From positions 62,001 to 126,000 of the forward strand of contig CANRNJ010000002.1 of assembly GCA_947631955.1 (NCBI GenBank): a DNA stretch of 64,000 nt, read 5' to 3'. The first letter of the stretch is position 1, and each line of letters starts with the position of its first letter. A program made the position numbers and the translations under genes. Positions 1 to 64,000 of this stretch are shown one piece after another. The notes under the pieces are model-generated. The model was not told the origin of the DNA, ran no database searches, and saw only the letters and a program-made list of their open reading frames with translations. Source of the DNA: an uncultured Lachnospiraceae bacterium. Its GTDB lineage: Bacteria > Bacillota > Clostridia > Lachnospirales > Lachnospiraceae.

Positions 1-385
1 GTAATCTGGCGGTTTCCACCTGAAGCTTGGCTTCACGGGTCCGCGCGCGTCTGGCAAAGATATCGAGTATCAGCGTGCTTCTGTCCAGAACCGGTCTGCC
101 AAGGCGCTCCTGAAGGTTGCGAAGCTGCATCGGAGAGAGCGCATTGTCAAAGATAACGATGTCGGCGCCGCAGTCCTGCGCCATATCCCGGACTTCATCC
201 ACCTTGCCCGTGCCGATGTAATAGGCCTTGTTGATTTCGGGAAGACTCTGGCTGATCCTGCCCGTCACTTCCATGCCGCAGGCCTGCGCAAGCGCGCCAA
301 GTTCTTTAAGAGAAGCAAGGTGATCTTCCCCGTCATTGACGCTGACTCCCACCAATATCACTTTTTCCGCTGCCTCATTTGCCAT
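1..385 (-). CDS. hflX: GTPase HflX, N-terminal part (gene runs off the window)
   Basis: About 128 residues are visible and the gene continues past position 1, so the GTPase domain itself is not in the window. The visible part matches the HflX N-terminal domain: a region ending in FDNALSPMQLRNLQ, then DRSTLILDIFARRARTREAK, the signature helix that precedes the G domain. HflX is a ribosome-associated GTPase that rescues or splits stalled 70S ribosomes under stress. The ATG at 385 follows an AGAGG Shine-Dalgarno. It lies 40 bp downstream of the kinase gene with no terminator between, so co-transcription is likely. Family assignment is firm from the motif; function is by family. Confidence 0.9.
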   Translation of the reverse strand, partial: MANEAAEKVILVGVSVNDGEDHLASLKELGALAQACGMEVTGRISQSLPEINKAYYIGTGKVDEVRDMAQDCGADIVIFDNALSPMQLRNLQERLGRPVLDRSTLILDIFARRARTREAKLQVETARL

Positions 386-425
386 GACCGCCGCCTCTTT
401 ATCAAACCGTTTCGTCTTCCGGCTC

Positions 426-1466
426 TCACATGCCGCCAAGCCCGCCGTTTACATATCGTTCCGCCAATTCGGCCGTACCGGCCGCAAAATCATCCTGTGG
501 GATCCGTGACGCGGCCGCGTCAAAATCCCCACGGCTCGTCACCCATGCCAACAGCTGCAGCCGCCTCATCATGATAAACGTCGGAATCATGCGCTTATCT
601 TCCGGCTCCAGTTTCGTGACCGTTTCGTATCCGGCCAGCCACTCGGCAGCCAACTGAGGCACAATGTCCTGAGTTTCCATGAAGCTGAGCGATGCGGCAA
701 GGTCTTGGATATACCACCCATATCCGCAATCGTCAAAATCGATGATCTTAAGCCGGTCTTTCTCCGTCAGAAGATTGGACGGCCGCAGATCCCCGTGGAT
801 CAGCCCGTACTTTTTCCGGCTCATACCGTATCCTTCCAGATTTCTGCGGATCAAACCGTCCGCCGCCGCAAGCACATCCCGCATCCGCGCGGTAAGGGAC
901 GGCGTCCTGCGCCAATCGCCCCATTCGGCATGTTCCCCGGCCATCGTTTCGTAAGTCCAATGAAAACGCCGCAGATCGTCCGCGCCGGGCCATCCGCGTA
1001 CCTGCCTGTGCAGTATTGCCGCCGCTTCCCCGATTCTGCCAAACCATGATCTCTGCTGATCCAACGGCATATCTTCCAGCAATGTGCCGCTCAGATACCC
1101 AAACATCACGCCATAATATTGGTTTCCGCCACCGCCGGGCCAGACGCTGAGATCTCTCCCGCAGTCGTCCGCGATCGGCACGGGAACCGTAAGGCTTTGC
1201 GACACGGGATCCCGATGGATCTTGGAAAGCCACCGGATCTCCGCGCGCAGTTCATCCGCCGTATGGTAAAAAGGCCTGCAAAGGCGCAGGACCGCCCGGT
1301 CGTTTCCCGCTGCGTCCTTCACACGATAGATCCGATTCTCGGAAAACTGCATCAGTTCCAACGAACAGCCCTTTCCCAAAACACGCTCATAATGATCTAA
1401 TATCTGTTCGGCGATCCTGAAACATTCGTCTTCGTTTTTGAAAAGTGCACCGCTTTTATCATCCAT
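426..1466 (-). CDS. Phosphotransferase-family kinase (APH/choline kinase fold)
   Basis: A 346-residue protein of the aminoglycoside phosphotransferase/choline kinase superfamily. The catalytic loop LIHGDLRPSNLL and the metal-binding IIDFDDCGYG, which plays the role of the kinase DFG motif, are both intact. These kinases transfer the gamma phosphate of ATP to small hydroxylated substrates such as homoserine, choline, sugars or aminoglycosides. The substrate cannot be read from the sequence, and no resistance role should be assumed. The homoserine kinase type II/SrkA-like branch is a reasonable alternative. The ATG has GGAG eight bases upstream. The gene sits between the glgP terminator and hflX, preceded by degenerate short repeats. 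Confidence 0.75.
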   Translation of the reverse strand: MDDKSGALFKNEDECFRIAEQILDHYERVLGKGCSLELMQFSENRIYRVKDAAGNDRAVLRLCRPFYHTADELRAEIRWLSKIHRDPVSQSLTVPVPIADDCGRDLSVWPGGGGNQYYGVMFGYLSGTLLEDMPLDQQRSWFGRIGEAAAILHRQVRGWPGADDLRRFHWTYETMAGEHAEWGDWRRTPSLTARMRDVLAAADGLIRRNLEGYGMSRKKYGLIHGDLRPSNLLTEKDRLKIIDFDDCGYGWYIQDLAASLSFMETQDIVPQLAAEWLAGYETVTKLEPEDKRMIPTFIMMRRLQLLAWVTSRGDFDAAASRIPQDDFAAGTAELAERYVNGGLGGM

Positions 1467-1490
1467 TCCGTTTTCTCCGCCGCTCTCCGG

Positions 1491-1588
1491 GCAAGGTTTT
1501 CACGCTGCTCTGCAGGAAAAGGCTTCCACGCTGCCCGGCAGGACAGGCTTCTATACCGCCCGGCCGGGGCAGACTTTCTGGCATACCG
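1491..1588. repeat. Degenerate tandem repeat, about 25-bp units, ahead of the kinase gene
   Basis: Roughly four imperfect units begin at 1491, 1512, 1538 and 1563, each built around a GCAGG-like start, a CTTC/CTTT middle and an end in CCG. The units are diverged, so this is a slippage-type relic rather than a clean repeat. It fills the space between the glgP terminator and the kinase start. Function unknown. Confidence 0.4.
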
Positions 1589-1593
1589 GCTGC

Positions 1594-1623
1594 AAAAAAG
1601 CTGCTGCCCTAACGGACAACAGC
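1594..1623 (-). terminator. Rho-independent terminator of glgP
   Basis: On the minus strand a 10-bp stem (with G-U pairs) and a GTTA tetraloop are followed directly by TTTTTT. The arms are 1614-1623 and 1600-1609. It lies 13 bp after the glgP stop codon. Confidence 0.85.
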
Positions 1624-1635
1624 CTTCTTCGCCTG

Positions 1636-4140
1636 TTATTTGCTTCCGGATTTTTTCTCACTGACGACCGGCGCCTTAGGGATAACGACTTTATCCAGTT
1701 TCCAGATCTCGTCGACATACTCCTGAATGGTTCGATCCGACGTGAACTTACCGGAACATGCCACGTTCAAGATCGCGCTCTTCGCCCAACCGCTCTCGTT
1801 TCTGTATGCCTCTTCCACCTTCTGCTGCGCTTCCGCGTATGCTTTGAAATCCTTCAGGATAAAATATGTATCAGCCTTGGCGGTACTCTGCGTATTCAGC
1901 AGGGAATTGTACAGCGGTCTGAACAGATCGGGATCATTGGGCGCATAGGTTCCGTTGATCAGCTGCATCAGGATCTTGCGCACATCGGGATCGTTGTTGA
2001 AGATCTCGGTCGGATCGTAACCGCCGTAGTTCTCGTATCGGATGACTTCATCCGAACGCAGTCCGAAGATAAAGGCGTTCTCCTCGCCCACTTCTTCCAC
2101 GATCTCCACATTTGCACCATCCATCGTTCCGATCGTCAGGGCGCCGTTTAACATGAATTTCATATTGCCCGTGCCGGAAGCCTCTTTACTTGCCGTGGAA
2201 ATCTGCTCCGAAACATCCGCTGCCGCAAAGATGATCTCCGCGTTGGACACACGGTAATTCTCGATAAATACGACTTTGATCTTACCGTTTATCGCGGGAT
2301 CGTTGTTGACCACATCCGCCACGGAATTGATCAGTTTGATCGTCAGCTTTGCGTTCATGTAACCGGCTGCCGCTTTTGCGCCGAAAATAAATGTCCTTGG
2401 GAAGAGATCCATATCCGGATGCTCTTTCAGTTCGTTGTAAAGATACATGACGTGCAGGATATTCAGCAGCTGCCGTTTGTACTCATGCAGCCTCTTGACC
2501 TGAACATCGAAAATGGACCGCGGGTTCACCTCGATACCGTTATGCTCCATGATATACTCGGCAAGACGCACCTTATTCTGATATTTTATATTCATGAACT
2601 CCTGCTGAGCCTTTTCATCATCCGCATAGATCTTCAGCTTGTTGATCTTGGGCAGATCGGTGATCCAGTCGCTTCCCACATGAGCGGTCACCCAGTCCGC
2701 CAGAAGAGGATTCGCATGCAGCAGGAAACGCCTCTGCGTAATGCCGTTGGTCTTGTTGTTAAACTTCTCCGGCATCATCTCGTAGAAATCTTTCAGCTCC
2801 TGATTCTTTAAGATCTCCGTGTGCAGTCTGGCCACGCCGTTGACGGAATAGCCCGCAGCAATGGCAAGATGCGCCATCTTCACCTGTCCGTCGTAGATGA
2901 TCGCCATCTTGCGTATCTTATCCTGATTGCCCGGATATTTCTGTTCGATCTGCGCCACAAATCTGCGGTTGATCTCCTCCACGATCTGGTATACGCGCGG
3001 AAGCAGTCTGGAGAAAAGTTCGATGGGCCATTTTTCAAGCGCTTCCGACATGATCGTGTGATTGGTGTAAGCGCAGGTCTTGGTCGTGACCTCCCATGCC
3101 TCATCCCATGTCAGATAATATTCATCCATCAGGATACGCATGAGTTCCGCGATCGCGACCGTCGGATGCGTATCATTCAGCTGGAACGTAACTTTTTCAT
3201 AAAACTTCCGGATGTCGTCGTGCTTACGCATATATTTCGCAACGGCTTCCTGAACAGACGCGGAGATAAAGAAATACTGCTGCTTTAAGCGGAGCTCTTT
3301 ACCCGCATAATGGTTGTCGTTCGGATACAGGACCTCTACGATATTTCTCGCAAGGTTCTCCTGCTCGACAGCCCTCTGGTAATCGCCCTTGTCAAACGAA
3401 TCCAACTGGAAACACTCTACAGGCTCCGCATCCCAGATACGCAGCGTATTAACGATGCCGTTGCCGTACCCTACTATCGGAAGGTCGTAAGGGATCGCGC
3501 GGACCGCCTGATATCCTTCCTGCCTGAAATTGTTCCTGCCGTTCTCGTCCACATAGACATTGACATATCCGCCGAATTTGACTTCCTTGGCGTATTCCGG
3601 TCTTCTGAGTTCAAACGGATTGCCATCCTGAAGCCAGTTGTCCGGCACTTCCACCTGATAACCGTTTTTGATCTCCTGCTTAAACATCCCATAACGGTAC
3701 CGGATGCCGCAGCCGTACGCCGCATATCCAAGCGTAGCCAGCGAATCCAGAAAACATGCCGCCAGACGGCCCAGACCGCCGTTTCCGAGCGCTGCATCAG
3801 GCTCCTGATCTTCTATGACGTTGATATCCAGCCCCAGTTCTTCAAGCGCCTTCTTGACTTCCTTATAAGCCTGAAGATTGATGATATTATTTCCAAGCGC
3901 CCGCCCCATCAGGAATTCCATAGATAAATAATACACCATCTTGGGATCCTGTTTATCAAATTCCTTCTGGGTCGTCATCCACTGATCTACTACCGCATCT
4001 TTGATCGCATAAGATACCGCCTGAAAGATCTGTTGATCTGTCGCTTCTTCCAGAGTTTTACGATAAAGAGTCTTTACATTGTATAAAACGCTTCTCTTGA
4101 AAAGTTCTGTATCAAATGTGGTTACCGCTTTTTTTGCCAT
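1636..4140 (-). CDS. glgP: Glycogen phosphorylase (alpha-glucan phosphorylase)
   Basis: An 834-residue enzyme that releases glucose 1-phosphate from alpha-1,4-glucan by phosphorolysis. The pyridoxal phosphate site EASGTGNMKFMLNGALTIG, with the Schiff-base lysine in GNMKF, is intact. So are the N-terminal NGGLGRLAACFLDSLATLGY and the central NDTHPTVAIAELMR motifs. Length matches bacterial glycogen/maltodextrin phosphorylases of about 800-850 residues. I chose the ATG at 4140, which has GAGGAGG upstream; an in-frame extension to 4185 lacks a ribosome site. It is a single gene with its own terminator, about 25 kb from glgC-glgD, so glycogen breakdown and synthesis genes are separated here. A TATAAT at 4218-4223 may be the -10 box. 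Confidence 0.95.
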   Translation of the reverse strand: MAKKAVTTFDTELFKRSVLYNVKTLYRKTLEEATDQQIFQAVSYAIKDAVVDQWMTTQKEFDKQDPKMVYYLSMEFLMGRALGNNIINLQAYKEVKKALEELGLDINVIEDQEPDAALGNGGLGRLAACFLDSLATLGYAAYGCGIRYRYGMFKQEIKNGYQVEVPDNWLQDGNPFELRRPEYAKEVKFGGYVNVYVDENGRNNFRQEGYQAVRAIPYDLPIVGYGNGIVNTLRIWDAEPVECFQLDSFDKGDYQRAVEQENLARNIVEVLYPNDNHYAGKELRLKQQYFFISASVQEAVAKYMRKHDDIRKFYEKVTFQLNDTHPTVAIAELMRILMDEYYLTWDEAWEVTTKTCAYTNHTIMSEALEKWPIELFSRLLPRVYQIVEEINRRFVAQIEQKYPGNQDKIRKMAIIYDGQVKMAHLAIAAGYSVNGVARLHTEILKNQELKDFYEMMPEKFNNKTNGITQRRFLLHANPLLADWVTAHVGSDWITDLPKINKLKIYADDEKAQQEFMNIKYQNKVRLAEYIMEHNGIEVNPRSIFDVQVKRLHEYKRQLLNILHVMYLYNELKEHPDMDLFPRTFIFGAKAAAGYMNAKLTIKLINSVADVVNNDPAINGKIKVVFIENYRVSNAEIIFAAADVSEQISTASKEASGTGNMKFMLNGALTIGTMDGANVEIVEEVGEENAFIFGLRSDEVIRYENYGGYDPTEIFNNDPDVRKILMQLINGTYAPNDPDLFRPLYNSLLNTQSTAKADTYFILKDFKAYAEAQQKVEEAYRNESGWAKSAILNVACSGKFTSDRTIQEYVDEIWKLDKVVIPKAPVVSEKKSGSK

Positions 4141-4217
4141 TCGTGTGCCTCCTCGTTTGCTTTTTATGCCGACAGTTTCATACAAAATCCATAAACCGAT
4201 ACATCGTACTTCTCTTC

Positions 4218-4223
4218 ATTATA
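4218..4223 (-). promoter_or_regulatory. Possible -10 box for glgP
   Basis: TATAAT on the minus strand, 78 bp before the glgP start. No good -35 box is visible at the usual spacing, so this is only suggestive. Confidence 0.3.
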
Positions 4224-4389
4224 TATGGTATCCGGGTTTTTGGCTATAAGCAAAGTGCTTAAATTGTCCGAAAAAAAAGCTTCTTTTTGCATTTTCCTAT
4301 TAATATCCGCGCTCTCCAACACAGGAAAATGCTGATGGGCAGGCACGGCGGCCGATACCCTGCGGCCGCCGCCAAAACCTCCTGCGCCC

Positions 4390-7300
4390 TTACACTTTTT
4401 CCACGCCGATCGTCACTTTCTCACCGTTGACGCTCCACTCCTTGGAAACGGCAAGCGTTTCGTCCGCCGTAATAGCGTCCGCCAGCACTTTTCCTGCGAT
4501 GGCGGCAGAATTTTTCTGAACGATCTCTGCGATCTTATCGTTATCGTTGACCGCCACTTTAATGTGATCCATCACTTCAAATCCCGCGTCTTTACGCATC
4601 GTCTGGATCTTGCTGATCACCTCGTATACAAAACCTTCCTCGATCAGTTCATCGGTCAGATCGGTATCGAGCACAACCGTCACGCTGTTGTCGGCTTCCG
4701 ATACATATCCTTCTTTCTGCGCCATCTCGATCAGCAGATCCTCCTCGGCGAGCGATACCGTAACGCCGTCCACGTCAAACACGAGTGCCCCTTTGGCCTG
4801 AAGTTCTTCCATAGCGGCGTTTCCGTCCACTGAATTAAGGTATTCCCTGATGCCGTTAAGCTGCTTGCCGTATTTGGGTCCCACCGTCTTCAGCTGCGGC
4901 TTGAAGCTGTAACTTGTGAACGCTCTTACATCGTCCGTAAAATCGATCTTTTTTACATTCAGTTCATCCCTGATGATATCCTGATAAAAATCATCGAGCG
5001 TATTTCCCGCCTTCACGAACATCTGCCCGATCGGCTGGCGGTTCTTGATATTGGCTGCATTGCGGGCTGCGCGGCCCATAACCACGATCTTCAGCACTTC
5101 CTCCATATCCGCTTCGAGTTTCGCATCGATCATCGTTTCATCCGCAGCCGGAAAATCGCACAGATGGATACTCTCCGGAGCATCCTTGTCGATGCTCTTT
5201 ACCAGATTCAGATAGATCTCCTCCGTCATGAAAGGGATCATCGGAGCGGCGCACTTACAGATCGTCACAAGGGCGGTGTACAGCGTCATATAGGCATTGA
5301 TCTTATCCTGCTCCATGCCCTTTGCCCAGAAACGCTCACGGCTCCTTCTGACATACCAGTTGCTCATCTCGTCAACGAAATCATCCAGCGCGCGCGCCGC
5401 TTCCGGTATCCTGTAGTGATCCAGATGCCCGTCCACCTCTTTGACCACCGTGTTCAGCTTGGACAAAAGCCACTTATCCATGACCGAAAGGGCGTCGTAT
5501 TCCAGACGGTGCTTTGTCGCGTCAAAATTGTCGATGTTTGCATACAGCACGAAGAACGCATAGGTATTCCACAACGTACCTAAGAATTTACGCTGCCCTT
5601 CCTGAACCGCCTTGCCGTGGAAACGGTTCGGCAGCCACGGAGCGGAATTGATATAGAAATACCAGCGGATCGCATCCGCGCCGTATGTTTCCAGAGCGTC
5701 AAAAGGATCTACCGCATTGCCCTTGGATTTACTCATTTTCTGCCCGTTTTCATCCTGAACCAGACCGAGCACGATAACGTTCTCATAAGGTGATCTGTTA
5801 AACAGCAGCGTAGATTCCGCCATCAGCGAATAGAACCATCCCCTTGTCTGGTCCACCGCTTCCGAGATAAACTGCGCCGGGAACTGTGATTCAAATAACT
5901 CTTTGTTCTCAAAAGGATAATGATGCTGCGCGAACGGCATCGCGCCGGAATCAAACCAACAGTCGATCACCTCCGGGACGCGCTTCATCGTCCTGCCGCA
6001 CTTTGGACAGGGAATCGTGATTGCATCGATGTACGGTCTGTGCAGTTCTACCGTATCGGCCTCGGAGTTTCCTGATAATTTCTTAAGTTCCTCGCGGGAA
6101 CCGATGGATTCCATGTGTCCGCACTCCCCGCACTCCCATACATTCAAAGGCGTGCCCCAGTAACGGTTTCTGGAGATGCCCCAGTCCTGTATATTTTCCA
6201 GCCAGTTGCCGAAACGTCCCTCTCCGATGGATTCCGGGATCCAGTTGACAGTCTTGTTGTTGCGCACCAGATCGTCACGCACCGCGGTCATCTTGATAAA
6301 CCATGACTCTCTCGCATAATAGATCAGCGGCGTATCACAGCGCCAGCAGAACGGATAGTCATGCTCGAATTTCGGAGCATCGAACAGCCTGCCCTCTTTG
6401 TCCAGATCCTTTAAGATCTCCGGATCGGCCTTCTTGACAAACATACCCGCATAAGGAGTCTGCGGCGTCATATTGCCTTTTTCATCAACGAACTGTATCA
6501 GCGGCAGGTCATATCTGCGGCCCACCTGCGCGTCGTCTTCACCGAACGCCGGGGCGATATGCACGATCCCCGTACCGTCTGTCATCGTAACGTAATCGTC
6601 GCAGGTGACATAATGCGCTTTCTTATGCTGTCTTTCCGCCTCTTCCCCCGTGCAGGCAAACAACGGCTCATACTCCATGTTTTCCAGATCCGTACCCACA
6701 TAAGTTTCCAGAACTTCATAGGCCGGTTCCCCTTCTTTCGCCAATTTGCCCAGAACCGTGTCGAGAAGCGCCTGCGCCATATAGTAAGTGTAACCGTCCG
6801 CCGCTTTTACTTTGGCGTAAGTTTCATTCGGATTCACGCAGAGAGCCGTATTGGAAGGGAGCGTCCACGGCGTAGTGGTCCATGCAAGGAAATATGCATC
6901 TTCCCCTGCGGCTTTAAAACGCACGACTGCCGACCGTTCCTTCACGGCTTTGTATCCCTGCGCCACCTCATGGGAGGATAACGGCGTTCCGCAGCGCGGA
7001 CAGTAGGGCACGATCTTAAATCCTTTGTACAGCAGTCCTTTGTCCCAAATCTGTTTCAGCGCCCACCATTCGGACTCGATAAAGTTGTCGTGATAAGTCA
7101 CATAAGGATCGTCCATATCCGCCCAGAAACCCACTGTTTCCGAGAAATCTTCCCACATGCCCTTGTATTTCCAGACAGATTCCTTGCACTTATTGATAAA
7201 AGGATCCAGACCGTACTCTTCGATCTGCTCCTTGCCGTCCAGTCCCAGCATCTTTTCCACTTCCAGTTCCACCGGCAGTCCGTGGGTATCCCATCCGGCT

Positions 7301-7545
7301 TTGCGGGGCACCATATAACCCTTCATGGTACGGTATCTGGGGATCATATCCTTAATAACACGGGTCAGGACATGGCCGATGTGCGGCTTGCCGTTGGCCG
7401 TCGGCGGGCCGTCATAGAACGTGTACATCGGACCGTCTTTACGGCTGTCCACACTCTTCTGGAAAATATCGTTTTCTTTCCAAAACTCACATACTTCTTT
7501 TTCCCTGTCCACAAAATTCAGGTTTGTGTCAACTTTTTGATACAT
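4390..7545 (-). CDS. ileS: Isoleucyl-tRNA synthetase, long (IleS2-like) form
   Basis: Charges tRNA-Ile with isoleucine. At 1051 residues it is longer than the common bacterial form (about 920). It shows GKPHIGHVLTRV (HIGH motif), GWDTHGLPVE, and KMSKSKGNAVDPF (KMSKS loop), and it ends in a long C-terminal region with LIEEGFVYEVISKIQTMRKD. This layout is that of the eukaryote-like IleS2 type, which in other bacteria is associated with reduced mupirocin sensitivity; here that is inference. CPRCG and CPKCG pairs look like zinc sites in the catalytic and editing regions. The ATG has AAGGAG upstream. Expression should be controlled by the Ile T-box just upstream. Confidence 0.96.
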   Translation of the reverse strand: MYQKVDTNLNFVDREKEVCEFWKENDIFQKSVDSRKDGPMYTFYDGPPTANGKPHIGHVLTRVIKDMIPRYRTMKGYMVPRKAGWDTHGLPVELEVEKMLGLDGKEQIEEYGLDPFINKCKESVWKYKGMWEDFSETVGFWADMDDPYVTYHDNFIESEWWALKQIWDKGLLYKGFKIVPYCPRCGTPLSSHEVAQGYKAVKERSAVVRFKAAGEDAYFLAWTTTPWTLPSNTALCVNPNETYAKVKAADGYTYYMAQALLDTVLGKLAKEGEPAYEVLETYVGTDLENMEYEPLFACTGEEAERQHKKAHYVTCDDYVTMTDGTGIVHIAPAFGEDDAQVGRRYDLPLIQFVDEKGNMTPQTPYAGMFVKKADPEILKDLDKEGRLFDAPKFEHDYPFCWRCDTPLIYYARESWFIKMTAVRDDLVRNNKTVNWIPESIGEGRFGNWLENIQDWGISRNRYWGTPLNVWECGECGHMESIGSREELKKLSGNSEADTVELHRPYIDAITIPCPKCGRTMKRVPEVIDCWFDSGAMPFAQHHYPFENKELFESQFPAQFISEAVDQTRGWFYSLMAESTLLFNRSPYENVIVLGLVQDENGQKMSKSKGNAVDPFDALETYGADAIRWYFYINSAPWLPNRFHGKAVQEGQRKFLGTLWNTYAFFVLYANIDNFDATKHRLEYDALSVMDKWLLSKLNTVVKEVDGHLDHYRIPEAARALDDFVDEMSNWYVRRSRERFWAKGMEQDKINAYMTLYTALVTICKCAAPMIPFMTEEIYLNLVKSIDKDAPESIHLCDFPAADETMIDAKLEADMEEVLKIVVMGRAARNAANIKNRQPIGQMFVKAGNTLDDFYQDIIRDELNVKKIDFTDDVRAFTSYSFKPQLKTVGPKYGKQLNGIREYLNSVDGNAAMEELQAKGALVFDVDGVTVSLAEEDLLIEMAQKEGYVSEADNSVTVVLDTDLTDELIEEGFVYEVISKIQTMRKDAGFEVMDHIKVAVNDNDKIAEIVQKNSAAIAGKVLADAITADETLAVSKEWSVNGEKVTIGVEKV

Positions 7546-7613
7546 GATGCGCTCCTTTCTCTCTTACCTTGCTCGAATGTCGGTCATAACAACCTTTCCG
7601 ATATTCCCGGTCA

Positions 7614-7950
7614 CAAAAAAAGACCCCGCCCGTAATAGGACGAGGTCAAACTATCTCGATTACCACCCGTTACGACATACGGACCGTTCCTTCGGTCGAT
7701 ATGGTTTCCGATAACGGCGGAATACCGTCAGTTCCTACTTATCTGCCGCCGCAGCATCACAACTTTGACCCGAAAGCAGATGTTCAGTCCGAAACTCGGA
7801 AGTGATCTTCCCCGATCTTCTACTCGCACCGGCCTTCCACCGCCGCCGGCTCGCTGTAACTTTTGACAGATCGGCTACTGTCTTCTTCAACGTCTGTACT
7901 TATTGTGCCGCCGGATGTCAAAAGGCATCCGAGACATTGTCTGTAAGATA
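7614..7950 (-). promoter_or_regulatory. T-box riboswitch (isoleucine) controlling ileS
   Basis: The minus-strand leader carries the T-box core GGGTGGTAATCGAG at about 7655-7669, which pairs with the uncharged tRNA 3' end. It is followed by a 10-bp terminator hairpin (7622-7647, loop TATTAC) and a T tract (7614-7621). The probable specifier codon is ATC (Ile) at 7804-7806, in the context AAGATCACTTCC and followed by A as usual. Uncharged tRNA-Ile should stabilise the antiterminator and switch ileS on. The T-box and terminator are clear; the exact specifier-loop fold was judged by eye. Confidence 0.9.
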
Positions 7951-7956
7951 AACTCT

Positions 7957-7986
7957 ATTATAGTGTGCGGAAAAGGAAAATGTCAA
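7957..7986 (-). promoter_or_regulatory. SigA-type promoter of the ileS T-box leader
   Basis: A perfect TTGACA (7981-7986), an 18-bp spacer and a perfect TATAAT (7957-7962) on the minus strand, just upstream of the T-box leader. Confidence 0.85.
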
Positions 7987-8053
7987 GAGCCAAAGGCCCG
8001 GTTTTTCCACTTAAAACAAAGGACGGTCTTCTCCTCGCTGTCATGCCGCGCTT

Positions 8054-11000
8054 CTATCGTTCCGCATCGGATCTCTCCGCGCCGATTTTTTTCTCCCACT
8101 CGGCATCGTCCATCCAGTCGTTGGAAATATCCCATTCATCATCCTCTATCCAGTCATTTTCCGCATGATCGTCCGCGTAAGGATCGGTTTTCTCTTCATT
8201 TTCCGGCTCCTGCCAATCCGCATCTTCTATCCAGTCGTCTTCATCATTGTCCGTCCGCATGACCTCGGATTCATCCTCCGGCGGCTCCTGATCCTCCGCT
8301 CCGGCTGTCTGCACAGGATGTGCAGCAGGATTCCCGCTTTCCTCCTCGTTATCGTTTTCGCTGTCGTCTTTGTTGTCTTCTCCGCTGCTGCCCTCTTCGT
8401 TATCGTCTTCGCTATCTTCTTCGCCGTCGTCCTCTTCCTGCCGTTTCTTCCACCAGAAGTAACCGCCTGCCGCAAGTGCGGCGAAAACGGCTGCCGCAAC
8501 AGCGCAAATCACGATATAACGCTGCGGAAAGCCTGTTTCTCCATTATCGGCGGCCGTTCCGACCAATGCAGCGCTCATAGGATCGTCGCTCACAATGATA
8601 ACATAGTGGGATGCATGATCCATCGGGAATCTGGCATATCCGTTCTCATCAATGACAACGGCGCACAGGAATTCCAAAGTTTCATCCCCCGTATCATAGT
8701 AAAAAAGATTGGCATAGCGTCCGCTGTCCTCAGGATCCAGCGCGATCTCCAGTTCAGCCGCAAAACCAAACGGACCGTCATGTGCAAGATCAAATTCCAA
8801 ATATTTGCGATCGCCCGCCGTTTGTTCCAATATATCCTTCGGAACCACCCCGGCGCCGAACGAAACGCCCATATCCGTATCCTCGGCATCGCTCTGTACG
8901 CTGCCCGCATCCACATACCATTTCGCGCGGTCGTTCATCGTCAGGATCATATCGACATTCTGGTCTTTGCCCGCCTGAAGCACTTCCCTTGTCAGAATGG
9001 AAATATCTTCCATATCCATCAAAACCGCCGGTCTTGTATAAGGCATGGAGCCTTCTTCCTCGTCCTGCGCGTCGTCTGTTTTCGGCGCGTCGTCGGATCC
9101 CTTCGCAGACGTATTTCCGGCGCTCAGTAGATCGGCGCCGCTTTCTCCTGCCGCCGCACTGGCGTCTGAACCGTCAGAGTCTGCGCGGGCCGTCACTCCC
9201 GCCGCCGCATTGCCGTCAGTCGAGCCGCCTGCTCCGGTATTGCCGTTGGAAACACCGCCTGCGCCAGCCGCATTGATCGGATCGACCGATGCACCGCCCG
9301 CTTCCGTATTACTCTGCGGCGCGCTAGCTGCGCTTGTATTGCCGCCGGACGTGCTGCTGTCCGCATTTCCTCCGGCTGCGCTTGTATTGCTGCCGTTATC
9401 GTTACTTGCCGGGCTGCTGCCGCCTTCTGACGGCTGACCCGCATTACTTACAGGCTGGGTACTGCTGCTGTCCGCAGCCGGATTTTTTGTTTCCGGCGTA
9501 TCCGTACTTCCCGTTTGCAGCGTCCCGGATCCTTCCGGCACCGCAGACCCGCTGCTGCCGGATGTGCTGCTCTCTCCTGCCAGACTGCTGCCGGGCGTGC
9601 TGCTTTCTCCGGGTGTGCTGCTGCCGGATGTGCCGCTGTTTCCGGGTGTGCCGCTTTCTCCTGCTGTGCTGCCGCCGGATGTGCCGCTGTTTCCGCCTGT
9701 ACTGCTGCCGGATGTGCCGCCGCTTCCCCCTGCGCTGCCGCCGGATGTGCCGCCGCTTCCCCCTGTGCTGCTGCCGGAACTGCCGCTGTTGCCGGGCGTG
9801 CTGCTTTCTCCGGGTGTGCTGCTGCCGGATGTGCCGCCGCTTCCCCCTGTACTGCCGCCGGATGTGCCGCTGTTTCCGCCCGGACTGCTGCCGGATGTGC
9901 CGCTGTTTCCGCCCGGACTGCTGCCGGATGTGCCGCCGCTTCCCCCTGTGCTGCTGCCGGATGTGCCGCCGTTTCCCCCTGTACTGCCGCCGGAACTGCC
10001 GCCGCTTCCCCCTGTGCTGCCGCCGGATGTGCCGCCGCTTCCCCCTGTGCTGCCGCCGGATGTGCCGCTTGTTCCAGGCAGCGGATCATCCTGCCCGTCC
10101 GGTTCTTTCGTCTGTTCGTCCAAAACCTTGACGACAACAGGGAGATGGATCTGTGCGAAATAGTTTTCGCCCGGATAATAGGAAAGATAAAAAGTCTGTT
10201 CTCCGGCCTTATCCAATATCGTTTCGCCGTCGCTTTCCCACACAAAACCGGCGGGGAGCGCAATACTGCCCAATTTATCACCGATCTTTGCCGTCAGTTT
10301 TTCCGGCACGGTACAACTTGCGATCGCTTTCGATATCATAATACCGACTTGCCTTGTTACCGGCAGATATCTGACCGTATCTGCCGGGGTATATACCGCC
10401 GGATACGAGAATGTTCCCGAATTCAGCAGAGTGCTCCCGTCGGCCCAGCTCCATCCCGACGGCAGCGCAATGTCCGCCAAGGTCAATCCCGGCCTGTAGA
10501 CTGCCGGAGAAAGGACGGGCGTATCCACTGACGCTTCCGCTTTTACGACAGTTACCGTACAGGCAGCGCTTACCGCACCGTCCCGCGCGCAGGTGATCGT
10601 CGCCGTACCCGGCGTAAGCGCTTTGACAACGCCCGTATTGTCTACGGACGCCGTTTCCGGACTGCTGCTGGTAAAAATCATGCCGCTCAGATTGTCTACC
10701 TTGGAGTCATTTACATAGGGAACCAGCTTTGTTGTCTTGTCCACCGCAAGGTTATCGACCACCGTCTGATTTAAGGTAATGACGTCCCTTGAATCGGGTT
10801 TGGGGCACGCCGATGCCGGCATACCGCTATACACCGGGATATTAAATACGAAACAGTGATCGATAACGCCCGAATCCGCATAGGCCCGTTTGATAGAGGT
10901 CGATTCCGATTCAGGAGCCATGATGTTCTGCATGTACTGATGATTATAGGTGCTGTTGGATGTCACATTAAATTTCTGCAGATACAGCGTGTCCTGTCCC

Positions 11001-12577
11001 CGCAGGATATAGTCGTTGGCTACGACCTCTCCGCCGCCTCTCAAAGATTTATACCGCGTATCCCACTGTCTTTTGACCGCTTCTTTGAGGCCTCTGACGA
11101 TCAGTTCGACGTCCCTTCCGTAGGCTCCCACGTTAAAATAATTATAATATCCTTCGTAACCGCTGTATGTTCCGGATATAAGCGCCGATTTTCCTGCCCC
11201 CTGCTCCTGAAGCACTCTGGAGGCCAGATGAAACGGACTGACCTTCAATTCCTCTCCAATAGCCGTAAAGGCTCTGGCGTATGTCATATTTTCATTCGGT
11301 ATCTCTCCCGCCATAAACGATTTGGCCAAAATAGCCTGAACCGCATTTTCCGTATGATACGACGCATTATAAGTCAGCTGCTCGAACTCAAAGATATTCG
11401 ACTCATTCAAAAAATTTCTGGGATCCATATAATACCGCACGGCTGCCTCGGAGGCATAACTCCAGCCGCTCTGCGCGGCCGCGCCGTTTTTCCATGAAGC
11501 CGGTTTGGAATTCTGTATCCAGTTTTTATTTCCGATCTCATTGGCGACCGCCGTATTAAAATCCAACCCCGTTTCCATCTTCACAAACTTCCAGTTGGGA
11601 TATTTTCTTTTTAACTCGGTCAGCATATTCTGGTACGAAGGCGGAAACTGATTGATATCCGGATAGGAAGAGATCGCCATGAACATCATGGGCCTGATCT
11701 GTTTTACCGGAGCCTCTTCCACATATTCATCCGTCCAGTCAAGGAATTTTTCATCCGAAGTCGCCAGAAATCTTTCTTCAATATATCCTTCATATTGTTG
11801 ATCCTGCTGATAAAGCAGGACTTTGTACCATGCGTTCCCCGCTCCGTCCAGATCTACGCCCACGATCTGCACAGATTGTCCGCATGTGACCGATACCACA
11901 GTTGCCGCATCTATACCCGGCGCGTCTTTTATGTCATAAGTATTGCACAGATATACGACTGCAAGGATGCTCTTCTGGTCCGTGATCCCCTGAAGATCGC
12001 CCTGAGCCGTTTCCAGACTCTCAATCTGCTTCGGGATCTCCTCTTTTACGATCTCTACGGTAATCTGCGGGATCGATATGGTTTTGTCGGGAGTTTCCTT
12101 AAGCATATAGATATTGGGATCCCATTTCGGAAGAAAAACATAGGACTCTTTGCCTTCACCCGTCCACGGCGCGGCATAATCTGTCCCGCACTCCCATGTT
12201 ACATCTATCTGCACGGGCTCCGCGCCGCCTTCCAGAAACACTGTCAAAGTTTTGGGGAAAATGCTCTGCAGCGTTTCCAAAGGCATCTTTTCCCCATAAG
12301 CAAAATAGGTTTCCTCCTGCGGCAGAGCCTGAATATCTGTAATATACTGCACACTTGCCGTATCGGCCGCGGGCTGTGGTTCGGCCGTCTGCGGATCGGC
12401 CGACTGCATAGCATCGGCTGTCTGCGGGTCGGCCGCGGGCTGCTGAGTTTCGACCGTCTGGGAACTCTCTTCCGCCGCCATCCCTGTCATGGATCCGCTG
12501 TACAAGATACTCGCCGCCATCAGCCATGCGAGCGCTTTTATCCTTTTATCCTGATAACCGTTCTTTTTCATCGACAT
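8054..12577 (-). CDS. Very large surface protein: SH3-like, glucosaminidase, Ig-like, Gly/Ser linker, TM anchor, acidic tail
   Basis: About 1507 residues. In order: a signal peptide (about 1-35, ending near GMAA); an acidic/Gln-rich stretch; an SH3-like domain near 200-290; a LytG/GH73-like N-acetylglucosaminidase domain near 310-590 with SRVLQEQGAG and YYNYFNVGAYG; a BIG2-type Ig-like domain; two further small repeats; a long Gly/Ser/Thr linker (DNA about 9560-10080); a folded region; one membrane helix (DNA about 8450-8525); and a strongly acidic tail of about 130 residues. The glucosaminidase would cut peptidoglycan; the domain placement suggests a membrane-tethered wall enzyme. There is no LPXTG motif. 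I chose the ATG at 12577, with AAAGGA upstream; the longer reading frame to 12661 adds an unlikely N-terminus. The tail repeats DWIEDADW, DWIEDDEW and DWMDDAEW are unusual. The overall function is not known. Confidence 0.8.
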   Translation of the reverse strand: MSMKKNGYQDKRIKALAWLMAASILYSGSMTGMAAEESSQTVETQQPAADPQTADAMQSADPQTAEPQPAADTASVQYITDIQALPQEETYFAYGEKMPLETLQSIFPKTLTVFLEGGAEPVQIDVTWECGTDYAAPWTGEGKESYVFLPKWDPNIYMLKETPDKTISIPQITVEIVKEEIPKQIESLETAQGDLQGITDQKSILAVVYLCNTYDIKDAPGIDAATVVSVTCGQSVQIVGVDLDGAGNAWYKVLLYQQDQQYEGYIEERFLATSDEKFLDWTDEYVEEAPVKQIRPMMFMAISSYPDINQFPPSYQNMLTELKRKYPNWKFVKMETGLDFNTAVANEIGNKNWIQNSKPASWKNGAAAQSGWSYASEAAVRYYMDPRNFLNESNIFEFEQLTYNASYHTENAVQAILAKSFMAGEIPNENMTYARAFTAIGEELKVSPFHLASRVLQEQGAGKSALISGTYSGYEGYYNYFNVGAYGRDVELIVRGLKEAVKRQWDTRYKSLRGGGEVVANDYILRGQDTLYLQKFNVTSNSTYNHQYMQNIMAPESESTSIKRAYADSGVIDHCFVFNIPVYSGMPASACPKPDSRDVITLNQTVVDNLAVDKTTKLVPYVNDSKVDNLSGMIFTSSSPETASVDNTGVVKALTPGTATITCARDGAVSAACTVTVVKAEASVDTPVLSPAVYRPGLTLADIALPSGWSWADGSTLLNSGTFSYPAVYTPADTVRYLPVTRQVGIMISKAIASCTVPEKLTAKIGDKLGSIALPAGFVWESDGETILDKAGEQTFYLSYYPGENYFAQIHLPVVVKVLDEQTKEPDGQDDPLPGTSGTSGGSTGGSGGTSGGSTGGSGGSSGGSTGGNGGTSGSSTGGSGGTSGSSPGGNSGTSGSSPGGNSGTSGGSTGGSGGTSGSSTPGESSTPGNSGSSGSSTGGSGGTSGGSAGGSGGTSGSSTGGNSGTSGGSTAGESGTPGNSGTSGSSTPGESSTPGSSLAGESSTSGSSGSAVPEGSGTLQTGSTDTPETKNPAADSSSTQPVSNAGQPSEGGSSPASNDNGSNTSAAGGNADSSTSGGNTSAASAPQSNTEAGGASVDPINAAGAGGVSNGNTGAGGSTDGNAAAGVTARADSDGSDASAAAGESGADLLSAGNTSAKGSDDAPKTDDAQDEEEGSMPYTRPAVLMDMEDISILTREVLQAGKDQNVDMILTMNDRAKWYVDAGSVQSDAEDTDMGVSFGAGVVPKDILEQTAGDRKYLEFDLAHDGPFGFAAELEIALDPEDSGRYANLFYYDTGDETLEFLCAVVIDENGYARFPMDHASHYVIIVSDDPMSAALVGTAADNGETGFPQRYIVICAVAAAVFAALAAGGYFWWKKRQEEDDGEEDSEDDNEEGSSGEDNKDDSENDNEEESGNPAAHPVQTAGAEDQEPPEDESEVMRTDNDEDDWIEDADWQEPENEEKTDPYADDHAENDWIEDDEWDISNDWMDDAEWEKKIGAERSDAER
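9560..10080 (-). repeat. Low-complexity Gly/Ser/Thr-encoding repeat tract within the surface protein
   Basis: In-frame imperfect repeats of a GGSTGGSGGTSG-like unit with PGESSTPGNSG variants. It is probably a flexible wall-spanning linker and is likely to vary in length between strains by slippage. It also opens long reading frames in other frames, which are not genes. Confidence 0.85.
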
Positions 12578-12675
12578 CCTATTCCTTTCAGTCCGATGTT
12601 TTATCCATAATAATAAGGCCGTAACCGATAAAGCGTACCGGTGATTTACCATAATCTTCATATTATGTCAACATA

Positions 12676-12705
12676 ACTATACTATATCGCCTTGCTTTAT
12701 GTCAA
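12676..12705 (-). promoter_or_regulatory. Promoter of the large surface protein gene
   Basis: On the minus strand TTGACA (12700-12705), 18-bp spacer, TATAGT (12676-12681). A second TTGACATAA copy follows at 12666-12671 without a good -10. The region is shared with the divergent degV promoter. Confidence 0.65.
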
Positions 12706-12742
12706 CTAGTTTGATAAGAGCGTTTTTTTCATTTATTTAAAC

Positions 12743-12771
12743 TTGCAAATTGGCATCCGTTCCGTTATCAT
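12743..12771 (+). promoter_or_regulatory. Promoter of degV
   Basis: TTGCAA (12743-12748), 17-bp spacer, TATCAT (12766-12771), 47 bp before the degV start codon. Confidence 0.55.
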
Positions 12772-12817
12772 ATATGAGGATAAAAAAGTTTTTTTGTATA
12801 CAATCAGGGGGATTTTT

Positions 12818-13708
12818 ATGCTTCATATCATTACGGATTCCGCAAGCGATCTGCCTGCGGCTTATATCGAACTGCACAAGCTGCATGTGATACCTACGCC
12901 TGTGGTAATAGACGATGTCGATTATTTCGACGGAAAAACGATCCACACCGGAGAATTTTACAATATACTGGATAATATCAAGCGGGATGTCAAGACCTAT
13001 CACATCAATCCTGCTATGTTTACGGAAGCTTTTCTTCCCTACGCGCAAGCGGGCGACAGCGTCCTGTATCTGTGCTTTTCCACAGGGATCGCAGGAACTT
13101 ACAATGCTGCCAACATTGCTCTTTCCAACATACGGGAGGATTATCCGGACTTTGACCTGACGATCATCGATTCCAAATGTGCGTCCGCCGGATTCGGACT
13201 TCTGGTATATAAATTGGTCACGATGCTCGAAAAAGGGGCTTCCAAGGAAGAACTGATAGAGGCGGCCGATTACTTTATCGCTCATATCAAACATGTATTT
13301 ACGGTACAGACACTCGCTTATCTGATCAAGGGCGGCCGGCTCACAAAGCTGAAAGGGACTTTGGCGGAAACATTGGACATGAAACCGGTTCTGATCGTGG
13401 ATGAATCCGGATCTTTGTCCGTTATCAAGACCGTGCGCGGCAGGAAAAAATCCCTGCGCTACCTCGTTGACTACGCCAAAGAAAACGGTTATCATCTCGA
13501 AAATCAGACCATTGCGCTGTGCCATGGCGAAGACCGGGCCTCTCTGGATTTCGTCAACAAAATGGTTCAGACGACTTTTCATCCGAAAGAAACTTTGATC
13601 TCCGTTGTCGGATGCGCCATCGGCGCCCACACCGGCCGTGGGATCATCGGGTTCTGTTTCTTTGACGCGGACGACGGCAAATACGCTGAATATTTTAAGG
13701 CAGACTGA
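12818..13708 (+). CDS. DegV-family fatty-acid-binding protein
   Basis: A 296-residue DegV protein. The N-terminal IITDSASDLPAAY and the CFSTGIAGTYNAA segment match the family, whose members bind a fatty acid in a deep pocket; in Firmicutes FakB proteins of this family present fatty acid to the kinase FakA. No fakA is in the window, so a FakB role is inference. The start is the ATG at 12818 behind AGGGGG; the open frame extends upstream to 12743 without a ribosome site. It is a single gene, divergent from the surface protein gene and convergent with spoVT. Confidence 0.85.
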   Translation: MLHIITDSASDLPAAYIELHKLHVIPTPVVIDDVDYFDGKTIHTGEFYNILDNIKRDVKTYHINPAMFTEAFLPYAQAGDSVLYLCFSTGIAGTYNAANIALSNIREDYPDFDLTIIDSKCASAGFGLLVYKLVTMLEKGASKEELIEAADYFIAHIKHVFTVQTLAYLIKGGRLTKLKGTLAETLDMKPVLIVDESGSLSVIKTVRGRKKSLRYLVDYAKENGYHLENQTIALCHGEDRASLDFVNKMVQTTFHPKETLISVVGCAIGAHTGRGIIGFCFFDADDGKYAEYFKAD

Positions 13709-13712
13709 ACAT

Positions 13713-13747
13713 AAAAAACGGCAGGACAGAATCCAACTGCCCTGCCG
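13713..13747 (-). terminator. Terminator of spoVT
   Basis: The minus strand has CGGCAGG (13741-13747) pairing with CCTGCCG (13719-13725), an inner CAG/CTG pairing, then TTTTTT (13713-13718). Confidence 0.8.
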
Positions 13748-13752
13748 CCGTA

Positions 13753-14295
13753 TCACTGTTCCATCTGTCTGCCCAGAAAACCTGCCGCTGACTGAATCAA
13801 TTTCTGCTCTACTTCACCCATTTTTGATTTGTGGTCCGTTTCCAAAAGAAGCACCGAACCGATCACATCACCCTCGCAGATGATCGGACTGATTGCCTCA
13901 TGGTGTATTTCATCCTGTTCGTTGCCGACCTGAATAAAATTCCGATCGCCTTTTGCCGCGACAACGCTTTCCCTGTGATTGATCTTCTCTTCCAGTTCCC
14001 TGCTGATCGATTTACCCAGCATGTTCTTCATGCCGCCGGCAACGGCAATAAATTGATCCCGATCGGAAATCATCGCAATATGCCCGGAAACTTGTGCCAT
14101 GCTCTCCGCATACTGCTTCGCGAACGTTCCCATCTCACCTATCGGCGAATATTTTTTGAGTATGATCTCACCCTCCCTGTCGGTGAAGATCTCCAATGGG
14201 TCGGACTCCCTGATCCGCAGCGTCCTGCGTATCTCTTTCGGAATAACGATCCGTCCCAGATCATCTATCCGCCTTACGATTCCTGTTGCTTTCAT
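13753..14295 (-). CDS. spoVT: Stage V sporulation protein T (AbrB-family regulator)
   Basis: A 180-residue transcription factor. The N-terminal AbrB/MazE-type swapped-hairpin DNA-binding domain (residues 1-50, TGIVRRIDDLGRIVIPKEIR) is followed by a GAF-like domain (about 60-178), the two-domain layout of SpoVT. In Bacillus and Clostridium, SpoVT acts in the forespore and modulates sigma-G genes. The ATG follows GGAGG at nine bases. Upstream, TGCATA (14393-14398), 17 bp and AATAATA (14369-14375) on the minus strand resemble a sigma-F/G promoter. It ends in a clear terminator. Its presence supports a spore-forming host. Confidence 0.93.
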   Translation of the reverse strand: MKATGIVRRIDDLGRIVIPKEIRRTLRIRESDPLEIFTDREGEIILKKYSPIGEMGTFAKQYAESMAQVSGHIAMISDRDQFIAVAGGMKNMLGKSISRELEEKINHRESVVAAKGDRNFIQVGNEQDEIHHEAISPIICEGDVIGSVLLLETDHKSKMGEVEQKLIQSAAGFLGRQMEQ

Positions 14296-14368
14296 ATCAT
14301 ATAACCTCCATCTGTCAATCGCAGCCGAATGACCGCGTCACTGTTTTTCATTGAATTTATGCTTTTAC

Positions 14369-14398
14369 TATTATTTGTAAAGCAGGAAATTATATGCA
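14369..14398 (-). promoter_or_regulatory. Possible forespore (sigma-F/G) promoter of spoVT
   Basis: TGCATA, 17-bp spacer, AATAATA on the minus strand, compared with the forespore consensus of about TGAATA and CATACTA. spoVT is sigma-G dependent in Bacillus subtilis, which is the reason for looking. Confidence 0.35.
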
Positions 14399-14466
14399 TG
14401 AATGGAAAGGAAATGCCTGCTTCCATATTCTGTCTTTTTAAGATTTCAAAATCTTTTTCCGGGAAA

Positions 14467-14495
14467 TTGTTTCAAGTTCTAAAATATGTTATAGT
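14467..14495 (+). promoter_or_regulatory. Promoter of the 274-aa conserved unknown
   Basis: TTGTTT (14467-14472), 17-bp spacer, TATAGT (14490-14495), 63 bp before the start codon. Confidence 0.45.
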
Positions 14496-14557
14496 GGTGT
14501 TGATGTTCTGCAATAACAGACAACTCACGACATAACGATTTGCGGAGGAGGATCATT

Positions 14558-15382
14558 ATGGGATTGGATGCACTCACATTAACTACCGGACTGCAGCCGG
14601 AGATCACGGTAAAGAGCAGATCCAGAGAGAACTACGCCGATGCACTGGCAAAAACCAAGAACGCCTTATATGAAAAAATGCATAACATGGTAGATTATTA
14701 CTGCGAACAGATCAGCCTGTTGGACCGTTCGTCCATACAGGACAACCGGGACAAGATAGACGAACTGACTTTCTGGGGTGAACTGCAGCGCTATACCACC
14801 ATAAATTTTGAGGAGAAAGAACACCTTTTCCATAAATTTTACGGCACAAAAGATTTCGACTGCTACTGTACCCTTGTAGATTATGACAAAATGCAGCTTC
14901 CCTGGCCGGACGGCTACAAGGAGCCGGGCAGCCGTATCGACAAGCTTGCCCCGATCGGTTTAAATGACAATTATTTCTTCTACGCGGAAGGCAATATCCT
15001 GTACCGTCTGGATTTCGGCACCTGCGAACACAAAGAACTGCGCATCGAAAACGGAGCTGTTTTTAATAAGAGGATGGAAACCGTTGCGAAACAAAATTAT
15101 GACACCGGCAGATTACTGCCCGGACTGGATCTTGTGCGGGACGCTTTCGAGAAGCTGATCAAGGCAAAGCACGGCGACGGTTCTGTGGACACGCTCTCCA
15201 TCATGGAAATCTTGGATAATTTTGCCACCCTCATACGTTCCAAACCGGGTCTTCGCGATTACAGCCTGCAGATACTTCCCGACGTGGACGACACCACATC
15301 CAACTTTCCACAGCGGTTTGCCCTTTTCAAGAACGACAAATTGGTCTATCTGGAAGAATTTTTTGACAATATCTATTTCTGA
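14558..15382 (+). CDS. Conserved protein of unknown function (274 aa)
   Basis: A soluble protein without signal peptide or membrane segment. I do not recognise a catalytic motif. The sequence is reminiscent of the small DUF388x families seen in Lachnospiraceae (possibly DUF3881), but that is from memory and unconfirmed. The N-terminal half is helical and charged, with DNRDKIDELTFWGELQRYT; the C-terminal half ends with a short FALFKNDKLVYLEEF stretch. The start is the ATG at 14558, six bases after GGAGGAGG; the upstream in-frame ATG at 14540 is unlikely. It is a single gene, convergent with ddl. Confidence 0.75.
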   Translation: MGLDALTLTTGLQPEITVKSRSRENYADALAKTKNALYEKMHNMVDYYCEQISLLDRSSIQDNRDKIDELTFWGELQRYTTINFEEKEHLFHKFYGTKDFDCYCTLVDYDKMQLPWPDGYKEPGSRIDKLAPIGLNDNYFFYAEGNILYRLDFGTCEHKELRIENGAVFNKRMETVAKQNYDTGRLLPGLDLVRDAFEKLIKAKHGDGSVDTLSIMEILDNFATLIRSKPGLRDYSLQILPDVDDTTSNFPQRFALFKNDKLVYLEEFFDNIYF

Positions 15383-15414
15383 TTCTGCGGCATAGAACTT
15401 TCGAAGCAGAGGGA

Positions 15415-16608
15415 TCAACGCATCTTGCTCCCTTTGCTTCCTTTTGCGCCCGAAATATTTGCGTTCTGCAGGATATTACTGTCGAAAGAGGTGAGCATCC
15501 CCTGCTCCTCGCGCGTTCTCTTAAGCGCCAGCTTTACCATATCGTCGAGCAGTTCGGGATACGGTTTGCCCACGGCCTCCCACAGGTAGAACGCCAAAGA
15601 GCCCGGAATGGGATTGATCTCGTTGACGTAGACCTGATCCGTATCTTTATCGATCATAAAGTCAATGCGGGACACACCGCAGCAATTAAGCGCTTGGAAA
15701 GTTTTTACCGCCATCTGTCTGATCTCTTCCCGCTTTTCATTCGTCAGGTTCGCCGGAAGTTCTCTCCTTGCGGTGCGCATACCTTCCGAACCGCCTTTTG
15801 CGCCCGCTGTATACTTGTCTTCATAGCTTAAGATCTCGTCGCTGGAGATCGGCTCTTCACATTCCGACGCTTCCGCGTGTTCATAATCCCCAAGCACCGC
15901 GCAGTTGATCTCCCGCAGGTTCACAATGGCGCGTTCGACCAAGACTCTTATGCCGAAAGTAAACGCATACTCCAAAGCTTCGCTCAGCTCAGCACGGTCT
16001 TTCGCCACCTTGATTCCCACGCTGGAACCCAGATTGACCGGTTTCACGATCACAGGATATTCGATCTTCGCCTCCACCTTGGCATAGGCCGCATTTTCAT
16101 CACGCTCGTATTCTTTGACATCCAAAGTCACACAATCCAATACAGGGATCCCGTTATCTTTCAATACCGCCTTCATGACATACTTATCCATCGTCACCGC
16201 AGAGGCGGCCACATCGCATCCGGCCAGAGGAATGTCATAATGACTCAGGAACCCCTGAAGGGAACCGTCCTCCACATTTGCACCGTGTACGACCGGAACG
16301 GCCACATCGATCTTCGCCACTACGGAGCTGCCCATTTTTCTGACCGGGTATCGGATCAGCTGAACCTGCTCTTGATCACGCATCAAGAATACCCGGATGC
16401 TTTTCTTAAGCAGGCCCGGAATATCTTTATAAGAAGAAATATCCCCAACGGCCTCTCCCGTATAAAACTCATTGTCTTTTGTAATGTAGATAGGCACCAC
16501 GTCATATTTTTCTCTATCAAACGAATTGCATGCCTGTAATCCTGAGATTACGGATACCTCATGTTCTACACTTTTACCGCCAAAAAATACACCTGCTCGA
16601 ATCTTCAT
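15415..16608 (-). CDS. ddl: D-alanine--D-alanine ligase
   Basis: A 397-residue ATP-grasp ligase that makes the D-Ala-D-Ala dipeptide for peptidoglycan. It has the N-terminal GGKSVEHEVSVISG, the ATP-grasp PVIVKPVNLGSSVGI, an omega-loop Tyr in SYEDKYTAGAKGG, and VNEINPIPGSLAFYLWE near the C-terminus. The omega-loop Tyr matches D-Ala-D-Ala ligases rather than D-lactate ligases such as VanA. I chose the ATG at 16608, eight bases from AAAGGA; the ATG at 16614 is too close. It is downstream of murF on the same strand (74 bp), so ligation of the dipeptide and its addition to the precursor are encoded together. Confidence 0.93.
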   Translation of the reverse strand: MKIRAGVFFGGKSVEHEVSVISGLQACNSFDREKYDVVPIYITKDNEFYTGEAVGDISSYKDIPGLLKKSIRVFLMRDQEQVQLIRYPVRKMGSSVVAKIDVAVPVVHGANVEDGSLQGFLSHYDIPLAGCDVAASAVTMDKYVMKAVLKDNGIPVLDCVTLDVKEYERDENAAYAKVEAKIEYPVIVKPVNLGSSVGIKVAKDRAELSEALEYAFTFGIRVLVERAIVNLREINCAVLGDYEHAEASECEEPISSDEILSYEDKYTAGAKGGSEGMRTARRELPANLTNEKREEIRQMAVKTFQALNCCGVSRIDFMIDKDTDQVYVNEINPIPGSLAFYLWEAVGKPYPELLDDMVKLALKRTREEQGMLTSFDSNILQNANISGAKGSKGSKMR

Positions 16609-16682
16609 GATCATTGTCCTTTTCTGTTCTATATTGTGCCGTTGTTCTATAGTATGCCGTCCGTTCCCCGCATGGTTTCCGG

Positions 16683-18260
16683 CTATGCATAATTGTCCGG
16701 CAGATCGTTCTCGATCAGCACGACTTTCTGTTTCTCGTCGGGGATCGCATTTACCATCTGGAAAGCTTCTTGAAGCGTATCCACCACGATCATCCTGCCG
16801 GATGCAAATCCTGCCTCTGTCAGACCGTCTTGGATCGGTCTGGTCTGTTCTTTGCCGACCAGCACGGCATAATCACATTTATCGGCCGCATACATACCGA
16901 CTTCTTTATTCTCCCCGTACTGTTTTTCTCCCAATTCCACCATGCCCGGCGTCATAAGGATGCGCAGTTCCTTAAACATCGCCAGAGTATCGAGCGCCGC
17001 CATAAAACCGTTCTTGTTGGAATTGTAACTGTCGTCCAGTAAAATGCGGTCTTTCTGTTTGATTAGCTGTAACCGATGCGGTACGCTCTCTAACTGCTTC
17101 ACCGGATAGCGAAGGTTCTCCATAGGGATCCCCATTGTATTCGCCACCGCGATCGCTCCCGCGATATTCTGCACATTATGATCGCCTACCAGCCGGGTAT
17201 GGAACGCAACTTCTTTTCCGCTGTCGTCCCGCATTTTAAACGAAGAACCGTTCGGCGATACTTCTATATCATACGCCCTGTATGTGATATCGTTATCCGA
17301 AATACCGTAACTTACCACCGTCTTATCGATCCTGTGCGAGCGTATATACTCATTGTCATAGTTTAAAAAGACTCTGCCGTCTGTCGGCACCGCATCGGCC
17401 AATTCAAATTTGGTGGAGATGATGTTCTCGATCGTATGAAAGCTTTGAAGGTGCTGCGGCCCTATGGAAGTAATGATACCGTAATCAGGGTGCACAAGAT
17501 CACAGATCTCCTTGATGTCCCCCACTTCCCGTGCGCCCATTTCGCACAGAAAGATCTCATGAAACGGTTTCATCTGTTCCCTGACGGTTCTGACCACGCC
17601 AAGAGTGGTGTTATAATTGCCCGGCGTATACAGCACGTTGTATTGCGAAGACAACAGCGTGCTCAGAAAATATTTTACACTGGTCTTTCCATAGCTTCCC
17701 GTTATCCCGATAACCTTCAGGTCCGGCATCTGGCGCAGGATACGCGCCGCATCATTGATATAATACCGGTCGATCCCCTGTTCGATCGGCTTATTGATCT
17801 GATTGACCAATAAGATCAGAAAAGGGATGCCGAGAAAGATCAGCAGAAGGACCGTACTGCATACTCTCACTCTGCAGAAGCCCGGCGCCGCCAGAAACGC
17901 GGCGGCAGCGATGATCAAACAGACGATTATCGTTGTGAGAAACAGGCGTTTTACCCGTTTGGTGTATACAAGCGGTTTCTTGGCCGGATGCGGTTTGTTG
18001 ACCACGATCGTCATTATATTCATCACACAGGCTGCGGCGATGCAGCCGGTATTGCCGACTGCCGCAAGCGGAAGTGAAATGACCGCATAAAGACTCTTGC
18101 CCAACAGCCGCCCCACATTGCTGTGCACGCCCATCCACTCCATGTACTCTCTCGGTTTATAGGAGTTCTGCTGAAACATATGCACAATATACAATTCATA
18201 CAGAACGGCCCCCGCCACATAAGTGACCGCCCAGATTACAGTCAACACATCATACAGCAT
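16683..18260 (-). CDS. murF: MurF-type Mur ligase with an N-terminal membrane domain
   Basis: A 525-residue protein. Residues about 185-525 are a Mur ligase: P-loop GITGSYGKTSVK (about 185-196), FLCEMGAREVGDIKEI, and LLDDSYNSNKNG near the C-terminal domain, all MurF-like. MurF adds D-Ala-D-Ala to UDP-MurNAc-tripeptide. Residues 1-155 are unusual: about four hydrophobic segments (near 5-28, 54-86, 107-125 and 132-154) that would anchor the enzyme in the membrane, whereas the textbook MurF is a soluble protein of about 450 residues. RBS AAGGAAAT precedes the ATG. It lies in an operon between an alpha/beta hydrolase and ddl. Another MurF may exist elsewhere in the genome. Confidence 0.85.
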   Translation of the reverse strand: MLYDVLTVIWAVTYVAGAVLYELYIVHMFQQNSYKPREYMEWMGVHSNVGRLLGKSLYAVISLPLAAVGNTGCIAAACVMNIMTIVVNKPHPAKKPLVYTKRVKRLFLTTIIVCLIIAAAAFLAAPGFCRVRVCSTVLLLIFLGIPFLILLVNQINKPIEQGIDRYYINDAARILRQMPDLKVIGITGSYGKTSVKYFLSTLLSSQYNVLYTPGNYNTTLGVVRTVREQMKPFHEIFLCEMGAREVGDIKEICDLVHPDYGIITSIGPQHLQSFHTIENIISTKFELADAVPTDGRVFLNYDNEYIRSHRIDKTVVSYGISDNDITYRAYDIEVSPNGSSFKMRDDSGKEVAFHTRLVGDHNVQNIAGAIAVANTMGIPMENLRYPVKQLESVPHRLQLIKQKDRILLDDSYNSNKNGFMAALDTLAMFKELRILMTPGMVELGEKQYGENKEVGMYAADKCDYAVLVGKEQTRPIQDGLTEAGFASGRMIVVDTLQEAFQMVNAIPDEKQKVVLIENDLPDNYA

Positions 18261-18321
18261 AGATATTTCCTTGTTTTATATCTTTGTTTTATATCTTTGT
18301 CTTATATTTTCCTTATATCCG

Positions 18322-19086
18322 TTATCCGAAGAATGACAGCAATGCGCCGTGCACTTTCGGCGCCTGCTCCGCATAAGAAAAATGCCCCGCTCCTTCGCAC
18401 ACGACAAGTCCCGCATCCGGTATCAATTCCCGCATCCTCTCCGCATAGGACAGGGGCGTTGCCGTATCCTGATCGCCCCAGATAAGCAGCGTAGGACATT
18501 TTACCAGATGCATGAGCGGCTCCAGATCCTCGTTTACCACTTTCACCAGTGTCGCCCGCATGATAGGCGTAGCGCTGTTATAATCCGCTGATCCGCGTCT
18601 GCGCCGCATATCTTCCACCGCGTCCGGATAAAGAAAATGCAGGACCTTTGTACTCATGACCGCCCGCGCGATCTTATAACACCGAAGACTGATCCGCTGC
18701 ATTAGGCTCCTCTTAGGCAGGATGCCCGCACTGTCTATAAGGACCGCTTTCTCTATGACAAACGGAAGTTCCTGACGGGAATTCAACTTAAAGAACACCC
18801 TGCCTCCAAAAGAATGTACGACTATGCTGAATTTCGTAAACCCAAAGGAGCCGATGAATTTTATGATAAAATCAACATAATCATCTACGCACCACGGTCC
18901 GGGCGGTTCCGGCGTCCTGCCGAATCCCGGCATATCGGGGGCAATCACTCTGTGTCCGCTCGACAGGACGTCGATGATGCCCGCATAAAGCGTAATATTG
19001 GCGCCCCACCCATGCAGGAGCAGAATCACATCGCCTTCGCCTTCATCTATATAGTTCACCGCAATCGAATCAATCTTTTTAATCAC
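18322..19086 (-). CDS. Alpha/beta hydrolase
   Basis: A 254-residue alpha/beta-hydrolase fold protein: oxyanion-hole region LLLHGWGAN, nucleophile elbow VVHSFGGR (serine), acid in GDQDTATP and histidine in GAGHFSY, a complete catalytic triad. The substrate is unknown. The frame opens at a GTG at 19116 without ribosome site; I prefer the GTG at 19086, which follows GGTGG at four bases, though the start remains uncertain. It is first in a probable operon with murF and ddl, 61 bp upstream of murF. A role linked to envelope metabolism is only suggested by position. Confidence 0.8.
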   Translation of the reverse strand: MIKKIDSIAVNYIDEGEGDVILLLHGWGANITLYAGIIDVLSSGHRVIAPDMPGFGRTPEPPGPWCVDDYVDFIIKFIGSFGFTKFSIVVHSFGGRVFFKLNSRQELPFVIEKAVLIDSAGILPKRSLMQRISLRCYKIARAVMSTKVLHFLYPDAVEDMRRRRGSADYNSATPIMRATLVKVVNEDLEPLMHLVKCPTLLIWGDQDTATPLSYAERMRELIPDAGLVVCEGAGHFSYAEQAPKVHGALLSFFG

Positions 19087-19176
19087 ATTTCCACCATATC
19101 GATCAGTTAAAATCACGCAATTACTATCATATACCTATGCCTGCATTTTGGCAATTATGTTTCGCCGTACCGCTGT

Positions 19177-20625
19177 CTATTCGCTGTATTTCATCATGGC
19201 CTCGATCATTTCTGGATACGGGAACGAACACTCGCTTCTGCGGAAAATGCCGAAATTCTCTCCGCTGCCCGAAAACAGATTATTATCCCACCAACAGCAG
19301 GAGATGCTCCTTGCGCGCGCCGCGGCAAGGTAGTATGCCGCAAAATCTATTCGCGCCTGAGTATTGCCGCCTTTATCCCTTGCACCGAACTCATCGATGA
19401 CCACGCCGGTTCCGTTCTTCACATACTGTTCAAACAATGCGTCCATTGTCTTATCGATCTCGGACGTGCTTGCCGCATTATCCACGCTCCACTGGTTGGT
19501 GCTTCCGCTCTCGTCCGGAGCCTGTAAGGCAAAGTTATAGGGAGTATAGGCATGGACCTCCACTAAGATCTTGTTTTCGTTTCCATCTGCGTCCTTAGGC
19601 AGCTCAAAATACTGGTTGGTCGCCCCCTGCACAGAAGCGTCATAACCGGGAACGAGCAGATATCTCTCTGCATTATAACCGCCTGAAGCCCTCACCGTAT
19701 CTACAAACAGCTGATTAAGTTCATTGATGCACTTCACGGATTCCACACACTCGGAATTGTTAAGATCCAGCCACCATTCATAGTCGGTGCCTACCAGCCG
19801 CGGTTCATTGAGCGACTCCATGATCAGGTGCTCGTCATAATCCGCAAAGCGTCCCGCAAGCTGCGTCCATATCGACTTGACATACGCCTTGGACTGATCC
19901 ATATACTCTTGGGAAGGATACATGTAGTTCGTAGAATTATCGTGATGTATATTGAGAATAACATACATATCATTCTCCATCGCATAATCGACCACTTCCT
20001 GTACGCGGTCCAGCCACGCTTCGCTGATCGTGTAATTTCCATCATCCGACACATGATTGTGCCACGATACCGGGACGCGCAGCGTTTCAAAACCGGCGGC
20101 CTTGACCGCATCGATCATCTCTTTCGTCGTGTCGATCTTGCACCAATAAGACTCATAGGACATCTCGTCTTCCAGATTTTCATCCGTGTAAGCGTCAAAC
20201 GTATTGCCGAGCACCCAGCCGACTTTCATCTTTTCAACAAATTCAATCGCCGTTGTATCCACGCCATCCTCCAGTGCACATTTCTCTATCGTGATCTCCG
20301 GAACACCGGTTTCCTGAACCGCGTCCGCTTCCTCTTCCGCCCCGGCGCTCTCCGCATCTAAGGCGTCCTGCGGGGCATCGGTTTCGTCCGCGCTTTCCTG
20401 TTCTGTTCCGGTCTGTCCGGATTCCTCCGCCGCGTCTTCTGCTTTCTGCTCCACGTCGGTCTCTCCGGCGTCCTGCTCTGCGTCAGTTCCTCCTGTTTCC
20501 TGCCCTGCGCCGGTCTCCCCGGTCTGGACTGACGATTCCGCAGCGGTGCCGCCGCCCGCGCCGCATGCTGTTGTCACGGCAATCATTGCTCCCGCCAAAC
20601 ACAAAGCTAATATTCTGTTTTTCAT
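19177..20625 (-). CDS. GH5-family glycoside hydrolase, secreted lipoprotein
   Basis: A 482-residue exported glycosidase. A lipoprotein signal peptide ends at Cys21 (VTTAC). A Glu/Asp/Gly/Thr-rich linker spans about 25-108, then a GH5 TIM barrel. The acid/base Glu is in ESLNEPRLVG (E274) and the nucleophile in VVIDEFGARD (E412); RVPVSWHN and NIHHDN are further GH5 landmarks. GH5 enzymes cut beta-glucans such as cellulose, lichenan or mannan; the exact substrate cannot be told. RBS AAAGGGG precedes the ATG. It is last of a minus-strand series, 81 bp after a 33-aa small ORF. Confidence 0.9.
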   Translation of the reverse strand: MKNRILALCLAGAMIAVTTACGAGGGTAAESSVQTGETGAGQETGGTDAEQDAGETDVEQKAEDAAEESGQTGTEQESADETDAPQDALDAESAGAEEEADAVQETGVPEITIEKCALEDGVDTTAIEFVEKMKVGWVLGNTFDAYTDENLEDEMSYESYWCKIDTTKEMIDAVKAAGFETLRVPVSWHNHVSDDGNYTISEAWLDRVQEVVDYAMENDMYVILNIHHDNSTNYMYPSQEYMDQSKAYVKSIWTQLAGRFADYDEHLIMESLNEPRLVGTDYEWWLDLNNSECVESVKCINELNQLFVDTVRASGGYNAERYLLVPGYDASVQGATNQYFELPKDADGNENKILVEVHAYTPYNFALQAPDESGSTNQWSVDNAASTSEIDKTMDALFEQYVKNGTGVVIDEFGARDKGGNTQARIDFAAYYLAAARARSISCCWWDNNLFSGSGENFGIFRRSECSFPYPEMIEAMMKYSE

Positions 20626-20706
20626 AGTCTGCCCCTTTCTGCAAATATCATGTCTTTATTTTACTTATAAAGAGCAGCAATCGCAATATGTGAAACGATT
20701 TTTCTT

Positions 20707-20808
20707 TTATCTTGACATATAATCCAGATAATCCGCTTCCGTTGCAAACAGCATGTAGACCCCGTTGACATATCCCATATAACCGCTCTCTACTGCATAA
20801 CCTTTCAT
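20707..20808 (-). CDS. Small ORF, 33 aa, with strong ribosome site
   Basis: Encodes a Tyr/Gly-rich 33-residue peptide starting MKGYAVESGYMGYVNG and ending in DYLDYMSR, with no membrane segment. It has AAAGGAG eight bases before the ATG. I recall similar short MxGYxVExGYMGYV peptides in Lachnospiraceae genomes, but this is memory, not a search. An inverted repeat ATCCTTAT/ATAAGGAT (20853-20860 region and directly before the ATG) could fold over the initiation region. It sits between the MATE terminator and the GH5 gene. Function unknown. Confidence 0.6.
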   Translation of the reverse strand: MKGYAVESGYMGYVNGVYMLFATEADYLDYMSR

Positions 20809-20860
20809 ATCCTTATCTCCTTTCAGTTTCATCCGAACCTTTGTTCTGGTATAAGGATAC

Positions 20861-20890
20861 AAAAAACAGAGTCCGATATCTCGGACTCTG
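20861..20890 (-). terminator. Terminator of the MATE gene
   Basis: Perfect 10-bp stem on the minus strand (20881-20890 with 20867-20876), 4-base loop, followed by TTTTTT (20861-20866), five bases after the MATE stop codon. Confidence 0.92.
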
Positions 20891-20894
20891 AGAT

Positions 20895-22298
20895 TTATGC
20901 GTTCTGAAATTTTTCTTCTGCGCTTTCCTGCTCAGGCGCTGCCGGCGGATGCGTGACGATCGACTTCAATTTCCATTTTCCTTGGAAATATCTCGCTACA
21001 CAAACAAGCGCTGTCGTGATCCATGTGGCCCCGGTCGTGATCCAGATGCTCCAGTATCCCAACACCGGGATACGAATGAATATCTGGGAATACAGGATAC
21101 GGCAGGCAACCTCGGTAAATCCGTTTATCATGGAAAATCCCGTGTCGCCGCAGCCGTTCAGAAGCGCGCGGGGCACATAGATCATGCCGAGTCCGGCATA
21201 ACACAGGCTCGTGATGCGGAGCGCCCTGTAACCGATGTCAATAACATCCTGCTCTTTTACGAAAATGCCGACGATGTTTTTTCCGAACAGATACGCTACG
21301 GGTATCAATACGACACTGAATATCAATACGATAAAGGTACACTGGACAAACCCTTTCTTGACGCGCTCCGTCTGCCGGGCTCCCATATTCTGGCCCGCAT
21401 ACGTCGTGAGCGCGGCTCCCAGCGAGCCAAAAGGCTGCTGTACGATCTGTTCGATCCGGTTCGTGATCGTATACGCGGCCATGACCGTATCGCCAAAAGA
21501 ATTGACCACGCCCTGAAGCACCATGCAGGAGATCGCGATCATGGAATTCTGTAACGCCAGCGGAACGCCCAGCTGAAAGGATTTGACGATGATGGAGGAC
21601 TGCGGTTTCAATTCTTCCCTGCTCAGCCGGAAATACGCCACTTTATGGTATGCGTAAATCAGACATGAAACCGCGGAAACCGCCTGCGAGATAATCGTTG
21701 CGAGCGCCACGCCGAACACACCCATCCCGAACGACAGCACAAAAGTCAGATCCAGCACCACGTTGACGATACTTGATACGATCAAAAAATACAACGGCGT
21801 TCTGGAATCGCCCAACGCCCTCAGGATCGCGGCGATGCCGTTATACAGAGCAATGGCGGCGATACCGATGCAGGTCGTCCGCATATAAAGAATGGAATCG
21901 CCTATAATATTGTCCGGCGTCGCAAGGAGCCGCAGCAGACCGGGCGCAGCGAGAATACCGATAACACTTACCAAAAGCGAGACCGCTATAAGCACATAGT
22001 AAGAATTGGCGATGGTGCTGCGTACATTCTTTTCATCTTTTGCCCCGAAGTACTGCGCGACAATGATCCCGATACCGATCGCCAGTCCGGAACTCAGAGA
22101 AAAGAACAGGAAATTCATGGATCCGCAGCTTCCCACCGCGGCAAGGGCGTTTTTGCCCACAAAATTTCCCACAACGACCGAATCCACCATATTGTACAGC
22201 TGCTGAAAAAGATTCCCTATGAGAAGCGGCAGCGCAAACTTTAAAATATGCTTTGCAGGACTGCCCGTCGTCATATCCGTTATATTTTTGCCATTCAT
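20895..22298 (-). CDS. MATE-family efflux transporter
   Basis: A 467-residue, about 12-helix membrane protein of the multidrug and toxic compound extrusion family: FALPLLIGNLFQQLYNMVDS in helix 1, then two similar six-helix halves. Such pumps expel cationic or organic compounds using a Na+ or H+ gradient; the substrate is not predictable. I chose the ATG at 22298 behind GGAAGGA; the frame extends to 22340 without a ribosome site. It is divergent from an AraC-type regulator, with a 21-bp-spaced direct repeat between them, so regulation by that protein is likely. Confidence 0.9.
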   Translation of the reverse strand: MNGKNITDMTTGSPAKHILKFALPLLIGNLFQQLYNMVDSVVVGNFVGKNALAAVGSCGSMNFLFFSLSSGLAIGIGIIVAQYFGAKDEKNVRSTIANSYYVLIAVSLLVSVIGILAAPGLLRLLATPDNIIGDSILYMRTTCIGIAAIALYNGIAAILRALGDSRTPLYFLIVSSIVNVVLDLTFVLSFGMGVFGVALATIISQAVSAVSCLIYAYHKVAYFRLSREELKPQSSIIVKSFQLGVPLALQNSMIAISCMVLQGVVNSFGDTVMAAYTITNRIEQIVQQPFGSLGAALTTYAGQNMGARQTERVKKGFVQCTFIVLIFSVVLIPVAYLFGKNIVGIFVKEQDVIDIGYRALRITSLCYAGLGMIYVPRALLNGCGDTGFSMINGFTEVACRILYSQIFIRIPVLGYWSIWITTGATWITTALVCVARYFQGKWKLKSIVTHPPAAPEQESAEEKFQNA

Positions 22299-22345
22299 CT
22301 TGTATCCTTCCGACCTATCCGTCGTTTTCCTAATATTCATTGTAG

Positions 22346-22380
22346 ATTATAAGCACAGTTTCACAGGCATACTAATTATA
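22346..22380 (-). promoter_or_regulatory. Candidate -10 boxes for the MATE gene
   Basis: Two TATAAT boxes on the minus strand, 22375-22380 and 22346-22351. Neither has a good -35, as is typical of promoters that need an activator. Confidence 0.4.
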
Positions 22381-22381
22381 C

Positions 22382-22411
22382 TTTGTCATTTATTTATTAT
22401 TTTTTGTCATT
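22382..22411. promoter_or_regulatory. Direct repeat, candidate AraC-family operator
   Basis: TTTGTCATT occurs at 22382-22390 and again at 22403-22411, exactly 21 bp apart (two helical turns), the spacing of half-sites bound by AraC-type proteins. The distal copy touches the -35 position of the MATE -10 box at 22375-22380. Confidence 0.45.
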
Positions 22412-22530
22412 GCGACCCTATTCTGCCAAATACTTTTTCTCATATTTTGCTGTCTGTTCCTTGATTTCCTTTATGAACTGCTTTAATCTATTTATACACA
22501 GGTATCATTCCAATAAAAAGAGGACAAAAA

Positions 22531-23415
22531 ATGGAAAATATAAAGCAGTATGAAAATAAGAACAATTATGAAAACATATACTTTTCTGACATGATCAACG
22601 TGATTCAGGCCGATTCGTACCCGCGCTCCTTCGCCCTTCACTGGCACAAGTACGCGGAGCTGGCCGCTCTTCCGGACGATGCGGATACAGCCTGTCTGCC
22701 GGTCCTTCGGATCAATCAGACTTCATACCGGTTAGCGCCCGGCGATATCCTGATGATCTGGCCCGGAGAAGTACACGAAACCGAAGAAAACAAAGGCGGT
22801 CAGCTGGTGGGGCTTCAGTTCCCCATAACCCTCTTAAATGACCTTCCCGACTTTACGCCTTTTGTCCATATTTTCCGCACCTTTCATCATATACGCCAGA
22901 CAGAATCCCCGGAACTGTCCCAACAGATCCATGCGCACATACGGCAGATGCTGTCCGTCCAGAAGAACAGGGGCACCTTCGCAGGCGTCGAAACACTGAT
23001 CTGCCTGTATGAAATGTTCATAGATTTCGGAAATCACGTCAAGAATACCGTATTAAACAGTAAAGACCTGCACCCCTTGGGAAACAGCGGGATCATAGAC
23101 AAGATCAGCGCGGCATGCAGCTATATCACAGACCACTGTGACCAAGAAATCTCGCTTGCGTCCGCCGCCGGTCATATCGGCTTCAGCGAATGGTATTTCT
23201 CGCGCATATTCAAACAGATCACAAGCTATAACTTTGTAGAATATCTTACCCTGCAAAGGATCAAGCGGGCGCAGCTGCTGCTGTCCGACTCGGATATCCC
23301 GATCACGGAGATCTCCTATCAGGCGGGGTTCAAAAGCATCTCTACTTTCAACCGCACGTTCAAACAGTACCGGGGCTGTTCTCCAAGCCAGTACCGCAGA
23401 TATTACCAAAAATAG
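22531..23415 (+). CDS. AraC-family transcriptional regulator
   Basis: A 294-residue regulator. The N-terminal half (about 20-110) is a cupin-like sensing domain: ALHWHKYAELAAL and APGDILMIWPGEVHE. The C-terminal about 100 residues carry two helix-turn-helix motifs: ISLASAAGHIGFSEWYFSRI and ITEISYQAGFKSISTFNRTF, the latter being the AraC signature. A sugar- or aromatic-responsive activator is typical of this layout, but the ligand is unknown. RBS AGAGG precedes the ATG. It is divergent from the MATE gene, the likely target. Confidence 0.9.
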   Translation: MENIKQYENKNNYENIYFSDMINVIQADSYPRSFALHWHKYAELAALPDDADTACLPVLRINQTSYRLAPGDILMIWPGEVHETEENKGGQLVGLQFPITLLNDLPDFTPFVHIFRTFHHIRQTESPELSQQIHAHIRQMLSVQKNRGTFAGVETLICLYEMFIDFGNHVKNTVLNSKDLHPLGNSGIIDKISAACSYITDHCDQEISLASAAGHIGFSEWYFSRIFKQITSYNFVEYLTLQRIKRAQLLLSDSDIPITEISYQAGFKSISTFNRTFKQYRGCSPSQYRRYYQK

Positions 23416-23432
23416 CGCGTGTAGGCAGAAGA

Positions 23433-24578
23433 TCAGACCGTCCTCATCTGCCGGATATTTTCAACGATACGTTTCAGTTCACAGACCACGGTGTCCATTT
23501 CGCTCTTCGTATTGTCTTCGCTCAGTGTCATGCGCAATGCGCCGCGCGCCCATTCCGGCGGCAGCCCCAGTGCCAGCAGCACATGGGAGGGATCCAGTGC
23601 GCCGGTCGTACATGCCGATCCGCCGGATGCGCATATCCCTTTCATGTCCAGCATGATAAGCGCCGATTCACTCTCCACGGATTCAAAACTCACATTCACA
23701 TTGCCCGGCAGCCGTTTTACAGGATGCCCGTTGAGCTTTGCCCCCGGTATTCCGCTTAAGATACGGTCGATCAAGTAATCTCTCAGTTGAGTTTCTCTGG
23801 CGTTCTTTTGGTCCATGATGCGATAAGCGCGCTTTACCGCCGCCTCCATTCCGACTATCCCCGCGACATTTTCCGTTCCGGCGCGTCTGCCCCGCTCCTG
23901 CTGTCCGCCGTGGATAAACGAGCGGAGTCTGGTGTTTCTGCTGATATAAAGGAATCCCACGCCCTTGGGCCCGTTAAATTTGTGTCCGCTGGCGGACAGA
24001 AGGCCGATATGGCAGCCCGGAACATCGATCGGCATCTGCCCGTACATCTGAACGGCGTCCGTATGAAAAGGGATCCCGTGCCGGTCCGCTATCCCGCCGA
24101 TCTCCTGTATCGGCTGTATGGTTCCGATCTCATTGTTGGCATACATAACGGAGATCAGTATCGTATCGGGACCGATCGCTTTTTCAAGCTGCTCCACATC
24201 CACGATCCCGTCTTTATCCACATCCAGATACGTCACCCTTGCGCCCTGTTTTTCCAGATATTCGCATGTGCGCAATACGGCATGATGCTCTATTTTCGAG
24301 GTGATGATGTGGTTTCCTTTTTCTTTATACGCCTCATAGGCGGCCTTGAGCGCCCAGTTATCGGACTCCGTTCCGCCCGCCGTAAAAAAGATTTCATTGG
24401 GCTCGACGCCAAGCGTTTCCGCAATGGTTTCTTTTGCCCGCACAATGGCCTTTTTACTCTCATTCCCCAGTTTGTATATGCCGCCCGCATTTCCGTAATA
24501 CTCCGTAAAATACGGCAGCATGGCTTCCACGACTTCCGGGGCAGTCTTCGTGGTCGCCGCATTATCAAGATAGATCAT
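23433..24578 (-). CDS. Cysteine desulfurase (NifS/IscS family)
   Basis: A 381-residue PLP enzyme that takes sulfur from cysteine for Fe-S clusters or tRNA thiolation. The PLP lysine is in SASGHKFNGPKG (K200), and the persulfide cysteine in GGSACTTGALDPSHVL (C323) lies in the class I loop; DAVQ and FTAGGTESDN are also present. No scaffold gene (iscU/nifU) or thiI lies beside it, so the acceptor is unknown. RBS AGGAG precedes the ATG. It follows mfd on the same strand, with a degenerate 26-bp repeat pair between them. Confidence 0.92.
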   Translation of the reverse strand: MIYLDNAATTKTAPEVVEAMLPYFTEYYGNAGGIYKLGNESKKAIVRAKETIAETLGVEPNEIFFTAGGTESDNWALKAAYEAYKEKGNHIITSKIEHHAVLRTCEYLEKQGARVTYLDVDKDGIVDVEQLEKAIGPDTILISVMYANNEIGTIQPIQEIGGIADRHGIPFHTDAVQMYGQMPIDVPGCHIGLLSASGHKFNGPKGVGFLYISRNTRLRSFIHGGQQERGRRAGTENVAGIVGMEAAVKRAYRIMDQKNARETQLRDYLIDRILSGIPGAKLNGHPVKRLPGNVNVSFESVESESALIMLDMKGICASGGSACTTGALDPSHVLLALGLPPEWARGALRMTLSEDNTKSEMDTVVCELKRIVENIRQMRTV

Positions 24579-24594
24579 TCCGGATACTCCTTCG

Positions 24595-24654
24595 GTATAC
24601 TTCCTGCTCCTGTATGCTCCTCATTCCCGCATACTTCCCGTTCCTGTGCGCTCC
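24595..24654. repeat. Two degenerate 26-bp repeats between mfd and the desulfurase
   Basis: Copies at 24595-24620 and 24629-24654 match at about 21 of 26 positions, offset 34 bp. Similar diverged short repeats occur in other spacers of the window. Function unknown. Confidence 0.45.
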
Positions 24655-24673
24655 GCCGCTTCTTCCGGCCCGC

Positions 24674-27600
24674 TTATTCGAGCAGCAGCTCTTCCATATC
24701 CTTAAGCGCCGTTTCGGTCAGGGCAAGCAGCGTTTCCTCGTCTTTCTCGACGACTCCGCATTTCTTATAGCGCAGATGAAATTCGGGCGTCCCTTTCGGG
24801 TCAAAACTCATTTTCCCTTTATACGCTTTGAGAAGACTCGGTATATTTTCCACTTTGACCGGGGCGTCCGCCCTTATCACAAATCGTATCGTTTCATCCT
24901 TTCCCTTCACTTCCGGCATATACAGCCTGTGCGCGCTGGAACGGATCAGGGCGATGCGCAGCAGGTTCTCTGCCGATTTAGGGATCTCGCCGAAACGGTC
25001 AAGCAGTTCCTCCCGCATATCGTCGCACTCTTTCTCGTTTTCGATCCCTGCGATCCTCTTGTAAATATCCAGTTTCTGCACTTCGTTGACGATATAGGCC
25101 GGTGGGATATAAGCATCCGCCTCTAGGTCGATATTGGTGTTGAAATCCTCAATGGCAGAGATCCCTTTCTTATTTTTCACCGCTTCATTGAGCATCTTAC
25201 AATACAGATCATATCCGACCGCCTGCATATGCCCATGCTGTCTTGCTCCCAGAAGATTACCGGCTCCGCGGATCTCCAGATCGCGCATGGCGATCTTAAA
25301 GCCGCTCCCCAGTTCGCTGAATTCCTTGATCGCTTCCAGACGTTTCTCCGCTATTTCTTTGAGCATTTTATCTCTCTTATACATCAAAAAAGCGTAAGCC
25401 GTCCGATTGGACCGCCCGACGCGGCCCCTGAGCTGATACAGCTGCGACAGCCCCATCTGGTCGGAATCGTGGATGATCATCGTGTTGACATTGGGAATGT
25501 CAAGCCCGGTTTCGATGATTGTAGTGGATACCAGCACGTCGATCTCACCGTCGATAAAATCATACATGATCCGCTCCAGTTCGCTCTCTTTCATCTGCCC
25601 GTGCGCAAACGCAACGTTTGCTTCCGGCACCAGTTTCTGAATGGCTGCACTGACATCCGCAATATTGTTGACCCTGTTATAAACATAATACACCTGTCCT
25701 TTTCTGGACAGTTCCCTGACGATCGCCTCTCTGACCAGTTCCTCGTTGTATTCGCAGACAAACGTCTGTATCGGCTGCCGGTCGCCCGGCGCCTCCTCCA
25801 GAACGCTCATGTCCCGTATGCCGACCAGACTCATATGAAGCGTCCGGGGGATAGGCGTCGCCGTCAGCGTCAGTACATCCACGTTCTCCTTCAGCTTCTT
25901 GATCTTCTCCTTATGGGCCACGCCGAAACGCTGCTCTTCGTCGATGATCAGAAGGCCGAGATCTTTGTACCGGACATCGGAAGAAAGCACCCGGTGCGTT
26001 CCGATAACGATATCCACCATCCCTTTGCGCAGATCCGACACGGTTTTTTTCTGTTCGGCGGCGGTCCGGAATCTGGACAGCAGATCGACCCTGACCGGAA
26101 AATCCTTCATCCGCTGCACAAACGTATTGTAATGCTGCTGCGCCAAAATGGTGGTCGGCACCAGATAAACTACCTGTTTTCCCTCTTGCACCGCTTTAAA
26201 CGCAGCCCGGAGCGCAACTTCCGTCTTGCCGTATCCGACATCGCCGCAGATCAGCCGGTCCATGATCCTGCTGCTTTCCATATCGGCCTTGACGGCGGCG
26301 ATCGCACTGATCTGATCCTCCGTTTCCTCAAAAGGGAACATCTCTTCAAACTCTTTCTGCCAGACGGTGTCAGGCCCGTATTCATATCCCCTGCTCTGCT
26401 GCCGGACCGCATACAGTTCCACCAGATCCTGCGCGATCTCATCGACAGCCGTCCGCACTTTGGACTTGGTCTTGTTCCATTCCTGCGTTCCAAGCTTGTT
26501 CAGCTTCGGTTTCGCGCCGGAATCCGCAGAGGCGTACTTCTGGATCACATCGAGTCCTGTCGCAAGCACATAGAGGATCCCGCCGTCGCGGTACGATATC
26601 TTCATGTAATCTTTGACGATCTTATCAACTTCTACCTTCTCTATGCCCTGATAGATCCCCAGTCCGTGGCTCTCATGCACGACATAGTCGCCCACTCTCA
26701 ACTCGTTAAAGTCATTGATCTTCTGGCCCTGATATATTTTTTTCTTCTTTTTTTTCTTTTTCTCCGCGCCAAAGATATCGCTCTCCGACAGAACGATGAA
26801 CTTCAAAAGCGGATACTCAAACCCCTTCAGCACTCTGCCGTAACAGGTCATAACTTCGCCCGGCTGCACTTCCCGCATGGGGTCTTCGCTGTAAAACGCG
26901 CTTATATCCTGATCCCGCAGATCTTCCGCCAGTCTTTTCGCTCTGGTTCTGGAACCGGAGAGCAGAAGGATCCGATATCCTCTCTTCTTATAGCCCGCCA
27001 GATCTTTGACCAGCGCCTCAAAACTGTTATTGTAAGACGACAGGCTTCTGGTCTGTATGTCAAATTTTTTGTCCGGTTTGAAAAAAGGGATTTTCCCGTC
27101 CATCATGGACAGCGTCACCACCCGGCCCCGCGAGATGACCGCCGCCGTTTCCTCCGCGCTGTGCAATACATCCATCTGCCCCGGCAGGATATAACCTTTT
27201 TCCGCACGGTGCATCATACTCTCCCTGAATTCCAATTCCACCGCCGCGGCATGATCTTTGACGCGCAGAGGCTCCTCGATAAAAATACAGCTTTTACTTT
27301 TATCAAGACAGTCCGAAAGACCCGACAGACGCGGATAAAAATATCTGACATAGCTGTCCAGATTGACGGCATTTCGCGACAGCCCCAGTTCCAACAGCTG
27401 CTCGGTCAGCTCTTTCACCTGTGTTTCTATGCGGTGCGCCGCCTCGATCTTCTGCTCTTTTCTGAGTCCGGCGGCATAAGTCTTACACTCTTCCCGTATC
27501 CTGCGGATGCCGTCCCTCAATTCATCCTCCGACAAAATAAGTTCTGTCGCCGGATAGATCGTAACGGACTCCAATTTCTCTATGGACCGCTGGCTCAAAA

Positions 27601-28216
27601 CATCAAAACTCCGGATGGACTCAACGTCCTCTCCCCACAATTCGATCCGATACGGATTTTCCTCCGTCAGATCAAAAATATCGATAATACCGCCGCGGAT
27701 ACTGAACTGCCCCGGCGCCTCCACCTGATAATTTTTCTCGTATCCCAATTCCACAAGGCGGACAGCCAGTTCCTTTTCCTCTATGCGGCTTTTCTTATCA
27801 ATGCAGATCACATGGTTTTTCCATGTGTCCATCGGCGGCTGCGGCGCCATCAGCGCATCATAGGTCGTGATGACCGTGGTCGGATTTCCTTCCATAAGCC
27901 TCCGCAGGCATCGGATCCTTTCCGTCGTCAGCTGATTGCCGTGGATATCCGCTTCAAAGAAGATCAGATCTTTTGCGGGATACAACATGACATTTCTGTC
28001 ATAAAATTTGTAGTCTTCATACAGTTCCTTCGCTCTGAGATCGCTGAACGTCACGATCATCTTATAGCGGAAATCCTGTCCGAGTCCATAGATCATATGC
28101 AGCTTCTGGGAATCCGCGCATCCGCTGAGCGCTATCATCGCCGATTCCTTCACAAGCATCTTTTTAATTTCTTCGTATTCTCCAAGCTCCTCCAAAGGAG
28201 CAAGCAAAGCCCTCAC
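24674..28216 (-). CDS. mfd: Transcription-repair coupling factor Mfd
   Basis: A 1180-residue helicase-like protein that pushes stalled RNA polymerase off DNA lesions and recruits UvrA. It has a UvrB-like N-terminal region, the RNA-polymerase-interacting domain near [20 protein letters not shown], and RecG-like motor domains with [17 protein letters not shown] (Walker A), IIDEEQRFG (DEEQ box) and [13 protein letters not shown]. The C-terminal TRCF domain is present. Start is GTG at 28216, with GGAGG upstream. A run of eight lysines just before the RID lies over a poly-A-rich tract. It follows pth in the usual pth-mfd order. Confidence 0.97.
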
Positions 28217-28234
28217 ATTAAACCTCCGTCTGCG

Positions 28235-28816
28235 TCATCCATCCTGTCTGTTCTTCTTGTTAAACTGATTCATCGCCGCGTCCGCGCCGTCCGTAATCAT
28301 CACTTCGACAGCCTGCGCCGCACAGTTGACACTTTCATCCATAATGATCCGCTCTTCCCTGGAAAAATGGCCGAGTACATAGTCCGCCAGATCATACGCT
28401 TCCGGTTTTGACCCTACGCCCATCCTGATACGCCGGAATTCATCATGTCCAAGACAGCTTATAATACTTTTGAGGCCGTTATGGCCTCCGGCGCTCCCCT
28501 GCTTGCGGATGCGGATCTGGCCCGTATCCAGACTGATATCGTCTACGATCACGATCAGTTCGTTTTTTTCATCCGCCTTATAAAAGTCTATGACCTCTCT
28601 GACGCTTTCACCACTCAGATTCATATACGTCTGCGGCTTGACCAAGATAACTTTCTGACCGGCGATCACGCCTTTCCCGATCAACGCCTTATGCTTTTTT
28701 TCCTTCACGGCGATATGATTCCGTCGGGCAATCTCATCGATCACGTCAAAACCGATGTTATGTCTTGTATTCTCATATTTTCTGTCCGGATTTCCCAGAC
28801 CAACGATAATATACAT
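28235..28816 (-). CDS. pth: Peptidyl-tRNA hydrolase
   Basis: A 193-residue enzyme that frees tRNA from peptidyl-tRNA dropped by ribosomes. It has IIVGLGNPDRKYENTRHNIG with the catalytic His after the Arg, VKPQTYMNLSGESV, and IVIVDDISLDTGQIRIR, then GSAGGHNGLKSII, all characteristic. Length is normal. RBS AGAGGAC precedes the ATG. It sits 18 bp upstream of mfd and so is probably co-transcribed with it. Confidence 0.96.
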   Translation of the reverse strand: MYIIVGLGNPDRKYENTRHNIGFDVIDEIARRNHIAVKEKKHKALIGKGVIAGQKVILVKPQTYMNLSGESVREVIDFYKADEKNELIVIVDDISLDTGQIRIRKQGSAGGHNGLKSIISCLGHDEFRRIRMGVGSKPEAYDLADYVLGHFSREERIIMDESVNCAAQAVEVMITDGADAAMNQFNKKNRQDG

Positions 28817-28992
28817 GATTTGTCCTCTTGTCCTGCGCTCTTGTTACGAGAATTGTGCTCGTTTTTAAATTTTCTTTCTCATTTTATCAACATTTCCCTA
28901 TTTCCACAAGGAAAAAAGTCAGACTTTCCCAGACTTTCCCATGCCAGAAGGGCGGACTGCTCCAGACCAGACGCCTGCAGATAAAAAAGCGC

Positions 28993-29021
28993 AAGAAAAA
29001 GGACGCTTTCTGCGTCCTTTT
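28993..29021. terminator. Terminator of spoVG
   Basis: Stem AAAGGACGC (28998-29006) with GCGTCCTTT (29012-29020), loop of five, followed on the minus strand by T-rich sequence. It also has a T-rich 3' side on the plus strand. Confidence 0.8.
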
Positions 29022-29041
29022 CTTTCCACAGTATGCATTAC

Positions 29042-29314
29042 TTACTCATCATCAGGTTCCAGCAGCGCCTTCTCGTAGCTATCCAGAATGATCGTCTGTA
29101 TCTTGTCACGAGTTTCTGAATTGATCGGATGAGCAATATCCCGATACTCACCGTCATTTGCCTTCTTACTGGGCATTGCAATGAAAAGACCCTTTTCACC
29201 CTCAATCACTTTAATGTCATGAACCACGAATTCATCGTCTATGGTAATTGAGACGATTGCTTTCATTTTGCTGTCTTGAGTCATTTTACGCACGCGGACA
29301 TCAGTAATTCTCAT
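29042..29314 (-). CDS. spoVG: SpoVG family regulator
   Basis: A 90-residue protein of the SpoVG family, small nucleic-acid-binding regulators of sporulation, cell division and virulence traits. It starts [11 protein letters not shown] and carries the core [20 protein letters not shown] and [11 protein letters not shown] chose the ATG at 29314 behind AAGGAGG (nine bases); the frame runs to 29380 but the extension lacks homology. It is monocistronic with its own terminator, next to glgD. Confidence 0.95.
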
Positions 29315-29489
29315 GAAGCTCAGCCTCCTTATCATATGATACCGAACAGAAAACTGTCGGCTTTCACAAGCTTTCCACACAAGTCATACTCATCAAGCCA
29401 CGTAGCTTGTAATAAACATTTAGTTAATAATACTCATGCCTCTTACACATTTTGCCATCGGTAATAGCAACCGCCCCTCCATCATACCA

Positions 29490-30608
29490 TTAAATAACGT
29501 ATCTGTCATTATGCTCTACTACAATTTCTATTCCATTTTCTCCCTTGTGGTAAGAATTCGCCCGTATCGTTCCACGGCTTTCCACGATACAGTTCTCTAT
29601 ATGCGTGTTATCCCCTATATACACATCGTTCAGGATGATGGAATTTTTAATGTAGCAGTTATTACCGATAAAAGTTTTCTTAAAGATCACCGAATCTTCT
29701 ACTTTGCCGTTCACGATACATCCGCTGGAGATCAGGCTGTTCTTGATGCTTGCTCCCGTATTGTACTTAGCCGGCGGCAGATCATCCACCTTGGAATAAA
29801 TATCCGGATACTCCCGGAAGAAATAGTTCCGTATCTCAGGATTCAGGAAGTCCATGTTGGTCTTGTAATAATCATCCACCGACGCGATGTTGCTCCAGTA
29901 ATCTTTGATCTTGTAACCGTAGATCCTCTTCATATTCTTATAGCGGATCAGAATGTCTTTTACGAAATCATACCGGTCTTCTTCCGCACATTTCTCGATC
30001 ATCTCGATCAGCTGGCGTCTTCTGACTACATAGATACCGCAGGAGATCGTATTGGACTTCGCTACAACAGGCTTTTCCTCAAATTCTTCGATCCGGCTCT
30101 CCTCGTTCATCTTGATCGTACCGAATCGATCCACGTTGACATCCGGCGCCAGATCCTTGCACACAACCGTGATATCAGCTTTCTTCTCAATGTGGTACTC
30201 CAGTACCTTATTATAGTCCAGTTTATATACGCAGTCGCCGGAAGTAATTACCACATACGGTTCGTGGCTGTTCTTAAGGAACGCCAGATTCTGAGCGATC
30301 GCATCCGCCGTACCGCGGTACCATACGCTGCTCTCCGCTGTCAGCGCGGGCGTGAATACGAACAATCCGCCCTGCTTACGGCCAAAATCCCACCACTTGG
30401 AAGAACTTAAATGCTCATTCAGGCTTCCCGCGTTGTACTGTGTAAATACGGCCACCTTGTTGATGTGGGAATTGGACATATTGCTCAAAGCAAAGTCGAT
30501 ACTGCGGTAACTGCCCGCGATCGGCATCGCGCACACCGCGCGTTTTTGTGTCAGTTCCTTAATTCTGCGGTTATTACCACCCGCCAAGACAATTCCTATC
30601 GCTCTCAC
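29490..30608 (-). CDS. glgD: GlgD, regulatory paralogue of ADP-glucose pyrophosphorylase
   Basis: A 372-residue relative of GlgC: a nucleotidyltransferase domain followed by a left-handed beta-helix (hexapeptide) region. The nucleotide-binding loop is altered ([19 protein letters not shown], lacking the RL and KPAV pattern of GlgC), which fits the GlgD subunit of Firmicutes: weak or no activity alone, but a stimulator of the GlgC/GlgD heterotetramer. Start is GTG at 30608; its GTGA overlaps the glgC stop by four bases, so translation is coupled. Confidence 0.93.
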
Positions 30609-31879
30609 TGTTTATCACCTGCCTTAATCAAAGATTTGCCGCTCGGAAGACTGCCATTCACATAATCTTCTGCGCTTGTTTCACCGAAAACGACCGAATT
30701 CTTACCGACGGTAATACCCTTCGGAATCACGCTCTTCTCTCCGACGGCAACGATCCCATGGTTATAAATGTGAGGATCGGTTTCGTTGTCCACTTCTTCC
30801 CCGATGCCAAGCTTGACGTCGTCTTCGATCAGAACATTCTCCGCGATGATCGCCTTATAGATCTCACAGTTGCTGCAGATCTTCGTTTCATTCATGATGA
30901 TGGAATCCCGCACGACAGTTCCCGCTCCTATCGTTACACCGCAGCCGATCACGGAATTGTACACCTGTCCGTATATCTCAGACCCCTCGCCGATGATGCT
31001 CTTCTCCACAACGCTGTCGGACGCCAGATACTGAGGCGGCAGGATCTCGCTTCTCGTATAGATCTTCCAGTATTCCTCATACAGATTAAATTCCGGAACA
31101 AGATCGATCAGTTCCATATTGGCTTCCCAATAGGAATTCAATGTTCCGACATCTTTCCAGTAACCGTTAAATTCATAGGCATAAAGAGGTGAGCCTTTTG
31201 CATGGCAATACGGGATGATATGTTTGCCGAAATCCAATCCCGGCTGTTCCGCGTTGGTAAGCAGCGCTTCCTTTAAGGTCTTCCAGCTGAAAATATAGAT
31301 GCCCATGGATGCAAGATTGCTTCTCGGATTCTCCGGCTTCTCTTCAAAATCAACGATCTTGTGATCTTTATCCGTGATCATGATGCCGAACCGCTTAGCC
31401 TCTTCCATCGGCACCGGCATGACTGCGATCGTCACTTCCGCATTGTTCTGTTTATGGAAGTCCAGCATCACCTCGTAATCCATCTTATATATATGGTCGC
31501 CCGACAGGATCAAAACATATTCGGGGTTAAAACTCTCCATATAATCCAGATTCTGGTAGATCGCGTTCGCCGTTCCCGTGTACCATTCGCTGTTAGCGCT
31601 CTTCTCATACGGGGGCAGTACCGTTACGCCGCCTATATTCCTGTCAAGATCCCACGGAATACCGATTCCGATGTGTGTATTCAGCCGCAGCGGCTGATAC
31701 TGCGTCAATACGCCCACCGTGTCAACGCCTGAGTTAATACAGTTGCTGAGCGGGAAGTCGATAATCCTGTATTTACTGCCAAAAGATACTGCGGGTTTTG
31801 CAACTTTTGACGTAAACACCCCCAATCTGCTTCCCTGACCGCCAGCCAAAAGCATGGCAATCATTTCTTTTTTGACCAT
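30605..31879 (-). CDS. glgC: Glucose-1-phosphate adenylyltransferase GlgC
   Basis: A 424-residue enzyme making ADP-glucose from glucose 1-phosphate and ATP, the committed step of glycogen synthesis. It has [52 protein letters not shown] and a C-terminal hexapeptide-repeat domain. I chose the ATG at 31879, eight bases after AGAGG; a GTG at 31888 is possible. It is first of the glgC-glgD pair. TATAAT with a TG extension (31954-31959) is its likely -10 box. No glgA or glgB is in the window. Confidence 0.95.
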
Positions 31880-32235
31880 CCTTACCACCTCTTGTTTCTA
31901 AATATTTTTATATATCAAATACAAATTCAGACAATAAATTAGTTTGCTTTATAATTATAGCACAGTCTGGTTGGAAAGTGAATATTATTTACAAATTTAT
32001 TCCTGAGCAATTCGTATTCTTGTGTTAATAATATACAATATTTTGTTGTTGTTTTCAATATATTTGTTAATATTTAACATATATTGTGCCTCATAAAAAT
32101 TTTATTTTTCTGCATAGTGTATTTTTTTCGGCCAAAATGTACCGGCATCGCCGCTTCTCCAATTTCTTATTGGTTTTTTTACAGGAAATGAGTATAATAC
32201 TAATAAAGACGAAAACAGGGAGATATTTATCACTT
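31880..32235. other. AT-rich divergent intergenic region glgC/murC
   Basis: No gene seen. It holds the extended -10 TGCTATAAT of glgC on the minus strand (TATAAT at 31954-31959) and the murC promoter on the plus strand (32170-32198). The middle, about 32000-32100, is very AT-rich. Confidence 0.6.
32170..32198 (+). promoter_or_regulatory. Promoter of murC
   Basis: TTGGTT (32170-32175), 17-bp spacer, TATAAT (32193-32198). It lies inside the upstream extension of the murC frame, which argues that translation starts at 32236. Confidence 0.65.
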
Positions 32236-33615
32236 ATGTACCAGATCGATTTTAACGAACCAATTCATATATATTTCATCGGTATCGGCGGTATCAGCAT
32301 GAGCGGCCTTGCCGAGATACTCCTCTCCAAGGGCTTCCGCATATCCGGATCCGACCGGGCCCCTTCCGATCTGACCCGCAGTCTGGAAAAAAATGGCGCT
32401 AAAATATATTATGGACAAAAAGAAGACAATATCACCCCAGACATCGATCTGGCGGTGTATACAAGCGCCATCAAACCGGATAATCCGGAGATGACCGCCG
32501 CGGACCGGCTTGGGATCTCCAAACTCACCAGAGGACAGCTGCTTGGGCAGATCATGAAAAACTACCGGATGCCCATCGCCGTCAGCGGCACCCACGGCAA
32601 GACCACTACCACGTCCATGATCTCTCAGATCTTGCTGGACAGCGGCGACGATCCCACTCTGTCCATCGGAGGGATCTATCAGCCGATAGGCAGCAACATC
32701 CGCGTAGGCACTTCCGACCGCTTTGTCACTGAAGCATGCGAATATACGAACAGTTTCTTAAGCTTTTTTCCGAAAGTCGGCATCATCCTTAATATAGAAG
32801 AAGACCACATGGATTTTTTCAAGGACCTTCAGGACATCCGCAATTCTTTCCACGAATTTGCGCGCCTGCTGCCCGCCGACGGCGCCCTGATCATCAACGG
32901 GGACATTGCCGACCACGAGGAGATCACCTCAGATCTGGCCTGCCGGGTCATTACCTACGGCTCCTCTCCCGATCTGGATTATCATCCTGAAAAGATAACT
33001 TATGACGAGTCCGGTTGTCCCTCTTTTCATCTTATGCGCAAAGACGGCAGAGAAGAAGTATTTTCTCTGCGGATCCCCGGAGAACACAATATATACAATG
33101 CCATCGCCGCCATTGCCACGGCGGATCTTCTTAAGATCCCCGGCGATGTGGCCGCTGGAGCGCTGCTTCACTACAGCGGCACGAACAGGCGGTTTGAACG
33201 CAAAGGAACCGTGAACGGCGTTACCATTATCGACGACTATGCGCACCATCCCACGGAGATCCGCGCAACGCTCAAAGCCGCGGAAAATTATCCCCATAAC
33301 ACGCTGTGGTGCATTTTTCAGCCGCATACCTACACGCGGACCAAAAAATTCCTGTCCGAATTTGCCAGAGCGCTCACCCTTGCGGACGAGATCATCCTCA
33401 CCGACATCTACGCAGCGCGGGAAAAAGACACTTTGGGCATCAGTTCTAAGACTCTGCAGGCCGAGATAGAGAAGCTTGGACGCCGCTGCTATTACTTCCC
33501 GTCTTTTGAAGAAATCGAAAATTTTGTTCTGACAAATTGCACAAAAGGCGACCTGTTGATAACTATGGGGGCAGGCGACGTAGTAAAAATCGGGGAAAAT
33601 CTGCTTCAAAAATAA
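32236..33615 (+). CDS. murC: UDP-N-acetylmuramate--L-alanine ligase
   Basis: A 459-residue Mur ligase adding L-Ala to UDP-MurNAc, the first peptide step of peptidoglycan synthesis. It has an N-terminal Rossmann motif IYFIGIGGISMSGLAEIL, P-loop AVSGTHGKTTTTSM, EACEYTNSFLSFFP, and DYAHHPTEIRATL with a C-terminal QPHTYTRTK. The ATG at 32236 is chosen because the promoter lies upstream within the longer open frame. The nearest Shine-Dalgarno, GGGAG, is 13 bases away, an unusually long gap. The MurC and MurF/Ddl genes are on opposite strands 14 kb apart. Confidence 0.96.
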   Translation: MYQIDFNEPIHIYFIGIGGISMSGLAEILLSKGFRISGSDRAPSDLTRSLEKNGAKIYYGQKEDNITPDIDLAVYTSAIKPDNPEMTAADRLGISKLTRGQLLGQIMKNYRMPIAVSGTHGKTTTTSMISQILLDSGDDPTLSIGGIYQPIGSNIRVGTSDRFVTEACEYTNSFLSFFPKVGIILNIEEDHMDFFKDLQDIRNSFHEFARLLPADGALIINGDIADHEEITSDLACRVITYGSSPDLDYHPEKITYDESGCPSFHLMRKDGREEVFSLRIPGEHNIYNAIAAIATADLLKIPGDVAAGALLHYSGTNRRFERKGTVNGVTIIDDYAHHPTEIRATLKAAENYPHNTLWCIFQPHTYTRTKKFLSEFARALTLADEIILTDIYAAREKDTLGISSKTLQAEIEKLGRRCYYFPSFEEIENFVLTNCTKGDLLITMGAGDVVKIGENLLQK

Positions 33616-33733
33616 TTATTCACAATATCCACAGATGCGGGTCAGGGTAATCACCGCCGCTCTGTGGATATTTCTGTGTAAAACCTTTTTCGGTTTTAAG
33701 GGCGTTTGGGGGTGGTCTTCCGTTTTATCCACA
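33616..33733. promoter_or_regulatory. Cluster of DnaA-box-like sequences upstream of dnaD
   Basis: Perfect matches to TTATNCACA at 33616-33624 (TTATTCACA) and 33725-33733 (TTATCCACA). One-mismatch sites are at 33625-33633 (ATATCCACA), 33663-33671 (reverse ATATCCACA) and 33675-33683 (reverse TTTTACACA). Five sites in 118 bp lie just after murC and ahead of the dnaD promoter. A 12-bp inverted repeat formed by the second and third sites could also fold as a hairpin. Confidence 0.55.
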
Positions 33734-33796
33734 TAGACCCCGGAATAACCGGATTTTGTTTATGGCAGTTTGCCTATTTCCTTTTAAAAACCGCTA

Positions 33797-33805
33797 TGCT
33801 ATAAT
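33797..33805 (+). promoter_or_regulatory. Extended -10 promoter of the dnaD operon
   Basis: TGCTATAAT at 33797-33805; the -35 is weak. It lies 58 bp before the dnaD start and downstream of the DnaA-box cluster. Confidence 0.5.
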
Positions 33806-33862
33806 GCATCATGTATTTACTTGCGGGTATATTTTATCCTGTATGGGATAGGGTGGTGTAAA

Positions 33863-34918
33863 ATGGGTGGTTTGACGATCTATCAGGACAATTATGTTAA
33901 TTCTACGGTTATTTCTAACCGTTTTATCGATGAATATATGGAGGCGGCCAACGACGCGCAGCTTAAGATCTATCTGTATCTCATCCGCATGATGAGCGCC
34001 AGACTCTCCACAAGCATCTCCGATATTGCAGATAAATTCAACTATACCGAAAAAGACGTTATGCGCGCTCTTAAATATTGGGAGAAACAGCAGCTTCTGA
34101 CGCTGGAGTACGACGAGCGTAAGAACGTTACCGGCATCCATCTGATGGATTTCGCACCGTTTCCGTCCGCTCCGGTATGCGCCGCGCCCGTGCCTGCGGT
34201 ATCCGCTGCGGCTGCAGCGCCGCTTGCGTCCGTTGTCCCCATTTCTTCCAAAGAGAACGCTTACACGAAACCCAACTATACGCTGGACGAACTGAAAGCT
34301 TTCAAGTCGAACGAGGCAACCGCAAGACTGCTCTTTGTGACGGAACAGTATTTAAAGAAAACGCTGAGTCCGAATGAAGTGCGTTCGATCCTGTTTATTT
34401 CAGACAAATTAGGATTCTCGGAAGATCTGATCGACTACCTGATCCAGTACTGTGTGGACCGGGACAAAAAAGATCTTCGATACATAGAAAAGGTGGCGAT
34501 AAGCTGGGCGCAGCAGGGCATCACGACCCCTAAGCAGGCAGCGCGCCTTGCAGGAAAATACGATAAGACCGTATATGACGTCATGAAAGCGCTCGGCAGA
34601 AACGGCACGCCGACTCAGGCGGAAGCCGCTTACATCATGCGTTGGACAAAAGAATACGGCTTTTCCGCCGATGTTATCTTTGAAGCCTGTGAACGCACCG
34701 TTCTCGCCACGGACAAACACCGTTTTGAATACGCCGACAGTATTTTAAGCAGCTGGTATAAGGCGGGAGTGCATCACAAGAACGATATCCAGATGCTGGA
34801 CGAGCACTACCGCAAAGCGAAGGCTCCCAAACCTGCCGCTAGCGGCAACGCTTTTAATCAATTTAAACAGAATACATACGATTTTGATCTTTTAGAGCAG
34901 GAACTGTTAAGCAACTAA
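33863..34918 (+). CDS. DnaD-domain replication initiation protein
   Basis: A 351-residue protein. The N-terminal winged-helix region (about 20-110, with KIYLYLIRMMSA and ALKYWEKQQLLTLEY) is followed by an Ala/Pro-rich linker and two DnaD/DnaB2-like C-terminal domains (near 155-220 and 235-310; AISWAQQGITTPKQA and LSSWYKAGVHHKNDI patterns). DnaD proteins remodel DNA and help load the replicative helicase. Start ATG at 33863 with GGGTGG upstream. It heads an operon with a DnaC/DnaI-like ATPase and prs, which supports a primosomal role. Confidence 0.9.
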   Translation: MGGLTIYQDNYVNSTVISNRFIDEYMEAANDAQLKIYLYLIRMMSARLSTSISDIADKFNYTEKDVMRALKYWEKQQLLTLEYDERKNVTGIHLMDFAPFPSAPVCAAPVPAVSAAAAAPLASVVPISSKENAYTKPNYTLDELKAFKSNEATARLLFVTEQYLKKTLSPNEVRSILFISDKLGFSEDLIDYLIQYCVDRDKKDLRYIEKVAISWAQQGITTPKQAARLAGKYDKTVYDVMKALGRNGTPTQAEAAYIMRWTKEYGFSADVIFEACERTVLATDKHRFEYADSILSSWYKAGVHHKNDIQMLDEHYRKAKAPKPAASGNAFNQFKQNTYDFDLLEQELLSN

Positions 34919-34941
34919 CGGATTTGTGAGGAATTGCCGCC

Positions 34942-35913
34942 GTGTCACTGACAAATGCCCAGTATGACTGGATCATGCACCAATATGAAAGAAAGCAGCA
35001 AAAAAGCCGCCGCGATGCGCAGAAGCGGTTGGCATATGTCTACGACCACATCCCCTCGTACCGGGAACTGGACGACACAGTAGCCGAAGTATCTGTGTCG
35101 CAGGGCCGTAAGATGCTCTCCGGGGACCCCGATGCCATGGAGGATCTTCGGGATCGTCTGGCGGAGTTGTCGGGCCGCAAGGCTCAGCTTTTGGAGGATC
35201 ACGGACTGCCGGCGGATTATCTTGAACCTGTCTACGAATGTCCCGACTGCCGTGACACCGGATACGTTGACGGGCGGAAATGTCATTGCTTTCAGGAAGC
35301 GATGATCACGCTCCTCTACGAACAGTCCAATATACGCGAAATGCTCCGGTCGGAGAATTTTGACTCTCTTTCCTACGAATACTATGAAGGGGACGATCTG
35401 GCGCGTTTTAAAAAGGCAGTAAACACCTGTCACAATTTTATAAAAAATTTCAATTCCGACTACCATAATCTGTTTTTTTATGGTACAGTTGGTACGGGGA
35501 AATCATTTCTATCCGGCTGTATTGCCAAGGAACTGATCGAGAGCGGGCACTCCGTGATCTATTTCAGCGCGACCGCCCTGTTCGATTTACTGTCCAGAAA
35601 TTCCTTTGATCCTAAGAGCAGAGAGGAACTGCGTACGGCTTATGCGGATCTTTATCAATGCGATCTGCTCATTGTAGACGACCTTGGAACCGAGCTGACC
35701 AACCAGTTTGTGACATCTCAGCTTTTTTCCTTGTTAAATGAGCGGCACATGGGTAAAAAGGCAACGATCATATCCACCAATCTCTCTCTTGAGGAATTAC
35801 GAAACAGATATTCCGAGCGTATCTTTTCACGCGTGACCAGCAACTATGAAATATGCAAGTTATCCGGACAGGATATCCGCATTTACAAAAAAAGAGCGAT
35901 GAACAGAAAGTGA
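34942..35913 (+). CDS. DnaC/DnaI-like helicase loader ATPase
   Basis: A 323-residue AAA+ protein that would load the replicative helicase. A zinc-type cluster CPDCRDTGYVDGRKCHC (C100, C103, C114, C116) precedes the AAA+ domain; Walker A is GTVGTGKS (181-188), Walker B LLIVDDLGTE, and sensor region TIISTNLSLEELRNRYSERI. The N-terminal zinc domain resembles DnaI. Start GTG at 34942 with GAGGAA upstream. It lies 23 bp after the dnaD-like gene. It could also be called DnaC; transposon helper proteins of the IstB type are related but this context is replicative. Confidence 0.9.
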   Translation: MSLTNAQYDWIMHQYERKQQKSRRDAQKRLAYVYDHIPSYRELDDTVAEVSVSQGRKMLSGDPDAMEDLRDRLAELSGRKAQLLEDHGLPADYLEPVYECPDCRDTGYVDGRKCHCFQEAMITLLYEQSNIREMLRSENFDSLSYEYYEGDDLARFKKAVNTCHNFIKNFNSDYHNLFFYGTVGTGKSFLSGCIAKELIESGHSVIYFSATALFDLLSRNSFDPKSREELRTAYADLYQCDLLIVDDLGTELTNQFVTSQLFSLLNERHMGKKATIISTNLSLEELRNRYSERIFSRVTSNYEICKLSGQDIRIYKKRAMNRK

Positions 35914-35923
35914 GGCTTTTCTC

Positions 35924-37111
35924 ATGACCAGACGCGAAGAAAAAAGAAATCTGGAAACTATTCCGGTAGGCTCTCTGGGAATCATCCCGTTGGAAGGATG
36001 CCGATCACTGGGCGAAAAAGTCGATTACTATCTCGTTAAATGGCGGACAGAACGCGAAAGCGAACACAAAGATTCTCTGGCGTTTTCCGGCTATCAGCGG
36101 GATTCCTATATTTTAAAAGCAGATGTGCCGAGATTCGGATCCGGAGAGGCAAAAGGCGTGATCAAGCAGTCGGTCCGCGGTTCCGATCTGTACCTGCTTG
36201 TAGATGTGACAAATTACAGCCTTACATATTCTCTGTGCGGTCATGAGAACCGCATGTCGCCGGACGACCACTATCAGGACTTAAAACGTATCATCGCGGC
36301 CGTAGGCGGCAAAGCGCGGCGCATCACCGTTATCATGCCCTATCTGTATGAGAGCAGGCAGCACAAAAGGACCGCCAGAGAATCTCTGGACTGCGCGCTT
36401 GCCCTTCAGGAAATGGTCAGCATGGGGGTAGACAATATCATTACCTTTGATGCGCATGACCCCCGCGTGCAGAACGCGATCCCTCTTCACGGTTTTGAAA
36501 CGATTCAGCCCGCCTATCAATTTATCAAGGGCCTTCTTACCCATGTGAAAGGTTTGGAGATAGATTCCACGCACATGATGGTGATCAGTCCCGACGAAGG
36601 CGGCATGAGCAGGGCGATCTATATTGCGAACGTCCTCGGACTGGACATGGGCATGTTTTATAAGCGCAGGGACTACACACGAATCGAAAACGGGCGCAAT
36701 CCCATTGTGGCTCACGAGTTTTTGGGCTCCAGCGTAGAAGGCAAAGACATGATCATCATTGACGACATGATCTCCTCCGGCGAAAGCGTCCTTGAAGTGG
36801 CCAATGCTTTAAAGGAACGTAAGGCAAACCGTATTTTCGTATTTTCCACCTTCGGCCTGTTTACCGCCGGACTGGACAAGTTTGATAAAGCTTATGAAGA
36901 CGGTACGATCACGCGCGTGCTGACTACCAACCTGATCTACCAGACGCCGGAGCTGCTCGCCCGCGAGTGGTATATCAACTGTGACATGAGCAAATACATC
37001 GCCTACATCATAGACACGCTGAACCATGATACTTCTATCAGCGATCTGCTCAATCCCGTGGAGCGTATCCAGTCGATCGTGGCGAGGTATCATGCGGGAG
37101 AGTTGGACTGA
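35924..37111 (+). CDS. prs: Ribose-phosphate pyrophosphokinase, long form
   Basis: A 395-residue PRPP synthetase: it transfers pyrophosphate from ATP to ribose 5-phosphate, feeding purines, pyrimidines, His, Trp and NAD. The PRPP loop IIIDDMISSGES is clear, as are ITVIMPYLYESRQHKR and VISPDEGGMSRA. It is about 75 residues longer than the common bacterial enzyme, with extra sequence at the N-terminus, a form I associate with Clostridia. RBS GTGAGG; it starts ten bases after the helicase-loader stop. Coupling nucleotide supply to replication genes is suggested by the operon only. Confidence 0.9.
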   Translation: MTRREEKRNLETIPVGSLGIIPLEGCRSLGEKVDYYLVKWRTERESEHKDSLAFSGYQRDSYILKADVPRFGSGEAKGVIKQSVRGSDLYLLVDVTNYSLTYSLCGHENRMSPDDHYQDLKRIIAAVGGKARRITVIMPYLYESRQHKRTARESLDCALALQEMVSMGVDNIITFDAHDPRVQNAIPLHGFETIQPAYQFIKGLLTHVKGLEIDSTHMMVISPDEGGMSRAIYIANVLGLDMGMFYKRRDYTRIENGRNPIVAHEFLGSSVEGKDMIIIDDMISSGESVLEVANALKERKANRIFVFSTFGLFTAGLDKFDKAYEDGTITRVLTTNLIYQTPELLAREWYINCDMSKYIAYIIDTLNHDTSISDLLNPVERIQSIVARYHAGELD

Positions 37112-37125
37112 CCTGATCTCCTGCG

Positions 37126-37154
37126 TTGGGTTTGTCCTTTCACCGTGCTATACT
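37126..37154 (+). promoter_or_regulatory. Promoter of queT
   Basis: TTGGGT (37126-37131), 17-bp spacer, TATACT (37149-37154). Confidence 0.5.
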
Positions 37155-37168
37155 CAATACGTTGATTT

Positions 37169-37188
37169 CCCGCAGATACGCGGGTTTT
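37169..37188 (+). terminator. Hairpin with short T tract between prs and queT
   Basis: CCCGC (37169-37173) pairs with GCGGG (37180-37184), then TTTT. It may terminate prs transcription or form part of the queT leader, because the queT promoter lies just upstream. Confidence 0.5.
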
Positions 37189-37198
37189 CAGGAAATAC

Positions 37199-37241
37199 CG
37201 TGAGTTCGAGACCTTCCTCACGTAAAACAAAACTAAAGGAG
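37199..37241 (+). promoter_or_regulatory. Probable preQ1-I riboswitch for queT
   Basis: A 6-bp stem CGTGAG (37199-37204)/CTCACG (37217-37222), a C-containing loop TTCGAGACCTTC, then an A-rich tail ending in AACTAAAGGAG that overlaps the queT ribosome site. This is the preQ1-I layout: hairpin, A-rich tail, tail-loop pseudoknot. Ligand binding would hide the ribosome site. The gene it precedes is a queuosine-precursor transporter, which supports the call. Confidence 0.7.
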
Positions 37242-37245
37242 AAAA

Positions 37246-37764
37246 ATGAATATGAAAAAAAAAAATGTACTGTTTCTCACTCAGGCGGCTATGATTGCCG
37301 CCCTCTACGTTGTGCTGACTTTTATCGCCAACGTCTTCGGACTGGCTAACTACGCCGTCCAAGTCCGTTTCTCCGAGGCGCTTACGATTCTGCCTTACTT
37401 TACCCCGGCCGCGGTTCCCGGCCTCTTTATCGGCTGTCTGCTGAGCAATATCCTGACCGGCTGCGCCCTGCCCGATATCCTCTTCGGCAGCTTTGCGACG
37501 CTCCTCGGCGCGCTCGGCACATATGCGCTGCGCAGGTACAAATGGTGCGCGCCGATCTGTCCGATCCTTGCCAACACGATCATCGTGCCGCTGATATTGA
37601 TCTACGGTTATGGCCTTCTGATAGAAGGCATGTCTGTTCCGCAATGTCTGGGTTACTACTGCCTGACTGTCGGAGCCGGTGAGATCATTTCCTGCGGGAT
37701 CCTCGGCATGATCCTTTTGTTTACGCTTCTGAAATACAAGGCGAAACTGTTCCCCAGTGATTAA
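37246..37764 (+). CDS. queT: QueT-type queuosine precursor transporter
   Basis: A 172-residue, strongly hydrophobic protein with about five or six membrane segments, resembling the QueT family, substrate-binding components of ECF-type transporters for queuosine precursors. Landmarks: QAAMIAALYVVLTFIANVFG, VQVRFSEALTILPYFTP and ALPDILFGSFATLLGALG. RBS AAAGGAG is part of the preQ1-type element. The ATG at 37246 is used; one at 37252 is also possible. No queA/tgt/queC gene is nearby. QueT identity and the riboswitch support each other. Confidence 0.85.
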   Translation: MNMKKKNVLFLTQAAMIAALYVVLTFIANVFGLANYAVQVRFSEALTILPYFTPAAVPGLFIGCLLSNILTGCALPDILFGSFATLLGALGTYALRRYKWCAPICPILANTIIVPLILIYGYGLLIEGMSVPQCLGYYCLTVGAGEIISCGILGMILLFTLLKYKAKLFPSD

Positions 37765-37805
37765 CCGCCTGCGTTCCACGGATTTGATCTTTTGGAAGGG
37801 GCGCG

Positions 37806-40352
37806 TCAGCTGCCCCTCTGCACATAAGTGATAAACCGATTGCCGTTTTCATTCAGCCATTGGGTGGAATCGTTCATGCCTTTTTTATACAATGTGCCGG
37901 TCACCGGGTCCATAACTACGATATTTAATTCGTTGAATCCGACGATCAGCACGGCACTTCCGTCGTCCAGAAGAGCAAGCACCGGTATATCCTGATCGAC
38001 ATAGTACAGAACGGCATCCAGACTGCATCCTGTCAGATCGAGGACCGTACCGTCCTGAATGTCCGAGCCCAATATGGAGAACACCGAATCACCGCGGTTC
38101 AGCAAGCGCTGGGTATTTCTGGAGATCCCCTCATATTTTAATATCGTATCAAGGCAGACCGCCAGAGCGCTCCTCGTTTCCGATGCCGAATCTTCCGTGA
38201 TCGCCATGATCTGATTCCGTGTGCTTCTTGTAACTCTCCGCCAAATATATTCTCCATTGTCGTCCACCACAACGCCGGACGACCGGTAGGCCAGATCGAC
38301 CGCTTTGCCCGGATTGACAAAGATGCCGCTGACACCGTTTTTGTCATACACATAGTACCGCGGTTCCTGACCGTCGTCAGACTCCGGCACGTCGATCGTC
38401 CGGTTTCCTTCAAACAGCACTTCCTTGGGGGACAAATGTTTCAGCCCCTTGCCGTCGATCTCTTCTTTTACATCGATCTCGCAGATCGTTTCATAGTTCT
38501 CTGTGACAACATAGCTTAGGACATTGCTCCCGGCCTTTACCTGCTCGGTGCTCATGATCTGGTCATCCGCCGTCGGTTCATAACCGGCGCTCTCTTCATC
38601 CCATACCACTCTGGACAGCGTGATATGATTCTCTTCTATGACGCTGTCCGTCACATAGACGTTTTCCTTTTGGTAAGTCTTCAAAAGTCCTCCGTCCTCA
38701 CTCTGTATGCGGATACAATACATGGGGAACGTCAGGATCCCGGCATTGTTCACCACAATATCCCTCTGTCTGGTCAAACCGTAGATCAGATCTTCTTTCA
38801 TAAATCCCAAGACGGAAACATATTCCCCCGGATTACCGCTGATGGTAGTCTGCTGTTGTGTGTTCAGGTTCATAAGAGTCAGACTGTCAGCGGAGTACAG
38901 ATCGTTTCCATTCTGCCACACCAGCATTTTGTTGGAGTCCGACACCTGATAGCCGTCCTCCCGAAGGCCGGAAACGACCGCCTGACAGGACTTGGTTTTC
39001 AGATCGACCGCATAAACATTTCCTTCCAGAAGGAAATAATAAATACCGTCCTTGTTTACATAGGAGAGCTGCTCAATATCCGCCGCCAGAAGTTCATACG
39101 ACTTATCATAGGGAATATAGACGAGTTCCTCCACCGTATTCGCCGTGCTGTTGTACTGGTATACAGCCGCTCCCACGCACCCTTCATGACGGCCTCTGTT
39201 CATATAGCCATACACCAGAAATACCACGCTGCCCGTTTCATCCACAGACAGGATGCGGATATCATGCTTGTCATTAGAATCCCGGATATCCAGTATCCCT
39301 TCGGTATTTCCGTAAAAACTGAACAGGCGGATCAGTTTATTGTCCGTCACGTTATAGCTGTACAGCTTATCGGCAACGGTGAAGGCAAAAGCATTGCCCC
39401 CGTCGCTTTCCGCAAGAACGACATCATCTCCCTCGATTCCCAGCACGATCTTGTCATTGATAAAAATATCCGCCTCTTCGTCAAAAATCTGATCCATCTG
39501 ACGCTCATAGTCCAGAAGGTACATTCTGTCCGGCGTATAACGGATGCGGTAATACTCGCTGACCCTGTAATAATGGTTTTCTCTTCCCTCTCTTACGGAA
39601 ACCGGATATTCCATTCGGAAATCTCCTGTCTGTTCCGTCAATTCCGAGATATATATTTTCGGCTCCGCCAGAACATTGACCGCCAGGGAGCCCCATGTGA
39701 TCTGGTTAAAGTTGCTGTGGATCGTTACTTTGTGAAATGTGGTATTATCGCCCTCGGAATTGGATTCCAGATATTTTGTCAGTTCCTCGGCCGCCTTTTT
39801 ATCAAAAGTCCTTTCATGAAAATCCTTGATATAATCCAGCTTATCCCGTACATGCAGGGAATCGCTCTGCAGGATACGGGTGTAATAGCGTATCGGAGTG
39901 CCGCCGTTTTGGGTGATCAAAAACACCAGCATGTACTCTGTATCCGGTTCGATCAGATCTTTTAGGGTGATGCTGAAATCTATCGCCGTGCCGCTCTGCT
40001 CATACTCCTGCACCTCGGTACTCTCGACCAGACGGTCCCCGCTGATGCTTCTTACTTCAAAAGCGATATCCGCGATATCCGTTCCGTATGTGGAAAGCCG
40101 CACGTCGATCTTTCTGTCGCTCCCGACCGGCTGCACCGTATCCCGCAGATGCGCGCCGTTCATATTCTCCGCATACCCGTACAGGCTGTTGACAAGATGT
40201 CCATCCGCAAACATGGAAATGACCGGATAGGAGGAGTCCCCCATTTCAGTTGTCATATCGGTATTTCCCTGATTCATTATCCTGCTGAGCAGAGCCAGCG
40301 ACGCCGCAAACATAATGCCCAAGAAAATCCCCTTCAGGATCGCTTTCTTCAT
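37806..40352 (-). CDS. Large exported protein with a degenerate C39-peptidase-like C-terminus
   Basis: An 848-residue protein: one N-terminal membrane helix (about 5-25, anchor), a long extracellular region that looks all-beta with repeating YNVTDNKLIRL-like strands (propeller-like, about 270-560), and a C-terminal domain (about 725-845) that resembles C39-like cysteine proteases. In that domain the catalytic Cys position is not Cys-Gly (SALAVCLDTILKYEG has the Cys displaced), and the expected Gly-His is GSAVLIVGF, with only the Asp-Pro (VVMDP) kept. It is therefore probably inactive. It lies ten bases after the methyltransferase gene. Function unknown. Confidence 0.7.
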   Translation of the reverse strand: MKKAILKGIFLGIMFAASLALLSRIMNQGNTDMTTEMGDSSYPVISMFADGHLVNSLYGYAENMNGAHLRDTVQPVGSDRKIDVRLSTYGTDIADIAFEVRSISGDRLVESTEVQEYEQSGTAIDFSITLKDLIEPDTEYMLVFLITQNGGTPIRYYTRILQSDSLHVRDKLDYIKDFHERTFDKKAAEELTKYLESNSEGDNTTFHKVTIHSNFNQITWGSLAVNVLAEPKIYISELTEQTGDFRMEYPVSVREGRENHYYRVSEYYRIRYTPDRMYLLDYERQMDQIFDEEADIFINDKIVLGIEGDDVVLAESDGGNAFAFTVADKLYSYNVTDNKLIRLFSFYGNTEGILDIRDSNDKHDIRILSVDETGSVVFLVYGYMNRGRHEGCVGAAVYQYNSTANTVEELVYIPYDKSYELLAADIEQLSYVNKDGIYYFLLEGNVYAVDLKTKSCQAVVSGLREDGYQVSDSNKMLVWQNGNDLYSADSLTLMNLNTQQQTTISGNPGEYVSVLGFMKEDLIYGLTRQRDIVVNNAGILTFPMYCIRIQSEDGGLLKTYQKENVYVTDSVIEENHITLSRVVWDEESAGYEPTADDQIMSTEQVKAGSNVLSYVVTENYETICEIDVKEEIDGKGLKHLSPKEVLFEGNRTIDVPESDDGQEPRYYVYDKNGVSGIFVNPGKAVDLAYRSSGVVVDDNGEYIWRRVTRSTRNQIMAITEDSASETRSALAVCLDTILKYEGISRNTQRLLNRGDSVFSILGSDIQDGTVLDLTGCSLDAVLYYVDQDIPVLALLDDGSAVLIVGFNELNIVVMDPVTGTLYKKGMNDSTQWLNENGNRFITYVQRGS

Positions 40353-40362
40353 AATGACCTCT

Positions 40363-41538
40363 TTACAGTAAATCGTTCAAAGCAGGTGAGATATGCAGAA
40401 AATCCATGACCTTTTCAACTTCCTGCCTCTTTTTACACCCCTTTTTCTCATCCGGTACATCGCGTTTTACTGCGCGTATCAGCAGATTCTTCGGAGTATG
40501 TTCCATATCGATAAATTCAAGGATGCTTGTTTCATACCCTTTTGTTTCCAACAGATCAGCGCGGACGGCATCGGTGATCAGCGCCGCCATCCGCTCCTTG
40601 ATGATGCCGTACTTCAAAAGCGGCGCCAGTTCTTCGCAATGGATCTGCTGATTCACCTCATGCTGGCAGCAGGGAACCGACAGGATGACTTTCTCGCCCC
40701 AGTCCACCGCTTTGGCCAGCGCATGATCCGTGGCCGTATCACAGGCATGCAGAGCCACGACCATGTCTACTCCGCCCTGTCCGTCATATTCGGCGATATC
40801 TCCTTTGACAAAACGAAGTTTCTCATATCCGTATTTGGCGCTGAGCCGGTTACATTCTTTGATAACGTCCTCTTTCAGGTCAAGTCCCGTGATGTCCACA
40901 TCATAGCCCATCAGTTCATGCAGATAATAATATATGGCAAACGTCAGGTATGATTTGCCGCATCCAAAATCAATAATGCGGATCGTCCTTTCTTTTGAGA
41001 GTGTGGGCAAAATATCCCGAATAAATTCCAGAAAACGATTGATCTGTTTAAACTTATCATAACGCGGGCGCACGACCGCGCCGTCCTTGGTCTGCACACC
41101 CAGATCGATCAGAAACGGGATCGGGACTCCCTCTTTCAGAATATGCTTTTTGACCCTGTTATGGGAAAGCCGCAGATCCCCACCGTTTTCCCGTTCCGTT
41201 CCGGCGTTTCCCGTCTGCTTCGCCCTGACCGCCATGCTGCCTTTCCGGCTGACGAGAACCGTGGCCTTCCACCGTTTATGTTCTATCGCGCACTGTCTGT
41301 AATCCCGCGTGATCCACTGTTCGATCTTCGCGATCGCGTCCTCCCGCCCCAGATTCTCATGAAACACTTTTGTTCCTTCATAGACCTCCGCCTGATACAG
41401 CACGCTGCCCTTGATCATGACAGGCCTGATTTTTATCTTAAATGCTCCGTCCTTTATTCTGGGATTGCTGAGGATGATCTGATAAAGCGATCCGTCAACT
41501 GTTTTATCGAGAAGTTCCGTAAGCTGTTCCTGCATCAT
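40363..41538 (-). CDS. SAM-dependent methyltransferase (Methyltransf_32/GSTCD-like)
   Basis: A 391-residue protein. The C-terminal two thirds is a Rossmann methyltransferase: motif I IIDFGCGKSYLTFAIYYY, ITGLDLKEDVIKECN, then VALHACDTATDHALAKA and SVPCCQHEVNQQI. The ALHACD and PCCQH motifs are those of the GSTCD/TRM13-related group. The N-terminal about 120 residues are of unknown fold. The substrate (perhaps tRNA) is not determined. It is downstream of the 122-aa unknown and upstream of the C39-like gene. Confidence 0.85.
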   Translation of the reverse strand: MMQEQLTELLDKTVDGSLYQIILSNPRIKDGAFKIKIRPVMIKGSVLYQAEVYEGTKVFHENLGREDAIAKIEQWITRDYRQCAIEHKRWKATVLVSRKGSMAVRAKQTGNAGTERENGGDLRLSHNRVKKHILKEGVPIPFLIDLGVQTKDGAVVRPRYDKFKQINRFLEFIRDILPTLSKERTIRIIDFGCGKSYLTFAIYYYLHELMGYDVDITGLDLKEDVIKECNRLSAKYGYEKLRFVKGDIAEYDGQGGVDMVVALHACDTATDHALAKAVDWGEKVILSVPCCQHEVNQQIHCEELAPLLKYGIIKERMAALITDAVRADLLETKGYETSILEFIDMEHTPKNLLIRAVKRDVPDEKKGCKKRQEVEKVMDFLHISPALNDLL

Positions 41539-41605
41539 GTACCTCGCTCTAAGGTGCCGACATGCGCCTTGCTTTTATTTTAATAAGAATATGGTAAAAC
41601 CACAA

Positions 41606-41974
41606 CTAAAATTTTAAGATTCCGTTACGGTTTAAATGACGCTTTTTGTAGATCTCATAAAACAAAAGGATCTGTACGAATTCCCTTGTACGCTCCGGGT
41701 CTGTTTCCGGCGTTTCGCTCTCCTTTTCGATCTTATCCATGATCATCTGCGTCAGTCTGTATATCTGCCATTTATCCGGATATTCGTCATAGATCATGCT
41801 GCCTTCGTAATCAATGCTCTCCAAAGTTTCCGCTATGACTTTCTGATATTTTTTTGCCTGCATAGGATACATCTGCTGCAGATACTCCAAATCTCTCGTA
41901 ACGCTGTCCTCTGCCTGATAATACAGCGGGAGCGGATATGCCATATAAAAAGGCAGGATTCTGGATCGATTCAT
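41606..41974 (-). CDS. Conserved small protein of unknown function (122 aa)
   Basis: A 122-residue soluble protein, mostly helical and acidic, with PLPLYYQAEDSVTRDLEYLQ and MYPMQAKKYQKVIAETLE. I do not recognise a family. It is probably the first gene of the group with the methyltransferase and the C39-like protein, and lies after the ATP synthase operon terminator. The start is the ATG at 41974; the ribosome site is not strong. Confidence 0.65.
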   Translation of the reverse strand: MNRSRILPFYMAYPLPLYYQAEDSVTRDLEYLQQMYPMQAKKYQKVIAETLESIDYEGSMIYDEYPDKWQIYRLTQMIMDKIEKESETPETDPERTREFVQILLFYEIYKKRHLNRNGILKF

Positions 41975-42011
41975 TTGACACCAACTCTTTGCTTTTTATT
42001 CTATGGTATGA

Positions 42012-42040
42012 GATAAGGGGCGGATTGTGAACCCGCCCCT
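42012..42040 (-). terminator. Hairpin after the ATP synthase operon
   Basis: 8-bp GC-rich stem AGGGGCGG (42016-42023)/CCGCCCCT (42033-42040) shortly after the atpC stop; the following T tract is weak (TTATC). Confidence 0.55.
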
Positions 42041-42061
42041 CTGACTTACTCTTATTTGATG

Positions 42062-42472
42062 TTATTCTTTAACGCTTTCGATCCTTGCCACGGCTCGTTT
42101 CAGAGCCAGTTCCGCTCTGTTCAGATCCGTCCCCGGAGCATTTTCCCTGATACGCTCCTCGGCGCGCGCTCTGGCTTCCTCCGCACGCCCGATATCGATC
42201 TCCGAAGGCCATTCGATGATCTCCGCAAGGATCGTGACCCTGTCCGGAAGGACCTCGGTGAACCCGGCATGCAGCGCCGCTTCTTTCACTTCGTCGCCTT
42301 TGGTGATGGTCAATATCCCCGGCGCTATGATCATCGTCATAGGAATATGATCCTTGTAGATGCCCACTTCGCCTTCCACCGTATTGAACTCCACCATAGA
42401 CACTTCGTCCTCATAGAAGACTCTGTCCGGAGTAATGATCTTTAATGTAAAATATCTGTTATCATCAGCCAT
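42062..42472 (-). CDS. atpC: ATP synthase epsilon subunit
   Basis: 136 residues. The beta-sandwich opens with TLKIITPDRVFYEDEV and runs through VEFNTVEGEVGIYKDHIP; the C-terminal helices start at RAEEARARAEERIREN. It couples and inhibits rotation in the F1 motor. Last gene of the operon; RBS is weak but the start fits the family. Confidence 0.96.
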   Translation of the reverse strand: MADDNRYFTLKIITPDRVFYEDEVSMVEFNTVEGEVGIYKDHIPMTMIIAPGILTITKGDEVKEAALHAGFTEVLPDRVTILAEIIEWPSEIDIGRAEEARARAEERIRENAPGTDLNRAELALKRAVARIESVKE

Positions 42473-42500
42473 ACGCTAACTCCTGTCGTTCCCGATCAGC

Positions 42501-43919
<1,419 letters not shown>

Positions 43920-43958
43920 TCACCCATGTTTATTCATACGCAGCCGCTGCCTCCAACA

Positions 43959-44813
43959 CTATGAGATAGCGTTTGCGCCTGCAATAATTTCTGTTAATTC
44001 CTGCGTAATAGATCCCTGACGCGCACGGTTATACATCAGCGACAAATGATCTATCATTTCCTCAGCATTGGTCGTTGCGGAATCCATTGCCTGCATCCTC
44101 GCGCCGTTCTCACTGGCGCACGCTTCCACCAAGCCACCGTAGATAAGACTGGTGACATATTTAGGGATGATCATATTCAGCGCCTCGTCGTCTTCCGGCT
44201 CGAAATTCATCATGGCTTTGCCTGCCGCCTGTTCCTCCTGCGGCGACGGTTCTACCGGAAGAAGTTTCAGCAGCTTCGGCTCATGTACTACGGTATTTTT
44301 AAAACCCGTATAGGCAAGATAGATCTCGCCGATCTCGCCGTCTGCAAAGGATTTCAGCAGTTTACGGCTGATCTCCATGGCATCCACATAGGACGGTTCC
44401 TCGATGATCTCGGAATTCTCGTCCTTGATGGTATACCCATAGCGCTGCAAAGCATCTTTTCCTTTTTTGCCGATCGCATAGATCTCCAGATCTTCTTTCT
44501 TAAAGCTGCCTTTGGTGATAAGCTTTACGATATTGGAGTTATAACCGCCGGCCAGTCCCCGGTTGGAAGTGATTACAATGACCGCCTTTTTATCGGACAC
44601 GCCTGCCTTCAGATAAGGATGATCCATCCCGCCGGTCCTCGCAAGCACGGAGTTCACCGTTTCATACATACAGTTAAAATACGCTTTCGACTGCTCTGCG
44701 CGCTGTTTTGCTCTCTGCAGCTTAACGGTAGAAACAAGTTTCATGGCTTTGGTAATCTGCTGAGTACTCTGTATACTGCCTTTACGCCTTTTAATGTCTC
44801 TCATTGAGGCCAT
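43959..44813 (-). CDS. atpG: ATP synthase gamma subunit (rotor shaft)
   Basis: 284 residues. N-terminal MRDIKRRKGSIQSTQQITKA and C-terminal LMYNRARQGSITQELTEII form the coiled-coil shaft; the Rossmann-like middle has ITSNRGLAGGYN. RBS AAGGTGA. Between atpA and atpD, as expected. Confidence 0.97.
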   Translation of the reverse strand: MASMRDIKRRKGSIQSTQQITKAMKLVSTVKLQRAKQRAEQSKAYFNCMYETVNSVLARTGGMDHPYLKAGVSDKKAVIVITSNRGLAGGYNSNIVKLITKGSFKKEDLEIYAIGKKGKDALQRYGYTIKDENSEIIEEPSYVDAMEISRKLLKSFADGEIGEIYLAYTGFKNTVVHEPKLLKLLPVEPSPQEEQAAGKAMMNFEPEDDEALNMIIPKYVTSLIYGGLVEACASENGARMQAMDSATTNAEEMIDHLSLMYNRARQGSITQELTEIIAGANAIS

Positions 44814-44839
44814 AGCGTCACCTTCTTCTTTCTGCCTTT

Positions 44840-46417
<1,578 letters not shown>

Positions 46418-46420
46418 CTA

Positions 46421-46966
46421 TCAGAGCTGGATCTTTAACAGATCTTTCTGCAGTTCGCTTAACTTTGTCTTGATGCTGCTGTCTACCACCCTGTCGCCGA
46501 TGCGGATCACCATACCGCCGATCAGGGATTCATCCAGATCGTATTCGATCTCCATTTTTTTGTAACCGGTCGTATCAAGCAGCTTCTGCGTTATTTCCCT
46601 GCATTGTTCTTCTCTGAGCGGAACCGCCGTCGTCACCTTCGCGACTCCGATCCCCTTGTACCGTTTCACCTGCGCCGTAAAATATTCAAGGATCGCATCG
46701 ATCTCTTTATAACGGTCCTTGGATATGATGATCGTGAGGAAGCCGAGCAATTCATTGGAAACCCTTCCCTCAAACACGTTTCTGGCAACTTGGATCTTCT
46801 CTTCCTTGACGATCTTCGGATGATTCATCAGTCTGCCGAACTCTTCGTTCTCGGAAAGCACTTTCCGAAGCTGTTCGATCTCTTCCAACAATACATCTAC
46901 TTTGTCTTCTTCCACCGCAAGCTCAAACAATGCATCACCGTATGTCTTTGAAATCAGCTTAGCCAT
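46421..46966 (-). CDS. atpH: ATP synthase delta subunit
   Basis: 181 residues of the OSCP/delta family: YGDALFELAVEE at the start, GFLTIIISKDRYKEI in the middle and a C-terminal VIRIGDRVVDSSIKTKL strand. It links the F1 crown to the peripheral stalk. It overlaps atpF by 13 bp. Confidence 0.95.
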   Translation of the reverse strand: MAKLISKTYGDALFELAVEEDKVDVLLEEIEQLRKVLSENEEFGRLMNHPKIVKEEKIQVARNVFEGRVSNELLGFLTIIISKDRYKEIDAILEYFTAQVKRYKGIGVAKVTTAVPLREEQCREITQKLLDTTGYKKMEIEYDLDESLIGGMVIRIGDRVVDSSIKTKLSELQKDLLKIQL

Positions 46967-47514
46967 GTGCCCTCACCTATTTCTTTCAACGTTTCTTCAA
47001 TCAAACTGTCCTGAACAGTCGTATCGATCGCAGAATTCACAACTTTTCCCGCTATCATAGACGCAAGTACGACCATTTCACGCTTCACTTCATCGACTGC
47101 TTTGCTCTTCTCAAGTTCCGCTTCCACACCGGCTCTCTCAATGATCCGGGCTGCCTCTTCCTTGGCGTCCGCTACGATCTTATTTTCACTTGCCAGCGCT
47201 TTCTTGCGCGCTTCGCCCAAGATCATCTCGGCTTCTTTATCGATCTCTTTCAGCTTGGTTTCGTACTCCTCTTTCAGCGCACGCGCCTCTTCCATGTCGG
47301 CCGCCGCGCTTTCCAGTTCGTTCTTGATCCGGTCCTGTCTGCCCTGCATCATGTTTCTCACAGGATTGAACAGTAGATGTGATGCGATCAAAAACAGCGC
47401 AAATACAGCGATGATCATCAGCACAGCGTCATGTACTAACTGAAAATCCAAGTCGAAAAGCCTCGGATCCATCTGCGCAGCTGCAAGCGCTATCTGTGTT
47501 GCTGCTATACTCAA
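46954..47514 (-). CDS. atpF: ATP synthase subunit b
   Basis: 186 residues: one N-terminal membrane helix (about 30-50, MIIAVFALFLIASHLLFNP) and a long charged coiled coil with EMILGEARKKALASENKIV. It is the peripheral stalk. The start is TTG at 47514, with GGAGG and an eight-base gap; ATG choices further in would cut into the conserved N-terminus. Confidence 0.94.
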   Translation of the reverse strand: MSIAATQIALAAAQMDPRLFDLDFQLVHDAVLMIIAVFALFLIASHLLFNPVRNMMQGRQDRIKNELESAAADMEEARALKEEYETKLKEIDKEAEMILGEARKKALASENKIVADAKEEAARIIERAGVEAELEKSKAVDEVKREMVVLASMIAGKVVNSAIDTTVQDSLIEETLKEIGEGTWLS

Positions 47515-47596
47515 ACCTTTCGCCTCCTTTCCCGCAGATATATCTTCGTTTCCGCGGACCGTACATCCTGCGGTCCCAACAAAGTCCTATATCTTG

Positions 47597-47869
<273 letters not shown>

Positions 47870-47926
47870 TTAGTCTTATATAATTTAAAAAATGGAAAAT
47901 ATTCTCTATATCCTGTTTTCTTCCGT

Positions 47927-48649
47927 CTATTCCGTCGTGCACGCATCCGCGATATAAGTCATCGTCAGCATACAGAATACATATGTCTGGATCGCTCCGG
48001 AAAACAGGTCAAAATACACATGCAGCGCCGCCGGCCATACGATCGCAAATTTTGCGAGCAATCCATATACCAGCGCCAGCATGACCGTCCCCGAAAGGAC
48101 GTTTGCAAACAGACGCAGCGACAACGAGATCGGCACGGCCACCCATCCGATAATGTTGATCGGCGCCCAGAAAGGCCACGGGTCGCACAGTTCCGCCACA
48201 ACGCCTTTTACTTTCTTGTGCTTGAATTTATTGAAATGGATCAGCGTAAAGGTCATAAGCCCCAGCGCCAGAGTCACTCCGTAATCCGCCGTAGGCGGCC
48301 TTAAGCCAAACAATCCGGATATATTACTGAGCAGAATAAAAATAAAGATGGTCCCAATATAATTGCGGAACTTGGGGCTGAACCTGCCCATCACTCCGCC
48401 AATCATATTGTCCAGCATCTCTACCACCATCTCTGCAATATTCTGGAATGTCCCCGGAACATCCGACGCATGTTTCACGGCGCGGTTCGCGGCAATGCAA
48501 AAGCCGATGATCACAAGCATGACGATCAGCACGCACACATGAGTGGTCGTGATCCAAACAGTCTGTCCGAACAGCTCATAGGAAAAAACGCCATGAACCA
48601 TAAAATCAATGTCAGCGGCTCCCGCTGTCAAAAGAACTCCCTGTCCCAT
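47927..48649 (-). CDS. atpB: ATP synthase subunit a
   Basis: 240 residues, five or six membrane helices. The essential arginine lies in SLSLRLFANVLSGTVML, with GLRPPTADYGVTLALGL upstream. It is the ion half-channel. I chose the ATG at 48649 with GAGGAGGTGAT upstream; the longer frame to 48700 is unlikely. Confidence 0.96.
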   Translation of the reverse strand: MGQGVLLTAGAADIDFMVHGVFSYELFGQTVWITTTHVCVLIVMLVIIGFCIAANRAVKHASDVPGTFQNIAEMVVEMLDNMIGGVMGRFSPKFRNYIGTIFIFILLSNISGLFGLRPPTADYGVTLALGLMTFTLIHFNKFKHKKVKGVVAELCDPWPFWAPINIIGWVAVPISLSLRLFANVLSGTVMLALVYGLLAKFAIVWPAALHVYFDLFSGAIQTYVFCMLTMTYIADACTTE

Positions 48650-48703
48650 GCTATCACCTCCTCGTTTTCTATTTCCTGCTATGGCAGGATGCAGAAACAC
48701 CTG

Positions 48704-49093
48704 TCATATCTTAAAAACTTTCGCGCGGATCTTACTCAGCCACGGATTAAGATACGCGGATATTTTCATTCCCATATAACCCAAAAACGCAAAGATCGGA
48801 TTGGCAAAATTGGTATAGACCAATACAAACATCACGATCACAAGTACAAGATAACGCAGTAAATTGTTCGTTCCGACCGTTCTGGCCGCCTGTTTGGCCG
48901 CCTGTTCCATTCCCCGGTCTATGGACCACCACATATGGACCGAGCCTGCGATCGCCAGCAGCACCCCTATCCAAAGTCCCATGCTGTAGGCCGCCTTTCT
49001 TGAGAAGACCAACAGCGCCAGTTGAAAAACGACACCGTACAGAAAAATACCCAGACACAGATCAAACAACGTCGGATCGATTTTCTTCTTCAT
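48704..49093 (-). CDS. AtpI/UncI-like ATP synthase-associated membrane protein
   Basis: 129 residues with about four membrane helices (near 9-30, 36-56, 80-97 and 100-115). The position between the AtpZ-like gene and atpB, and its size, match the AtpI (ATP synthase I) slot; AtpI proteins assist c-ring assembly or Mg2+ uptake. The sequence itself is diverged, so the family call leans on context. It starts two bases after the AtpZ-like stop. Confidence 0.7.
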   Translation of the reverse strand: MKKKIDPTLFDLCLGIFLYGVVFQLALLVFSRKAAYSMGLWIGVLLAIAGSVHMWWSIDRGMEQAAKQAARTVGTNNLLRYLVLVIVMFVLVYTNFANPIFAFLGYMGMKISAYLNPWLSKIRAKVFKI

Positions 49094-49095
49094 AT

Positions 49096-49407
49096 TTACT
49101 CATCTTCCTTTTTGGCGTCCGTCTTTCCGGCCGCCGGAGCGTTCTCTGTCCGTACGCCGCTCCCTGTCCGCACACCCCGCCTGCGCTTTGCGGACGGCGT
49201 CTGATAGATCTTCTTCGCGAACCGGAACACATTGGTAAATCCTGCCAGTGCACCCACAAAAAAAAGGATTATCATCCAAAAAGAAGTCCCGAACTTCCTG
49301 TCAAGGAACATCCCTGCAAAAGAGCAGATAAAGATAGGAACAAGCATGTTGATACCAAACTGGCTTATCGTCACAAGCGCCTGATAAACATTTCTATTAT
49401 ACTTCAC
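49096..49407 (-). CDS. AtpZ/AtpI-type F0F1 assembly protein
   Basis: 103 residues: two membrane helices (about 10-35 and 43-63, with FGINMLVPIFICSFAGMFLD and FFVGALAGFTNVFRF) then a basic tail. This matches the small two-helix AtpZ-type proteins at the front of F-ATPase operons. Start GTG at 49407. First gene of the ATP synthase operon. Confidence 0.8.
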   Translation of the reverse strand: MKYNRNVYQALVTISQFGINMLVPIFICSFAGMFLDRKFGTSFWMIILFFVGALAGFTNVFRFAKKIYQTPSAKRRRGVRTGSGVRTENAPAAGKTDAKKEDE

Positions 49408-49428
49408 AGCCTATCCCTTCTTAAAAAC

Positions 49429-49489
49429 ATCGGTACTCCTGTCTGTCGATATCGGTATCCCCGTCTGTGCAAAGATCCGTACCTGCGGC
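49429..49489. repeat. Degenerate repeat of about 18 bp in the ATP synthase leader
   Basis: Units at 49429-49446, 49451-49468 and about 49475-49489 share ATCGGTAYYCCYGTCTGT-like sequence with 22-24 bp spacing. It lies between the operon promoter and the first gene. Confidence 0.45.
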
Positions 49490-49532
49490 CGCACGTTTGA
49501 AACAGCATCGGCAGATACGGCCTATGAATCAA

Positions 49533-49561
49533 ATTATACTCATTTCTGGTACTTATGTCCA
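49533..49561 (-). promoter_or_regulatory. Promoter of the ATP synthase operon
   Basis: On the minus strand TGGACA (49556-49561), 17-bp spacer, TATAAT (49533-49538), about 125 bp before the AtpZ-like start. A strong sigma-A promoter. Confidence 0.8.
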
Positions 49562-49690
49562 GTATAATTGTGAAAAACAGATAAAAAATAGAATATTTTA
49601 CTATAATTTACATTGACTTTTCACCATGGCAAGTGTAACGTATCGTATATAAAAGAGTATCTATACCGGCACCGTTCACAGGAGGTAGTG

Positions 49691-50176
49691 ATGGCAGATC
49701 CAATCTTATACCGCAAAAGACTGATCCCCAACGAGTGTGTCCTCTTAAAAGACGACCGCGTCCTGTACCGCGATGGCGACAAGATCATTACCGGCTGGAA
49801 TACATTGAAGCCCCGTAAAGATCTGCATCACGGTTTTTCCTGCTATTATCTTAAGGAAGGTTTTAAGATCAGCAAGTTTTACCGGGAAGACGGCTCCCTG
49901 CTGTACTGGTATTGCGATATCGTGTCCTACGAGCATCAGCCGGACACGGACACCTACATAGTCACGGATCTTCTGGCAGACGTGATCGTCTACCCCGACG
50001 GATTTGTCAAGGTAGTGGATATCGATGAACTGGTGACCGCTCTGAATGAAGACCTGATATCCTGCGGCACGTTAAAAACTTCCCTGCTGCATCTGAATAC
50101 TCTGCTGACGATCATCTATTCCGGCAGTTTCGGCCGATTGCAGGAACCGATAGAGGAAATGATCCGGAATCAGTAA
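49691..50176 (+). CDS. DUF402 family protein
   Basis: 161 residues. ITGWNTLKPRKDLHHGFSCY, then YLKEGFKISKFYREDG, YWYCDI and TDLLADVIVYPDGFVKVVD are the DUF402 pattern; relatives include nucleoside phosphatases such as YgaC. An acidic cluster around the DXXXD segment may bind metal. Start ATG at 49691, right after GGAGGTAGTG. It is a single gene, divergent from the ATP synthase operon. The stop overlaps the convergent hydrolase gene end by seven bases. Confidence 0.85.
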   Translation: MADPILYRKRLIPNECVLLKDDRVLYRDGDKIITGWNTLKPRKDLHHGFSCYYLKEGFKISKFYREDGSLLYWYCDIVSYEHQPDTDTYIVTDLLADVIVYPDGFVKVVDIDELVTALNEDLISCGTLKTSLLHLNTLLTIIYSGSFGRLQEPIEEMIRNQ

Positions 50177-51369
50177 AAGATATGTCCGCCGATCGTATAC
50201 TTGGGCGTGATGCCGTCTACCGGCGTCCTGAAATACACGCAGTTCCCCACATTTGTAGTACCCTTCATAACTTCATCTGCCGCCTGATAACAGCTGGCCG
50301 TAGCCCTGCCTTCCGCCAGTGCAAGCGCCAGTCTGCCGCTTGCCACCGGTGAGAACTGGCTGCCCTGATATATCACGCCCGTCACCGTGTCAGGGTAAAC
50401 GGAACTCAGCACCCTGTTGATCACGACGGATCCCACAGCCACTTGTCCGGCAAAAGACTCGCCGCCCGCTTCGCAGTAGATCAGATTTGCCAGCAGATAT
50501 CTGTCCCCCTCGGCAAAACTTACCTCGGAAATATCGCGCCAGCTCGACTGGGCTGCCAACTGCGCCATACGGATTTCCTCCGCCAGTTTCGCCCGCAGCG
50601 CGGTAAGGTTTTCCTCCTGCTCTTTGATCTGCTGTTCGTACGCCAGAGCCGCGGCTTCCGCCTCGGAGATCTGTCCGGAGGTTGCGTTGATCGACTGGGA
50701 TGTCTGGCTCACCAAGCCGGATACGCGGTTCTGCTCCGCGACCACCTGAATCCTGTAATCGTCCAGTTCTTTCTTATCCGCCTCCAGCTGCTCCATGTCC
50801 TGCTGCAGTTCGGCCTCCTTGGCTTCCATCTTCGCCTGCGCGTCTTTATATTCCTGCAGCACCTTATGCTGATAAGCGGACAGCTGCTCGATATATTCGT
50901 TCTTGTTTATGAAATCCGACACGCTTCCCGCTGAAAAAAACAATTCCAGATACAGATAATCGCTCTTCTCATACATGAACTTGATCTGTTTCTTCATCGT
51001 TTCATAATGGTTGTCCTTCAGCTGAATGGCTTCCGCCAGTTCCTCCTGAACCTGTTCGATATTCCGGTTCATCTCATCGATCTCCGCCTCCTTGGCGTCG
51101 ATCTTGGCCTCCAGATCGCTCAGATTACTGCTTACCTGAGAAAGTTCCGTATTCAGGGTCGATAAAGTATTCTGCAGAGAATCCTTCTGCTGATTCAATT
51201 TATCCAGATTTTCTTCTGTCTGGTCCAACTGCTCCTGCGTATGCGCCTTATCCCGTTCCGCCGCATTGATCTGCTGCCGGGTCTCTTCCGTTGCATGCGC
51301 GGTAAGAGTCGTCAGCCCAAGCAGCAGGGCCAACGCTGTGCACGCAGCCGCTCTTCGCTTACCGCTCAT
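50170..51369 (-). CDS. Secreted coiled-coil protein with SleB-type cell-wall hydrolase domain
   Basis: 399 residues: signal peptide (about 1-27, AHATEE), a long coiled coil (about 30-250, CwlO/PcsB-like, with DKAHTQEQLDQTEENLDKL), and a C-terminal SleB/CwlJ (Hydrolase_2) domain from about 290: LLANLIYCEAGGESFAGQVA and the VVINRVLSSVYPDTVTGVIY run. The SleB family degrades spore cortex peptidoglycan, but the coiled coil points to a regulated division-type or vegetative hydrolase. Start ATG at 51369, with GGAGGAG upstream. Last gene of the cwlD group. Confidence 0.85.
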   Translation of the reverse strand: MSGKRRAAACTALALLLGLTTLTAHATEETRQQINAAERDKAHTQEQLDQTEENLDKLNQQKDSLQNTLSTLNTELSQVSSNLSDLEAKIDAKEAEIDEMNRNIEQVQEELAEAIQLKDNHYETMKKQIKFMYEKSDYLYLELFFSAGSVSDFINKNEYIEQLSAYQHKVLQEYKDAQAKMEAKEAELQQDMEQLEADKKELDDYRIQVVAEQNRVSGLVSQTSQSINATSGQISEAEAAALAYEQQIKEQEENLTALRAKLAEEIRMAQLAAQSSWRDISEVSFAEGDRYLLANLIYCEAGGESFAGQVAVGSVVINRVLSSVYPDTVTGVIYQGSQFSPVASGRLALALAEGRATASCYQAADEVMKGTTNVGNCVYFRTPVDGITPKYTIGGHIFY

Positions 51370-51378
51370 AAATCTCCT

Positions 51379-51424
51379 CCGCATTGCCGTTCATAAACCG
51401 CTTCTGTATTGCCGTTTACAGATC
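51379..51424. repeat. Degenerate 27-bp-spaced repeat
   Basis: ATTGCCGTTCATAAA at 51383-51397 and ATTGCCGTTTACAGA at 51410-51424, between rpiB and the hydrolase gene. Diverged copies; function unknown. Confidence 0.35.
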
Positions 51425-51440
51425 TCTCTGCCTGCCGCCC

Positions 51441-51869
51441 TTACTGCTCGATCTGTCCGATCCTTCTTATATGCTTCTCTTCTTTGGAAAACTCCGTATC
51501 CAGAAAAGCGTCCACGATGCTGATGCCGAGATTCGGCCCTACTATGCCGCCTCCCATAGCCAGTACATTCGCGTCGTTGTGCAGTCTTGTCATCTGCGCC
51601 GTCAGGGTATCCGCGCACAGCGCACACCGGATGCCCTTTACTTTGTTGGCTGTGATCGAGATGCCGATGCCCGTCGTACAGATAACGATACCCTTTTCAC
51701 ATTCGCCGCCCGCTACCGCCTCTGCGACGGCATGTCCGTAAACCGGATAATCACATGAGCTCTTATCGTAACAGCCATAGTCTTTATATTCGATACCTCT
51801 TTCCTTTAAGTGGGCAATAACCGCCGTTTTCAGATCAAACCCGCCGTGATCGCTCCCGATCGCTATCAT
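51441..51869 (-). CDS. rpiB: Ribose 5-phosphate isomerase B
   Basis: 142 residues of the RpiB/LacAB family: IGSDHGGFDLK, ICTTGIGISI with the active-site Cys kept (the usual CGTG reads CTTG), and ALCADTLTAQMTRLHNDANV. It interconverts ribose 5-phosphate and ribulose 5-phosphate; an allose/galactose 6-phosphate isomerase role is a weaker alternative. I chose the ATG at 51869, seven bases after GGAGG; the ATG at 51875 is too close. It is 18 bp after the TsaC-type gene. Confidence 0.92.
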   Translation of the reverse strand: MIAIGSDHGGFDLKTAVIAHLKERGIEYKDYGCYDKSSCDYPVYGHAVAEAVAGGECEKGIVICTTGIGISITANKVKGIRCALCADTLTAQMTRLHNDANVLAMGGGIVGPNLGISIVDAFLDTEFSKEEKHIRRIGQIEQ

Positions 51870-51887
51870 AGTCATACCTCCGTTTCT

Positions 51888-52952
51888 CTACACATGAATC
51901 ACCTTATGTCCCGCCGCTTTGAGCAGCCGGTTCATGATTGCCTGCCCGAATCCGTCCGTGTCAAACGACTCGGCGTAAATGACTTCCACCTGTTCGTCGT
52001 CAAACCCGCGCAGCACCCGGTACAATTCTCTGGCGATGGTATTTTCATCGGCCCGGCTGCCGACGCTCTTACACACATCGGCGCTGTACTCTGATATGCT
52101 CGTATCCGTACCGATGACTCCGGTCTTCTTATTCTGTTTTCGTGCCAGACCGACCTGTGTATTTATATAGTCTACCACATTTTCCTGCGCCCCGTCCACA
52201 ATCGTCAGATCTCCTCTGGGCGCATAATGCCTGTACTTCATTCCCGGCGCCTTGGGCGCCTGTCCGGTATCATCGCGCATGATCGTGCGGTCTTCTTCCA
52301 CATCGCCAAGAACCGCCGCAAGCATCTGTGCGGTAACGTATCCGGGCCTCAGAATGATGGGCGTCCGCGAGGTAAGATCGACGATCGTGGATTCCAATCC
52401 GATCTTCACATCTCCCCCGTCTATGATCATCTCGATCCTTCCGTCCATATCCTGTATCACATATCCGGCTTCCGTCGGACTGGGTTTTCCGGAAAGGTTC
52501 GCACTGGGGGCGGCCACATATCCTCCGGCCTGCCGGATCAGTTCCCGCGCCGCCGGATGCGAAGGCATACGCACAGCCACCGTGTCCAGTCCACCCGTGG
52601 TTTCACGGGGGACCGCATCCGACTTTTCAAATATCATGGTAAGCGGTCCCGGCCAGAACGCATCCGCCAGCCGCACGGCGCTCTCCGGTATACGGCGGAC
52701 GATCTTTTCCAGCGCATCCATATCCGCCGTGTGAACGATCAGGGGGTTGTCGGAAGGTCTCCCCTTCGCCGCGTATATCTTCTTGGAAGACGCGGGATTC
52801 AAAGCATCGCCGCCCAACCCGTAGACCGTTTCCGTCGGAAAAGCGACCAGTCCGCCTCCGCGTATGATACTCCCGGCAAGGCGGAGGGCCTCCTGTTCCT
52901 GTTCGTCGAATACCTCCGTATCCTGTCTGATTTTTCGTACAATCGTCTTCAT
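51888..52952 (-). CDS. Threonylcarbamoyl-AMP synthase (TsaC/Sua5, long form)
   Basis: 354 residues: the YrdC domain (about 15-205) with GGLVAFPTETVYGLGGDALNP, KGRPSDNPLIVH and AAPSANLSGKPSPT, then a Sua5-type C-terminal domain. It makes threonylcarbamoyl-AMP from Thr, bicarbonate and ATP, the first step of t6A in ANN-decoding tRNAs. Start: the ATG at 52952 fits the family; the ribosome site is weak and an ATG at 53009, overlapping the cwlD stop, is an alternative. It is part of the cwlD-rpiB group. Confidence 0.93.
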   Translation of the reverse strand: MKTIVRKIRQDTEVFDEQEQEALRLAGSIIRGGGLVAFPTETVYGLGGDALNPASSKKIYAAKGRPSDNPLIVHTADMDALEKIVRRIPESAVRLADAFWPGPLTMIFEKSDAVPRETTGGLDTVAVRMPSHPAARELIRQAGGYVAAPSANLSGKPSPTEAGYVIQDMDGRIEMIIDGGDVKIGLESTIVDLTSRTPIILRPGYVTAQMLAAVLGDVEEDRTIMRDDTGQAPKAPGMKYRHYAPRGDLTIVDGAQENVVDYINTQVGLARKQNKKTGVIGTDTSISEYSADVCKSVGSRADENTIARELYRVLRGFDDEQVEVIYAESFDTDGFGQAIMNRLLKAAGHKVIHV

Positions 52953-53005
52953 AAATGACCGCTGCTCTTTCACTGTCAGGCGATCCGCCGTCTGGCCGTA
53001 TCCGC

Positions 53006-53731
53006 TCATTTCTGGCTGTTCAGATACTGGATGACCGCCAAATGGACCGCCCACGCGACTTTCTCCTGATACAATTCCGATGCAAGTTTCTGGGACTCCT
53101 CATAATTCGACAGGAAACCGCACTCTACGATGACCACCGGCGAGGAAGTCTTCTTCAACAGATAATAACTGTCGTTTGCCTTGGCTTTTCTGACGTTGCC
53201 GTTATCCACTTCCTGCGCTATGCTCTGCTGTATCCGCTCCGCCAGATCCCTGCTCTTCTCGCTGTCCGCATAATAGAAGACCTGCGCGCCATGAACATAT
53301 TCTTCATGGTAGCTGTTCTGGTGGATGCTCACCGTCAGCACGGGCTGATGTTCTTCAATAAGTGCGACCCGCCTCTTCATATCCTGAACTTTCTTGTTGG
53401 CGGCGTCTTCATCATACAGCCCCGAATCCGAATCCCTTGTCAAAACGACTTCTACATCCTGCATCTCTAAAAATTTCTGAAGCTTCAACGCAATTTTAAG
53501 ATTAATATCTTTTTCCAGACTTCCGTCCACTCCGACCTTGCCCGGATCGACTCCTCCGTGACCGGCGTCGATTACCACGCAGGGCTTCTGCCCGTCCGTT
53601 TCCACTTCTTCGGAAAAAACCGTTGACACCATGCGTTTTGTGCCGCGTATGATAAAACAGACTGCCGCGAACATCAGCAGCAGCAATACGGTCTTGGCAG
53701 GCCCCCGCCGGTTTTCCTGATCTTTCTTCAT
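53006..53731 (-). CDS. cwlD: N-acetylmuramoyl-L-alanine amidase CwlD
   Basis: 241 residues: one N-terminal membrane/signal helix (about 13-29), then an Amidase_3 zinc domain. Zinc ligands are in IDAGHGG (H58), the EKDIN loop (E73) and TVSIHQNS (H137); catalytic Glu is in VIVECGFLSN (E203). CwlD cuts the peptide from MurNAc during muramic-lactam formation in spore cortex. It is upstream of tsaC and downstream of a GH18 gene with a related peptidoglycan role. Confidence 0.9.
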   Translation of the reverse strand: MKKDQENRRGPAKTVLLLLMFAAVCFIIRGTKRMVSTVFSEEVETDGQKPCVVIDAGHGGVDPGKVGVDGSLEKDINLKIALKLQKFLEMQDVEVVLTRDSDSGLYDEDAANKKVQDMKRRVALIEEHQPVLTVSIHQNSYHEEYVHGAQVFYYADSEKSRDLAERIQQSIAQEVDNGNVRKAKANDSYYLLKKTSSPVVIVECGFLSNYEESQKLASELYQEKVAWAVHLAVIQYLNSQK

Positions 53732-53798
53732 ATTCCGTTCCTATACATTAATCAGCCTTATTAATGCATATGAAGGAACGAGAGCAAAAATCACCTGT

Positions 53799-55490
53799 TT
53801 ACTGATTCATATACTCTTCTAAGACATCCCAGACGGAATCCACTTCAAAGCCCAGTTTCCACTCGGCCACGCCCGCGACGCCATAATTATTCATAACATT
53901 CAGCTTGACGCGGATGGATTCCGCATCCTCCAGCCACACCTGATAGAACGCATCGTCAGACTGATACTCTCCGTAGTTCTGGCAGGTTTCTTCATCCCAT
54001 GCCGTCGTGATGCCGTGGTCCGCGATAAACTGCTGCGCCAATTCCATGCCTACCGCCTGACTGTCCACCTCGGTGCCTTTCGTTTCCCAGATCCTGGTAT
54101 AGAAAGGAATGGCGTTGATCACCTTATCCGCGGGCACCTGCTCTACCGTGTTTTTGATCCCGGTTTCCACGAAATCGATGGACGCCACCGACCCGGCCGA
54201 ATCGCTGCCTTTGTAATGCTCGTCGTATCCCATGATAATGACATAGTCCGCCACGATCCCCTGTTCTTCCCTGTCATAGTGGTTCGTGTTCCCCATGGGC
54301 ACATAATTGTCTATCGACAGTACGATCCCGCGTTCCCTGCATGGGATCGACAGTTCTCGGATAAATTCTATAAAAGGCTCTCCCGCATCAAGACTGATAT
54401 TTTCAAAATCAATATTGATGCCGTCCAAGCCGTATTCCGCCGCCGTATCGATCAATCCTTCGATCAAGTGCGTCCTCGTGCTTGTCCTTGCCAGAACTTC
54501 ATAAGTGTCCACGCCTTCATTGGAGAAATTATCCACAAGCCCCCATACTTCCAAGCCCATGTCATGCGCTTTTGCCACATAATCCTGTGTCGCAAAACTT
54601 GTAAAATCTCCTTCGTTATCACTCAGGGAAAACCATGTGGGCGATATGACATTGACGCTCTTAACTCCCTCCATCGCTTCGGCAAGCACTTCGCCGCCCG
54701 CCGCTCCCGCCACCGCGTGCCATGCAAGATTGATCTTATGATCGCGCGTATTGGACTGATATACCGGCTCGGCATAATCCGTCACCGGCTGAGGCGTTTC
54801 CACCGCCCGCTCCCCCAGTTTCTTATTTTCCACATAGCCGATAAAGGCGTCCGCGGTCTTCACTTTGGTCCATGTTTCCATCTCTTCCAGAACAATGACT
54901 TTGTCGCCTTCCTGAACGTCGGTCAGGATATCGCTCTTGATGCCGCCCTGATAACGCACCTGAGTATCCTTGGCGATCAACGCCGTCTGCCGTTCCGTCC
55001 ACTCGGTATATATCTGGACATGGTTCGGTTCCGTGTAAAGATCATAAGAAAAATTTGTATATTCTTTCACAAAGTCTGCCGCCACATACAGCACATCCCC
55101 TTCGTATCTGGCGATCACATAATCGCGCTCGCTCCCGCTGCCGTTCACCGTCACCGACCGGGAACCGATCGACGTGCTCACAATGGCGTCGGGAAGAGTA
55201 TACAGCAGCAGATTTTCTTTTTTATCCTCATAAAATCTGTCATTGAAATATTTATGCACGGTGGCAGAATCGAAATAACATACGCCGTCCCAGAGTCTGG
55301 CGTGCTCCTCGATCTGCTCGTCCTGTAAAATGATCGGCACGTCATTACTGTCTGTAATGCCGAAATATTCCGTCAGATCCGCTCTTTCCTTTGAATAAGA
55401 ATATTTTTCCACCAGTTTCGTTCCAAAGCCCACGGCCGTAATAATAATGATAAGGACGATCGCGATTAGCGCCGGAATGATCTTTTTCAT
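53799..55490 (-). CDS. Exported GH18-family glycosidase with SH3-like domain
   Basis: 563 residues: an N-terminal membrane helix (about 5-25), a beta region resembling a copper-amine-oxidase-N/SH3 hybrid (about 95-165), an SH3-like domain (about 170-235), then a GH18 barrel with the catalytic signature DGINIDFE (356-363, general acid E363) and IIMGYDEHYKGSDS. The YaaH/YdhD spore-wall family has this layout, so a peptidoglycan hexosaminidase role is likely. RBS AAGGAG. Probably the first gene of the group that includes cwlD. Confidence 0.9.
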   Translation of the reverse strand: MKKIIPALIAIVLIIIITAVGFGTKLVEKYSYSKERADLTEYFGITDSNDVPIILQDEQIEEHARLWDGVCYFDSATVHKYFNDRFYEDKKENLLLYTLPDAIVSTSIGSRSVTVNGSGSERDYVIARYEGDVLYVAADFVKEYTNFSYDLYTEPNHVQIYTEWTERQTALIAKDTQVRYQGGIKSDILTDVQEGDKVIVLEEMETWTKVKTADAFIGYVENKKLGERAVETPQPVTDYAEPVYQSNTRDHKINLAWHAVAGAAGGEVLAEAMEGVKSVNVISPTWFSLSDNEGDFTSFATQDYVAKAHDMGLEVWGLVDNFSNEGVDTYEVLARTSTRTHLIEGLIDTAAEYGLDGINIDFENISLDAGEPFIEFIRELSIPCRERGIVLSIDNYVPMGNTNHYDREEQGIVADYVIIMGYDEHYKGSDSAGSVASIDFVETGIKNTVEQVPADKVINAIPFYTRIWETKGTEVDSQAVGMELAQQFIADHGITTAWDEETCQNYGEYQSDDAFYQVWLEDAESIRVKLNVMNNYGVAGVAEWKLGFEVDSVWDVLEEYMNQ

Positions 55491-55517
55491 ATGTCCAACT
55501 CCTTTCTGACCGTCCTC

Positions 55518-55546
55518 ATTATAACAAACTATTTTCTTACAGTCAT
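55518..55546 (-). promoter_or_regulatory. Promoter of the GH18 gene group
   Basis: ATGACT (55541-55546), 17-bp spacer, TATAAT (55518-55523) on the minus strand. Confidence 0.6.
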
Positions 55547-56009
55547 TACTATTTTGACTTTTTTCGCCAAGAATACGATTCCGTCAGCCGGATCCGCATC
55601 CTGCGGCAGATCTGCAAGGCGGCACCCCGTCTTATGACCACCGGTTTCTTATGCCCACAGTGTCCGCATAGCGGGAACAATTCCATTAGATCGCACGGAT
55701 TCTGTGTATGAGATAAGTTGAATCGATACATGTTTTCTCATATATTGGCATATTTTACCGATTTCATCCTAAATTTTCATCTGCCAAAAAGAGCATCGTG
55801 ATATATCAACGGCATAAGATATATATTAGGATGCCAAATAGTTTTAAAGATATCTCCGACATGCAAAATAAATAAAAAACAACTGTATAACCTACTCATT
55901 CCTTGTGAATTATAATTGTGGAATCTGGAAAGAAATAAGATCCGGTTCAGATCAGGCACATCGCCTATAAGAGTTTCTCCGCCGCACAGCGCTTATTGCC
56001 GCGAAGAAA

Positions 56010-56111
56010 AAGATGTTATTTATGAAATTTACGCACGCTGCCTCCTTTCGCTGCCGATTGCCGGAAACATCTTGTAGGTTTGATTATAGCCACAATATGA
56101 CAAAAAATCAA
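56010..56111 (-). promoter_or_regulatory. Promoter with hairpin and six-codon mini-ORF (candidate leader or small RNA)
   Basis: TTGATT (56106-56111), 17-bp spacer, TATAAT (56083-56088) on the minus strand. About 12 bp later AAGATGTT (56066-56073) can pair with AACATCTT (56010-56017), which is followed by a T-rich run. The loop contains AAAGGAGG (56041-56048) and a GTG mini-ORF MRKFHK (56016-56036). No gene follows for over 450 bp on that strand. Confidence 0.45.
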
Positions 56112-56226
56112 GGTATTTCCAAAATAATTAAATTTTTTTAAAAATATTAAATACTTTATGCACACTATTGACTAAAATTGACGCAAAGTATAAGATGAAC
56201 TTGATTAAAAGGATGTGATCATCATT

Positions 56227-57009
56227 ATGAAAATAGAAAAAGTAAACGAGCAGCAGATACGCTGCACACTTACAAGAGAAGATCTCGCCAACAGAGAACT
56301 GAAGATCAGCGAACTGGCATACGGTACGGAGAAGGCCAAGAGCCTGTTCCGCGACATGATGCGTCAGGCGGCGTACGAGTGCGGCTTTGAAGCGGAAGAC
56401 ATCCCCTTGATGATAGAGGCGATCCCGCTGAACTCGGAGTGCATCGTACTGATCATAACCAAAGTGGAAGATCCCGAAGAACTGGATACGCGCTTTTCCA
56501 AATTTGCGCCGTCCATCCACGAAGACGACGATTACGACGACGATCCGGAAGATTATACGGATGCGTTTTCGGACGGCGCCGACGAGGTGCTGAACATGCT
56601 CCGCCGGATGAGCGGTTCGGAGATGCCGGATCCTTCCGCCAAAGTTTCGACTGCCCGCACGGGCGGATCTCCGCAGCGTCCCGCGTCCAAGGAAAAAGAA
56701 ACAGAGGAGATACTGCCGTCCAGCCGGCTGTTTTCGTTTGCCACTCTGAACGACGTGACAAGACTGGCACATGTAGCGGCATCCTCCTACAAAGGCGACG
56801 ATATCCTGTACAAGGACGAAGCAGGCGGCAGTTATCTGCTTCTTCTCAATCCCGCGAAGCAGAACATAGCGGAATTCAACAGAGTGTGCAGCCTGATCTC
56901 GGAATACGGCAGGCCGGAGAAATCCGTTCAAGCGGCCAAGGCATATCTGGAAGAGCATTATGAACCGCTGATCAGAAAACATGCCATGGAAACGCTGGCG
57001 CAGATATAA
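56227..57009 (+). CDS. mecA: MecA-family adaptor protein
   Basis: 260 residues. The N-terminal domain (about 1-80, IEKVNEQQIRCTLTREDL) binds the substrate and the C-terminal domain (about 165-258, FSFATLNDVTRLAHVA) binds ClpC; an acidic/Pro-Ser linker (about 95-160, DDDYDDDPEDYTD) joins them. MecA targets proteins to ClpC-ClpP proteolysis. The ATG at 56227 has an extended Shine-Dalgarno AAAGGATGTGATC, one mismatch to the anti-SD complement. It is monocistronic with a terminator. Confidence 0.92.
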   Translation: MKIEKVNEQQIRCTLTREDLANRELKISELAYGTEKAKSLFRDMMRQAAYECGFEAEDIPLMIEAIPLNSECIVLIITKVEDPEELDTRFSKFAPSIHEDDDYDDDPEDYTDAFSDGADEVLNMLRRMSGSEMPDPSAKVSTARTGGSPQRPASKEKETEEILPSSRLFSFATLNDVTRLAHVAASSYKGDDILYKDEAGGSYLLLLNPAKQNIAEFNRVCSLISEYGRPEKSVQAAKAYLEEHYEPLIRKHAMETLAQI

Positions 57010-57073
57010 AGGCGGCAGCGGATAAGAGGATAAGACAGGAAAATATATCGGACAAAAGATATAACAGGACAAA

Positions 57074-57108
57074 ACGACCCCGCACCGTTCCACACGATGC
57101 GGGGTTTT
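57074..57108. terminator. Bidirectional terminator mecA/DUF1858
   Basis: CCCCGCA (57078-57084) pairs with TGCGGGG (57098-57104), flanked by TTTT on the plus strand and a T-rich end on the minus strand. The two genes converge here. Confidence 0.85.
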
Positions 57109-57144
57109 GCATGGCGTTCTTCCGGATCTGCCGCAGCAGGATCT

Positions 57145-57336
57145 CTATACCGCTGCGATCTGATTCATCAGTTCATCCACATCAATACCGTGCACCATTG
57201 CCGCTTCCTCAAGCGTTTCTCCCTGAGCGGAAGGGCATCCCAGACAGTGCATACCGATCCCCATCAGTACGGGTGCGATATCCGGATTCACATTCAACGC
57301 TTCACCGATCGTCATATTCTTCGTAATATCTGCCAT
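57145..57336 (-). CDS. DUF1858 domain protein (63 aa)
   Basis: 63 residues of the DUF1858/ScdA-N type: [20 protein letters not shown] then [18 protein letters not shown]. The conserved Cys-x-x-Cys with the hydrophobic lead-in suggests a redox or metal-linked role, as in hybrid-cluster and ScdA-related proteins; the partner is unknown. RBS GGAGG precedes the ATG. A single small gene next to the mecA terminator. Confidence 0.88.
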
Positions 57337-57806
57337 GTTTGTATACCTCCATCAATGTTTCTCTGTTTCTGTTCCGGCAGCTTGTCTGAACCGCCGGCAG
57401 TTTCAGGCTGTTTCTTATTGTTGCCCTGCGCATACGATTTATGCCTATACAGTATAAGCCATAACCGGCATTTTCGCAAGTTTTATCTTATCAGGCACAG
57501 ACTTCCCGTTTCCGGATCCAGCCGTATCGTAACCGAATCCGCGGCATACCGGTAGTCATTCTCGCTGAACTAACCATTTAAAAGTCTACTTTGCCGGGGC
57601 TGCTCCGCATCCATTTTGTTCCCTCATACATTTTTCACAATTTTTTTATAAAAAAAACGTGTTTTGTATGCGAAAAAGTACAAAGGCTGTCTTGACTCAT
57701 GTGCCGGATTTAACATATAATATGTGTACTGAATGAGTATGTTTTGCGGCATTTTATAAAAATGTCACAAGACGATCAAAATAATTTATAATAGGAGGCT
57801 TTCAAA
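57337..57806. other. Intergenic region DUF1858/pfl
   Basis: The pfl promoter and 5' leader occupy 57692-57806. The first half, 57337-57600, shows no gene with start and ribosome site; one 24-codon open stretch on the minus strand near 57480-57570 looks coding but lacks a start. No other feature seen. Confidence 0.5.
57692..57721 (+). promoter_or_regulatory. Promoter of the split pfl operon
   Basis: TTGACT (57692-57697), 18-bp spacer, TATAAT (57716-57721), giving a leader of about 80 bases with a GGAGG ribosome site. Confidence 0.75.
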
Positions 57807-59846
57807 ATGAGACCAGAATGGAAAGATTTTGTAGGCGGCAAGTGGGACAAAGAAGTCAATGTCCGTGACTTCATCCAGAGAAACTACCATCCGTACGATG
57901 GCGACGAGTCCTTCCTTGCAGGACCTACGCAGAACACTAAGGACTTATGGGCACAGGTTCTTGACCTGCAGAAACAGGAACGTGAAGCAGGCGGCGTACT
58001 GGATATGGATACCAAAGTCGTATCCACGATCACATCCCATGGTCCGGGTTATCTTGACAAGAGCAAAGAGAAGATCGTAGGTTTCCAGACAGATAAGCCT
58101 TTCAAGCGTTCCTTACAGCCTTACGGCGGTATCAGAATGGCAGAGAAAGCTTGTTCCGACAACGGTTACGAGGTAGATCCTGAGATCAGCGAGTTCTTCT
58201 CCACACACAGAAAGACGCACAATGCAGGATGTTTCGACGCATACAATCAGGAAATGAGAGCATGCCGTTCTTCCCACATCATCACGGGTCTTCCGGATGC
58301 ATACGGACGCGGACGTATCATCGGCGACTACAGACGTGTCGCTCTGTACGGTATCGACAGACTGATCGAGGACAAACAGGATCAGAAAGATTCCACAGGA
58401 CGTGTTATGACAGACGATGTGATCCGTCTGCGTGAAGAGATCTCCGAGCAGATGACAGCCTTAAAGCTGATGAAAGAGATGGCTGCTTCTTACGGCTGCG
58501 ATATCTCCAAGCCCGCATCCAATGTACAGGAAGCTATTCAGGCTACTTACTTCGGATATCTGTGCGCGGTTAAAGAGCAGAACGGTGCGGCTATGTCCCT
58601 TGGACGTACATCCACTTTCCTTGATATCTATGCAGAGAGAGATCTGGCAAACGGCACCTTCACCGAGGAAGAGATCCAAGAGTTCGTTGACCACTTCATC
58701 ATGAAGTTAAGATGTGTTAAATTTGCGCGTACACCTGAGTACAACCAGATCTTCGCAGGCGATCCGGTATGGGTAACAGAGTCCCTTGGCGGCGTAGGCG
58801 TAGACGGACGTCCGATGGTAACAAAAATGAGCTTCCGTTATCTGCACACACTGGAGAACCTTGGTCCTTCTCCGGAGCCGAACCTGACAGTTCTCTGGTC
58901 CACAAGACTTCCTGAGAACTGGAAGAGATACTGCGCGAAGATGTCCATCCAGACTTCTTCCATCCAGTACGAGAACGACGACCTTATGAGAGCGGTCCAC
59001 GGCGACGATTATGCGATCGCCTGCTGCGTATCTTCCATGGTTGTCGGTAAAGAGATGCAGTTCTTCGGCGCGCGTGCTAACCTTGCTAAATGTCTGCTGT
59101 ACGCATTGAACGGCGGCGTAGACGAAGTTACCAAGAAGCAGGTTGGTCCTAAATATCGTCCTGTTGTCGGTGACGTTCTTGACTACGACGATGTTATGGA
59201 TAAATTCATCGACATGATGGAATGGCAGGCTGACGTATATGTAAACACGCTGAACATCATTCACTATATGCATGACAAATACTGCTATGAGAGAGCGGAA
59301 ATGGCTCTTCATGACAGAGATGTAAAACGTTACTTCGCAACGGGTGTTGCAGGTCTTTCCATCGTGGCTGACTCCCTTTCCGCTATCAAGTACGCTAAGG
59401 TTGAGCCGATCAGAGATGAAGACGGCGTGATCGTTGACTTCAAGACCACCGGCGAATTCCCGAAATACGGTAACGATGATGATCGTGTAGATGAGATCGC
59501 ACAGATGATCGTTCACAAGTTCATGACGGCAGTCAGAAGACATCACACCTACAGAAACGGTATCCCGACCACATCCATCCTTACCATTACTTCCAACGTA
59601 ACTTACGGTAAGGCTACAGGCAATACACCTGACGGACGTAAGAAAGGACAGCCGTTTGCTCCGGGCGCTAACCCGATGCACGGACGTGACACCCACGGTG
59701 CAGTCGCTTCTCTGTCTTCCGTATCCAAGCTTCCGTTCAACGATGCACAGGATGGTATCTCCAATACCTTCACCATCATTCCGGGCGCTCTTGGAAAAGA
59801 AGATCAGGTATTTGCAGGCGACATCGAGATAGATCTGAACAAATAA
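57807..59846 (+). CDS. Pyruvate formate-lyase, catalytic chain without glycyl-radical domain
   Basis: 679 residues covering the PFL domain, including the active-site pair C406-C407 in [12 protein letters not shown]. The usual PFL (about 750-760 residues) continues after NALGKDDEV with a radical domain ending RVSGYAV; this protein stops soon after [20 protein letters not shown] and lacks that domain. The reading frame closes cleanly with hairpins after it, so it is not a simple frameshift. Pyruvate plus CoA would give acetyl-CoA plus formate only if a separate radical subunit docks: the 80-aa gene at 60399 is the candidate. No activating enzyme (pflA) is in the window. RBS GGAGG; strong promoter upstream. 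Confidence 0.9.
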
Positions 59847-59850
59847 AAAT

Positions 59851-59922
59851 GATTTCCCGGCGGAAGGGAAATGACTCCGCCGGGAAATCGGAAAAAAATC
59901 CATATATGAAAGATTTTTTTCC
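59851..59922 (+). promoter_or_regulatory. Two consecutive perfect hairpins after the pfl catalytic gene
   Basis: Hairpin 1: 14-bp perfect stem, 59851-59864 with 59876-59889. Hairpin 2: 11-bp perfect stem, 59890-59900 with 59912-59922, whose 3' arm contains seven T. They start four bases after the stop codon. They could attenuate transcription or protect the upstream message. Confidence 0.75.
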
Positions 59923-59955
59923 AGATATAGATATATTGAAGGAGGGAAAGAATAT

Positions 59956-60159
59956 ATGGATAACAAGCAGATGATCGACGATTTTGTCAAGATGATGGAT
60001 TCCGGTATGACGCAGGGCGTCGGACATGTGAATGTAGATGTCGACGACAAATCCGATGATGCCAAAAACGTACAGACCATGGGGTGTACGGATTGCTCCA
60101 GAACCCCGTTGGCGTGCAGCGTACCGACTCTCCATGAGGGTCTGGACGACTTTAAATAG
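59956..60159 (+). CDS. 67-aa three-Cys protein related to the front of the glycyl-radical domain
   Basis: Residues 5-30 (QMIDDFVKMMDSGMTQGVGH, then NVDV) align with the start of the radical-domain protein downstream ([20 protein letters not shown], then NVNV), sharing D, V, T, G, H, N and V positions. The rest diverges: the RVSGYAV radical loop is gone and a MGCTDCSRTPLAC tail (C44, C47, C54) takes its place. I know no named family for it. It has its own GGAGGG ribosome site and sits between the two PFL parts, so a role in assembling, protecting or regulating the radical enzyme is the natural guess. Confidence 0.65.
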   Translation: MDNKQMIDDFVKMMDSGMTQGVGHVNVDVDDKSDDAKNVQTMGCTDCSRTPLACSVPTLHEGLDDFK

Positions 60160-60371
60160 CATCGAGCCGTGCGGATTTAGGACGCGACAGCTTTCGGGAG
60201 CTTGCTCACGAAGAGATGGAGCGGCATAAATCCATAGGGCGACAGCCCGTAAATGAGCAAGCGGAAGCTGCGAAGCAGCGTGCTTGCGAGTGTAACGGCA
60301 CGATGCGTTATACGAACAAGCCAAGGCTGCGAAGCAGCGTGCTTGTGGGTGTAACGGCACGATGCAGTTAA
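60159..60371 (+). repeat. Structured repeat element with tandem covarying hairpins
   Basis: Two imperfect direct copies, 60255-60310 and 60314-60370, three bases apart. Each folds into a hairpin: RCAAGC, an inner GCTGC-GAA-GCAGC, then GCTTGY. Copy 1 has GCAAGC/GCTTGC and copy 2 ACAAGC/GCTTGT, a compensatory G-C to A-T change that supports selection on RNA structure. Upstream, GCTTGCTCA (60200-60208) competes for TGAGCAAGC (60254-60262), and GCATCG (60159-60164) can pair with CGATGC of either copy (60301-60306 or 60360-60365). Confidence 0.7.
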
Positions 60372-60398
60372 ATATAATATAATAAGGAGGATTTTATT

Positions 60399-60641
60399 AT
60401 GGCAGCAGCAAAAGCTCAGGTAGATAACTTAGTTTCTTTATTAGATGGCTACGCAACAAAAGGCGGACATCACCTTAACGTAAACGTTCTCAACAGAGAT
60501 ACCTTACTGGACGCCCAGAAGCATCCTGAGAACTATCCTCAGTTGACGATCCGTGTATCCGGCTACGCAGTAAACTTCATCAAACTGACTCCGGAACAGC
60601 AGGCAGACGTTATTTCCCGTACTTTCCATGAGTCCATCTGA
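60399..60641 (+). CDS. Autonomous glycyl-radical subunit (GrcA/YfiD-like, 80 aa)
   Basis: 80 residues equal to the C-terminal domain of pyruvate formate-lyase: [35 protein letters not shown] with the radical glycine at G55, and [18 protein letters not shown]. It matches GrcA/YfiD, which in E. coli replaces an oxygen-cleaved PFL domain; here it is probably the regular radical subunit because the large gene lacks one. RBS AAGGAGG precedes the ATG. It follows the structured repeat element, has its own terminator, and may be made in different amounts from the catalytic chain. Confidence 0.92.
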
Positions 60642-60692
60642 TCGATGGCTTAGGGCGGAAAACGTCTGAACAAAACCAGTCAAAATAACAGG

Positions 60693-60725
60693 AAAGCGGT
60701 GCGAAAAACTAAGCACCGCTTTTTT
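60693..60725 (+). terminator. Terminator of the pfl locus
   Basis: AAAGCGGTGC (60693-60702) pairs with GCACCGCTTT (60713-60722), followed by more T. It lies about 50 bp after the radical-subunit gene. Confidence 0.88.
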
Positions 60726-60920
60726 GTTTATGTGTAAAACTTTTATCATATTTAACCACCGCTTTTACAATGCTTTATTCTTTACTTTGCCGCAGCGTCT
60801 TTTTTTGATTGCTGCATTGTAATTGGATCGGTGCTATTCATTATTAATACCGTGAAATATTATATTGGAAACGTTTTACTTAATTCCGCCACTTAGAGCA
60901 CTTAAAAATCTGAAATTAAA

Positions 60921-61595
60921 CTAAGACACATCGCTCGCCTCAGCCTTTTTCTCTTTAAGAGAAAGAATGATTATCGCAATCAGGAGAGCAGCGGCAATCG
61001 CAAGCTGCACAAAAAATACGATTTTCAGACTCACATAATTCTCTTCACTGAAACTGAGCGGTAATACATATTTTTCAATATCCGCCCCGCTTTCAAACCA
61101 TTCCGTTTCTTCAAACCATTGTTTCATGTATTGATACAATTCGTCATCCAATGTCGTTAATCCGCCTGTAATATGTACCGGCTCCGCTTCGATTCCTTCC
61201 GATTCCACCATATAGAGCTGATTCATTGTACTCTGGCTGAGCTTTTTCAGCATATCATAGTTGTCATTCTTTGGGCTTGTTTCAAGCGCCACATAATAAG
61301 TTTCTTCTCCTGCCGGTATGGGCATAATGTAATAGCAAGTAACATCGCCTATTAAAGTCGAATTGTCATAGCCGTTTGTTTGAGTTGATGTTGCCGTGCC
61401 AAAGCACTCCATCAAAAGCGGAAGTTCTGTTTCAACTGCAAGTCCTCTTTTCAGACGGCCCGCATCGTCCAGAATGTCTTTATAAACATCCACAGGTTTG
61501 CTAAATGCCATTCGCGTCAACGCGCTGCCGCCATACATCAATATAAGCAGCACGACCAGAATACCTATACAGAAATTTCTTAATACTTTATACAT
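60921..61595 (-). CDS. Membrane protein of unknown function, possibly phase-variable
   Basis: 224 residues: an N-terminal membrane helix (about 7-29), an extracellular domain of about 150 residues, and a C-terminal helix (about 192-215) ending in a charged tail. I do not recognise the family. RBS GGGAG, eight bases before the ATG. Its only visible promoter carries a run of nine G between the -35 and -10 boxes. It is the last gene on the minus strand before the pfl terminator region. Confidence 0.7.
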   Translation of the reverse strand: MYKVLRNFCIGILVVLLILMYGGSALTRMAFSKPVDVYKDILDDAGRLKRGLAVETELPLLMECFGTATSTQTNGYDNSTLIGDVTCYYIMPIPAGEETYYVALETSPKNDNYDMLKKLSQSTMNQLYMVESEGIEAEPVHITGGLTTLDDELYQYMKQWFEETEWFESGADIEKYVLPLSFSEENYVSLKIVFFVQLAIAAALLIAIIILSLKEKKAEASDVS

Positions 61596-61644
61596 TACTT
61601 TTTCTCCCTTTTGTTTTGACCTTCTGTCTATTCACTCCTTTCAT

Positions 61645-61675
61645 ATTGTACCCCCCCCCAGAATACATCTGTCAA
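61645..61675 (-). promoter_or_regulatory. Promoter with nine-G tract in the spacer
   Basis: On the minus strand TTGACA (61670-61675), a 19-bp spacer ending in nine G, then TACAAT (61645-61650). A 19-bp spacer is longer than optimal; loss of one or two G by slippage would bring it to 17-18. It lies 50 bp before the membrane protein gene. Confidence 0.6.
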
Positions 61676-61877
61676 CTGACTTTTTTCATGCCTTGGTCAT
61701 GTAATACTACATATTAAATCAAACTTATATCACCAAAAAAGCAGAACGTATTCCAGAAAAAATATTTGATATTGCTTGTACTCCCAGCCCTGCAGATTCC
61801 AACGCTGCTGTTTCAATTCTTTCCACAATTTGTGACTGTTCCCATTATCTGCATTTTACGCTTTCCACAGATACCAA

Positions 61878-61976
61878 CTATACCCTTACCGCCTCCATAT
61901 CTTTTCCGCCAAATATCGGCTCTAATGCGCGTCTGCCCTGCCGCTCGATGCGGAAATATGGATCTGCGCCGTTCAT
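61878..61976 (-). CDS. Possible 32-aa small ORF overlapping the XRE gene stop
   Basis: ATG at 61976 overlaps the XRE stop (ATGA) and has GGAGGG upstream. It encodes MNGADPYFRIERQGRR and then 16 more residues, basic with no known motif. It could be a coupled peptide or a decayed gene end. Weak evidence. Confidence 0.3.
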   Translation of the reverse strand: MNGADPYFRIERQGRRALEPIFGGKDMEAVRV

Positions 61977-62221
61977 AAGCCCTCCTCACTCCGTTTCTCT
62001 TCTTCCGGCTCCGCCGCATCCCGTTTAAATTCCAACAGATCGCCGGGCTGACAGTCCAGCACGTCGCAGATCGCATTAAGGGTGGAAAAGCGGATTGCGC
62101 TTACTTTTCCCGTCTTGATATTGGAAAGGTTCACATTCGCGATCCCCACTCTATCCGCCAATTCGTTCAGCGATATCTTTCTGTCCGCCATCATCCTGTC
62201 GAGTCTTAATATAATAGCCAT
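61973..62221 (-). CDS. XRE-family transcriptional regulator (YozG-like)
   Basis: 82 residues with one helix-turn-helix: KISLNELADRVGIANVNLSN, then FSTLNAICDVLDCQPGDLLE. Small YozG-type XRE regulators of this size are commonly paired with DUF2975 membrane proteins, as here (30 bp downstream of one). It probably controls its own operon or responds to the membrane partner. RBS GGGG. Confidence 0.88.
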   Translation of the reverse strand: MAIILRLDRMMADRKISLNELADRVGIANVNLSNIKTGKVSAIRFSTLNAICDVLDCQPGDLLEFKRDAAEPEEEKRSEEGL

Positions 62222-62251
62222 ATCTTTTTCCCCGCTTCCGTCATGATGTGT

Positions 62252-62848
62252 TTACAGCGTTTCGTCCGACAGCCTTTGCAGTTCGCATCCGTAATCCAGT
62301 ATACAATATACACACCAGAACGCGATCCCGACAACGGCGCCAAAGTACAAACTGTTCATTGCGGCAAACAGCGTGATCAGAATAAACGGCAGACTTAAAT
62401 TTTTGAGGATCACAGGGCGAAACGGCGAATCGCTGTCCCGGATCTCCCGAAATGTCTTCTCAACAAAATGCAGAAGGACAGCAATCAAGCTTATCACAAC
62501 GCAAAAGACGATCAGATAGATGCCCACCACGTCAAGCCATTCCGCATCGCCGGTATTCAGCATATCCGAGGCTTTTACGTTAAAACCGAATAACTGCATA
62601 TCTATGCCCATCATAAATTCCGTATCCGGCGCTTTTTCCTGTATCTGTACGTACAGCTTCTCCCCGCCCAGCGCGTCCGCGGCGATACATGCGATCCCGC
62701 AAAGAAATGCAACGAAAGCCATTGCAATCGTAAATATCTTGCCGATCCTTGTAATGAGCAGCGCCACATGACTGCTTTTCCGGATCTTTTCCAGTTTGTT
62801 GTTCTGTCCGTTCTGTGAAACGTTTTTCACATTCATGTTATTTTTCAT
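62252..62848 (-). CDS. DUF2975 family membrane protein
   Basis: 198 residues with four membrane segments (about 35-60, 95-120, 145-165 and 170-188) and the LVIFC/FRPVILKNLSLPF pattern of DUF2975 (YoaS-like). The frame runs far upstream but GGAG and ATG at 62848 give a consistent start. It is paired with an XRE regulator downstream. The leader carries two hairpins that may be operator or attenuator. Confidence 0.8.
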   Translation of the reverse strand: MKNNMNVKNVSQNGQNNKLEKIRKSSHVALLITRIGKIFTIAMAFVAFLCGIACIAADALGGEKLYVQIQEKAPDTEFMMGIDMQLFGFNVKASDMLNTGDAEWLDVVGIYLIVFCVVISLIAVLLHFVEKTFREIRDSDSPFRPVILKNLSLPFILITLFAAMNSLYFGAVVGIAFWCVYCILDYGCELQRLSDETL

Positions 62849-62887
62849 ACTGATCTCCATTCTGGAGCGTTCTCGCGATGAGGCGAC

Positions 62888-62946
62888 GCGAATCTCAAAT
62901 TCGCATCTGACCTCAGAGGAATTTGTGACGCTCCGGCACAAATTCC
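62888..62946 (-). promoter_or_regulatory. Two inverted repeats in the DUF2975 leader
   Basis: GGAATTTGTG (62918-62927) with CACAAATTCC (62937-62946), 10-bp perfect, and GCGAAT (62888-62893) with ATTCGC (62899-62904). They lie between promoter and start. Confidence 0.55.
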
Positions 62947-62969
62947 TGTGTTTTCTGCTTTGTACCGTC

Positions 62970-62998
62970 AGTATAACAGCAGGATTTATGTTTGTCAA
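62970..62998 (-). promoter_or_regulatory. Promoter of the DUF2975/XRE operon
   Basis: TTGACA (62993-62998), 17-bp spacer, TATACT (62970-62975) on the minus strand. Close to consensus. Confidence 0.8.
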
Positions 62999-63063
62999 TA
63001 TATTTTTAATGTTTATCATTAAATTTTTAACGATAAATTTACGGTCCGGTAAATAGGATGCCG

Positions 63064-63103
63064 AAAAAAAAGAAAACCGCGCAGCGATCCCCACACGGTT
63101 TTC
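63064..63103. terminator. Terminator after the ABC transporter gene
   Basis: GAAAACCG (63072-63079) pairs with CGGTTTTC (63096-63103), flanked by T runs on both strands. Confidence 0.8.
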
Positions 63104-63182
63104 CTTTTTTCTAACCCTTGCCGTTATGTACTCCCCACATACTTATACGCAAGAAGATATTTTCCTGTTTTTCAGACTGTCC

Positions 63183-64000
63183 CTACTTTTCCATCAGGAA
63201 GTCATACTGCGACATATAAAGCTTATAATACTCGCCTTTGTTCGCAAGCAGTTCCTCATGGGAGCCGATCTCACGGATGCCGCCCTGATCCACATACATG
63301 ATGAAGTCCGCATTTTTGATGGTAGAAAGCCTGTGCGCGATGATAAAGGACGTCCGGCCCTCCAACAGCTTGTTCAGACCCTGCTGCAGCAGGATCTCCG
63401 TTTCCGTGTCGATACTGGACGTCGCTTCATCCAAGATCAGTATGCGCGGATCGGACAAAAGCGCTCTCGCAAAAGAGATTAGCTGCCTCTGGCCCGCCGA
63501 GAGCCTGCTGCCGCGCTCGTTGACCTGCGTATAGTATCCGTCTTCCATCTCCATGATAAAATCATGGGCGCACACGGTCTTCGCCGCCTCTATGACCTGT
63601 TCGTCCGGCACTTCATCGTTGCCGTAACGGATATTGTCCATGATCGTGCCCGAAAAGATAAAACTGTCCTGCATCATAACGCCCATCTGCCTGCGCAGGG
63701 AACGGATCGTGACATCCTCGATATTGATGCCGTCGATCAGGATCTCGCCGCTGTCCACATTGTAAAATCTGCTCAACAGGTTGACTATCGTGGTCTTGCC
63801 CGCGCCGGTAGGCCCTACGATCGCCGCCGTCTGCCCCTTGTGCACGATAAAATTGATCTTTTTTAAGATCTCGATGCCGTCCTCGTAACTGAAAGTCACA
63901 TTCTTAAATTCCACTTCTCCGTTGATAAGCGGCATCTCATAGGCGCCCGGTTTATCCTTGACAAGGACCGGCTCGTCGATGGTTTCAAAGATACGCTCCA
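63183..64000 (-). CDS. ABC exporter, permease-ATPase half-transporter (partial)
   Basis: About 272 residues, C-terminal part only; the N-terminal membrane domain is beyond the window end. The nucleotide-binding domain is complete: Walker A GPTGAGKTTIVNLLSRFY, Q-loop MMQDSFIFSGTI, signature RLSAGQRQLISFARAL, Walker B ILILDEATSSID and the H-loop IAHRLST. The lead-in ERIFETIDEP, then FKNVTFSYEDG, is typical of MsbA/LmrA-like exporters. In a pair, the partner gene would lie further upstream. Confidence 0.93.
   Translation of the reverse strand, partial: ERIFETIDEPVLVKDKPGAYEMPLINGEVEFKNVTFSYEDGIEILKKINFIVHKGQTAAIVGPTGAGKTTIVNLLSRFYNVDSGEILIDGINIEDVTIRSLRRQMGVMMQDSFIFSGTIMDNIRYGNDEVPDEQVIEAAKTVCAHDFIMEMEDGYYTQVNERGSRLSAGQRQLISFARALLSDPRILILDEATSSIDTETEILLQQGLNKLLEGRTSFIIAHRLSTIKNADFIMYVDQGGIREIGSHEELLANKGEYYKLYMSQYDFLMEK

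Follow-up and report, generated by a model that had tools for sequence, protein, structure and literature searches.

The window analysed here, a stretch of 64,000 nucleotides of DNA, contains a gene for the catalytic chain of pyruvate formate-lyase (PFL) followed on the same strand by two small genes, the second of which encodes a separate glycyl-radical subunit, GrcA3. The fermentation of many anaerobes depends centrally on PFL, and oxygen destroys this enzyme at the radical glycine. The features of the locus, with the basis on which each was assigned, are given below by their positions in the window.

57692..57721, + strand: promoter-like site 5' of the PFL gene, TTGACT-18-TATAAT, 11/12 positions (consensus match only)
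57807..59846, + strand: catalytic PFL chain, 679 aa, ending before the radical loop (ORF, Pfam/NCBIfam, PDB profile comparison)
59022..59027, + strand: codons of the active-site cysteine pair C406-C407 (sequence, core alignment)
59851..59889, + strand: strong RNA hairpin after the PFL stop and 5' of the 67-aa gene, with no T-run on the + strand (-28.3 kcal/mol, z -5.8)
59956..60159, + strand: 67-aa protein with a radical-domain-like N-terminal half and a cysteine tail (C44, C47, C54), without the radical loop (unnamed family)
60160..60398, + strand: 239-bp spacer with two near-identical repeats (sequence)
60399..60641, + strand: GrcA3, separate glycyl-radical subunit, 80 aa (ORF, Pfam/NCBIfam)
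60561..60563, + strand: codon of the predicted radical glycine G55, in RVSGYAV (sequence)
60687..60728, + strand: hairpin with a T-run, likely terminator of the PFL-67aa-GrcA3 unit (-24.1 kcal/mol, z -5.8)

A GGAGG-type Shine-Dalgarno-like sequence lies just 5' of each of the three open reading frames (679, 67 and 80 aa), and since a promoter-like site precedes the PFL gene and a hairpin with a T-run follows the GrcA3 gene, the three genes are likely to form one transcription unit. Promoter-like sites number eight in the window as against 4.9 (sd 2.7) in shuffled sequences, and the hairpin at 60687..60728 was missed by one terminator scan with a loop limit of 8. The 60 nucleotides after the PFL stop fold at -15 kcal/mol or below in 30 of 79 relatives, a count made without a shuffled control. 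The PFL stop is separated from the start of the 80-aa gene by 552 bp, which a first-pass annotation of the sequence had put at about 550 bp while also placing C406-C407 and G55 correctly. The 239-bp spacer exceeds all the 53 gaps measured (largest 196), and a 110-bp piece of it was found once in the genome.

The 679-aa chain passes the cut-off of the PFL equivalog model TIGR01255 (1103.2 against 994.2 bits) with a match covering model positions 2-665 of 744, and it lacks the glycyl-radical loop, which is located on the 80-aa chain. The latter is a member of NCBIfam NF038360 'GrcA3' (161.4 against a cut-off of 158), a model that represents the small radical part. On E. coli PFL (1h16), the 679-aa chain aligns to residues 10-681 and the 80-aa chain to residues 682-758, and these complementary matches confirm the initial proposal that PFL is split here into a catalytic and a radical chain. 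The accompanying claim that the 80-aa gene supplies exactly the radical domain can be refined, in that the split point falls within the Pfam Gly_radical model, of which positions 1-51 stay on the PFL chain and positions 50-106 are found on the 80-aa chain. The adjacent pair C406-C407 is kept in all the 138 aligned PFL cores. Based on sequence, the two chains are predicted to work together.

In the genome to which the locus belongs (3.11 Mb, 25 contigs, 96% complete) only one PFL was found; a search for a second or full-length PFL yielded none, and with it no full-length enzyme for which GrcA could act as a spare in the same cell. Matches to Gly_radical outside the PFL/GrcA3 locus were limited to one ORF on contig C6, which is NrdD. 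The gene of the activating enzyme, pflA, said earlier to lie outside the window, was found above cut-off 3 kb from the end of the window, at C2:129003-129761. The system thus resembles E. coli PflB with YfiD/GrcA in having an equivalent of C418-C419, a separate small protein with the RVSGYA loop and PflA. It differs in that E. coli has a full-length PFL on which GrcA acts after damage, whereas no loop-bearing PFL chain was found in the present genome; in addition, GrcA3 has 80 residues against the 127 of YfiD, and the split system includes a third small protein.

That third protein, which the first-pass annotation named only within a gene order, is by the evidence of its sequence a conserved third component belonging to an unnamed family. 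It has 2392 relatives at E <= 0.001, and the named ones among the 120 listed are hypothetical proteins. Lachnospiraceae, the family to which the window probably belongs, is the label on the majority of named relatives. The number of relatives, together with a median dN/dS of 0.094 (284 pairs, dS 0.1-1.2), led to the rejection of the ORF as filler. No Pfam match was obtained for any of 39 members of the family, NCBIfam contains no model for the protein as such and gave weak matches only, and a PDB search with the family profile returned nothing convincing (best E 0.69). The GrcA3 model is nevertheless weakly matched by 24 of the 39 members at E <= 0.01 (best 8.6e-7) through the N-terminal half, which hhalign places on the beginning of the radical domain (probability 96%, 30 columns). 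The radical loop is absent from all the 70 copies of the protein identified at the loci described below. The strand motif G-[HRY]-x-[NSH] occurs in all of them and the pattern C-x(3-8)-[AP]-C-x(1-2)-P in 68, and two copies (L088, L183) end after the first two cysteines. Residues D15, G23, C54 and P57 are invariant in the 39 members, with C47 conserved in at least 90%. The AlphaFold2 model of the protein (pLDDT 55) contains helix 3-19 only and lends no support to docking. An HMM scan was employed for collecting these genes in place of a strict regular expression, which caught only 53 of them.

Another conserved small protein or domain, with a similar N-terminal half and a different tail, YHHGRCD[VI]GSP, was observed in nine genomes (L217-L225). 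The short pieces that match the 67-aa profile in these genomes are therefore not chance matches, since all nine hold this protein or domain. Two of the proteins were searched against Pfam, with no family found, and against NCBIfam, with no credible family found, and the own genome gave no match when one YHHGRCDVGSP protein served as the query. The third match of the 67-aa profile in the own genome (C9:42186-42308, E 6.6e-5) lies in a 99-aa frame (L227) that begins alike but has a different tail.

The GrcA3 model was searched in 299 genomes of the family; 253 of them gave a match, which in 101 was above cut-off. From 114 genomes, including the own genome, 136 regions were fetched, nearly all around short-frame GrcA3 matches among those listed. 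A PFL frame without the radical loop was identified upstream of GrcA3 in 110 of the 114 genomes, one place fetched twice (L123/L203) being counted once among the 110 loci; in two of these loci (L075, L098) pflA lies between PFL and GrcA3. The remaining four genomes comprise two with a truncated PFL near GrcA3 that was missed by the script (G235, G282) and two with only pieces of PFL (G022, G128). In a separate named collection of 80 loci found through the 67-aa protein, a truncated PFL is present in 79, GrcA3 in 78 and both in 77. A draw of 391 genomes from the class contained the 67-aa protein in 10 at E <= 1e-8; four of the 10 carriers are from three other families, and a truncated PFL and GrcA3 occur alongside in all four. 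As the same layout recurs in other genomes, a chance arrangement is excluded, and its recurrence in other genera excludes a frame error.

When 30 genomes were searched again, PFL was found above cut-off in 26, as partial matches only in three and not at all in one, and none of the 26 above-cut-off PFLs has a match running through the radical domain. A full-length PFL accompanies the split one in at least six genomes of the family (G085, G119, G132, G265, G284, G296), and the split enzyme is thus not necessarily the main PFL in every genome. The earlier suggestion that the separate subunit is the only radical donor therefore stands for the own genome, where no other PFL-type donor was found, but does not extend to all genomes. 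A second GrcA3 with no PFL neighbour in the fetched region occurs in 20 of the 110 genomes, in one instance (G097, L204) at a contig edge. Among 24 examined GrcA3 copies without an upstream PFL, a CRP-type regulator lies beside four, rubrerythrin beside one and superoxide reductase beside one, while pflA adjoins four (L097, L147, L172, L204) and the rest are located beside other genes. The location of a few second copies near oxygen-defence genes or CRP-type regulators fits the idea that a damaged radical subunit is replaced.

Within the 110 loci, the 67-aa gene and a cysteine-bearing tail of the PFL chain were found to be mutually exclusive. Where the gene is present (70 loci) the PFL tail never contains a cysteine (0/70), and where it is absent and replaced by a tail (36 loci) the tail invariably has two or more (36/36; two in 26, three in 10). 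The remaining four loci have neither element. In two of them (G297, G002) the 67-aa gene is located elsewhere in the genome, as it also is in G282, which is outside the 110 loci; for the other two (L075, L201; genomes G130, G288) neither the gene nor a cysteine tail was found at the locus and there is no strong match elsewhere in the genome, which makes these two exceptions to the pattern. Full-length PFL chains have no cysteine between the core and the radical domain in 29 of 30 cases, the exception, L063, being a natural one-frame fusion of PFL, cysteine tail and GrcA3. The tail is absent in six of the seven re-fused chains, and L063 keeps it. Because the 67-aa gene and the PFL tail exclude each other and the tail is absent from these six chains, the cysteine element appears to accompany a detached radical subunit. 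Two further cysteines, C153 and C493, are present in 84/109 and 80/109 split chains, respectively, and are rare or absent in 23 ordinary fused chains; however, six re-fused chains keep C153 in all six and C493 in two, so that none of the PFL cysteines stands out as the tail's partner. The AlphaFold2 model of a tail-bearing PFL (P0282) has a pLDDT of 49.9, with 32 aligned sequences, and likewise lends no support to docking.

A phylogenetic tree of 67 of the 138 PFL cores inferred with IQ-TREE groups the split PFLs as a single clade (UFBoot 100), with several weak inner nodes, and the six re-fused PFLs are nested inside it under a further node with support of 100; in a FastTree analysis of all the 138 cores, the support of the split node is only 0.13. 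On the sequence phylogeny, the split of PFL has one origin and was likely followed by two natural re-fusions, the second of which (L063) rests on a low-support placement. Layout changes were counted on the PFL-core tree with 134 cores, the four tips with neither element having been dropped from the 138. Three changes between fused and split were obtained, and 13 between the two split layouts as against at least 25 in 500 shuffles, indicating that the layout is inherited yet often switched. Among the genomes of the six re-fused PFLs, the 67-aa profile is unmatched in four, has a weak match in G175 (6.6e-5) and has a short match in G252 that falls on the radical domain. The split lineage is characterised by residues 398 H, 410 S, 99 F, 119 N, 644 F and 244 I, five of which are kept wholly or mostly by the six re-fused chains and thus mark the lineage and not the split. 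Median dN/dS values of 0.037 for PFL and 0.059 for GrcA3, with that of the 67-aa gene given above, are low and point to purifying selection on all three genes. The proposal that the enzyme is two-chain by design and not a degenerate locus is well supported by this selection, the conservation across the lineage and the failure to find a full-length PFL in the own genome.

The closest solved relatives of the 679-aa chain, closer than E. coli PFL, are the PDB entries 38la (687 aa) and 38lb (739 aa), named 'Formate acetyltransferase'. Their alignments reach the end of the core or nearly so, and neither is one of the 34 PDB sequences matched by the radical subunit; judged by sequence, they probably also lack the radical domain. 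In 38lb, two cysteines occur just before its last ~36 residues, the end of the tail lying beyond the part compared. Neither entry is among the rows of the structural library (Foldseek, VIA-align; library to 8 April 2026) for the P0282 model. The split PFL is probably already known to annotators (NCBIfam) and crystallographers (38la/38lb). No paper on the split PFL, GrcA3 or the 67-aa protein was found among the titles and abstracts listed from the open-licence PMC literature, and the available portions of PMC9326890, PMC5476646, PMC11528403 and PMC13252398 make no mention of a split PFL. For the 67-aa protein, its exchange with the PFL tail and its absence after re-fusion, no prior description was found in these searches of open-licence PMC.

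An artificial system in E. coli provides a basis for considering how such an enzyme may work. According to excerpts of PMC8683613, E. coli PFL cut after residue 695 (tPFL) and combined with a shortened YfiD has normal turnover once activated but is poorly activated; for tPFL in E. coli, the binding of YfiD was unmeasurable and the radical was 32-fold less, and residues 696-733 were proposed as the YfiD recognition element, needed for binding. These results imply that assembly of a catalytic and a radical chain is not automatic. The 679-aa PFL ends approximately where tPFL ends, and a natural PFL which lacks 696-733 and instead has either a tethered cysteine tail or a protein combining a radical-domain-like half with a similar tail suggests that the cysteine element works at the vacated slot.

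The main reading, to which we assign a probability of about 0.75, is that the PFL core and the GrcA3 loop assemble as one PFL and that the 67-aa protein likely docks in the slot and guards the catalytic cysteines. PflA would load the radical onto G55 while GrcA3 is bound to the PFL chain, and from G55 the radical would move to C406-C407; the accessible part of PMC12338860 supports short-range radical transfer from GrcA to C419. GrcA3 cut by oxygen would then depart and a fresh GrcA3 would take its place. While GrcA3 is away, the 67-aa protein may occupy its slot through the radical-domain-like half, and its cysteine tail may guard the catalytic cysteines. The least certain part, offered tentatively, is that the cysteine element is a stand-in which covers or quenches the open active site. 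It is suggested by the association of the element with a separate-chain radical subunit and its absence in the re-fused clade, and by its position either on the PFL C-terminus, where it is tethered and a docking half is unneeded, or on a protein that has a docking half. Somewhat more doubtful is the complete picture of a three-part enzyme, in which a catalytic chain and an exchangeable radical subunit are joined by a plug, itself a copy of the radical domain lacking the radical, which caps or quenches the thiyl site via its cysteine tail.

An alternative with a real, if less than even, chance of being correct is that the cysteine element, in the form of either the 67-aa protein or the PFL tail, acts in recognition, bringing GrcA3 or PflA to the catalytic chain in place of the missing 696-733, and is not a guard. 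The resemblance of the N-terminal half to the start of the radical domain (the hhalign alignment and the 24 of 39 members matching the GrcA3 model), the requirement of 696-733 for YfiD binding in the excerpts of PMC8683613 and the absence of the element in the re-fused clade, where recruitment is unneeded, all agree with it. GrcA3 itself, however, has that segment, and a second copy would thus be its competitor for the slot; the well-conserved cysteine tail is without a counterpart in 696-733, and the radical-like half is dispensable in the tail-only layout. Guarding is favoured over recruitment, though the data do not separate the two.

It is unlikely that the cysteine element holds a metal or iron-sulphur centre and thereby constitutes an accessory redox subunit in the manner of benzylsuccinate synthase (BSS). 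In BSS-type enzymes the large chain retains the radical glycine, and an iron-sulphur cluster on a small subunit takes four cysteines. The split PFL is similar to BSS in employing a small extra subunit in radical handling and unlike it in having the radical loop on the small chain. Two to three conserved cysteines would suit a metal centre, and a precedent exists in the sections of PMC12590467 available, where the small BSS subunits bind [4Fe-4S] and BSS beta is an accessory subunit promoting thiyl radical formation. The 67-aa protein, however, has only three cysteines, of which C47 and C54 alone are near-invariant, and 26 of the 36 tails have two, too few for a four-cysteine cluster per chain; in addition, no similarity to solved structures was found.

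Far less probable is the explanation that the 679-aa gene has decayed, with GrcA3 serving as a conventional spare for a full-length PFL damaged by oxygen. It has in its favour the NCBI family name (autonomous glycyl radical cofactor), the second GrcA3 in 20 genomes, with a few copies beside rubrerythrin, superoxide reductase or CRP-type regulators, and the six or more family genomes that have a full-length PFL too. A degenerate locus or a spare-part-only role was rejected, as a full-length PFL was found neither in the own genome (96% complete) nor in the 30 re-searched genomes, the dN/dS of PFL is 0.037 and the truncation is common to 110 genomes. The splitting of one gene by a sequencing or assembly error, for which nothing was found in favour, is scarcely credible and was rejected, given that both other genes accompany the 67-aa protein in 77 of 80 named contigs, that a truncated PFL and GrcA3 also occur in four genomes of three other families and that the 552 bp between the two parts contain a conserved gene.

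The artificial E. coli system of tPFL and YfiD thus has an apparent natural counterpart, and the split PFL hints at a function for an unnamed family with 2392 relatives. A radical glycine on a replaceable 80-aa chain, together with a conserved cysteine element, constitutes a natural experiment on the loading, shielding and exchange of the radical. If the proposed plug is real, it would represent a new kind of radical-enzyme guard, present either as a separate protein or as a PFL tail and dropped on re-fusion.

Three further features were located within and beside the split pyruvate formate-lyase (PFL) locus, which encodes the PFL catalytic chain, a 67-aa protein of an unnamed family and the radical subunit GrcA3.

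57145-57336, minus strand: 63-aa open reading frame, divergent from the PFL gene
59851-59889: strong hairpin directly 3' of the PFL stop codon, without a T-run
60160-60398: 239-bp spacer separating the 67-aa gene from GrcA3

A fold of -15 kcal/mol or below occurs at the same place after the PFL stop in 30 of the 79 relatives, a count made without a shuffled control. The hairpin may govern how much PFL is made relative to the two small proteins. The spacer exceeds all 53 gaps measured in relatives, the largest of which is 196 bp, and carries two near-identical repeats; a 110-bp piece of it occurs once in the organism's own genome. The divergent frame resembles a small cysteine protein of the DUF1858 type.

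Variant architectures of the locus were observed in two relatives. A 774-aa open frame in genome G096 (locus L063) is a natural single-chain fusion of PFL, the cysteine tail and GrcA3, and is of use as a structural template, while genome G445 (L345) carries the rearranged order PFL, GrcA3, 67-aa gene, with a TGA within the profile match to the 67-aa protein.

Second GrcA3 genes, unlinked to PFL, adjoin CRP-type regulators, rubrerythrin and superoxide reductase (L079, L141, L146, L164, L152, L159), neighbours such as a true oxygen spare part would be expected to have. In several genera an open reading frame that we take to resemble the sporulation protein SpoIIIAA lies on the opposite strand upstream of the PFL-unlinked GrcA3 (L109, L133, L136, L138, L148, L171).

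Another unnamed family of small proteins, found in nine genomes (L217-L225), has a helix-plus-strand N-terminal half in common with the 67-aa protein and ends in YHHGRCD[VI]GSP at all nine loci; among the surroundings listed, the neighbourhoods of these genes are unrelated to each other. A 99-aa frame on contig C9 of the organism's own genome (L227), similar at its start to the 67-aa protein and different in its tail, was noted alongside them. The proposed docking module, the N-terminal half, may have been reused for a different partner in this second family.
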